34,590 nucleotides of DNA from a virus, in the IMG/VR virus record IMGVR_UViG_3300047377_000118, positions 1-34,590 of that record; one strand, written 5' to 3'. A model generated the notes under the pieces. It was not told the DNA's origin and did not search any database. It saw only the letters and a program-made list of their open reading frames with translations. The translations under genes and the position numbers were made by a program. How positions within the stretch are numbered: position 1 is the first letter of the stretch; each line of letters opens with the position of its first letter. Below are positions 1 to 34,590 of the stretch, one piece after another.

Positions 1-1
1 G

Positions 2-169
2 CTCAATATGTCTGTATATATGCGATCTAACGACTTATGGTATGGTTTCTGCAATGACCAATACCAATTTAGCATGTTACAAAAAATGATTGCAGAAAAA
101 TTAAACATACCAGTAGGTTGGTATTATCATCATGCACATAACCTACATTTATATAACGATAAAATTTAA
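2..169 (+). CDS. ThyA-family deoxynucleotide (hydroxy)methyltransferase, C-terminal fragment; possible dCMP specificity
   Basis: Only the last 55 codons are in the window; the reading frame is open from position 2 to the TAA at 167-169. The RSND...YG block, the VG pair and the terminal HLY align without a gap to E. coli ThyA residues 166-209: the Arg of RSND falls on R166, the Asp on D169, the glycine on G173, VG on 196-197 and H-L-Y on H207-Y209. In this alignment the GAC at 56-58 puts Asp at the ThyA Asn177 position. N177 recognises uracil; Asp at that site is found in T4 dCMP hydroxymethylase, and the equivalent mutation lets Lactobacillus thymidylate synthase act on dCMP. The protein stops five residues after the HLY motif, whereas ThyA continues for about 55 more. 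I infer a dCMP hydroxymethylase or methylase rather than dTMP synthesis. The catalytic Cys region is outside the window. The stop overlaps the next start (TAATG). Confidence 0.85.
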   Translation, partial: LNMSVYMRSNDLWYGFCNDQYQFSMLQKMIAEKLNIPVGWYYHHAHNLHLYNDKI

Positions 170-972
170 TGTACTATTTATATCACATTCCTGGTAAAAA
201 GATCGGTGTAACACGTGATCTTGATACCAGAGTTACCCTTGTGCAAGGCTACAAGGAGGGAGAGTACGAAGTTCTAGACCAGTCAGAAGATATAGATTAT
301 ATATCAGACTTGGAGTTAGAACTTCAACAGTCTTATGGCTATCGTAAAGACTTGCAACCTTATAAAAACTTATTTAATAAAATGAAAATAAACGCAACAG
401 AACAAACCTCGACATTCCCATGTCCTGTTAATAAACTAAAAGGCAGGCTCATGGACAACATAGGTAAGAAATGGCAGACGGAGTTTGGCCAGTTTAAAAT
501 AAACGAACAAACAATACCATGGATAGTAGATAATGCAAAAACATCCATGTTCAATACCGAGAGATGTTACATATATAACAAGGCATATTGGAATATGTTT
601 CAAAATAAAGATCCTAAGTCAGGATGGATTCCTAGTTCAAGCAATGGTACTTACATAGTACAAGAGCCCGATAAAGACAAATACTACTTTGGGTTAATAA
701 GACAATGGGCTCAAGATAAAGGTATATACGATAAAGGCGATACGAAAACGCAGTATATAAAACTTGCTGAGGAGTTTGGTGAGCTTGGTAAAGCATTGCT
801 AAACAACGATCAACCAGAAGTTGTAGATGCTATTGGCGATATGGTTGTAGTATTAACTAATTTGGCACATCAAAGAGGAGTTACTATCGAGTCATGCATT
901 AAGTCAGCATACAACGTGATAAGTAAACGAACAGGTAAAATGATTAACGGAACATTTGTAAAAGACAACTAA
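169..972 (+). CDS. GIY-YIG-like N-terminal domain fused to MazG-type NTP pyrophosphohydrolase
   Basis: The protein has 267 residues. Residues 1-70 look like a degenerate GIY-YIG nuclease fold: a YLY start, KIGVT at 11-15, and an Arg at 21 in the usual helix position. Residues 75-165 are a linker or middle domain I do not recognise. From about 185 it is an all-alpha MazG-type domain with the Mg-binding pattern ExxE...ExxD: E202 and E205 in EEFGEL, then E217 and D220 in EVVDAIGD. MazG-family enzymes hydrolyse (d)NTPs to (d)NMP plus pyrophosphate; some relatives, such as mammalian DCTPP1, prefer dCTP. Placement directly after a ThyA-like gene (TAATG overlap) suggests it supplies that enzyme with a monophosphate or clears an unwanted dNTP. 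The MazG domain is well supported; nuclease activity of the N-terminus is doubtful. Confidence 0.8.
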   Translation: MYYLYHIPGKKIGVTRDLDTRVTLVQGYKEGEYEVLDQSEDIDYISDLELELQQSYGYRKDLQPYKNLFNKMKINATEQTSTFPCPVNKLKGRLMDNIGKKWQTEFGQFKINEQTIPWIVDNAKTSMFNTERCYIYNKAYWNMFQNKDPKSGWIPSSSNGTYIVQEPDKDKYYFGLIRQWAQDKGIYDKGDTKTQYIKLAEEFGELGKALLNNDQPEVVDAIGDMVVVLTNLAHQRGVTIESCIKSAYNVISKRTGKMINGTFVKDN

Positions 973-973
973 T

Positions 974-1252
974 ATGAAAGATTATAGAATAAAAACTGAA
1001 GACCCTATTGTACAGAAAATAATTAAAAAGATCGACGAACGTAGCGAGTTCGGTATGAAAAAATATGGGCAGTCTATGATGCAAGAGGTTGTAAACAGAG
1101 AAAAAGATCTTGGTGCATTTATTGTTGATGTACAGGAAGAATTAATGGATGCAATATTGTACTTAGAGTCAGCAAGGCATTGTCTACGAGACGAGATCGA
1201 AGATGCAATGCTAGCAAGACTTACTGAAGATAAAAATGAAGAAGTCTTATAA
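974..1252 (+). CDS. Small MazG-like all-alpha protein, possible nucleotide pyrophosphohydrolase
   Basis: This 92-residue, probably all-helical protein contains an R-x-x-x-G-x-K-K-Y-G block near residues 23-32 and an EELMDAILYLE helix (E55, E56, D59, E65). Both resemble short MazG-like and phage dATP/dGTP diphosphohydrolase-type proteins. It lacks a clear first ExxE helix, so it may be a divergent or half-length enzyme acting as an oligomer, or only a structural relative. It begins one base after the preceding gene ends, and its 3' end overlaps the endonuclease gene by 17 bases, so it belongs to the same transcript. Together with the upstream MazG fusion it gives two putative dNTP-trimming proteins next to a ThyA-like enzyme. 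Confidence 0.6.
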   Translation: MKDYRIKTEDPIVQKIIKKIDERSEFGMKKYGQSMMQEVVNREKDLGAFIVDVQEELMDAILYLESARHCLRDEIEDAMLARLTEDKNEEVL

Positions 1253-1691
1253 AAGAAAAAGTAAAGGTCCTGTCAGAGCTAAAAAGACTAGTTATGACGG
1301 GATAACCTTTGCATCTGGTTTAGAAAAGTATATGTACAAAGCTTTAAAAGAAGCTAACATACATGCCTTATATGAAGGAGAAACATTTGAACTTGTTGAA
1401 GCTTTTAATTTTCCTTTTGAGTGCTACGAAAGATGTGGCAATGGAAAAGGAGAATATAAAAACAGAGGCAATAAAAAGGTTTTAAATATTAAGTATACTC
1501 CAGATTTTATAGGTAAAGGCTTTATAATAGAATGCAAAGGTAGAGCAAATGAATCTTTTCCACTTAGATGGAAAATGTTTAAGAGTTTAATAGCAAGCAG
1601 CAAGATAGGACCTTGTACTTTGTATAAACCTCAGAATCAAAAAGAATGCGACGAAACAATAAACTTAATACTGAGCAGCAAAAACAGCTAG
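1236..1691 (+). CDS. T7 endonuclease I-like Holliday-junction resolvase
   Basis: The 151-residue protein carries the phage T7 gp3 signature: SGLE with catalytic Glu30, YTPDF with Asp90, and IIECKG with Glu99 and Lys101, matching E20, D55, E65 and K67 of T7 endonuclease I. Such enzymes resolve branched DNA before packaging and help degrade host DNA. The N-terminus is very basic (about ten K/R in the first 18 residues). Compared with T7 gp3 it has an extra segment at about 63-82, rich in Gly, Asn and Lys with Cys63 and Cys67, between the first catalytic Glu and the PD motif, and it lacks the long C-terminal tail of T7 gp3. The start lies inside the preceding gene (17-base overlap). Confidence 0.88.
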   Translation: MKKSYKRKSKGPVRAKKTSYDGITFASGLEKYMYKALKEANIHALYEGETFELVEAFNFPFECYERCGNGKGEYKNRGNKKVLNIKYTPDFIGKGFIIECKGRANESFPLRWKMFKSLIASSKIGPCTLYKPQNQKECDETINLILSSKNS

Positions 1692-1807
1692 CTAGAGAGA
1701 AATATGCCGAGCGTCAACTTGATCGATGGATAAAATGGAAGTGGGATACGCACGGCTATATAAAATGGAATGAATTAATAGAACAATGTAAAAAATATAA
1801 CATATGA
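1646..1807 (+). CDS. Micro-gene, 53-residue Trp-rich hypothetical protein
   Basis: The ATG at 1646 lies inside the endonuclease gene in another frame (46-base overlap), and the frame stays open to TGA at 1805-1807. The product is charged and probably helical, with four Trp residues at 28, 31, 33 and 41. It has no signal peptide or membrane segment. Its stop overlaps the ATG of the next micro-gene (ATGA), the same coupling used by genes around it, which supports it being translated. No closer in-frame ATG exists. I do not recognise the function; position suggests a small accessory factor of the nucleotide and recombination operon. Confidence 0.6.
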   Translation: MRRNNKLNTEQQKQLAREKYAERQLDRWIKWKWDTHGYIKWNELIEQCKKYNI

Positions 1808-1965
1808 AAAATTGGAGTTTAAGTATAGGGTTATACCCTGGAATATTAGTAGGATTTAGATCTTACGAATCAGAAGATAAAACAACGCACGTAGCTTACG
1901 TACCTTTTATCGATCTAGCTTTAGAAGTATATCACAATATAGAAGAAGACGAAGAAAATGGCTAG
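1804..1965 (+). CDS. Conserved-looking 53-residue phage protein
   Basis: The frame runs from ATG 1804 (overlapping the previous TGA) to TAG 1963-1965. The N-terminal half reads W-S-L-S-I-G-x-Y-P-G-I-L-V-G-x-R-S-Y-E, followed by a hydrophobic VPFIDLALEVY segment and an acidic tail. I recall small phage proteins of this kind (an S-I-G-x-Y-P-G-I core followed by R-x-Y-E) from many tailed phages, always without known function. The alternation of hydrophobic and polar residues suggests a short beta structure. It overlaps the next micro-gene by 8 bases. Coding status is likely; function is unknown. Confidence 0.72.
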   Translation: MKNWSLSIGLYPGILVGFRSYESEDKTTHVAYVPFIDLALEVYHNIEEDEENG

Positions 1966-2092
1966 ATTAGTAGTATCTTCTTATTTAAAGAAAACAAAAA
2001 CAAAAAGACCTGGTGTTCACGCAAAAACTAAAACATCAAGAAGTAAAAACAGTAAACATTATATAAAAAAATACAGAGGACAAGGTAGATGA
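1958..2092 (+). CDS. Small very basic phage protein (44 residues)
   Basis: ATG 1958 to TGA 2090-2092 encodes a Lys/Arg-rich peptide containing KRPGVHAKTK at 16-25 and ending YIKKYRGQGR. There are about 17 basic residues and no acidic ones, so nucleic-acid binding is plausible but not shown. Short proteins with the same layout (GVHAKTK...KKYRGQGR) are ones I recall near replication or nucleotide genes of marine phages. The stop overlaps the nrdB start (ATGA), tying its translation to ribonucleotide reductase. An alternative role as a translated leader peptide cannot be excluded. Confidence 0.68.
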   Translation: MARLVVSSYLKKTKTKRPGVHAKTKTSRSKNSKHYIKKYRGQGR

Positions 2093-3048
2093 GTTTATTT
2101 AAAGAAAGAATTGCATACAAACCATTTGAGTACCCTGAGTATTATACTGAGGGTTGGTTGAAACAAGCTCAAGCGTTTTGGTTACATACAGAAATACCTA
2201 TGTCGGGTGATGTAAAAGACTGGAACGAAAAACTAACTGATAAAGAGAAAAACCTAGTGGGAAATATCCTGCTGGGTTTTGCTCAGACTGAATGTGCTGT
2301 GTCTGACTATTGGACGCAAAAAGTTGTTGGTTGGTTTCCTAAGCATGAAATACAGCAAATGGCTATGATGTTTGGATCGCAAGAAACAATACACGCTGTA
2401 GCTTATAGTTACCTTAATGAAACTCTAGGGCTTGAAGACTTTGAAGCATTTTTACACGAGCCAGCAACAGCTGAACGATTTGAAAACTTAGTAGCATACG
2501 ATGGTAATGATCCTGTAGGTATTGGTAAGTCGCTAGCTATATTCAGTGCATTTGCAGAAGGCGTTTCGTTGTACTCTGCTTTTGCAGTGCTATACAGCTT
2601 TCAGCTTCGCAACCTACTAAAAGGTATTGGCCAGCAAATGAAATGGTCTGTAAGAGACGAAAGCTTACATTCACGTATGGGTTGTAAGTTATTTAATCAC
2701 ATGTGCGATGAAATACCTACTCTTAGAGATGAGTGCCAAGATGATATACATAAGGCAGCGGAAACAATGGTTGAGCTTGAAGAGAAATATATAGATAAAA
2801 TGTTTGAGATGGGTGATATAGAAAACCTAAAGTCTGAAGACTTAAAGCAGTTTGTTAGAAAAAGAGCTAACGAAAAACTACAAGAACTAGGTTACGATCC
2901 AACATTTACTTATTCGCAAGAAGCTGCAGACAACCTTGATTGGTTCTACCACTTAACAGGTGGTGTCACTCATACAGACTTTTTTGCTATGAGACCTACG
3001 GATTATTCTAAAGCTAATGAAGGTGAAGATTTTGAAGATATATGGTAA
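2089..3048 (+). CDS. nrdB: Class I ribonucleotide reductase, small (radical-generating) subunit
   Basis: The 319-residue R2 subunit houses the dimetal cofactor that starts the radical used by NrdA to reduce ribonucleotides. Aligning ligand spacing with E. coli R2 gives E68 (for D84), E99 (E115), H102 (H118), E157 (E204), E191 (E238) and H194 (H241); Y106 falls on the radical Tyr122. Helix spacings 31, 3, 34 and 3 match; only the E99-E157 interval is shorter. The first ligand is Glu instead of Asp while the tyrosine is kept, an unusual combination. The acidic, aromatic C-terminus (EDFEDIW) is the expected docking tail for the large subunit. It sits six bases before nrdA. Confidence 0.96.
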   Translation: MSLFKERIAYKPFEYPEYYTEGWLKQAQAFWLHTEIPMSGDVKDWNEKLTDKEKNLVGNILLGFAQTECAVSDYWTQKVVGWFPKHEIQQMAMMFGSQETIHAVAYSYLNETLGLEDFEAFLHEPATAERFENLVAYDGNDPVGIGKSLAIFSAFAEGVSLYSAFAVLYSFQLRNLLKGIGQQMKWSVRDESLHSRMGCKLFNHMCDEIPTLRDECQDDIHKAAETMVELEEKYIDKMFEMGDIENLKSEDLKQFVRKRANEKLQELGYDPTFTYSQEAADNLDWFYHLTGGVTHTDFFAMRPTDYSKANEGEDFEDIW

Positions 3049-3054
3049 TTAATT

Positions 3055-4752
3055 ATGTGGAATAAAGAATGGAAAAAAGGCGTTGATTACCCTGATTGGG
3101 GTGATAACGAAGTATATAAGAAAACAATAGGTGGCCAGTACTTGCTACCTGGTGAAAGCCCAGCTGATGCTTACATGAGAGTTTGTAAGACTGTTGGAAT
3201 GCGTTTAGGACGTCCAGAACTCACCGAAACATTTTATGAGTATATATGGAAGGGTTGGCTTTGTCTAGCGTCTCCAGTGTTGTCTAACACGGGCACAGAA
3301 CGTGGTCTACCGATCAGTTGTTTTGGCATTGATGTTGGCGACAGTATATATGATATAGGAAATAAAAATTTAGAGATGATGCTACTCGCGAAACACGGCG
3401 GCGGAGTTGGTATCGGAGTTAATATGATTAGACCTGCCGGAAGTAAAATAAAACAAAATGGAACATCAGACGGAGTTGTCCCTTTCTGCAAGATCTATGA
3501 TTCTACAATCCTTGCTACAAACCAAGGAGCAGTTCGAAGAGGAGCTGCTTCAGTCAACATTAACATTGACCACGCAGATTTTGAAGAGTGGCTTGAGATA
3601 CGAGAACCTAAAGGGGATGTTAACAGACAAAGCCTTAACTTACATCAATGCGCAGTTGTTGGTGACAAGTTTATGCGAAAGCTTGAACTCGGAGATCCAG
3701 AAGCTAGAACTAAGTGGAGTAAACTTATTAGAAAACGAAAAGCAACTGGCGAGCCGTATATCCTCTTTAAAGGAAATACAAACAAAGCAAATCCAGAAGC
3801 ATATAAAGAAAACGGATTAAAAGTTCATATGACTAATATATGTAGCGAGATTACGTTACATACAGATGAGTCACATAGCTTTGTGTGCTGCTTGTCTTCT
3901 TTAAACTTAGCTAAGTATAACGAATGGAAAGATACCAATATAGTATACGATGCTATATGGTTTCTAGACGGAGTACTTGAAGAGTTTATACAGAAAGCAA
4001 AAGGTAAGATCGGTTTTGAAAATGCAGTTAGATCTGCTGAGAAAGGTAGAGCATTAGGATTAGGCGTTTTAGGTTGGCATACTTATTTACAAGAAAACAA
4101 TATACCATTTGAAAGCCTGCCTGCACAGTTTGAAACTCGTAGAATATTCTCAACTATGATGGTTGAATCTACAAGAGCTAGTATGGATTTAGCTGAGCTT
4201 TATGGTGAACCACTTTGGTGTGCCGGTACTGGTTTGCGTAATACGCACCTACGTGCTGTAGCACCAACAGTCAGTAACTCTAAGTTATCAGGCAATGTAT
4301 CACCTGGTATTGAGCCTTGGGCTGCTAATGTATTTACAGAGCAGTCTGCCAAAGGTACTTTCATTAGAAAGAATCCAACATTAGAAAAGTTGTTACGTAA
4401 AAAAGGTAAGAATAATAAAGATGTTTGGAATAAGATACTAGAAGATGGAGGTTCTGTACAAGACTTAGATTTCTTAACAGACGAAGAAAAAGATGTTTAT
4501 AAAACATTTAAAGAGATAAACCAACTAGAACTAGTAAAACAAGCTGGAATAAGACAGCAGTTTATAGATCAAGGTGTTAGTTTGAATTTAGCTTTTCCAA
4601 AAGAAGCTACACCAAAATGGATTAATAAAGTCCATATGGAAGCTTGGAAACGTGGAATTAAAACATTATACTACATGCGCACTGAATCTGTGCTGCGTGG
4701 TGATATAGCTCAGAAAGCGCTAAGTGAAGACTGCATGGCTTGCGATGGCTAA
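3055..4752 (+). CDS. nrdA: Class I ribonucleotide reductase, large (catalytic) subunit, cone-less
   Basis: The 565-residue catalytic subunit converts NDPs to dNDPs. Active-site elements are all present: C89 in ISCFG, the N261-x-C263-x-E265 triad in TNICSEI, C278 as the partner of C89, the radical-relay pair Y539-Y540 in YYMRTES, and the C-terminal C560-x-x-C563 dithiol shuttle. The N-terminal ATP-cone that gives dATP feedback inhibition is absent (C89 corresponds to E. coli C225), as in many phage enzymes, and the C89-N261 interval is also shorter. It is the last gene of the plus-strand operon, directly followed by a terminator. The frame is continuous, with no sign of an intein or intron. 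Confidence 0.96.
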   Translation: MWNKEWKKGVDYPDWGDNEVYKKTIGGQYLLPGESPADAYMRVCKTVGMRLGRPELTETFYEYIWKGWLCLASPVLSNTGTERGLPISCFGIDVGDSIYDIGNKNLEMMLLAKHGGGVGIGVNMIRPAGSKIKQNGTSDGVVPFCKIYDSTILATNQGAVRRGAASVNINIDHADFEEWLEIREPKGDVNRQSLNLHQCAVVGDKFMRKLELGDPEARTKWSKLIRKRKATGEPYILFKGNTNKANPEAYKENGLKVHMTNICSEITLHTDESHSFVCCLSSLNLAKYNEWKDTNIVYDAIWFLDGVLEEFIQKAKGKIGFENAVRSAEKGRALGLGVLGWHTYLQENNIPFESLPAQFETRRIFSTMMVESTRASMDLAELYGEPLWCAGTGLRNTHLRAVAPTVSNSKLSGNVSPGIEPWAANVFTEQSAKGTFIRKNPTLEKLLRKKGKNNKDVWNKILEDGGSVQDLDFLTDEEKDVYKTFKEINQLELVKQAGIRQQFIDQGVSLNLAFPKEATPKWINKVHMEAWKRGIKTLYYMRTESVLRGDIAQKALSEDCMACDG

Positions 4753-4757
4753 AAAAG

Positions 4758-4791
4758 AAAAGAGGGTAGCTTTTAGTTACCCTCTTTTTTT
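4758..4791. terminator. Bidirectional intrinsic terminator between convergent operons
   Basis: A stem AAAAGAGGGTAGC / GTTACCCTCTTTT with a five-base TTTTA loop and one mismatch is followed on the plus strand by a T run, and on the minus strand by a T/C-rich tract ending in six T. It lies just after the nrdA stop and covers the last codons and stop of the minus-strand gene ending at 4773, so it can end both transcripts. Confidence 0.9.
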
Positions 4792-5018
4792 CCTTGTAAA
4801 TATCCTTTTTCATATTCAACTTCTTTTTCTAAGTTGATTATTCTTTTTTCTAAACCGTCTATCACAGTTATTTTTTTATCTAACCTACCTCTGACAGATA
4901 CTAGATCAGATTTTATAGTAGTAAACTCTGCATATATACTACCTGCTGCGAATACAGCAGCGACTAGCCAAACTACTATTGACCAATTTTTTGCTAAAAA
5001 ATTATTTACTTCAGACAT
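4773..5018 (-). CDS. Small membrane protein with coiled coil; i-spanin or holin candidate
   Basis: 81 residues. A hydrophobic segment at about 13-30 (WSIVVWLVAAVFAAGSIYA) is preceded by a short N-terminus and followed by a charged, heptad-like region at 35-73. This N-in, single-TM plus periplasmic coiled-coil layout is that of inner-membrane spanin subunits, which pair with a lipoprotein o-spanin to fuse the membranes at lysis; small holins can look similar. A lipoprotein candidate (7145-7294) and an amidase are in the same operon. It is the last gene of the late operon, and its stop lies in the terminator loop. Family assignment is by architecture only. Confidence 0.7.
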   Translation of the reverse strand: MSEVNNFLAKNWSIVVWLVAAVFAAGSIYAEFTTIKSDLVSVRGRLDKKITVIDGLEKRIINLEKEVEYEKGYLQGKKEGN

Positions 5019-5315
5019 TTATTCTCCGCATTTCTTACTTGGATCATCTACTCTTCTCCAGTCTTCTTTTTCAAACCAATCCCTAAGTGTAGCTCCTTTC
5101 CTACGAGCACCTCTTACGTTTGTTTTAGATGATCTTCTATATTTTCCTTTTGCCCCTGCAGATTTTTTAGCGTTAACTAGCTTTTGTCTCTCTGCTGAGC
5201 TCATGCTTTTTATTTTAGAAGCTGGTAAACAAGTTTTAGTAGTACCTCCACCTTTTTGTTTTTTTAAAGGTGAGTTATGTTTCATATCTATAAACCAGTT
5301 TACTCTTCTATTCAT
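5019..5315 (-). CDS. Basic hypothetical protein with SPLKK and GATLRDWF motifs
   Basis: 98 residues, strongly basic, no membrane segment. It has SPLKK at 15-19, a Gly-rich turn, a K/R-rich middle (SSKTNVRGARRKGATLRDW) and a C-terminal DWF...EDW segment followed by a terminal Cys. I recall proteins with this GARRKGATLRDWF-type block from phages and large DNA viruses, but without known function. The start overlaps the stop of the upstream gene (ATGA); a second Met at residue 11 (MKHNSPLKK) could be the true start, because related SPLKK proteins have the motif near the N-terminus. Cationic content suggests nucleic-acid contact or a virion role, which is inference. Confidence 0.7.
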   Translation of the reverse strand: MNRRVNWFIDMKHNSPLKKQKGGGTTKTCLPASKIKSMSSAERQKLVNAKKSAGAKGKYRRSSKTNVRGARRKGATLRDWFEKEDWRRVDDPSKKCGE

Positions 5316-5626
5316 ACCTTAGATTTAAGTCTTTTATTTTCTTTTTCAAGAAACTCAACTTTAATACGTAGCGCAGAAACTTCTTCCGTTAGTTCAAGAA
5401 CTGTCTCTCTCAACTCTTCTTTTTCCTTCGCGTTTCCAGCGAGTAATGACTCTAGGTTTTTTACTCTATTCTTCAAATCGTCTCTATATTGCACGCCGTC
5501 GTTATTTTGTAGTCTTATCTTCTTTGTTTCGTATTTAGCTTTTAATCTAGCTTCTAGAAACTTCCATATCGATGCTGATCCTAATACTGTTATTACAGTA
5601 ATTATTATTTGTGTAATTTCATTCAT
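5312..5626 (-). CDS. Single-TM coiled-coil protein; holin or spanin candidate
   Basis: 104 residues from the chosen ATG at 5626. A longer frame to 5665 would overlap the previous gene by 35 bases, whereas 5626 leaves four bases and has a purine-rich GGAAAGAAGAG eight bases upstream. Residues 5-22 (TQIIITVITVLGSASIWK) form one membrane helix. Residues 30-104 are a highly charged coiled coil with regularly spaced Leu, Val and Ile. This resembles short holin-like proteins of flavobacterial and marine phages and class II/III holins, but also i-spanins. With the amidase encoded upstream lacking any export signal, one of the two small TM proteins here should act as holin. Confidence 0.68.
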   Translation of the reverse strand: MNEITQIIITVITVLGSASIWKFLEARLKAKYETKKIRLQNNDGVQYRDDLKNRVKNLESLLAGNAKEKEELRETVLELTEEVSALRIKVEFLEKENKRLKSKV

Positions 5627-5630
5627 GGCA

Positions 5631-6320
5631 TTAACTCTTCTTTCCACCCATTTTACCAGGTCCACCAGCTTTTGTACATCTCACACCCCACCCGGAGGCG
5701 TAAGCGCTTGGCCATACATCAAATTTCTTTTTAGCCGCCGTTTTACAAGCTGGACTTATAGCTTTTAAAGGAGACTTAGATTTTTTAATCCTTTTAATAT
5801 CTTTAATTGAGTCTGTTTTAGAAGTTCTAAGCCCTGTAGTGATTGCATCTACTTTCGTTGGACCAGTATATAAATCTTTACTTTCTCTAGGATAAGTTTT
5901 TGAGCCGTCGTAGTATTTTTTTGTAGGTCTCTTTCTAGGGCCAGCTGGTCTATCGTATTGAGGCTTAGGAGATAGCTTCGTTCCTCCATGTTTTTCTATA
6001 AAAGCGCTTCTGTTGTCAAAGGTGCTCATATATTTATCTAGCTTTGGCCACTTTTTAGAAGTAGACTTATACTCAGACTTAGGATATGCGTAAGGATCAC
6101 TTTTTCTTTCTTTAGCAAATTTTCTTCCTGCATAGCTGTCGCCATATGAGTCTTCCCTTTCTACTTGGTAAGCACGACCAACTACAGCAGAGTCTCTACG
6201 TGAAGGTATTTCTTCAAACTTTCCTTTCTTAGCGGTTTTCTTAGGTGGATCGATTTTTAACGGTGATGCTAGTCCATCTGTGTTGTAACCGCTTTCTTTT
6301 AATTTCTGATAAATGTTCAT
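5631..6320 (-). CDS. Basic hypothetical protein with FDVWPSAYASGW motif
   Basis: 229 residues, rich in Lys, Arg, Tyr, Ser and Pro and probably largely disordered. Two SPLK motifs occur at 19-22 and 183-186. The C-terminal domain (about 190-220) contains PACKTAAKKKFDVWPSAYAS and a second Cys in GVRCTK; Cys pairs around an FDVWPSAYASG core recur in uncharacterised proteins of phages and giant viruses as I remember them. No enzyme motif or membrane segment is visible. It lies seven bases after the Cys-rich gene in the lysis region. A DNA-binding or internal virion role is a guess from charge. Confidence 0.7.
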   Translation of the reverse strand: MNIYQKLKESGYNTDGLASPLKIDPPKKTAKKGKFEEIPSRRDSAVVGRAYQVEREDSYGDSYAGRKFAKERKSDPYAYPKSEYKSTSKKWPKLDKYMSTFDNRSAFIEKHGGTKLSPKPQYDRPAGPRKRPTKKYYDGSKTYPRESKDLYTGPTKVDAITTGLRTSKTDSIKDIKRIKKSKSPLKAISPACKTAAKKKFDVWPSAYASGWGVRCTKAGGPGKMGGKKS

Positions 6321-6327
6321 AGTTTTA

Positions 6328-6741
6328 TTATTTACAGTTCCATCTGCGTCTAGCAGCCAAGCCTCTTTCAGACTTCCAGCCTTTTGATCTTGCGCAGAAG
6401 GCTTCTCTTCTTTTAGCAGCTTTGCTACCTTTTTTTAATTTACTTGGCTTAGTAGTTACAGCTGTTTTCAGCTTACTGCCAGGATTATTTCTTTTGTATT
6501 CATCTACTCCTTTCTGAGTCATACCACCACCTGCAGCAGCACCTGTTCCAGTAGGATTAGCTTTGTTAAAGTTTTTACCTCTACCTATAGTTCTTCGTGG
6601 ATCAGCTTTTTTTAATGGTGAACACTTAGCGCACATACCACAACTACAGTTGTCTCCACAATTACATTTGCCTATACATCCGCAAGAGCTTGTAAATGGG
6701 TTATTTGATTGCTTATATCCAGTTGATCCTTGAAATCTCAT
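6328..6741 (-). CDS. Cys-cluster (metallothionein-like) N-terminus with basic RRWNC C-terminus
   Basis: 137 residues. Eight cysteines fall within residues 20-40 with spacing C-x-C-x3-C-x-C-x3-C-x-C-x2-C-x2-C, at 20, 22, 26, 28, 32, 34, 37 and 40, directly followed by SPLKKADPRR at 41-50. CxC-rich clusters like this bind Zn, Cu or Fe-S in metallothioneins and small zinc domains. A Gly/Lys linker leads to a basic C-terminus with FCARSKGW and RRRWNC, a pairing I recall from uncharacterised phage proteins. Its start overlaps the amidase stop (ATGA), so it is co-translated with the endolysin. Function unknown; metal binding is inferred. Confidence 0.75.
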   Translation of the reverse strand: MRFQGSTGYKQSNNPFTSSCGCIGKCNCGDNCSCGMCAKCSPLKKADPRRTIGRGKNFNKANPTGTGAAAGGGMTQKGVDEYKRNNPGSKLKTAVTTKPSKLKKGSKAAKRREAFCARSKGWKSERGLAARRRWNCK

Positions 6742-7148
6742 ATGTCTTTATATTCAGTTGTAGCATCGAAGCTAGGGCATGCTTTTGCAGCAAAGTCCCT
6801 ATGGCCATGAACTACAGCGCTAGAGTTTAACTTTTTTAATACTTTAATTAATTCTAATAAACTTTCTTTTTGCTCAGGTGTTCTAGTGTCTTTAGGTGTC
6901 TTGCCATCTGTCTCAACGCCTCCGATATAGCATATACCTATTGAACCTGTATTGTGATTTTTACAATGAGCGCCTCGTTTGTTTATGTCTCTGCCATAAG
7001 ATATACTACCATCTAAGTGGACAACATAATGATAGCCTACATCAGACCACCCTCTTGCTAAATGCCACTGCTTTATGGTATCAACACTAAATGCTTGGCC
7101 TTCTCTAGTTGCAGAGCAATGTATTATTATTTTATTTATATCTCTCAT
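6738..7148 (-). CDS. N-acetylmuramoyl-L-alanine amidase endolysin (T7 lysozyme-like)
   Basis: This 136-residue, single-domain amidase_2 protein cuts the amide bond between MurNAc and L-Ala in peptidoglycan. Zinc ligands are H10 (IIHCSAT), H116 (VHGHRDF) and C124 (ACPSFD); Y39 and K122 fall on catalytic Tyr46 and Lys128 of T7 lysozyme, and the H-K-C spacing of 6 and 2 residues is identical. It has no signal peptide, TM segment or cell-wall-binding domain, so it needs a holin for release. Its start overlaps the stop of the lipoprotein gene (ATGA). T7 lysozyme also inhibits T7 RNA polymerase; nothing here shows whether that applies. Confidence 0.95.
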   Translation of the reverse strand: MRDINKIIIHCSATREGQAFSVDTIKQWHLARGWSDVGYHYVVHLDGSISYGRDINKRGAHCKNHNTGSIGICYIGGVETDGKTPKDTRTPEQKESLLELIKVLKKLNSSAVVHGHRDFAAKACPSFDATTEYKDI

Positions 7149-7294
7149 AATGTATCGTTATAAAGCGTATCTAAGTACGCTGAATCTATATTCCTACTTA
7201 TACTGTAAGGTTTTAAGTCATAAGGTTTTCTTTTGCAAGAAGCTAGAAGTATCATAGAGAATAATAATAAAAGGATGGCGATAATTTTTGTCAT
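7145..7294 (-). CDS. 49-residue lipoprotein, o-spanin candidate
   Basis: The reading frame from ATG 7294 to TGA 7145-7147 encodes a Lys-containing N-terminus, a hydrophobic stretch of about 14 residues (IIAILLLLFSMILL) and a lipobox LLAS|C with the lipidated Cys at residue 20. The mature peptide would be 30 residues, polar, rich in Tyr and Asp. This is the layout of outer-membrane spanins (Rz1-like). The upstream leader is A-rich with no Shine-Dalgarno, and the stop overlaps the amidase start. It fills an otherwise unexplained gap between the giant virion protein and the endolysin. Role as o-spanin is inferred from location and lipobox. Confidence 0.82.
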   Translation of the reverse strand: MTKIIAILLLLFSMILLASCKRKPYDLKPYSISRNIDSAYLDTLYNDTL

Positions 7295-7337
7295 TTTTTT
7301 AAATAAGGTGTATACTTAGTAAGATCACTTGTTTTAT

Positions 7338-10300
7338 CTATCTTTTAGGTGTTTCTCTTTTAGGTGTATCTCTTTTTGCTTTCTTTCTTTTTGGCTTATC
7401 GCTTTTGTAAGGATCAACACCTACATCCCAAGTGTTCCAACCTAACGCCATAGCTGTTCTTTGCCAAGCTTGGTTTTCACTGTTTGCAGCTTCTCTAACA
7501 TTGTTCATTATTGTAAAAGCTCTATCTAAAGGGATATTTGTTGTAGCAGAGACAACGTTGCCACCAGCCAAGTAAGCTGGATTGTCTAATTTAAATCCTT
7601 TTTCTGACATTAAATCTCTATCAAACTTATAAGACTGAGTTGCAGAATATAATTTTCTAGCTTTACTTCCTATAGGTGGAGATAGATTTAAACCTTCTAG
7701 TAATACATATGTATAGTCTGGATTTGAATCTTTGCCAGACTCATACATAAATCTCATTATCATGTTTTTGATAGTTGCTACCGCAGCTCCATATATACCA
7801 GATCCTCTAAGTATAGTGTCTATAGAACTGTTTATAGCTCTTGACTTCTTTTTATCAAAATCTATTTCTTCTTCATCGTCAAACATTATGCCGAACAATG
7901 CATTTTGAAGCGTAGAGAATAATATATTTTGAGCCACACCATAGTAAATTATTTTAGAAACATTAGACTTCCAATCACCTCTGTTATTTTTTAAATCTAA
8001 AAACGATTTTTTGATTAATCGAGTATATTGCATTGGTGTATTTTGGAAAGCCAATATCAACCTACCTAATGGTCCAGCTTGCTGCATACTTACCATGGCG
8101 GGATTAGAAGATTGTTGAGATTTTTCTGAAGTTTCTGCAAAGTCTTTAAATGCTTTCGCTTCTGCTTCTTTAATACTAAAACCTTGTTTAATATAGGTGT
8201 TTATTCTATTTCTATAAAAAGCAGCACCACCTGCAGCTATAGCAAAGCTATCAGCAGCTTGCGTAGGAGCAAAACCTTTAGATAATACATAGTTTAATAT
8301 AGCTTTAGGTTTATCAGTCGACGAGTCCATGGCTTTTGCTATCTCTGCTGAGTTGACATCGGTCTGAAGACCTCTTCTTCTCTGCTTCAACATATCTGAA
8401 TTAAAAATAAATGCAAAATCTTTAGAATACTGCTTAGTATTTAATATAGCTTTTCCAAATTTAAAAGGATTGTTATCGTTCCAGTTTATGAAGTTAAACA
8501 AAGATATTGTTTGTAAAGCGGCAGATCTAAAGTTTAAGAACATTATAGAACCAACTGAATTATTAACCCAATTCATGAAACTGTTTACTATTTTATTGTT
8601 ACCGGTTGTTCTATTTGTGCCGTTCTCCATTCTGAACAATATGTCTTCAAGAGCTTCTCTAAAATTACCTCCGTATACTGCCTCTATTTTATTTAAATTA
8701 TCTTTACTAAATATCTCATTTTTATTTTCTATAAACTTACTTAGATATTCTTTTCTACCAACATTGTTAGTTATATCATTTATATCTGAAGCTATAGATC
8801 CAACAACCCAACTTTCGGAAGGAGTTGGAAAATTACTACCAGTAACTCTATTTAATATCTCAGCATACCCTTTTAAATTAGCATCTTTTTCTACTATATT
8901 AGAAAGCCTAGATTGATCGGTTTTAGATATGCCAGGTATCTTGTATCCTAGTTTGTCCCAAAGATAAACCCTAATAGCTGCATCAAAAGAAAAATTATTA
9001 TAATCAGTCTTTTTAGAAAGCATTTTAGACACATCTTTATAATGCTTGTTTAATTCTCTATAATTATTCGCATATACTTGTTTAGCGGAATTTATTTCTC
9101 CTATAGCTGTAAAAAATGGTCTTATTAAATTATCTTGGAAGAACTTAAGTTGCTTTTCTCCTTGCTTTCCTTTTCCTAAAAAGCTATAAATTAAACCTTC
9201 AAAATCTTCTGCAGATGGAGGTAAAAAGAATTTAAACTTATCTTGTGATCTACCTCTAGACTTAGCAGCGGCATCAGAAAATACTTTTTCAGCACCAACA
9301 CTTTTTGTTTGATCTATTATCTGATTAAACTCTGCGCTTAAGCTAGTTTGAACTATAGCTTGCTGAACTTTGCTGTTTATGTCAAAAGTTTCTAAAACAT
9401 TTTTAACCGCTTGAACATTTTTAATAGCATCATCAACAAAATAAAAGTCGTTATACCCTTCAGCAACCTTATCAACCATCCAGTCAGCCTTAGCTTTAGC
9501 TGTACTATTAGCCAACCCTGTAATATTGGCTCGTGGAATATCTATACCCAAACCTTTCATGAACGCGTGTATAGCACTTTCCGAAGCGACTGGTCTAGCA
9601 GTTAGAATAAATATATTTTTGTTACCAAATTTGTCTATTGCTTTTTGTATTCTTGGGATTAGAGGTCCGGGCTGACCTTTTACCACTTTGTTAAATTCAC
9701 TAAAATCAAACTCAGCTCCTTCGGCTAATAGTGTTTCACCTTGCTTAGCAAACTGCGCTGCATTTATTTTAAATGTTTTACCATCTTTTTTAACTATGAT
9801 TTGGCTTTTACTAAAAGCTAGTGTGTCATCAAAGTCATAAACACTTATACCTTTTTTAGGTTTATTTTTTAACCTAGCTGTTCTTATGGCTTTAGCCATT
9901 AAAGCATTTTCTTCAGTCTCTGCTATAGAAAGCTGTAGTTGTTCAGAAGTACTAACACCCTGAGAGTTTATATTAAATTCTTGTAAGAAAGTTTTATTTG
10001 TTGGCAACCATAGTAAATCTTCTGTGTTTATACCTCCTTGTTCAAACACAGCGTCATTGAAGTACCTTTCCCACCAATCGTTATCAAAAATATTCCACTT
10101 TCCATCTAAAGACATTTCGTTTTTTAAACCAGCTTTATCTAGCTTTAAATTATCTTTATAACTAAGACCTATTAATTTATAATTTTTCTCTAAAGCATTG
10201 AAAGTTTTAGAAAAGTCTTGCTTAGGATCCATTATTGATCTTATTAACGTTCTGTACGCAGCAACATTTTGAAGCGCGTGCTCTAAGTAAACTTTACCAG

Positions 10301-13300
10301 TATTTTTAGTATCATAACTAACAAACTGGGCACCACCTCTATGTGGGTGTGATTTAGAGTTCACTGAATTTTTTAAGAACACTAATACTGGCCCAAGAGT
10401 TGTAGGATCTTCAGTTAATAAATCGTTTATGCTTTCCCAAAAAGCTTTAAAGTTTACACCTGCTTGCCTATTATATTCTTTTATTTTAGACTTATTTTTG
10501 TTTATATCTTTTGTTGTTTTGCCTACGTAACTAGCAAAATCTCTTTTAGGGTATTTACCTCTAACAAAATCTAAGTCTTTTAATTTTGCTCTCAAGTATG
10601 CTCTTAAAGAAGAATCTTTTATTTTTAAACCATTAACAAACTCACCAGCACTTAGTAGACCTGGATGCTTTGCAAAAGCAGGTATTATTTTGTTAGCTAT
10701 ATAATTTACGTAGTTGTCTACTGCTTCTGGACTATCAGGCAGTATATACGAATTACCTTGACCAAATTCATCTGCTATAGATTTATCCATAACGCTGAGT
10801 TGAACATCTGAAGTTCCAGCTCTTACGTCCTGTATTATATTTTCTGATATATTTGCTTGTTTTAATTTTTCTCTTACAGCTGTATTAGATATTATCTTGT
10901 CTATAAGAGCTATTAAAGACTTTTGTCTTTGAGCTTCTTTGGATCTTCCTGACAATCCTTTTATAGGAGCTCCTTCGTCATCTATACCTAAAGCTTGAAG
11001 CATATCAGAGTTAGTCAACTTGTTTAACGTGTGTGGATATATGCCAGCACCTTTAGTTACTCTGTTTTGCTTAGTGTAGAAAACATCTAGTAAAGACTTA
11101 GGTATACCTGTCGATGTACCTATTAAAGCTTCTGTTGCAGCTTCTAATACAGCTCCTTTTGGTAGTAATTTTTTAATATCATTTATTCTGTCAAATATAG
11201 CTTTTGAAGTATTTATTAAATCTTTTTTACCTAGATTAGCTGCTGGGTTTTTAACTTTGTTAACTGGTATACCAAACTCTTCAGCTGTTATTTCTGTAGC
11301 TTGGCCTTTAAGCTTTTTGAAGCTTATGTTTTCTAAAGTTAAATTATCTATATTTATAGCATCGTTATACGCCTGCTTAGCTCCCGGAGTTTTAAGCATG
11401 TCTCTAGGATCTAGCTTTTTAGGTTGTGGCTTTCTAGTTGTTTCTACATCTGGCTCTGCTTGTAATTGTTGAGCGACTTCAGGATCATCTATTCTAGTCA
11501 TAAATTGACTTTCTTCACCCTTACCTAAAATTCTATCTGCTATTTCTATATATTTTTTAAAACCTTTTTTAGTAGAGAAGCTGTTGTTTAAGTAGCCAGA
11601 AAGTTCACCCATTTGTCTACCTTCTTTAACTTTTTTATCGTAATCTATCATTACTTCTAGCATACCTCTTTTACCCGTAAGTATTTCATCAACTAAAATA
11701 TCTTTCAATTGATCGTAGTTAGGTCTTTTGCTGTATCTCTTAGCTAAAGCTTCTGCGGTAGGTTTTAATTCTTCTAGTATATCAAAAGATGCTGCTAATC
11801 CTTGCTCTTCATAAGCTTTATTTACTTCTAATGATTTTTCAGGTGATAGAGAAAGCTGAACAAGATTAGAGTCTTCTGGATCAATTTCACCTATAGCAGA
11901 AATAGCTCTCTCTGTCAAAGCTCCTTTTTCTATGCTTTTATTATATTCACGCATAAAATTATATACGCTCTTACCATCTTCAAAACCTATTTTAGCAAAA
12001 CCAAGTGGCTTTAATATGTTTACTATTATATTACCGATTTTTTGATATATACTATCGTTAAGTTTTATTTTACCAGTTCTTACAGAATCAGAGAATACAG
12101 TTAGATACTCAGTTGCTATGTCTGTTCTACCGTATCTTTTCATCAACTCTAAATCCATTTGTTTTATTTGGCGAGTTGTTAGTTGGTTTTTAAATTGATC
12201 TACTAGTTTTGCTTGATCTGCTACGCTACCTATTCTAGTGTTTAGTATAGGATGTAAAACTTCGTGAGCACCAACATTTATGTTTCCAGTTTTAGCAGCA
12301 ACTTCTTTATTTATGTATATTGTCCCATTGTATACGAAACCGCCTATTTGATTTATTTTTGATTGCTGCTCTTTATTTAATGAAATATTATCTTTAATAA
12401 TTGATTTTGTAAAATCTTTTGTAGTATCAAACGATTTAGTTTTTAATCCTACTTTTCCGCCTTCTTCTTTAGCAAATCTTTCTGTAGCTGATATATTTCT
12501 TTGCTCTATAGCTCTATTTATTTTTTCTTGTCTAGCTTTTATTCTTTTGGCCTCGCTACTTAATCTTCCTTTTGTAGAGTATTTATCAGATATTTCTTTT
12601 ATCTCAGCATCTATAGCAGCTAATTGACTTTTAGCAAATTGAGTTTTTCCTTTTTCAAATCTTTTTCTTTGTTTCTCTAAGTTGAATACTTGCTGTCTAT
12701 CATTTTTATCTGTTATTCTAGCATTTATTTCATTTTTTAACGCTACATCATCCCTTTTACTCAACATGTAATCAGAAAAGCCTTTGTCGTTCTGTACTTC
12801 TATCTCCATGCCAGCTAATTGCTCTTCTGTGGCAGAGTTAACTACGTCTTTCATTTGAGCTGAGCTTACTTCTTTTCCATTTATCTTATATTTGCCTTGC
12901 GTCAAAATACTAGTAGAGCTAGCAGCTATCTGAGCAGGTGCACCGCCAAGTCCAGCAAATGCTTCTGTTATTATATCTAATTCTGTAACGTCTTCACCCG
13001 TTATTTTACCTGCTACAAATTCTCCAAGACCACCACCGCCTGCCTCAATAGAACCGCCTACAAGTCCAGTTGATACACCAACTGCAGTTTTTGCTAAAAT
13101 TCTATTTGTATTTTTAAAAGCAGTGTTTACAGCCTTTGCTGTCTTACTAACCGCTGTGCCTCCTAGCGCAGAAAATGTACCCTCTATAATACCTATTGAC
13201 GTTCCTGCTGCTAAAGATCTATTTCTTAAACTTCTATAGAAATCTTGATCAGACAAAAGCTCTCTTACAGAAGATGAGTTAAAGTCTTTGTTTCTTTTAA

Positions 13301-14093
13301 CTAACTCTTTTTTTATACCATCTTGAAACCTAATCATTGTCTCTGACAAAGCGTTAGACCCAGCCATATATGCTCCAAGTGTAATTGCTGCGCCTCCTAT
13401 ACCAGTGTACCAAGATGCAGCACCTGCAGGTACAGCTAGAGAAGCACCTGCTTTTTGGGCGTCTTCGCTACCAAAATAAGGAGCAGTGCCTCTTACACTT
13501 TGAGTTGCCACTCCTGCGAAACCATCTACGCCTTCTTCATTTATAGCCATCAACATAGACATCGCAACATTATTGCCTTTGTCTCTATATTTTTGAAAAG
13601 ACTTCATCCAATTGTTTAGCTCTTCAATATTTCCTGTAGCATCTGATTTTATTACCGCATTTACAAACTCGTCGTATTCTTTTTCGTCTAATCCACCACC
13701 ACCCATAAATAGCTCTGTTGTCTCGTCTACAGCATCAGATCTATACTTACCACTAGTCCAACCTTGTGCAATACTTTGAAAATACCCTTCTACTTTTTTT
13801 CCATTATATTCTTGTATTTCTGGATCTATGTATCTACCAGATTGATTGTAGTCTTTAAAATATTCTACAGGTTGATCAAAAAACTTATTGCTAAAAGCAT
13901 CCACGTCACCTGTGTACAAGCCTTGTTGAACTAAGCCTTCGTGCAATAGCTTTCTATTGTCTTCATTGCTAAACTTATTTACAAAGTCTTGAAAATTAGA
14001 AGTATACAGCCCATTTTGATACAAGCCTCTATATAAAGCACCTAGATTGTGCTCTTTATTAGGATTTTTATTGTTATCTGGATTATCTGTCAT
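7338..14093 (-). CDS. Giant virion-associated polyvalent protein with HExxH and HAD-phosphatase motifs
   Basis: 2251 residues, several times the size of neighbouring genes. In order: two copies of a 22-residue motif at 20-41 and 50-71; Gly/Ala-rich hydrophobic stretches near 215-245 and 338-360; a Lys/Glu/Arg coiled coil near 460-560; H610-E-V-L-H614, a HExxH zinc-peptidase motif; and a complete HAD set with D1420-F-D1422-D-T, T1498 in ILTARP and D1554-D1555 in YFVDDA. A long helical C-terminal half contains AFQNTPMQYTR near 2016 and a hydrophobic segment near 2045-2070, then a basic tail of TPKR repeats. It occupies the position of T7 gp15/gp16 internal ejection proteins. I recall the C-terminal half as widespread in marine phages. 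Likely packed in the capsid and injected; activities in the host are inferred from motifs. Confidence 0.85.
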   Translation of the reverse strand: MTDNPDNNKNPNKEHNLGALYRGLYQNGLYTSNFQDFVNKFSNEDNRKLLHEGLVQQGLYTGDVDAFSNKFFDQPVEYFKDYNQSGRYIDPEIQEYNGKKVEGYFQSIAQGWTSGKYRSDAVDETTELFMGGGGLDEKEYDEFVNAVIKSDATGNIEELNNWMKSFQKYRDKGNNVAMSMLMAINEEGVDGFAGVATQSVRGTAPYFGSEDAQKAGASLAVPAGAASWYTGIGGAAITLGAYMAGSNALSETMIRFQDGIKKELVKRNKDFNSSSVRELLSDQDFYRSLRNRSLAAGTSIGIIEGTFSALGGTAVSKTAKAVNTAFKNTNRILAKTAVGVSTGLVGGSIEAGGGGLGEFVAGKITGEDVTELDIITEAFAGLGGAPAQIAASSTSILTQGKYKINGKEVSSAQMKDVVNSATEEQLAGMEIEVQNDKGFSDYMLSKRDDVALKNEINARITDKNDRQQVFNLEKQRKRFEKGKTQFAKSQLAAIDAEIKEISDKYSTKGRLSSEAKRIKARQEKINRAIEQRNISATERFAKEEGGKVGLKTKSFDTTKDFTKSIIKDNISLNKEQQSKINQIGGFVYNGTIYINKEVAAKTGNINVGAHEVLHPILNTRIGSVADQAKLVDQFKNQLTTRQIKQMDLELMKRYGRTDIATEYLTVFSDSVRTGKIKLNDSIYQKIGNIIVNILKPLGFAKIGFEDGKSVYNFMREYNKSIEKGALTERAISAIGEIDPEDSNLVQLSLSPEKSLEVNKAYEEQGLAASFDILEELKPTAEALAKRYSKRPNYDQLKDILVDEILTGKRGMLEVMIDYDKKVKEGRQMGELSGYLNNSFSTKKGFKKYIEIADRILGKGEESQFMTRIDDPEVAQQLQAEPDVETTRKPQPKKLDPRDMLKTPGAKQAYNDAINIDNLTLENISFKKLKGQATEITAEEFGIPVNKVKNPAANLGKKDLINTSKAIFDRINDIKKLLPKGAVLEAATEALIGTSTGIPKSLLDVFYTKQNRVTKGAGIYPHTLNKLTNSDMLQALGIDDEGAPIKGLSGRSKEAQRQKSLIALIDKIISNTAVREKLKQANISENIIQDVRAGTSDVQLSVMDKSIADEFGQGNSYILPDSPEAVDNYVNYIANKIIPAFAKHPGLLSAGEFVNGLKIKDSSLRAYLRAKLKDLDFVRGKYPKRDFASYVGKTTKDINKNKSKIKEYNRQAGVNFKAFWESINDLLTEDPTTLGPVLVFLKNSVNSKSHPHRGGAQFVSYDTKNTGKVYLEHALQNVAAYRTLIRSIMDPKQDFSKTFNALEKNYKLIGLSYKDNLKLDKAGLKNEMSLDGKWNIFDNDWWERYFNDAVFEQGGINTEDLLWLPTNKTFLQEFNINSQGVSTSEQLQLSIAETEENALMAKAIRTARLKNKPKKGISVYDFDDTLAFSKSQIIVKKDGKTFKINAAQFAKQGETLLAEGAEFDFSEFNKVVKGQPGPLIPRIQKAIDKFGNKNIFILTARPVASESAIHAFMKGLGIDIPRANITGLANSTAKAKADWMVDKVAEGYNDFYFVDDAIKNVQAVKNVLETFDINSKVQQAIVQTSLSAEFNQIIDQTKSVGAEKVFSDAAAKSRGRSQDKFKFFLPPSAEDFEGLIYSFLGKGKQGEKQLKFFQDNLIRPFFTAIGEINSAKQVYANNYRELNKHYKDVSKMLSKKTDYNNFSFDAAIRVYLWDKLGYKIPGISKTDQSRLSNIVEKDANLKGYAEILNRVTGSNFPTPSESWVVGSIASDINDITNNVGRKEYLSKFIENKNEIFSKDNLNKIEAVYGGNFREALEDILFRMENGTNRTTGNNKIVNSFMNWVNNSVGSIMFLNFRSAALQTISLFNFINWNDNNPFKFGKAILNTKQYSKDFAFIFNSDMLKQRRRGLQTDVNSAEIAKAMDSSTDKPKAILNYVLSKGFAPTQAADSFAIAAGGAAFYRNRINTYIKQGFSIKEAEAKAFKDFAETSEKSQQSSNPAMVSMQQAGPLGRLILAFQNTPMQYTRLIKKSFLDLKNNRGDWKSNVSKIIYYGVAQNILFSTLQNALFGIMFDDEEEIDFDKKKSRAINSSIDTILRGSGIYGAAVATIKNMIMRFMYESGKDSNPDYTYVLLEGLNLSPPIGSKARKLYSATQSYKFDRDLMSEKGFKLDNPAYLAGGNVVSATTNIPLDRAFTIMNNVREAANSENQAWQRTAMALGWNTWDVGVDPYKSDKPKRKKAKRDTPKRETPKR
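7341..7370 (-). repeat. 15-bp tandem duplication in the giant gene's last codons
   Basis: Two copies of a 15-base unit (TCTTTTAGGTGTTTC on the plus strand, one mismatch between copies), followed by a partial third. They encode the repeated [D/E]-T-P-K-R residues of the basic C-terminus. Confidence 0.9.
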
Positions 14094-14108
14094 TATTTAT
14101 TTAAAATA

Positions 14109-15602
14109 CTATAATTTAAAAGCAGATGTAGAAAAACCGTACTTAACACCTTCCGCTTTCTCTTGCATGCCGTTAGACTCTCTTTCGTTTTCTATAATAG
14201 GTGAGTCTTGTCCTCCAAACTCACCACCATCATCAAACATAGCTGGTTGACCAGTAGACTGCGCTGCATTTGGTGCAGGACTAGCAGATTGATCTGCAGG
14301 TTGATCTGCAGGTTGACTTTGGTTTTCGCTAGGTTGTTTATAAAACAAAGGCCAATACGCTTGATGTATATTTGCAGCTTTAAAAAGTTTATCCAAAAAT
14401 TGCTGGCTACTTGGATCTAAGGTTGCTTTCCATGTAGTGCCTGACCAAACATCAAATTTCGTAGGATCTTCTTTATTCGGCCGTAAATCGTAACCGCTAG
14501 GCATGTATGTATCTAATAAAGACAAATCTTGAGTAGTTAATTCTTGCCCTACTTTTAATCCACTTTGATTTATAGCAGCAGTTAAGTTTTGCATGTTAGC
14601 TAAAGCTTTTCTAGCGGCTTCTGTAAGCCTAGTGCCACCCGCAGCTCCTCCTCTACCTTTAGCTTGAGCAATTTTAGTTTGCTTAACCTTATACCCAGTT
14701 CTAGAAGTTTCAACTAGTACGTCCATATAGTTGTCTACAACTAAATCTCTCAAGCTTTCAAAACTTAAATTACCGTCATAGTAGTCTTGAACATTTTTAG
14801 ATATATAAGGATCTTCTATAAGCTTTGTGTCACCTACTAGTCCGTCATGCAATAGCGACATTAGTGTATTTCTACCTCCTTTGTCCACAGCTATTCTAAG
14901 TTTATTTCTAGTGTCATTATACATTATTCCACCTTTTTTCAAAATCTGTCCTGATTTATAAACAGAGGTAGCCGCGTTTGTTAAAGCTGTTGCTGTATTG
15001 TAATCTTTTAACTCATAACCAGGAAGATCATTTAAAGCAACTGAACCATCTTCACCCATAAAAGAAACATTGCCGAAATCATCAATGTTTATAGAGTATT
15101 CTTCATTATATATACCTCTTAAAAGATTTACATTTGCTTGATTTTCCATAGAAAGAGACGTAGATTGATTTTCTATATCATCTATTATTTTAGCTTTACT
15201 TTCGCCATATATCTTCATCTGGTTAGCTAGATTTTTAAAAGATCCACTTATATTATTCATCTGATCTTTCATGTGCATATACATTTCGCTGCCAACTACA
15301 TGATCGTCTATTTGGTTTGCTAAAATTACGTACTCTTGCTTCTTGTTAGTTAAGAAACTTTGTATTTGACTTCTATATTCGTCAGGAGTTGCTGCAAGAT
15401 CAACGCTATCCGGCAAGTTATTTAAGTAAGATTTTAGTTTATTCTCGTAATTATTTTTTACCGCACCAATCACATTAGATGTTGGCATAGTTCCGCCTCT
15501 TGTGGCTGATAAATACCCTTTGTGAAATGCTGCTCCAACGTCGATAAAGTTACCGTACTGTCCTTGGTTTTGCGCGTTTTGTATTATCTGTCTATCCGTC
15601 AT
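14109..15602 (-). CDS. Probable internal virion/ejection protein, 497 residues
   Basis: Mostly helical and charged through residue 340, with coiled-coil-like stretches at about 55-165; a Gly-Arg-rich patch (AKGRGGAAGG) near 310-320; then a C-terminal domain followed by a disordered Q/P/A/D-rich tail from about 425 (PADQPADQ repeat). There is no enzymatic motif. It lies between the gp14-like protein and the giant polyvalent protein, matching the place of T7 internal core protein gp15 in a 14-15-16 order, which is why I call it an ejection protein. No sequence family is recognised with certainty. Confidence 0.72.
   Translation of the reverse strand: MTDRQIIQNAQNQGQYGNFIDVGAAFHKGYLSATRGGTMPTSNVIGAVKNNYENKLKSYLNNLPDSVDLAATPDEYRSQIQSFLTNKKQEYVILANQIDDHVVGSEMYMHMKDQMNNISGSFKNLANQMKIYGESKAKIIDDIENQSTSLSMENQANVNLLRGIYNEEYSINIDDFGNVSFMGEDGSVALNDLPGYELKDYNTATALTNAATSVYKSGQILKKGGIMYNDTRNKLRIAVDKGGRNTLMSLLHDGLVGDTKLIEDPYISKNVQDYYDGNLSFESLRDLVVDNYMDVLVETSRTGYKVKQTKIAQAKGRGGAAGGTRLTEAARKALANMQNLTAAINQSGLKVGQELTTQDLSLLDTYMPSGYDLRPNKEDPTKFDVWSGTTWKATLDPSSQQFLDKLFKAANIHQAYWPLFYKQPSENQSQPADQPADQSASPAPNAAQSTGQPAMFDDGGEFGGQDSPIIENERESNGMQEKAEGVKYGFSTSAFKL
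14291..14314 (-). repeat. 12-bp tandem duplication (two units)
   Basis: GATCTGCAGGTT is present twice in a row, encoding the QPAD repeat in the disordered tail of the 497-residue protein. A third partial unit precedes it. This is typical slippage-type repeat in a linker. Confidence 0.9.
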
Positions 15603-15611
15603 ATCTTTAAA

Positions 15612-16319
15612 TTAAGGTTGTTCTATTCCTCCAAAAGTGCCTGGATTGACACCTTCTATAGCGGCGTCGTAACCAGCGTGCTGCGCACCTATATTACTAA
15701 CACCACCAGCTAGTTGGCCTACGCCTCCAATAATTGCTTGCTTAGCTTGCTCTCTAGCAGCCTTGGCTGCACCTAGTCTTCCTTGAGCCATACCCAGCAA
15801 TGTATTAGTTTTTTGTTGCTGCATTCTTCTAGATATAAGTTCTCCTTCTCTTTCTTGCGCCTGCAACTGGCTAGCCATGCCTCTTTCAGCCATTTGATTA
15901 GACCTTTCTTGCTGCCCTATGTCTACAGCTGATCTTTGTGCGTTTACTGCTTGTTGACCTGCCATTGCTTGGGCTAGTGCGGCTATACCGCTACCACCAG
16001 CAGCTCCAGAAAACTGATCCATTAAGTTAGCTTGGCCTTGCGCTTGCTGTTGCGCTGCAAAATCTGCAGCTTGCGTATTAACTGTTAGATCTTCATACAC
16101 GTTTTCCATATCTGCATATGGATTTGAAGTATCGCGAGCTTCTAGCTGAGCTTTGTATTGATTAAACTCCTGTTGAGCAGCTCTCTCTTCTTGTTTTCTA
16201 GCTTTACTACCTATTATGCCACTAGCAATACTCATAGTTCCTCCTAAAATATTGCCTGCTTGGCCAAATATTATACCTTTGTCTAATTCTAAATCTTTTT
16301 TAAATGGTGAATTTTTCAT
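15612..16319 (-). CDS. gp14-like internal virion protein, Ala/Gln-rich
   Basis: 235 residues. It begins MKNSPFKK, then has a Gly/Ala/Ile segment at 18-38 (hydrophobic, amphipathic), an Ala/Gln/Arg-rich helical middle with DLTVNTQAADF near 73-83 and GAAGGSGIAALAQ near 104-116, long Q/E/R coiled-coil regions, and a Gly-rich hydrophobic segment near 195-215. This composition and location match the small ejection protein of T7-like phages (gp14), which forms the outer-membrane part of the ejectosome, and I recall similar proteins in marine podoviruses. Its N-terminal SPFKK resembles the SPLKK motif in three late basic proteins. Confidence 0.75.
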   Translation of the reverse strand: MKNSPFKKDLELDKGIIFGQAGNILGGTMSIASGIIGSKARKQEERAAQQEFNQYKAQLEARDTSNPYADMENVYEDLTVNTQAADFAAQQQAQGQANLMDQFSGAAGGSGIAALAQAMAGQQAVNAQRSAVDIGQQERSNQMAERGMASQLQAQEREGELISRRMQQQKTNTLLGMAQGRLGAAKAAREQAKQAIIGGVGQLAGGVSNIGAQHAGYDAAIEGVNPGTFGGIEQP

Positions 16320-16347
16320 TTTAATTTAATATATATATAGTTACACA

Positions 16348-16719
16348 TTATTTACTACTTTCAAATATCTCAGATCCCATAGCAAATATTTCTGCTTTTT
16401 CTGTGGAATTATTTTGAACTTCTACTTCTGCATAATACCCTAGCAAACTAGTCATATTAGCTCTATTGTCTTTACTAAAAAACAAAAAATCATTAGATGC
16501 AGGTAATACTGTATTGCTAGCTACGTCACAAGTTATTTGTTTTGCTGCGTAGTTTACAGCTGTTATAACACCTAATCTGACAAAAGTATCAGCATAGTCT
16601 ACTGTACTAGAGTCAGAAAAGGTGTAAGTGCTGGTATCAGCATAGTAAGCTACATCAGTAGTTCCTTGCTGTATCGCTTGATTTAATGGATGAGTTAATG
16701 TAAATGTTATACTTGGCAT
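16348..16719 (-). CDS. Small beta-rich tail-associated protein
   Basis: 123 residues with alternating hydrophobic beta strands, Asn/Ser/Thr-rich, no membrane segment. Features include THPLNQAIQQGTTDVAYYA near the N-terminus and FFSKDNRANMTSLLGYYAEV near 80-99. I recall proteins with this FSKDN...LLGYYA core as common, uncharacterised members of marine-phage structural operons. It sits between the 825-residue tail protein and the ejection-protein genes, about five bases after the former, so it is most likely a minor virion or tail-assembly component. Confidence 0.72.
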   Translation of the reverse strand: MPSITFTLTHPLNQAIQQGTTDVAYYADTSTYTFSDSSTVDYADTFVRLGVITAVNYAAKQITCDVASNTVLPASNDFLFFSKDNRANMTSLLGYYAEVEVQNNSTEKAEIFAMGSEIFESSK

Positions 16720-16723
16720 ATTA

Positions 16724-19201
16724 TTAATAAGTTTGTAGTCCTGGTGATCCTGCTAAATTTCCTAGTGAGTCTTCTACGTCACCTATACTTTGATAGGTGT
16801 TACTAAACCTATGTATTATGTCAGCATTAAAAACATAAGACTGAGAACCGCTCATGCTACTAATGTCGCCTTGGTCGAATTCTATTAATATAGAAAAAGT
16901 AGACAAACCTAAAGATCTATTTACGGTAGACCCTTGATCTAGTGTCAATGAAGGTGCCGCAGATACGCTTAGTTGTACATTGTCAAATATAGAGTCATTT
17001 GATCTAGGCAGCACTAGTAGTTGGTAGTTGCTAGTATTATAATTTAAAGGTAAGCCATCTTGCGCGTTTAAAAAAGCTCCAGTTATAGTGTACTTAACAT
17101 GGGAAGTGTCAGTAGTTATATTCTGCTTGCTGTATCCACCACCTGAAAGGTTAAGTACTTGTCTAGATATTGAATATCCTATATCAGAAGTATAACCAAC
17201 TCCTCTAGATATAGAGTTTACAAATTTTCTTACAAGCTCAGCTATGTTAAAAGATATATCTAGAGTTGTAACAGAGGTTTGAGCGGATGTAAACGCAAAA
17301 GTATCTAAATCATGCCTAAAAGTTATATTACCAGCACCAAAATCTTGTATAGTTAGATCTCTAGCTGTTAAGTATAGTTTTGTTCTATCTACAGCAGGTG
17401 CAGCTAAAGTTGTAGTGTTCTGTTGGTTTACCGTACCATCATTATCAACATCACCAGAAACATAAAACGTAGATGATATTTCTATTGTTTGACTCTTATA
17501 CACAGGTATCGCATCTGTTGTAAAAAACTTTATTTTAAAAAATTCAGACGCTCCGCTGACGGTAAACGAACTTCTAAAGCTAGATGCGTTAAAACTAGTT
17601 TTATTTGTTAATGCTTCTCTTTGTTCTAAAGTCAAAACTATAGCAACCGCAGCTTCGTGAGATTCAGCATGAGTGTGGCTACTGTATCCGGTAGCTTGTA
17701 TTGCACCCGCATTAAAACCATCTGCTGTTGCTCTTAGTTCTGCCGTAATCTTAGGGTCTATTATTCTACCTGAATTTAAAGTTTTAGTATAATTTAAATC
17801 GCTTAAAACAAAGCTATTAGCTTGGTTAGGCAAATGGAAGTTTTGACTGCCAGTATCTGTTACTACTATGTCGTATCCGTACTCATCTGACGGAGGCGTT
17901 GGTGATGAATTCTTTTTACCTCTTGGCTCTGTGCTACCTTTAGAAATATCTAAATGGTCAAAGTATTCTATAGTGTTAGTTGTAGTTCTAGCAGTGTTTT
18001 TTGTTGCTGAAAAAAATGCATCACCATTTCTAGTAATATCAAAAGTTATTACGTCTGGATCAGGCGTAGTATTTATATCAGGAGCAGAAGCATCTACAGT
18101 AGTGCCCGTCTCTGGCGTTATAGTGAATCTATACACTTTGTTTTCTACATCAACGGGTATTAGTATATTTTTAAAAAATAAACCTGTAGCATCTAAAGTG
18201 TAAGGATTTGTTGAAGCTATGTAGTTTCCGCTAGAGTTTATTTCAGATGGATAAGTTACAGTGGAAGTGCTAGGTAGAAAAATATCAGCTATAGTAGTTT
18301 TAGAGTTATCAAAAACATATATACCATCTGTACTGTCGGTAGTATAGGTAGAACCAGATAAAGTCCCTCTCTGCATTTTTATTCTAAATTGAGCACCAAT
18401 ATCGCCAAAAATTTCTAAACGCCTGTTTATGCCTTCTAAGCCAGCATTGCCAGTATTCATTCTGTATCCGTATATCTTTTTATCTAGACCTGGAATATCC
18501 GCACCAGCCCCTGTAAAAGTTATTAAATCATTGCTTCTACTAACTTTTGGTAAAACAGCTTTTACGGTGTACACTACTTGTGTTAACCTGTTAGAGCTAT
18601 CGAAAGTGTTTACTCTGTCTATCTGGTAGTCTTGATCTGCGGTAGAGTCAGATGAGTTAGTTATAACTATAGTAGCGTCTTCATCTATAAAATCATTAGT
18701 TGTTGCGGCTATAGTCATGACCATTATAGTAACTAAATCACCGGGGTTGTCATATGCGTAAAAATCTGTAGTAGAACCAGACGATGCAAAATCTAATATG
18801 TTAGATGCCGTAAAAGTAACTTTACTCGGCGAGGCTGGTATTGCAAATGTACCTTGAAGTTTTACTGGCACTAAGTGTGCTGCAGTTGCTTCTCCAGCGG
18901 GATCAATATCTAGCACCACGTCTGCCGTAGGAGCATAGTCGTTTTTAAAGTCTACTGTAACTATTACTTTATTACCAGTAGTGTAAGATCCATCATTTTG
19001 TGGACCACCTGAGCTAGCGCTATTTGATAAAGTTATACTGTTTATTGCGTCTGTATTAGGGTTAGCACCAGCAACAAAGTCTCTAGCTGCCACAACATAG
19101 CCTGAGTCAGGTATTATTTCTAACGTAACACTAGTTACATTGTTCTGTCCGGAGGTCACTATAACCGTCCGTTTTTCCATGCTGCAATTTATTAATGCCA
19201 T
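16724..19201 (-). CDS. Large beta-rich tail (fibre/appendage) protein, 825 residues
   Basis: Rich in Thr, Ser, Asn, Asp and Val with almost no Cys and no helical stretches, as expected of fibre or baseplate beta structures. Two local metal-site candidates are visible: a H509-x-H511-x3-H515 cluster, and a DxDxDG loop at 584-589 (D584, D586, D588, then Gly) like dockerin or EF-hand calcium loops. No collagen-like or chaperone domain was recognised. It follows the 1473-residue nozzle-like gene with only a 3-base gap. Probable role is in the short tail or host-receptor contact; no specific family is recognised. Confidence 0.72.
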   Translation of the reverse strand: MALINCSMEKRTVIVTSGQNNVTSVTLEIIPDSGYVVAARDFVAGANPNTDAINSITLSNSASSGGPQNDGSYTTGNKVIVTVDFKNDYAPTADVVLDIDPAGEATAAHLVPVKLQGTFAIPASPSKVTFTASNILDFASSGSTTDFYAYDNPGDLVTIMVMTIAATTNDFIDEDATIVITNSSDSTADQDYQIDRVNTFDSSNRLTQVVYTVKAVLPKVSRSNDLITFTGAGADIPGLDKKIYGYRMNTGNAGLEGINRRLEIFGDIGAQFRIKMQRGTLSGSTYTTDSTDGIYVFDNSKTTIADIFLPSTSTVTYPSEINSSGNYIASTNPYTLDATGLFFKNILIPVDVENKVYRFTITPETGTTVDASAPDINTTPDPDVITFDITRNGDAFFSATKNTARTTTNTIEYFDHLDISKGSTEPRGKKNSSPTPPSDEYGYDIVVTDTGSQNFHLPNQANSFVLSDLNYTKTLNSGRIIDPKITAELRATADGFNAGAIQATGYSSHTHAESHEAAVAIVLTLEQREALTNKTSFNASSFRSSFTVSGASEFFKIKFFTTDAIPVYKSQTIEISSTFYVSGDVDNDGTVNQQNTTTLAAPAVDRTKLYLTARDLTIQDFGAGNITFRHDLDTFAFTSAQTSVTTLDISFNIAELVRKFVNSISRGVGYTSDIGYSISRQVLNLSGGGYSKQNITTDTSHVKYTITGAFLNAQDGLPLNYNTSNYQLLVLPRSNDSIFDNVQLSVSAAPSLTLDQGSTVNRSLGLSTFSILIEFDQGDISSMSGSQSYVFNADIIHRFSNTYQSIGDVEDSLGNLAGSPGLQTY

Positions 19202-19204
19202 ATT

Positions 19205-22200
19205 TTATTGTACTATTATTTCTATTTGGTTACCAGCAGATCCTGTTATTGCGCTTATATACCCTAAACCTTGTACTGAATACTCTTTCGTATCTAGATT
19301 TAAGTCAGTAGTTTCAGTTCCTAGTATATTATAAAACCACTTGCCTTCTTTGTTTTTAAATGTTTTAACTTGCCCGCTTTGTAAGTCAGACTCTATTGAA
19401 CTAACCCACCAACCGCTTTTAGCTAGTCTATTGTAAAACTTGTTGTCTGTGTCTGGGTTACCACTTGCGTCTGGATTATCTAAAAACACCCTAGCCTGAG
19501 TACCTTCATAGTTTAGTGTTTTAAAGGATTTTACAGATCCAGGTGCATCGTTAAATATAAATTTAACAGACGAGTTATATTGAACGCCATAGAAGTTATT
19601 TCTAGTCTCATTATTATGCGACCATATTTCACCATTTTTAAACGTGTAGTATATGTTGTTTAATGATAAGCCGTTTTCTTTTATAAAGCTTTTTCTTGTA
19701 TTCCAACCATTAACATCTTCTTTAAACGAAGTAGTTTCGTTGTAATCACTAGAATCTGTTTGTTTAGTTATAGTTAAGTTGTACTCGTCTTTGTTTTCAT
19801 CATAACTACCAATTACTCTTTGAGCAGTAGCTAGCTTATCTCTAAAGTAGTCATCCATACCGTAGTTAGATATTGGTGTTAAACCATTACCGGACAACCT
19901 AAGTATTACACCTCTATTTTTATCTGAGAAATAAGCTCTGTTTCCGTATCTAGCATATGACTCTGGATTTTTACTTATACCGTAATCACCCGCGTAAGGT
20001 TGTATTGAACCAAGAACATTTGTGCTTGATACTACATTTTTACTACCATCTGCATTAAACAAAGCGTCTCTATCTGCTAGCACCTTGACTACATTGTCTT
20101 CTAAGTAAACATCTAGATCACCTAACCTAAACTCCATTAGCTGTATTGCTCCGTATGAAGGGTTTATAGCTTTTGTTATTTGCTCCGCTTGTATGAATTG
20201 GTTTAGATTATTTACGCCAGATGTTGAGTTATAAATACCAGAATATATAATATCTGATTTTTTATTTACTTCTTTATATTGATCTTCTAAAACCGTAGAC
20301 GCTCTAACACCTTTACCTATAATAGGTGCATTAAAATCATCTCTAATTCTATCTGATTCAACACCGTTACCAAAAGTAAAACAATTTGAATACGACAACG
20401 TATTTAGCACGCCATGGCCAGTTTTACCTCTAGCGCTACCTGCTTCGTAATATATGTCTAACTCTGCAACTTCTTTAGGCTCTGTCTCCCATATAGCTGG
20501 ATTACTAGATGTAAAAGTATCTTCTGAATAGAAATCTTTTAAAAACTCCATGTTTGTAGAGCTTCCTTTAGAGGTATGGCCGTTTTCAGCGGGTGACCAC
20601 GCTATAGGCTTGTCTAGTTTCAGCGTCCATTTAACTATTCTGCCTGTAGCGGTTTTGCCTCTATTTTTTTTAAGCTTTGCGTCGTCATAAGCTAATATGT
20701 TTGTCCTACTCCAATTAGTTATAGTGTATATATTTTCGTCTTTTTTAGGATCATCTGTAAATCTAAATTTCATGCCTATAGTCTCTAGCACGTTTTTCAT
20801 AGACGCTTGAGCTCTAGTTTCTTCTGTTCCAAATTGATTCCATACTCCCCATCTCGCACCCTCATCGAAACCACCAAAATAATGAAATGCTATTTCTATC
20901 ACATCCCACCCAGTATTAACACCAAATCCAGGTGCTTTCCACATGTCAGATGGTCTGTCCGCTCTACCACCTCTCCATATTTTTCCATTTTCTTTCATAG
21001 GTCCACCTCCCCATTGAGCGTCGTGGTACAAGTTGTAACAGAAAAACCAACCTGCGCTTAATACTGCTTTATTTTTATCAGGAGGATTTATTCCAGGGTA
21101 ATTACCTTTATCTGTCTTTGCCCAAAAATTTCCATCGTTGTTTTTTCTAGGCATACCATATATAGGCTGAGAATTTACAACTTTGTATTCTTCGTCGTTT
21201 TGCTTTATAAGTATAGCGTTTTCTAGAGTAGAATCTCTTTGTATTTTAACAAAAAATCTTCCTTGAAACTCTGGTTTTCTTTTTATTGTTTTTTGAAAAA
21301 TCTGTATAGATAGATCAGTAGCATTCGCATCAAACAAACCTACAAAAGCAACGTCTTGCGACTCTAGTTTCTTTTCAAAATTTACTCTGTAAGCCGCAGG
21401 CTGCAACTCAGGCTTATACTGTATGTTAGCTATTTCGTAATGTTTAGTCTCGTTTCTGCCATCGGACAACACTAAAGTTAAATCATTTAGCTGATGCACT
21501 GGTACAGCTGTAGCTCTTTCATCTCCTGAACCTCCATATATAGTTTGCCAGTCTGCAGCTTTTATATCTATGTATCCACCATCTTCAGTTGGCCAACCGC
21601 CACTACTAGCAAATATAGATCCATTACCGCTGCCGCTAGCGTTTTGTCTATTAAGCTTGCCTTTAGACACATTTTCTTCTTTTATAAAGTCAGGTGCTTC
21701 GTTTTCTATTGCTAGTATTTTATATTTAGCTTCTTCTTCAACAAAATCATCTTTGTCGTGTTTCTTTTTTAGGATAATAAATGTATCTTCTTGTACCTTA
21801 TTTCTTTCAGACGATGGAAATGACAACCACACGTTACCATCTTCAGCAGGATAATGCCTATCCATAGCTAGATTATAATAAGGTTGTGAAGTTTCTTTTA
21901 TATAATACTTGTACGTTTCTGCCCAGTGAGGTATAGGGCTTTTTATTCTAGCTGTTAGAAAGTTTCTATTAGGTGCAAAACCTTTATTTAGCTTTATTGA
22001 TCCACTAGTATCTGTCAATACAGGCGTTTCTCTTCCGTACTTGTCTCTATACACAACTCCTATCTGGTATGTTCTTTGAGATTTTAAAGATTTTCTAGGC
22101 TGTCCAACTGTAGATGAGTTGCTTCTAGCGTCTAAAGCGAATTTAATAGAGATATCATTTACATCATTGATATTCTCCTTTATATTGTAGTTTTCTATGT

Positions 22201-23626
22201 AGTTACCGAATAATAATCTGTTACCTGAAACCGCTAAAGCTTTAGCTTTTTTAGGTACATTATCGAAAGGTCTAAGTATTTGATTAGAAGGTATTACTTT
22301 ATATATTAGCTCTGAATCTATTTCAAGTCTTCCTTCGTAAAAATCTGGATATGCTGATGACTCAGAATACTCGGGATCAGTAGCTTTAACACTTTTTACT
22401 ACATATATATTATTACTGACAGAATCTTTGTAAAGTATATCAACTTCAGTAACACCAAAAGGAACTTCGTAAGCCCAGTTAACTATTTCTAGCTTTCTAA
22501 GCTGATTAACCATACCTAAGTTATATCCTTTTTTAGGATCGTAATCAAAATCGTCGCCTACGAAAGCTACTTCGCTAAATGGAGATATAGTAGAGTATTC
22601 GCCATCTTTATATTTATATCTATAAGCAAATCTAACAAATTTAGTTTCAAACAAAGCTGGTTTTTGTATTAACTCTACTTTCCAGTTCTGCACATTTTCT
22701 TCTATGTTTTCACTTATAGAATCTATATTTATTTTGAATATTTTTGGATAAGCTTCATAAGTTTCTACTATAGAAGCTATTATCGCAGAGTCTTCGTCTG
22801 CTTCGTTTTCATCGGCTGTCAAAAGTGTTATCTTTACTTTATCGCCTTCTCTAAAATCAGGTGTAGTTCCAGATATTATTATTTCACTATCGACTGGATT
22901 AGGTAGCGGACGATTTAGAGCAGAGTCAGCAGTTCCATCACCATTTTGATCTGTATATTCTCCTGTAGGCATTGGTTCCCAGCTGTCCGTGTCAGTGTCT
23001 AGATATGTAAAAGATTTATTATAAAGAGTACCAGATATAGCGCCATCTCTAGTCGTGTTAGCCATTTTTAATCTAGGTGCGCTTAATGGACCTTTTTTTA
23101 TAACAGTACAATGCTCTTCTTTAAAGTCTGCTCCATTTACTTGTGTGTGAGTCCAAGTGTTATTAGTATATGTTTTCCAATCAGTAATTTTTATTCTCTT
23201 AGGCTCTGTATTATTATCTGTCCATATTAAAAAATCATCTAATATCTCTATTCCAGTTATTAAATTATTTCTACTAAAATTAAGTATTCTGTTAGTATCT
23301 ACAAGTACTGGCTCTATACTATTAGTCTCTTGATTATATTCTACAATTAAACTTTTAGTTTGACTTTCAACAAACCAGTATATACATTCAGTTTCATCCC
23401 TTCTTATAGCGCCAACACAAAAAGCATTACCACCTAAATTAGATGCAATACTATTACCGTAAGGTAATTTATTACCTAGTATATTTTGCAACGATCCAAC
23501 ATCAGATCCTTCTGAAGTTGAAACTTGAACGTTTAGTGCGTCTCTATATTGACCATTAGGAACTAATCTTTCGTCGAGGTCTTTATTCATTTTACCTCCA
23601 CTGAATGTTCTTTTTAACTCTGGCAT
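19205..23626 (-). CDS. Tail nozzle/tubular protein B-like, 1473 residues
   Basis: The N-terminus carries a set of motifs I recall from marine podoviral tail proteins: GGKMNKDLDERLVPNGQYRD (11-30), an SEGSDVGSLQNILGNK stretch (38-53), and an IYWFV...IVEYN strand pair near 82-97, as in the distal tail tube (T7 gp12-like) that closes and opens the DNA channel. The rest is long, mixed beta, Trp/Tyr/Asp-rich, with a Gly/Trp-rich insertion around 880-930 and a C-terminal SGQVKTFKN...KWFYNILGT block near 1420. At 1473 residues it is almost twice T7 gp12 (794), so extra appendage domains are likely. Assignment rests on motif memory and gene order. Confidence 0.75.
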   Translation of the reverse strand: MPELKRTFSGGKMNKDLDERLVPNGQYRDALNVQVSTSEGSDVGSLQNILGNKLPYGNSIASNLGGNAFCVGAIRRDETECIYWFVESQTKSLIVEYNQETNSIEPVLVDTNRILNFSRNNLITGIEILDDFLIWTDNNTEPKRIKITDWKTYTNNTWTHTQVNGADFKEEHCTVIKKGPLSAPRLKMANTTRDGAISGTLYNKSFTYLDTDTDSWEPMPTGEYTDQNGDGTADSALNRPLPNPVDSEIIISGTTPDFREGDKVKITLLTADENEADEDSAIIASIVETYEAYPKIFKINIDSISENIEENVQNWKVELIQKPALFETKFVRFAYRYKYKDGEYSTISPFSEVAFVGDDFDYDPKKGYNLGMVNQLRKLEIVNWAYEVPFGVTEVDILYKDSVSNNIYVVKSVKATDPEYSESSAYPDFYEGRLEIDSELIYKVIPSNQILRPFDNVPKKAKALAVSGNRLLFGNYIENYNIKENINDVNDISIKFALDARSNSSTVGQPRKSLKSQRTYQIGVVYRDKYGRETPVLTDTSGSIKLNKGFAPNRNFLTARIKSPIPHWAETYKYYIKETSQPYYNLAMDRHYPAEDGNVWLSFPSSERNKVQEDTFIILKKKHDKDDFVEEEAKYKILAIENEAPDFIKEENVSKGKLNRQNASGSGNGSIFASSGGWPTEDGGYIDIKAADWQTIYGGSGDERATAVPVHQLNDLTLVLSDGRNETKHYEIANIQYKPELQPAAYRVNFEKKLESQDVAFVGLFDANATDLSIQIFQKTIKRKPEFQGRFFVKIQRDSTLENAILIKQNDEEYKVVNSQPIYGMPRKNNDGNFWAKTDKGNYPGINPPDKNKAVLSAGWFFCYNLYHDAQWGGGPMKENGKIWRGGRADRPSDMWKAPGFGVNTGWDVIEIAFHYFGGFDEGARWGVWNQFGTEETRAQASMKNVLETIGMKFRFTDDPKKDENIYTITNWSRTNILAYDDAKLKKNRGKTATGRIVKWTLKLDKPIAWSPAENGHTSKGSSTNMEFLKDFYSEDTFTSSNPAIWETEPKEVAELDIYYEAGSARGKTGHGVLNTLSYSNCFTFGNGVESDRIRDDFNAPIIGKGVRASTVLEDQYKEVNKKSDIIYSGIYNSTSGVNNLNQFIQAEQITKAINPSYGAIQLMEFRLGDLDVYLEDNVVKVLADRDALFNADGSKNVVSSTNVLGSIQPYAGDYGISKNPESYARYGNRAYFSDKNRGVILRLSGNGLTPISNYGMDDYFRDKLATAQRVIGSYDENKDEYNLTITKQTDSSDYNETTSFKEDVNGWNTRKSFIKENGLSLNNIYYTFKNGEIWSHNNETRNNFYGVQYNSSVKFIFNDAPGSVKSFKTLNYEGTQARVFLDNPDASGNPDTDNKFYNRLAKSGWWVSSIESDLQSGQVKTFKNKEGKWFYNILGTETTDLNLDTKEYSVQGLGYISAITGSAGNQIEIIVQ

Positions 23627-23629
23627 GTA

Positions 23630-24712
23630 TTAATGTTTAATTATTTTAGATTTATTTTTCATTATAAGATTTATCTCTTCTATTTTCAGATTAGATAATC
23701 TTAATTTAGCCTGTCTTATAGCAGCTCTTCTTTCTTTCTTAAATCTAGCTACTACATATTCTGGAGTGTTTACTCTAGCGGCTAATATAGCATGTGCAAC
23801 ATATTTGTAAATAGCTTCTTCTGCAAACTTATGCACTTTAATCTCATCTTCTGTACCCAAGTTATCGCTTATATATTTTATAGTTATGATCTTGCCGTTT
23901 AAATCAGAACTAAAGAACACGTAGCCTCTAGTGTTGTCTATAAAAAATAAGCCATTAAATTGAGCATGCTCAGGCGTTAAGCCATATCTTCTGCCTTCTG
24001 CAAGCGTAGCATCAACATCTGGACCACTAACATTTTCTACTGTGTTATCGTTATTAGAGTTGGCTTTAAAATCTTTCCATGTTTCAGACTCAAAAGACTT
24101 TAACAAAGTGTTATCGTTGTCAAAAATGTACTTATAATCTGCGTCTTGAAGTATTGCAGTTGGATTGCTAGTTTTTCTAGCTGGATATATTATTCTTTCT
24201 ACACCAGCTGCATCTTTCCAAGAAAATTGTACGTAGTTAACATAGTCATGCGGTAGCTTTATTTTTAAAGATGGTGGTAGTTCTAATTCTTGAGACTTCT
24301 CGGACTTCAATGTATCGTAGCTAAACTCTTGTATTGCTCTCTGTATATGGAAGTTTATGTCTGGTATTTTTATCTTAGATATTATTTTGCCTTCGCCTAC
24401 GTAAGCGACTCTAAAGTTGTTTGCTAAATCATCTATGCTGATATATTGATAGTTGCCTAGCTGATTTTCGTTGTTTAACTGTCTTACTAATATTAAAGCA
24501 CCGTTGGCTGGCGCAGTGTTAAAAGTAAGTGTTCCTGACGAATAAACATATGTGTTGCTATTTTGCTCTATACCATTAACGAATACTTCTATGTCTGATT
24601 CTAAAGCTGGCGCAGGGCTAAAGCCTAATACATAAGCAGTGGTAGATCCATTACCTGTAAACGTCTTACTATTATCGTAGTATTGTTGCTGTGTTCCCTT
24701 AAATAATGCCAT
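23630..24712 (-). CDS. Tail adaptor with fibre-type N-terminal beta domain
   Basis: 360 residues. Residues 16-82 follow the pattern F-T-G-N-G-S-T-T...F/V-N-G-I-E-Q...G-T-L-T-F-N-T-A-P-A-N-G seen at the N-terminus of many T7 gp17-type tail fibre proteins. The remainder (about 85-360) has PHDYVNYVQFSWKD near 155-168, which I associate with connector/adaptor proteins of crAss-like and marine phages, and ends with a very basic helix (RFKKERRAAIRQAKLRL). It lies between a tail-tube-type protein and the nozzle protein. I read it as a tail adaptor that has gained a fibre-like domain. Confidence 0.7.
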   Translation of the reverse strand: MALFKGTQQQYYDNSKTFTGNGSTTAYVLGFSPAPALESDIEVFVNGIEQNSNTYVYSSGTLTFNTAPANGALILVRQLNNENQLGNYQYISIDDLANNFRVAYVGEGKIISKIKIPDINFHIQRAIQEFSYDTLKSEKSQELELPPSLKIKLPHDYVNYVQFSWKDAAGVERIIYPARKTSNPTAILQDADYKYIFDNDNTLLKSFESETWKDFKANSNNDNTVENVSGPDVDATLAEGRRYGLTPEHAQFNGLFFIDNTRGYVFFSSDLNGKIITIKYISDNLGTEDEIKVHKFAEEAIYKYVAHAILAARVNTPEYVVARFKKERRAAIRQAKLRLSNLKIEEINLIMKNKSKIIKH

Positions 24713-24715
24713 TTT

Positions 24716-25414
24716 TTATTGTTTTTCTTGTTGAATATTTTTAGCGTCTTCTGTAGCTGCTATTTGATACAGCTGCGGATCTCTTATAACTACTCCAGCT
24801 AGAGATAATATTTTTAAAACCAACTCAGTTTCTTCAGAAGCATGCAGTTGGAAATTAATAGATGTAGATGGATTATATAAAGCTTCATCATTAATTATAG
24901 TATAACCCCAGTAAACATCTGCTGGTTTTTTAATATAATTCATGCTTAAATTATCTGCATCCGCCGGAAGAACGGTGATTTGATCTTGTTGAACTATGAA
25001 TACAGGTCTTTTAACTGTTGGAGCAGTTAGTGGTGAATTTATATAATACCTTAATTCATTAGGATTTAGCTTTTCAGCCTCTACTTTGGTTTGAACACCA
25101 TTTATAGTTTCTTGATGATATACAGCGCCAAGCTTATGTACATTAAGCTCTGAAAGTGTTCCGCTGCCTATAGGCGAGTTGTACACTTCGAATATACCTA
25201 TTTTTTCTTCGAGCATGTCAACAGCATCAGAATGAATAGTATCATTACCTGGTAATCTTAAAAACTGATTAAGATCATAAAAATACTGCTCGAATATATC
25301 TAATTGAGCTTGATTAGCAAGTGTGTTAAATTCTTGCGGAGTTATATAGCCTCTTTGCTCTTTATTAGCTATAGCTAAAACTCTTAGATAAACTGTATTT
25401 ATATTTACTGCCAT
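24716..25414 (-). CDS. Head-tail connector / tail tubular protein A-like
   Basis: 232 residues. The N-terminal helical pair (RGYITPQEFNTLANQAQLDI, 21-40) followed by FEQYF and a middle beta domain resembles the connector proteins encoded just after the capsid gene in many podoviral marine phages; T7 gp11 has the equivalent place. The C-terminal half has an LVLKILSLAGVVIRDPQLYQ helix-turn segment and a charged tail. It starts after a hairpin-containing 60-base gap and is four bases from the next gene. Identification is from gene order and remembered motifs, so moderately certain. Confidence 0.72.
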   Translation of the reverse strand: MAVNINTVYLRVLAIANKEQRGYITPQEFNTLANQAQLDIFEQYFYDLNQFLRLPGNDTIHSDAVDMLEEKIGIFEVYNSPIGSGTLSELNVHKLGAVYHQETINGVQTKVEAEKLNPNELRYYINSPLTAPTVKRPVFIVQQDQITVLPADADNLSMNYIKKPADVYWGYTIINDEALYNPSTSINFQLHASEETELVLKILSLAGVVIRDPQLYQIAATEDAKNIQQEKQ

Positions 25415-25433
25415 AATTTCTTTTTATATAGTT

Positions 25434-25459
25434 TGTGGCCACCTATACAGATGACCACA
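25434..25459. other. Intergenic hairpin upstream of connector gene
   Basis: TGTGGCCA and TGACCACA form an 8-bp stem (one G-T wobble in the minus-strand RNA) around a 10-base loop in the 60-base gap between two late genes. No T tract follows on either side, so a terminator is unlikely; an RNA-processing or stability element is possible. Confidence 0.6.
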
Positions 25460-25474
25460 TCCTATAAGTGACTA

Positions 25475-26230
25475 TTAATTTAGTTTCTTTTCAATAGCAT
25501 TGAATACTTCAACACCTTCGTCTGTTTTAAACCACGCGGCTAATGCAGAGTAGGGTTGTTCTTCAAATGGTACGGTAAATAATTTTCTACCGTTACTAGC
25601 CCACTTAAACACCCTGTTGTTGTCAGCTAGTTTTATAATGTTTGCCTCGACGGCTTTAACTCCAATGTTTCTTAGTTGAACATTATCGTCTTCGGCTAAT
25701 TCTATGAAAGCTTGAGGATTATTTCTAGCATACACTAGTAAATCTCTTTTTATTTCCTTAGAACTCATCTTAGACACTTTAGAGCCTTGCTCTACTCTTA
25801 GTATAGCTTCTGCTGCATCAACATCTAAGCTTTGCGCTAAGTTTAGTGCCGCTATTTCTAGCTCTATCCAATCAACTTGATTATCAGCTATCTTTTCAGG
25901 AGCAAACTCTTTGTAAAGTGAGTTTAGTCTTGGGTGATAAACTGAAAGTAGCAATTGCAACGCTTGATTTTCTTTAGATACAGTCAGCTGTCCATTTCTA
26001 AAAACAATATGACCCAATGTAGCTGTGCCTTTTTGTTCATCTACAAATGGAGATGGATGATTAGTGGCGTACCTAAGCTCTCTTTGATAACCTTTTTTTT
26101 CATCAAACCACATTAATGGTTTTCTTCTTGAATGTCTAGAAGCTATAGTTGCAGCTACTGGTGACATTCCTTCTTTGAGTATATAAACTCTATCTTTGAT
26201 TTCCCAATCTTTGGGTTTTGTAAATTCCAT
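25475..26230 (-). CDS. Conserved-type head/neck region protein of unknown function
   Basis: 251 residues. N-terminal beta part with DWEIKDRVYILKEGMSPVAA (8-27) and SRHSRRKPLMWFDE (32-45), then a helical middle rich in Ala/Leu/Glu with repeated short helices (about 120-215), and a C-terminal FKWASNGRKLFTVPFEEQP segment. No catalytic or membrane motif. It is bracketed by the capsid gene and the connector gene, which points to a capsid auxiliary, decoration or neck protein. Its start lies about 30 bases after the hairpin that follows the capsid gene, so its expression may be set lower than that of the capsid. Function not recognised. Confidence 0.7.
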   Translation of the reverse strand: MEFTKPKDWEIKDRVYILKEGMSPVAATIASRHSRRKPLMWFDEKKGYQRELRYATNHPSPFVDEQKGTATLGHIVFRNGQLTVSKENQALQLLLSVYHPRLNSLYKEFAPEKIADNQVDWIELEIAALNLAQSLDVDAAEAILRVEQGSKVSKMSSKEIKRDLLVYARNNPQAFIELAEDDNVQLRNIGVKAVEANIIKLADNNRVFKWASNGRKLFTVPFEEQPYSALAAWFKTDEGVEVFNAIEKKLN

Positions 26231-26260
26231 GATATAATATAATTTAAAAGTTTTAAAGAG

Positions 26261-26300
26261 TAAATATTACCCCCGTTATTAAAACGAGGGTAATTATTTA
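26261..26300 (-). terminator. Hairpin after capsid gene (partial terminator or 3'-stabilising stem)
   Basis: An imperfect inverted repeat (TAAAT-ATTACCC-C-CGTT against AACG-A-GGGTAATTATTTA, loop ATTAA) starts 12 bases after the capsid stop. The following minus-strand sequence (CTCTTTAAAACTTTT) is only weakly T-rich, so it may attenuate transcription or protect the capsid mRNA 3' end. Confidence 0.65.
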
Positions 26301-26312
26301 CATTAATTGTTG

Positions 26313-27782
26313 TTATGATTTGAACAATACGAAGTTGTTCGCAGCTTGTACACATAGACATCTTTCTGACAAGAAGTTTACTACCATCTCGTCTGCGTCA
26401 GACGTGAAGTTTCCACCTACAGATCCAGTAATCCAAGATTTCATTCTTCGGTCATCAGCTTCAGAAGCTCGGTAACGAACGTGCAAGAAAGGTCTAGAGA
26501 TGTTCTTACCTAAAGACTGATCGTAAACGGTAGAAGTACCAGCTGGCACCATAATACCTTCGATGTCTCCGATTAATCCTCGAGTAGTAGCATCGTTTAA
26601 GTATTTCCAGTCAGACTTGTAGAAGTCGTAAGAACCTCGTCTGAAACCAGAGAAACCTAAGTTAAGAGCCATGTCTTCAGAGTTGTTAAATACTCCATAA
26701 GAAGTACCACCAACACCGTAGTTGTTTTGAGCAGCTAACATTTTGTCAATCTCTAGAGTTGTAGCTCTATTTAAGAACATCATGTTTTCCTCGATAGCAC
26801 CTTGCTTGTCAAGCTCTTGCAATATAGTGTCAAAAGTATCAAGACCAGTGTGTGCTCCCGCAGCTACTTGGTTAGTTGTACCAGATGTGTTAACTGTATC
26901 AAAATCAGTGTCGTTGTAAACGATACCTCTTGAAGTTACAGCAGCGAATAAACCTTCAGTACCTTGAATAGCGAAGTTTCCAGTTCCAGCGAAAGTAGCA
27001 GCAGCTTTTTCACCTTCAACCATCATCATTTCGATTTGGTCTTCAAAACGTAGACGAGCTTCGTGCTCAGACTTCATGTACCATAAGTATCCAGAAGCAC
27101 CATTCTCAGTAGTTACTTCAACCCAACCGATTTGAGCAGTATCAGAACCATTAACTTGGTATCTGTCACGCATGATAACTGGTCGATTTGAGAACTGAGT
27201 GAAAGAAGCATCGATAGAACCAGTGATTCCTGAAGATCCTTTCTTGTACTCAGTACCATATACAAATAACTTAACGTTGTCTCCATCAGCGAATACAGTA
27301 CCAGTGTCTAGTGCAGCTTGAGTGTAAGGTGCAACAGTGATAGTTGTAGCCGCTGTAGCATTATCAACAACGATACATTTTAACACTTTATCAGTGTTGC
27401 TTTCGTGAGCAATGATAATAGTGTCGTGGTTTTTAATTAAGTGTCCACTTGGAACAGTAACAGTGTTAGCGCTTGCGTCTAATACGTTTACTGCTTCTCC
27501 TGAAAGAGCGTCGTCATATGCAACGTGTAATCTTCCTTGCTCTGACCAAATAACTTGATCTGAAGCTAAAGGCATCTCAGCTCCAACCATTCTTAAGAAT
27601 CCGTTGATTGTACGTTTTCCGTATCTTTCAACTTCTTTCTCGTAGATTTCTGGTAAGAATTGAGCTGCAAATGTTCCTCCTCCTGACGCTGAGTCAAAAG
27701 AAAGGTAATTGTCTCCCCATAGGGATTTTGTTGGGCGCGGAGTTATGTGATTTAACTCAGCACCAGTTCCTGCTAAAGCCAT
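26313..27782 (-). CDS. Major capsid protein
   Basis: 489 residues, with the size and order (after portal and scaffold) of an HK97-fold capsid protein. Features: N-arm with LWGDNYLSFDSASGGGTF; a spine-helix-like FLPEIYEKEVERYGKR (43-58); a beta domain at about 95-190; EARLRFEDQIEMMMVEGEKA (long acidic helix, about 240-260); and a C-terminal segment ADEMVVNFLSERCLCVQAAN. I recall this type from uncultured marine and crAss-like phages. Codon choice differs from nearby genes: ATC, TAC, TTC, AAC and CGT/CGA are common here, while neighbours use ATA, TAT and AGA, consistent with very high expression. The leader is A-rich without Shine-Dalgarno. Confidence 0.88.
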   Translation of the reverse strand: MALAGTGAELNHITPRPTKSLWGDNYLSFDSASGGGTFAAQFLPEIYEKEVERYGKRTINGFLRMVGAEMPLASDQVIWSEQGRLHVAYDDALSGEAVNVLDASANTVTVPSGHLIKNHDTIIIAHESNTDKVLKCIVVDNATAATTITVAPYTQAALDTGTVFADGDNVKLFVYGTEYKKGSSGITGSIDASFTQFSNRPVIMRDRYQVNGSDTAQIGWVEVTTENGASGYLWYMKSEHEARLRFEDQIEMMMVEGEKAAATFAGTGNFAIQGTEGLFAAVTSRGIVYNDTDFDTVNTSGTTNQVAAGAHTGLDTFDTILQELDKQGAIEENMMFLNRATTLEIDKMLAAQNNYGVGGTSYGVFNNSEDMALNLGFSGFRRGSYDFYKSDWKYLNDATTRGLIGDIEGIMVPAGTSTVYDQSLGKNISRPFLHVRYRASEADDRRMKSWITGSVGGNFTSDADEMVVNFLSERCLCVQAANNFVLFKS

Positions 27783-27809
27783 AATTTTGTTTTTTTAAAT
27801 TTTAAAAGT
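27783..27809 (-). promoter_or_regulatory. A/T-only leader of the capsid gene
   Basis: The 27 bases before the capsid ATG read, on the minus strand, as nearly uninterrupted A and T with AAAAAAAC just upstream of the start. There is no Shine-Dalgarno. A-rich leaders of this kind drive efficient initiation in Bacteroidota. No promoter consensus is evident. Confidence 0.5.
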
Positions 27810-29018
27810 TTAAGTAATTCTGTTTGCTGGTCTGTTTTGACCAATTTTAATTTTAAAATCAGAAGATGATTCACCAGTAATAGCTCTAACTTTCATGTTG
27901 CTAGGAGAGCTTTCGCTTGATAAGGTACCTCTAGGCGACATATCGACATTCTTCGCGTTTGACATACTCTCTTTAAGTGCATCAGCTTTTCCTTGCTGGT
28001 AGAAGTGGTTAGCTACTACATCTGGATTCATTGCAGTAAACAAAGACTTGTGATAACCTTTAGCATCTTCCATTTTGTTAGTCTCTTTGTTAAGAAACTT
28101 ATTTACAAAATTTCCAATATCCATCTGGCTATTTTTTACGCTATCTGTATCTTTAACATTAAGCCTAAATCTTTTATCTCCTACCTTGTATTCAAAACCT
28201 TTGAATTCATTGGAGAAAACTTCATTAGTCTTTTTCTTAAAAAACTTGGCGTTCTCTTCAGTTACTGTCTGATTTTTGTTGTATCGATTGAAGAAATCCA
28301 TAGCTTTTTGTTGCTCAGGGTTTAATCTAGAGCCTGCTTTGATTTCATCATAGTATTTAGACTTTAACCCGTCTAGGTGGTTTTTAGCATTTGCAACTTG
28401 CTCTTTTAATGCTAGTTTCTTTCTTTTTATATCTCGTTCTTCGTCGAGCTCCTCATCATACGAATATAAATCTTCCATTACGAAAGATCTTTCTTCATCA
28501 GTTAGGTGAGGTTTTGTTTGCTTGAAGTACTCCTTTAGTAAATCATTATCACTCATTTTTGAGTAATCTTTATTTAATTCAACATAATCTTCTAAAGTTC
28601 CTCCAGTTTCGTCCATAAAGTCAATGACTTTTTGAATGTTTTCTGGAAGTTGAGTTCCTTGCTCTTCTGCTTTTTCAATAGCTTCTTCGATGTTTTCTTC
28701 TAGCTTGTCAGCTATCTCTGTAACTTCTTCTAAAGCAATTTCTTCAACAGCATCTTCTACAGGTTCTTCCGTAGTTTGCTCTGCTATCTCTTCTACAGGT
28801 TCCTCTATTTCAGGCGCTGGTATTTCAACTTTGGCAACATCAGTATCTTCGTTCGATTCAACTTCGTTGCTTTGTCTTAAGTCTACTTTAACTGTACCGT
28901 CTTCAAGAACTTCGTTCTTTACTTTAGGTTCTTCTGCTTGAGGTGTTTCTTCAACAACCTCTTCTTGTTTTACGTCAACGATCTCTTCAACCGCTTCGAC
29001 TTTCTTTTTTTTAGCCAT
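27810..29018 (-). CDS. Capsid scaffolding protein
   Basis: 402 residues. It begins with MAKKKK, then an extremely acidic, Glu/Val/Pro/Thr-rich disordered region to about residue 125. A helical part with YSKMSDNDLLKEYF (150-163) and coiled-coil DIKRKKLALKEQVANAKNHL (195-214) follows, and the end is a Ser/Lys/Arg-rich tail with PRGTLSSESSPSNMK and IGQNRPANRIT. Acidic body with a short basic C-terminus that docks on the capsid shell is the usual scaffold layout, and the gene directly precedes the capsid gene. No protease catalytic motif was found, so a scaffold-protease fusion is unlikely. Confidence 0.8.
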   Translation of the reverse strand: MAKKKKVEAVEEIVDVKQEEVVEETPQAEEPKVKNEVLEDGTVKVDLRQSNEVESNEDTDVAKVEIPAPEIEEPVEEIAEQTTEEPVEDAVEEIALEEVTEIADKLEENIEEAIEKAEEQGTQLPENIQKVIDFMDETGGTLEDYVELNKDYSKMSDNDLLKEYFKQTKPHLTDEERSFVMEDLYSYDEELDEERDIKRKKLALKEQVANAKNHLDGLKSKYYDEIKAGSRLNPEQQKAMDFFNRYNKNQTVTEENAKFFKKKTNEVFSNEFKGFEYKVGDKRFRLNVKDTDSVKNSQMDIGNFVNKFLNKETNKMEDAKGYHKSLFTAMNPDVVANHFYQQGKADALKESMSNAKNVDMSPRGTLSSESSPSNMKVRAITGESSSDFKIKIGQNRPANRIT

Positions 29019-29049
29019 AATAAAATATTATAAAATTGTACAATTGTAG

Positions 29050-31476
29050 TTATCTTGGATCAAAAGCATTCAATCCAAAACCGCCACCCATTATATCATT
29101 ACCCGATGACTCGAAGTTTTTAGGTGGACTTTCTTTTTTTCTTTGATCTATTAATTCAGACTGTTGTGTAGCTTGAATTTTAGTTCTTTCATCTTTACGA
29201 TCTTCTTTTTGCTTTTCGCGCTCTTTTAATATTTCAGTTTCCATCTGCTTAATCTGCATGTTCAACTGGAACTCGTGATTCATAAGCTCTTTCTTGAGCA
29301 TAGCTTCTTGCTGCATTTTCTGCATTTCCATTTGCATCTTACTTTGCTCTACCTGCATGTTAGTTTGAGCCATTGCTTGATTTTTTTGCATTTCAGCTTG
29401 AGCAGCCACCTGTTGCGCTTGAGCATTTGCTTGCGCTTGAGCTTGTATATTTTGTTGCTGTATAAGTTGATCTTGTTCTGCTTTCTTTTTTCTTCGTATT
29501 TTCAATACTTGATTTGCAAGCTTTACATTTTTAATTTCTCTAACATCAATAGCATCTTCTAACTCTATTCCGTTTCTAGATAGTGCCACTTGAATGTTGT
29601 TCTCAAGCATTTGTTTTTGCTCTTCGTCAGGTGCTAGCTCTATAAATATACCAAAATCATATAAGTGCAAATCACCCATCTCTTTTAGCGTAGCCACATT
29701 ATGGCCACCTATCTTTTGTATAAAAGCGTCTCTAGTTGGAGAATACTCTATAATATCAGATATTCTTAAAGATATACACTCTGCAAGCTCAGCTGTTAAG
29801 AATAAGCCGCTTTGTAGTATATGCCTAGTGGCAGTGTTTGAATTTGCTGCCGCCATTTTTTGTATACCTACTAATGCATTTTTATCTGGTGTACTACCAT
29901 CACGCGCCTCGTTCAACCCGGTGACATCTCTTATCATTTGTAGGTAGTAGTTATATGTTTGTATCAGTGAAGCTAGTTTAGCTCCTCCTGAGCCGCTCTG
30001 TATCTCCTGAATAGGTACTTTACCTGGATTCATGTCTCCATCAGCAGTCATTGATCTACCAATTATACTACCTGTTTGGAAGAACATGTTTAAAGCCTCT
30101 TGTGGGTTATAGTTTGTTCCGTTACCTAAATCTATTTCAGCTAAGCCATCAGCGTCCAAGTATATACCATCAGGTATCATGCGTGACATTACTTGCTGCA
30201 GCTTTAAATGCGTAAGCTGTATCATGTCAGCAAAAGTAGTTATCCTACTCACTAATGACTCGATTTTGCCTTTATACATTCTAGGAGCTACTACTGAGTA
30301 GTTCATCTTGACCTTAGTATAATCACTCTTAGGCCTCATCATGTTTTTAGCTAGCTCCCATTTTAATAGTTGACTAGTACCTAAAACTAAAGCTCCTTCG
30401 TAAAGAACTTCAATTTGTCTAGACATCTTACCAAATCTTTCTTCTAATAATTCGTTAGGTGGATTAAACTGATCGTCTTTAATTATTACTTTACTAGCTC
30501 CTGTAGAAGTTTCTTTTACTTTGTATACCTCGTTAGCAAAAGTCTTAAAGTTGAAATACAAGACTTGAACTTGGTTTCTATCTAAGTTAGTAGACTCAGC
30601 CAAACTTCTATTATAAAAACCAGTAGACTGATAGCCTTGCTTACTCATTTTTTCCAAATCATCATTAGTTAGATCTGGAAACTCTTTTTTAAGCTCATTT
30701 ATAGGCACTGTTTTAATTTCACCTATGTAATATATGTCATCAAAGTATGGCGACTCAGTGTATGAATAAACTATATTTGCTGGATCTACATACTCTACTT
30801 TAACTCCTTCGGATTTTGTAAAAGTATTTTTGACGGCACCAATACCTAACACTGTTAAATCGTAGTTAACTCTTTTCTTTATTAGCTCGTACCTGTTGCC
30901 TTCTAGTATAGTGTTAATAGCTTGTTCCTCCGCTATTTCTACAGCCTGCTTATAATTTAGCTGCATGTGTAACTGTAACTCTTCTTCGGTATCTGGAAGT
31001 TGTTCTGGAGGAGTGGACGATATAGAAACACCAAACTCTTGCTCAGCAAAATCATTCAATTCCCTTGTTTTCATATCAGCAAGTATGCTTTCCATATACT
31101 GGGTTCTTTTTGAAACTCCATATGGATCTTGTGAATATGCTTTTATATCGAAAGTTCTTTCTGATATTCCGTTAACAACTATATCAACGAATTTAGGTAT
31201 AATAGGAATAGGCTTCCAGTCTAAGTTTAAATAGCTTAAGTCACCATTGATTGATAACTCATCTTTGTACTTTTGTATTGCTTGTTCTCCTCTAGCGTAT
31301 AAGCGTAGCTTATGAAAGTTGTTTTGATTACTTGCAAACCTATTTGTACCAGTGTCTCTTTTGAACCACTCGTACTCAATAGCTTTACCTATTTTAAGTC
31401 CATACTCTTTCGAGCTTTTCTCTATATCACTAACAACTTGACTAGGAAAATAATGTGATGTAACTGACTCAGCCAT
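29050..31476 (-). CDS. Portal protein, 808 residues
   Basis: Forms the dodecameric ring for DNA entry at the capsid vertex. Located between TerL and the scaffold. Recognisable parts: an N-terminal KLRLYARGEQ wing segment, PKFVDIVVNGI near 95-105, a stem/crown region with MYKGKIESLVSRITTFADMI and MSRMIPDGIYLDADGLAE (about 400-445), GRSMTADGDMNPGKVPIQEI (about 474-493), and SLIQTYNYYLQMIRDVTGLN, a segment typical of portal proteins of this phage group. The last 150 residues are a Gln/Met/Ala/Lys-rich coiled coil, suggesting a long barrel inside the capsid. Much longer than T7 gp8 (536), as in crAss-like phages. Confidence 0.88.
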   Translation of the reverse strand: MAESVTSHYFPSQVVSDIEKSSKEYGLKIGKAIEYEWFKRDTGTNRFASNQNNFHKLRLYARGEQAIQKYKDELSINGDLSYLNLDWKPIPIIPKFVDIVVNGISERTFDIKAYSQDPYGVSKRTQYMESILADMKTRELNDFAEQEFGVSISSTPPEQLPDTEEELQLHMQLNYKQAVEIAEEQAINTILEGNRYELIKKRVNYDLTVLGIGAVKNTFTKSEGVKVEYVDPANIVYSYTESPYFDDIYYIGEIKTVPINELKKEFPDLTNDDLEKMSKQGYQSTGFYNRSLAESTNLDRNQVQVLYFNFKTFANEVYKVKETSTGASKVIIKDDQFNPPNELLEERFGKMSRQIEVLYEGALVLGTSQLLKWELAKNMMRPKSDYTKVKMNYSVVAPRMYKGKIESLVSRITTFADMIQLTHLKLQQVMSRMIPDGIYLDADGLAEIDLGNGTNYNPQEALNMFFQTGSIIGRSMTADGDMNPGKVPIQEIQSGSGGAKLASLIQTYNYYLQMIRDVTGLNEARDGSTPDKNALVGIQKMAAANSNTATRHILQSGLFLTAELAECISLRISDIIEYSPTRDAFIQKIGGHNVATLKEMGDLHLYDFGIFIELAPDEEQKQMLENNIQVALSRNGIELEDAIDVREIKNVKLANQVLKIRRKKKAEQDQLIQQQNIQAQAQANAQAQQVAAQAEMQKNQAMAQTNMQVEQSKMQMEMQKMQQEAMLKKELMNHEFQLNMQIKQMETEILKEREKQKEDRKDERTKIQATQQSELIDQRKKESPPKNFESSGNDIMGGGFGLNAFDPR

Positions 31477-31477
31477 A

Positions 31478-33682
31478 TTATCTTTCTATTAGTTTTGAAT
31501 TGTAGCCTTTATTTTTATACCTGGCTATAGTTAAGTTAATTTTTTGTTTCTCTATATTTTGTCTTGGTGAATACAAATGCCTGTTGCAAGCCATTATAGC
31601 TAGACCAGAGCTTATTGTAGCGTCAAACTTAGTTCTTCTTGTTATATCAAACTTAGCCCAATCATTTAACGTTTCGTTAAAAGGCATAGAACCAAATCCT
31701 TGGCTTGTTTCGCCAACGTGATCGTTGATATACATTTCTATTGCAGCTGCATGAGCTTGCTTTATATCTTCACTTGAGTTTGGCATTCCACCAACTTCTC
31801 TTTCAGCAACAGATAGTTTGTTCCATACTTTATCAGGTCTATTCATTGAAAATCCTCTGTAGCCTCTTCTTTTTAAATAATAAAGTAATCTTGGCTTGTT
31901 ATTCTCTGCGAGTAGTGGCATTCCATAAAAAACTAACGCCATTAAAACGTCTTCAAAAAAGATTTCAGCTGTCTGAGGCCTTGCTATATATTCTAAAAAG
32001 AACTCATTTGCTGGCGCGTCTTCCATACTAAACTTTGTAAGTCCATGTAAAGAACCTTTAGAACCTCTACCATCTACTGTGCCGGATATATCGTAAGAGT
32101 CACACCCAAACGCTCCTATGTGCTCGTTTCCAGGGTGTTTTACACCGTTCTTCAACACCATTTTGTTTTGAATATGTATCGGTGGCACCCAGTTCACTTT
32201 GAATCTACCTTTTTGGTTTGGTAAAAACATTACTTTAGTGTCTTTTACTCCATTTAACCATTGAAAGTTACCGACATTAAGATCAACAGTTTCTTCGTTG
32301 TAATCTATCTGCTCGTATATTTTGGTTAAATTAAATATACTATTTTTAGTTTCATCTCTGAAAGCATGTTCTTCAGTTCTAGGAAACTGTCTATAAAACT
32401 CGTTTAAAGCGTCTTGATCTGATTTTAAGCCTTCTGCCTCGTTTTGCCAATGGCTAAGTACGCCAACATCTATTATATCTCCATGTGGGTCAACAACCTC
32501 TTGTTTAGGTGTTTCGAACACAGGTAGTCCATAAGAATCAATGAATCCCTCGTAGTTCCATTCCATAGGTATGAACAAAGAATAGAGGCCCGAATTTGTC
32601 TGTCCGTTTCTGTTTCGTTTTGTAACATCTGAATCATAGTAGAGTTTTTTAAATTCGTTACCACCTTTATCTAACGCGTTACTAGTGGATCCCATCATAC
32701 ATTTACCAATAACTCTACTACCTAGTCTAAGACAAGTTTTTGTAACTCGCCAGTTATTAAGTATGTTGTTTGGTTTGTCCCATTTGCCACTCTCGTCGTG
32801 TACTAATAATCTTAATTTTTCACCATCATAGCTGTTATCACCAGTATTCTTCCAATCTATGGTTGTATCCAGTCCATCGAGTTCCTCGGGTTTGTTGGTG
32901 CTAGTAATGTTCCGTCTTGTAAGTTTAGAAGCGGGGACTCTGTACGCAAGCTCGGTCTTTGGTCGGTCCATCCCGTCCTGTATTGGTTTAAAAAAGAATG
33001 GATAATTGACTGATATTGGTACAACTTTATCTGTAAACATTTTCTTGGCGTCTGGTCCAGATTTGGACAGTATTCCGAATCGTGCATCTGAACTAATAGT
33101 TGCTTGATTAACAGTTTCTCCTGACGCCATAAATGAGAATCCTGATCGACGATTTTTAAGATAGCACATTCCATAAGACCTTTTGTCTGCTTTGCATGCT
33201 TCCCAGAATATATAAAATAATCTATTGGCTTCCCTAAAGTCTGGGTTACCGACATCAATCTTTGACCATTGAAGGTACATATAGTGAGTACCAGTAATAT
33301 AAGTAGGCTTACCATTGTTGTAAAACCAAAAACCTTCTTCTCTTTTTTTAAATTCTGTTTCAATGTAATCTATATATTCGTTTTTAAATTCGTTTGGTAG
33401 TTCTTTCCAGTCAAATATAGTTTTCACTCTATTGAGTTCCTTAGGATAAGGAGTCACCTCCCATTTATCACTTTTAAACTTATGAGCGTTATTTATTGGT
33501 GGTAAAGCTATTTTTAGGTTTTGTATTTCGTATATTTCACCTATCTTACCAGTCTTACTTATTACAACAATATCGTGTTCTTTGTTGTAGCCGTATTCCC
33601 AGCGTTTAGCTTTATTTAATCTTTTTATTGAATTAATAGGTACATGATCGTCAACTATTTTATACAAACTCTGCTGATACAT
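31478..33682 (-). CDS. Terminase large subunit
   Basis: 734-residue packaging motor. ATPase: a deviant Walker A region (K176-N-R-R-S-G-F-S183) lacking the usual GK[ST]; Walker B LRLLVHDE with D296 and E297; and a coupling motif GSTSNA at 331-336. Nuclease: RNase H-type acidic residues D527 (FGCDSYDISG), E592 (LLAENNK) and D686 (KFDATIS), the expected order and approximate spacing for TerL. The segment YNNGKPTYITGTHYMYLQWS (121-140) is one I know from marine and crAss-like TerLs. Its start overlaps the small-subunit stop (TAATG), and the portal gene starts two bases after its stop. Confidence 0.93.
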   Translation of the reverse strand: MYQQSLYKIVDDHVPINSIKRLNKAKRWEYGYNKEHDIVVISKTGKIGEIYEIQNLKIALPPINNAHKFKSDKWEVTPYPKELNRVKTIFDWKELPNEFKNEYIDYIETEFKKREEGFWFYNNGKPTYITGTHYMYLQWSKIDVGNPDFREANRLFYIFWEACKADKRSYGMCYLKNRRSGFSFMASGETVNQATISSDARFGILSKSGPDAKKMFTDKVVPISVNYPFFFKPIQDGMDRPKTELAYRVPASKLTRRNITSTNKPEELDGLDTTIDWKNTGDNSYDGEKLRLLVHDESGKWDKPNNILNNWRVTKTCLRLGSRVIGKCMMGSTSNALDKGGNEFKKLYYDSDVTKRNRNGQTNSGLYSLFIPMEWNYEGFIDSYGLPVFETPKQEVVDPHGDIIDVGVLSHWQNEAEGLKSDQDALNEFYRQFPRTEEHAFRDETKNSIFNLTKIYEQIDYNEETVDLNVGNFQWLNGVKDTKVMFLPNQKGRFKVNWVPPIHIQNKMVLKNGVKHPGNEHIGAFGCDSYDISGTVDGRGSKGSLHGLTKFSMEDAPANEFFLEYIARPQTAEIFFEDVLMALVFYGMPLLAENNKPRLLYYLKRRGYRGFSMNRPDKVWNKLSVAEREVGGMPNSSEDIKQAHAAAIEMYINDHVGETSQGFGSMPFNETLNDWAKFDITRRTKFDATISSGLAIMACNRHLYSPRQNIEKQKINLTIARYKNKGYNSKLIER

Positions 33683-33957
33683 TACTTACTCCTCCTTTCA
33701 GCAAAGCCGCTAAACGCGACAGATTTATCTTCTACAGGTTTGTTTTCTAAAACAGCTTTTTCGTTTTCAATACGATTTAATATTTCAAAGGCATCGAATA
33801 TAGCTAGTTTTTTTGTAGCAGCAGCGTTCTTAAGTCTATCGGCAGAAACATCATCTTCAGTATTTGTAATGATCTTTTCTTGTGCTACTTTAATTAGCTC
33901 TTCGACTGCTTTATACCCAGCTTGGATTATACTCTCTTTCTTCTCCTTCGTGTTCAT
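33682..33957 (-). CDS. Putative small terminase subunit
   Basis: 91 residues, helical and charged, with a core KLAIFDAFEILNRIENEKAV (50-69) and a basic C-terminus AERRSK. Immediately precedes TerL with a TAATG overlap, the normal place for the DNA-recognising TerS, and is of a size compatible with a short TerS (T7 gp18 is 89 residues). No classical helix-turn-helix is obvious. Its 5' end overlaps the upstream gene by 47 bases in another frame; no later ATG is available to shorten it. Assignment is positional. Confidence 0.65.
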   Translation of the reverse strand: MNTKEKKESIIQAGYKAVEELIKVAQEKIITNTEDDVSADRLKNAAATKKLAIFDAFEILNRIENEKAVLENKPVEDKSVAFSGFAERRSK

Positions 33958-34507
33958 ATTTAATTGTAATTACTTTTGTTCTTACTCTATAAACACGCTC
34001 GCCATCTATAATAAACTCAAACTCACTATTAGGTATAAACCCTACCTTATCTCCTACTTTTATACCTACGCTTTCTAAAATATCATTAGAGTATTTAACT
34101 ATACCAACTAATGGTTTTTCTTTTTCTAAAGAAAACATATCATCGTTAGCTATAGGTTTTACAAAGCAATAGTCATCTAGTGATTTCCATTCTTCGTTAT
34201 GTTTATATATGTATAACTGATCGTCACCGACAAAGTATTTGTCTTCAGTAAAAAAGCTTCTACTGTTCTGTTCTTTGCCTCTAACATCATGCCATCTTCT
34301 AAATACATTATGGTGTATGATAACTTCATCACCAACTTGTATATCAGTTTTTTTATTCTTTGGCAAACCAACAACTATAGCGTTATTGCTTACGTTCTTA
34401 TGAGTAAATATCTCAGTGTTTAATATTAGTTCTTTATCGCCAACTTTCTTAGTGTTGTCGTATCTTGATCTAATAGGTGACACTATAAAACTATCCCAAC
34501 CGTGCAT
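33911..34507 (-). CDS. GroES-like (co-chaperonin-like) phage protein, tentative
   Basis: 198 residues, beta-rich. Two halves each contain a GroES-style strand: IVVGLPKNKKTDIQVGDEVI (43-62) and VGIKVGDKVGFIPNSEFEF, and each half has a VGDxV turn typical of the GroES barrel. The protein ends GEEREYNPSWV. Phage-encoded co-chaperonins (T4 gp31) help fold the capsid protein and are found near head genes; this gene precedes the terminase. I recall uncharacterised marine-phage proteins of this type. The GroES link is weak and needs structural comparison; otherwise it is a hypothetical late protein. Confidence 0.5.
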   Translation of the reverse strand: MHGWDSFIVSPIRSRYDNTKKVGDKELILNTEIFTHKNVSNNAIVVGLPKNKKTDIQVGDEVIIHHNVFRRWHDVRGKEQNSRSFFTEDKYFVGDDQLYIYKHNEEWKSLDDYCFVKPIANDDMFSLEKEKPLVGIVKYSNDILESVGIKVGDKVGFIPNSEFEFIIDGERVYRVRTKVITIKYEHEGEEREYNPSWV

Positions 34508-34590
34508 TAATATTCTAAATTATATTCAACTGCAATAGCCATGTTCTTGTTAAAGTCTTTCCATGGCAAAACCTCATTATTTTTAGTAAT
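34507..34590 (-). CDS. Partial gene entering from the right edge (C-terminal 27 codons)
   Basis: An open frame on the minus strand runs from the window edge to TAA at 34507-34509, overlapping the start of the next gene (TAATG). The visible tail reads NNEVLPWKDFNKNMAIAVEY near its start and ends NLEY. The same stop-start coupling used elsewhere in the operon supports it as a real gene. Too short to identify. Confidence 0.7.
   Translation of the reverse strand: MTKNNEVLPWKDFNKNMAIAVEYNLEY

Follow-up and report, generated by a model that had tools for sequence, protein, structure and literature searches.

The window analysed here, the whole of a 34.6 kb record from an uncultured virus, encodes on its minus strand a protein of 2251 residues, P0001, which is the last of a three-gene block (235, 497 and 2251 residues) behind a crAss-type muzzle gene (Table 1). 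Downstream of the muzzle gene the products run in the order 825, 123, 235, 497 and 2251 residues. The window terminase is 63% identical to that of Manatee Spring podovirus ctfjg026, 45% to those of Flavobacterium elemo phages, and approximately 40% and 37% to those of Cellulophaga phages phi13:2 and phi38:1. Giant proteins of 1691–3859 residues occupy the equivalent site in Cellulophaga, Flavobacterium, Maribacter and Manatee Spring phages, several of them annotated 'structural'. The block ends with the giant, often annotated structural, in the cultured or deposited relatives L001–L005; in phi46:3 (L007) the giant is split into products of 1439 and 626 residues, and in Gundel_1 a 2482-residue annotated structural protein lies immediately upstream of the terminase. 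Similarity among these giants is patchy, with residues 553–720 of ctfjg026 matching window residues 191–390, and residues 2184–2339 of Gundel_1 matching window residues 1967–2113. Elsewhere in the window, ribonucleotide reductase small and large subunit genes were recognised by eye on the plus strand at 2089–4752, convergent with the late genes, and the protein encoded at 33911–34507, adjoining the terminase, aligns with the phage co-chaperonin GroES of relatives at 28–43% identity.

Table 1. Positions in the window of P0001, its domains and motifs, and the neighbouring genes
Feature	Positions	Strand	Basis
P0001, 2251-aa giant ejection-type protein	7338..14093	-	Syntenic with giant 'structural' proteins of cultured relatives
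Basic C-terminal tail, net charge +8 in last 20 residues	7341..7400	-	Charge count
Conserved helical C-terminal core, residues ~1581–2227	7413..9353	-	Kept also in relatives without HAD
HAD phosphatase domain, residues ~1414–1580	9354..9854	-	Motifs, Pfam, conservation; block of 90% DNA identity in otherwise replaced cassette
HAD motif IV, VDDA 1553–1556	9426..9437	-	Motif conservation
HAD motif III, K1535	9489..9491	-	63/63
HAD motif II, LTAR 1497–1500	9594..9605	-	Motif conservation
HAD insertion point, residues ~1433–1441; nested P-loop kinase of ~200 aa in 26/77 relatives, absent from window	9771..9797	-	Relatives' alignment
HAD motif I, DFDDT 1420–1424	9822..9836	-	Motif conservation
Zincin-like domain, residues ~540–700	11994..12476	-	AlphaFold model, structure matches, alignment
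E662, candidate third zinc ligand	12108..12110	-	61/62; invariant in 56 rows of another alignment
HExxH motif, HEVLH 610–614	12252..12266	-	74/77 relatives
Gly/Ala-rich stretch, residues 191–390, common to ctfjg026 (MW202828) giant	12924..13523	-	30% identity, E 2e-6
p497, second gene of putative ejection cassette	14109..15602	-	Synteny; replaced along with giant
p235, first gene of putative ejection cassette	15612..16319	-	Synteny
crAss-type muzzle protein, 1473 aa, anchors tail module	19205..23626	-	Pfam crAss_MUZ_C E 1.7e-11; PHROG 14478 E 7e-157

P0001 is laid out as a variable N-terminal half, a zincin-like domain, an enzyme slot and a conserved helical C-terminal core. The open reading frame, the four motifs and such motif positions as the original prediction gave were confirmed exactly when the sequence was re-read on the minus strand. 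HExxH arose in 0.28% of shuffled versions of P0001 and DxDxT in 37%; DxDxT alone is thus common by chance, and the HAD assignment requires an ordered motif set together with conservation. P0001 had zero matches in PHROGs, no known polyvalent or LPD domain in Pfam and PHROG, and no RNA polymerase domain in Pfam. Membrane segments over threshold were found in some of the relatives' giants and not in P0001. The tripeptide [FY]S[KR] was approximately 1.8-fold enriched (180 against 98) in the window protein and giants L008–L084, and sometimes stands just before domain starts, for example as IKFSK ahead of the HAD, where it is a possible linker or cleavage signature. With an enrichment of just this size it was set aside as an interdomain processing motif.

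Relatives were collected by scanning IMG/VR with the HAD region, which gave 77 loci of 42–88% identity with open reading frames of 1.8–4.1 thousand residues, some of them truncated where the contig stops. The search patterns covered HAD motifs III and IV only, so the search itself cannot account for the conservation of motifs I and II. A window-type terminase was present on 44 of the 45 contigs tested, indicating a single lineage, and at least 600 IMG/VR stretches match the lineage terminase. Residues 1400–2227 align in most relatives at approximately 42–60% identity; over the first 1400 residues most give no alignment, and the N-terminal halves of eight relatives matched no domain in Pfam. 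A second sample of 13 long contigs was obtained through the terminase, with no selection for HAD. A direct homolog scan with the whole of P0001 found none because its patterns lay mostly in variable parts. The giant in full length, and its HAD and C-terminal core separately, were compared by tblastn with the 50,697 deposited phage records of INPHARED and gave no match, so that the family has been invisible to model systems. Breaks in the HAD reading frame of two relatives (L019, L039) are most likely frameshift errors and were discounted as real truncations. On contig G003 one ligase-like gene is present twice, at 240–722 and 64003–64485, and this contig therefore probably runs beyond a full genome of approximately 63.8 kb.

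The HAD motif set proposed for P0001 proved to be complete and ordered. In the alignment of relatives D1420, D1422, T1498, R1500, K1535 and D1555 were kept in 63 of 63 rows and D1554 in 62 of 63. Pfam DUF2608, a HAD-clan family, matched the window domain above cut-off (E 8e-6) and 46 of the 63 rows at E values up to 0.1, and a PDB profile search with the domain returned nothing. A structural model of the relative L058 comprising HAD, kinase and core (1069 residues, pLDDT 79, pTM 0.58) contained a HAD with Rossmannoid strand order, to which the window HAD is approximately 52% identical. Comparison of the window HAD with that of L008 gave a dN of 0.08 and a dS of 0.64, which shows purifying selection on the domain.

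The HExxH motif was found in 74 of the 77 relatives, against approximately one expected by chance, and lies 892–1395 residues ahead of the HAD; the remaining three homologs are without it. The AlphaFold model of window residues 540–759 (pLDDT 80, pTM 0.76) consists, in model numbering, of strands at 12–16, 46–49 and 52–56, the HExxH helix at 68–82 and a glutamate-bearing helix at 121–134. Foldseek searches with this model gave nothing significant, with no E value below 0.5, and a PDB profile search with the region gave unrelated matches only. Using VIA, the best 33 matches listed were nearly all zincin-fold chains with Z scores of 3.0–4.8, led by Pro-Pro endopeptidases and with IrrE and collagenases among them. 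As zincin-fold chains dominate these best 33 matches, residues 540–700 appear zincin-like at the level of the fold, although the assignment is not strong, the scores being weak (Z < 5) and the alignment having been centred on HExxH. The polyvalent metallopeptidase core is described by Iyer et al. (2017, PMC5512222) as a three-stranded sheet, an HExxH helix and a glutamate in the next conserved helix, and both the model and E662 fit that description. The HAD fold, the zincin topology and the conserved motif residues on which the original prediction depended were accordingly all recovered, the first in the model of a relative.

The nested kinase of the relatives sits between HAD motif I and the remainder of the HAD. 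Pfam Zeta_toxin and AAA_33 matched 24 of the 24 aligned kinases and scored equally. The top Foldseek match of the L058 model was T4 polynucleotide kinase/phosphatase (Pnkp; E 1.3e-5), while VIA aligned the model with the Pnkp kinase of C. thermocellum at a Z score of 16.6 and an rmsd of 2.9 Å over 164 residues, and its residues 39–376 with T4 Pnkp at a Z score of 15.2 and an rmsd of 22.9. This large displacement across both domains indicates that the domains match individually and differ in their placement. The DxxR motif of T4 Pnkp (D35–R38) is missing from the nested kinase, in which the invariant D71 aligns with D35, and L74 aligns with R38, a residue with a functional role in T4 Pnkp. Uncharacterised viral homologs are present in UniProt, A0A218MMX7 being 70% identical to L058, and one viral homolog bears the name UDP-N-acetylglucosamine kinase. 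Kinases of the marine myoviruses Melnitz and HTVC008M and a protein of the Agrobacterium jumbo phage Atu_ph07 (L098, L099, L100) belong to the same kinase family and contain N.D...E in place of the PNK DxxR; the kinases of HTVC008M and Melnitz stand alone, without a HAD.

On a tree of the C-terminal region kinase presence changes five times, at least four of these on well-supported branches. In the terminase-based sample a HAD was present in 10 of the 13 contigs (one with kinase) and absent from three. L186 and L187 carry the kinase directly ahead of the core with no HAD and L188 carries neither domain, but all three keep HExxH and a core that aligns at 41–51% from approximately window residue 1581. 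The zincin and the core are thus the constant parts, and what lies between them varies: a HAD, a HAD with nested kinase, a kinase by itself, or neither domain. These slot states point to pre-loaded, exchangeable enzymes for the start of infection. Six relatives (L066, L021, L022, L042, L073, L076) have other inserts, of approximately 20–200 residues, between HAD motifs I and II, and the HAD site at or near the kinase position is an insertion hot spot. A second insert of approximately 450 residues lies right behind the HAD in L070 (approximately 2804–3277), L071, L072 and L078; it contains the sequence NPWC...W.HYSDGPKS.VF..GKL..F.ANGQYWDRMD, and the L070 copy has no Pfam match. A search of 25 contigs, which are fragmentary and in which the PF09511 control matched nowhere, recognised no RNA ligase; PF09414 matches, considered as a tRNA-repair RNA ligase, look like T7-type DNA ligase.

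In a relative's model the C-terminal 640 residues form helices, in agreement with the helical virion-type region expected at the outset. The matches of the L058 model in BFVD included many ART-PolyVal and large polyvalent (LPD) proteins, with E values from 1e-14 to 1e-6. The charge of the C-terminal tail has a mean of +4.8 in 65 relatives. Four relatives (L049, L056, L063, L069) end in a Cys/His-rich sequence, YRCTATK.NG.RCKNKTENKNK.CYAHQ, instead of the plain basic tail, which looks like a small zinc-binding motif.

Comparison of the window with the sister phage G001 revealed that the cassette has been replaced between near-identical phages, the HAD block excepted. The terminase, portal, capsid, muzzle, p825 and p123 are 97–100% identical at the protein level, and so, at 97%, is the amidase on the other side of the cassette. 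Identity falls to 75% in p235 and to 60% over part of p497; within the giant it is undetectable in the N-terminal half, 85% in the HAD and 50% in the C-terminal core. DNA identity drops at the stop codon of the giant (7338) and resumes inside p235 at approximately 15,900, and within this replaced cassette the block at 9347–9855 alone is 90% identical. Separately, window positions 5774–6255, within a Lys/Arg-rich open reading frame at 5631–6320, have no match in G001, while their flanks are 91–99% identical. In P22-like phages gp7, gp20 and gp16 are highly mosaic and interdependent, gp16 and gp20 must match, and changes in these two overcome the SieA entry block (PMC10883804). Those phages share with the window lineage a mosaic divergence among near-identical phages that rises from the first to the third gene.

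The layout of the cassette resembles gp7-gp20-gp16 of P22 and gp14-gp15-gp16 of T7, likewise three consecutive genes, small, medium and large, after the tail genes (PMC10883804, PMC8954989); p235 and p497, at 235 and 497 residues, compare with P22 proteins of 229 and 471 residues, and the P0001 tail recalls the basic C-terminal end of T7 gp16 (PMC8954989). The likeness seen is one of layout, and unlike the third protein of P22 or T7, P0001 has 2251 residues, a HAD and a zincin, and no membrane segment over threshold. The N4 virion RNA polymerase gp50 (PMC12633501) is also a giant ejected protein, as P0001 is presumed to be, and likewise combines an HExxH domain with an extensive helical part at the C-terminus; however, Pfam detected no polymerase in P0001, and its slot holds HAD or kinase. 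The muzzle-bearing phage crAss001 (PMC10172136) also encodes large cargo proteins after the muzzle gene, but its giants are RNA-polymerase-associated and none of those domains was seen in P0001. A P-loop kinase and a HAD phosphatase share one polypeptide in T4 PseT as in 26 of the 77 relatives, though not in the window, and the pattern DxDxT, [ST]xR, DD is common to both; in PseT the kinase is N-terminal, whereas in the relatives it is nested in the HAD after motif I, lacks DxxR and is fused to the putative ejection protein.

Polyvalent proteins, as outlined in PMC5512222, are likewise giant and multi-domain, commonly combine zincins with other enzymes, are encoded among virion genes and are expected to be injected. 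P0001 has several enzyme domains, zincin and HAD (with kinase in relatives), and its gene adjoins the virion late genes. The words phosphatase and haloacid are absent from the main text of PMC5512222, and a HAD with nested kinase and slot exchange was not found in the parts of that paper relevant here; polyvalent ejection proteins with zincins are already known. The polyvalent character originally proposed for P0001 is consistent with its domain mix, its position in the tail and ejection block, synteny with 'structural' giants and, in a relative's model, C-terminal structural similarity to large polyvalent proteins; residence in the virion and, from synteny, injection would be expected to follow. 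That no membrane segment stood out in P0001 was counted against this reading. We consider it probable that P0001 is a polyvalent ejection protein with a zincin, a constant core and an exchangeable enzyme slot.

As the third and largest product of the cassette, P0001 would be stored in the virion with p235 and p497 and expelled before or with the DNA, as for P22, T7, N4 and crAss001. The basic helical core (1581–2251) would be the constant structural part for ejection, and the hypervariable N-terminal half would face changing host features. The zincin may process P0001 itself or cleave a protein of the host, options drawn from PMC5512222; the weak fold matches, the HExxH-centred alignment and the three homologs without HExxH were counted against this part. 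The slot enzyme would act early, in the host cytoplasm. Since relatives nest a polynucleotide-kinase-like domain in the same HAD, we infer that nucleic-acid ends are the target of the slot, which would supply a 3'-phosphatase, joined where present by a 5'-kinase, and might mend incoming DNA or tRNA that host nucleases have cut. In the window, where the HAD stands alone, the activity would be that of a 3'-phosphatase. Phosphorylated host nucleic-acid ends had been named as a possible target, and the relatives' kinase supports this indirectly, the window copy itself being without kinase. Also weighed against end healing were the missing DxxR, the equal standing of Zeta_toxin and AAA_33 in Pfam and the failure to recognise an RNA ligase. 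Nucleic-acid ends are our favoured guess for the substrate, and metabolites are the strongest competing class; taken by itself this assignment to end healing is tentative.

The HAD and kinase of the same polyvalent ejection protein could instead act on small molecules, such as nucleotides, nucleotide defence signals or, like zeta toxins, sugar nucleotides. The equal fit of Zeta_toxin and AAA_33, the missing DxxR, the stand-alone kinases of HTVC008M and Melnitz, the kinase-only giants L186 and L187 and the homolog named UDP-N-acetylglucosamine kinase are all compatible with such substrates, but the best structural matches are T4 Pnkp, aligned over both domains, and bacterial Pnkp kinases, and the fact that nesting within the HAD recurs suggests that both domains work on a common class of substrate, which makes small-molecule substrates rather unlikely. 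P0001 could also be mainly a structural DNA-ejection protein, a gp16-like conduit or motor in which HAD and zincin are accessory or serve self-maturation only. We regard this as unlikely, since the HAD catalytic residues are invariant and under purifying selection while the remainder is exchanged, even though the three-gene cassette, mosaic in its divergence and with gene sizes like those of P22, the basic C-terminus and the retention of the core where HAD and kinase are lost all accord with it. A lone motif such as DxDxT often turns up by chance, but the ordered invariant catalytic sets, the co-conserved HExxH and glutamate and the structural models make it highly improbable that P0001 is non-enzymatic and its motifs coincidental.

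Ejection proteins are usually seen as conduits for DNA, and this one lineage offers a natural series in which the slot is filled by a HAD, a HAD with kinase or a kinase, or is empty. It is conceivable, though on balance doubtful, that a very common lineage of uncultured marine phages injects an end-repair enzyme that is preloaded in the virion within an exchangeable slot, and that phages alike in nearly everything else swap the whole cassette according to the nucleases or entry blocks of their hosts. Because near-identical phages differ mainly in the cassette, the host feature that drives the change is directly testable, and the lineage likewise makes testable whether end-healing enzymes can reach the host ahead of all phage gene expression.
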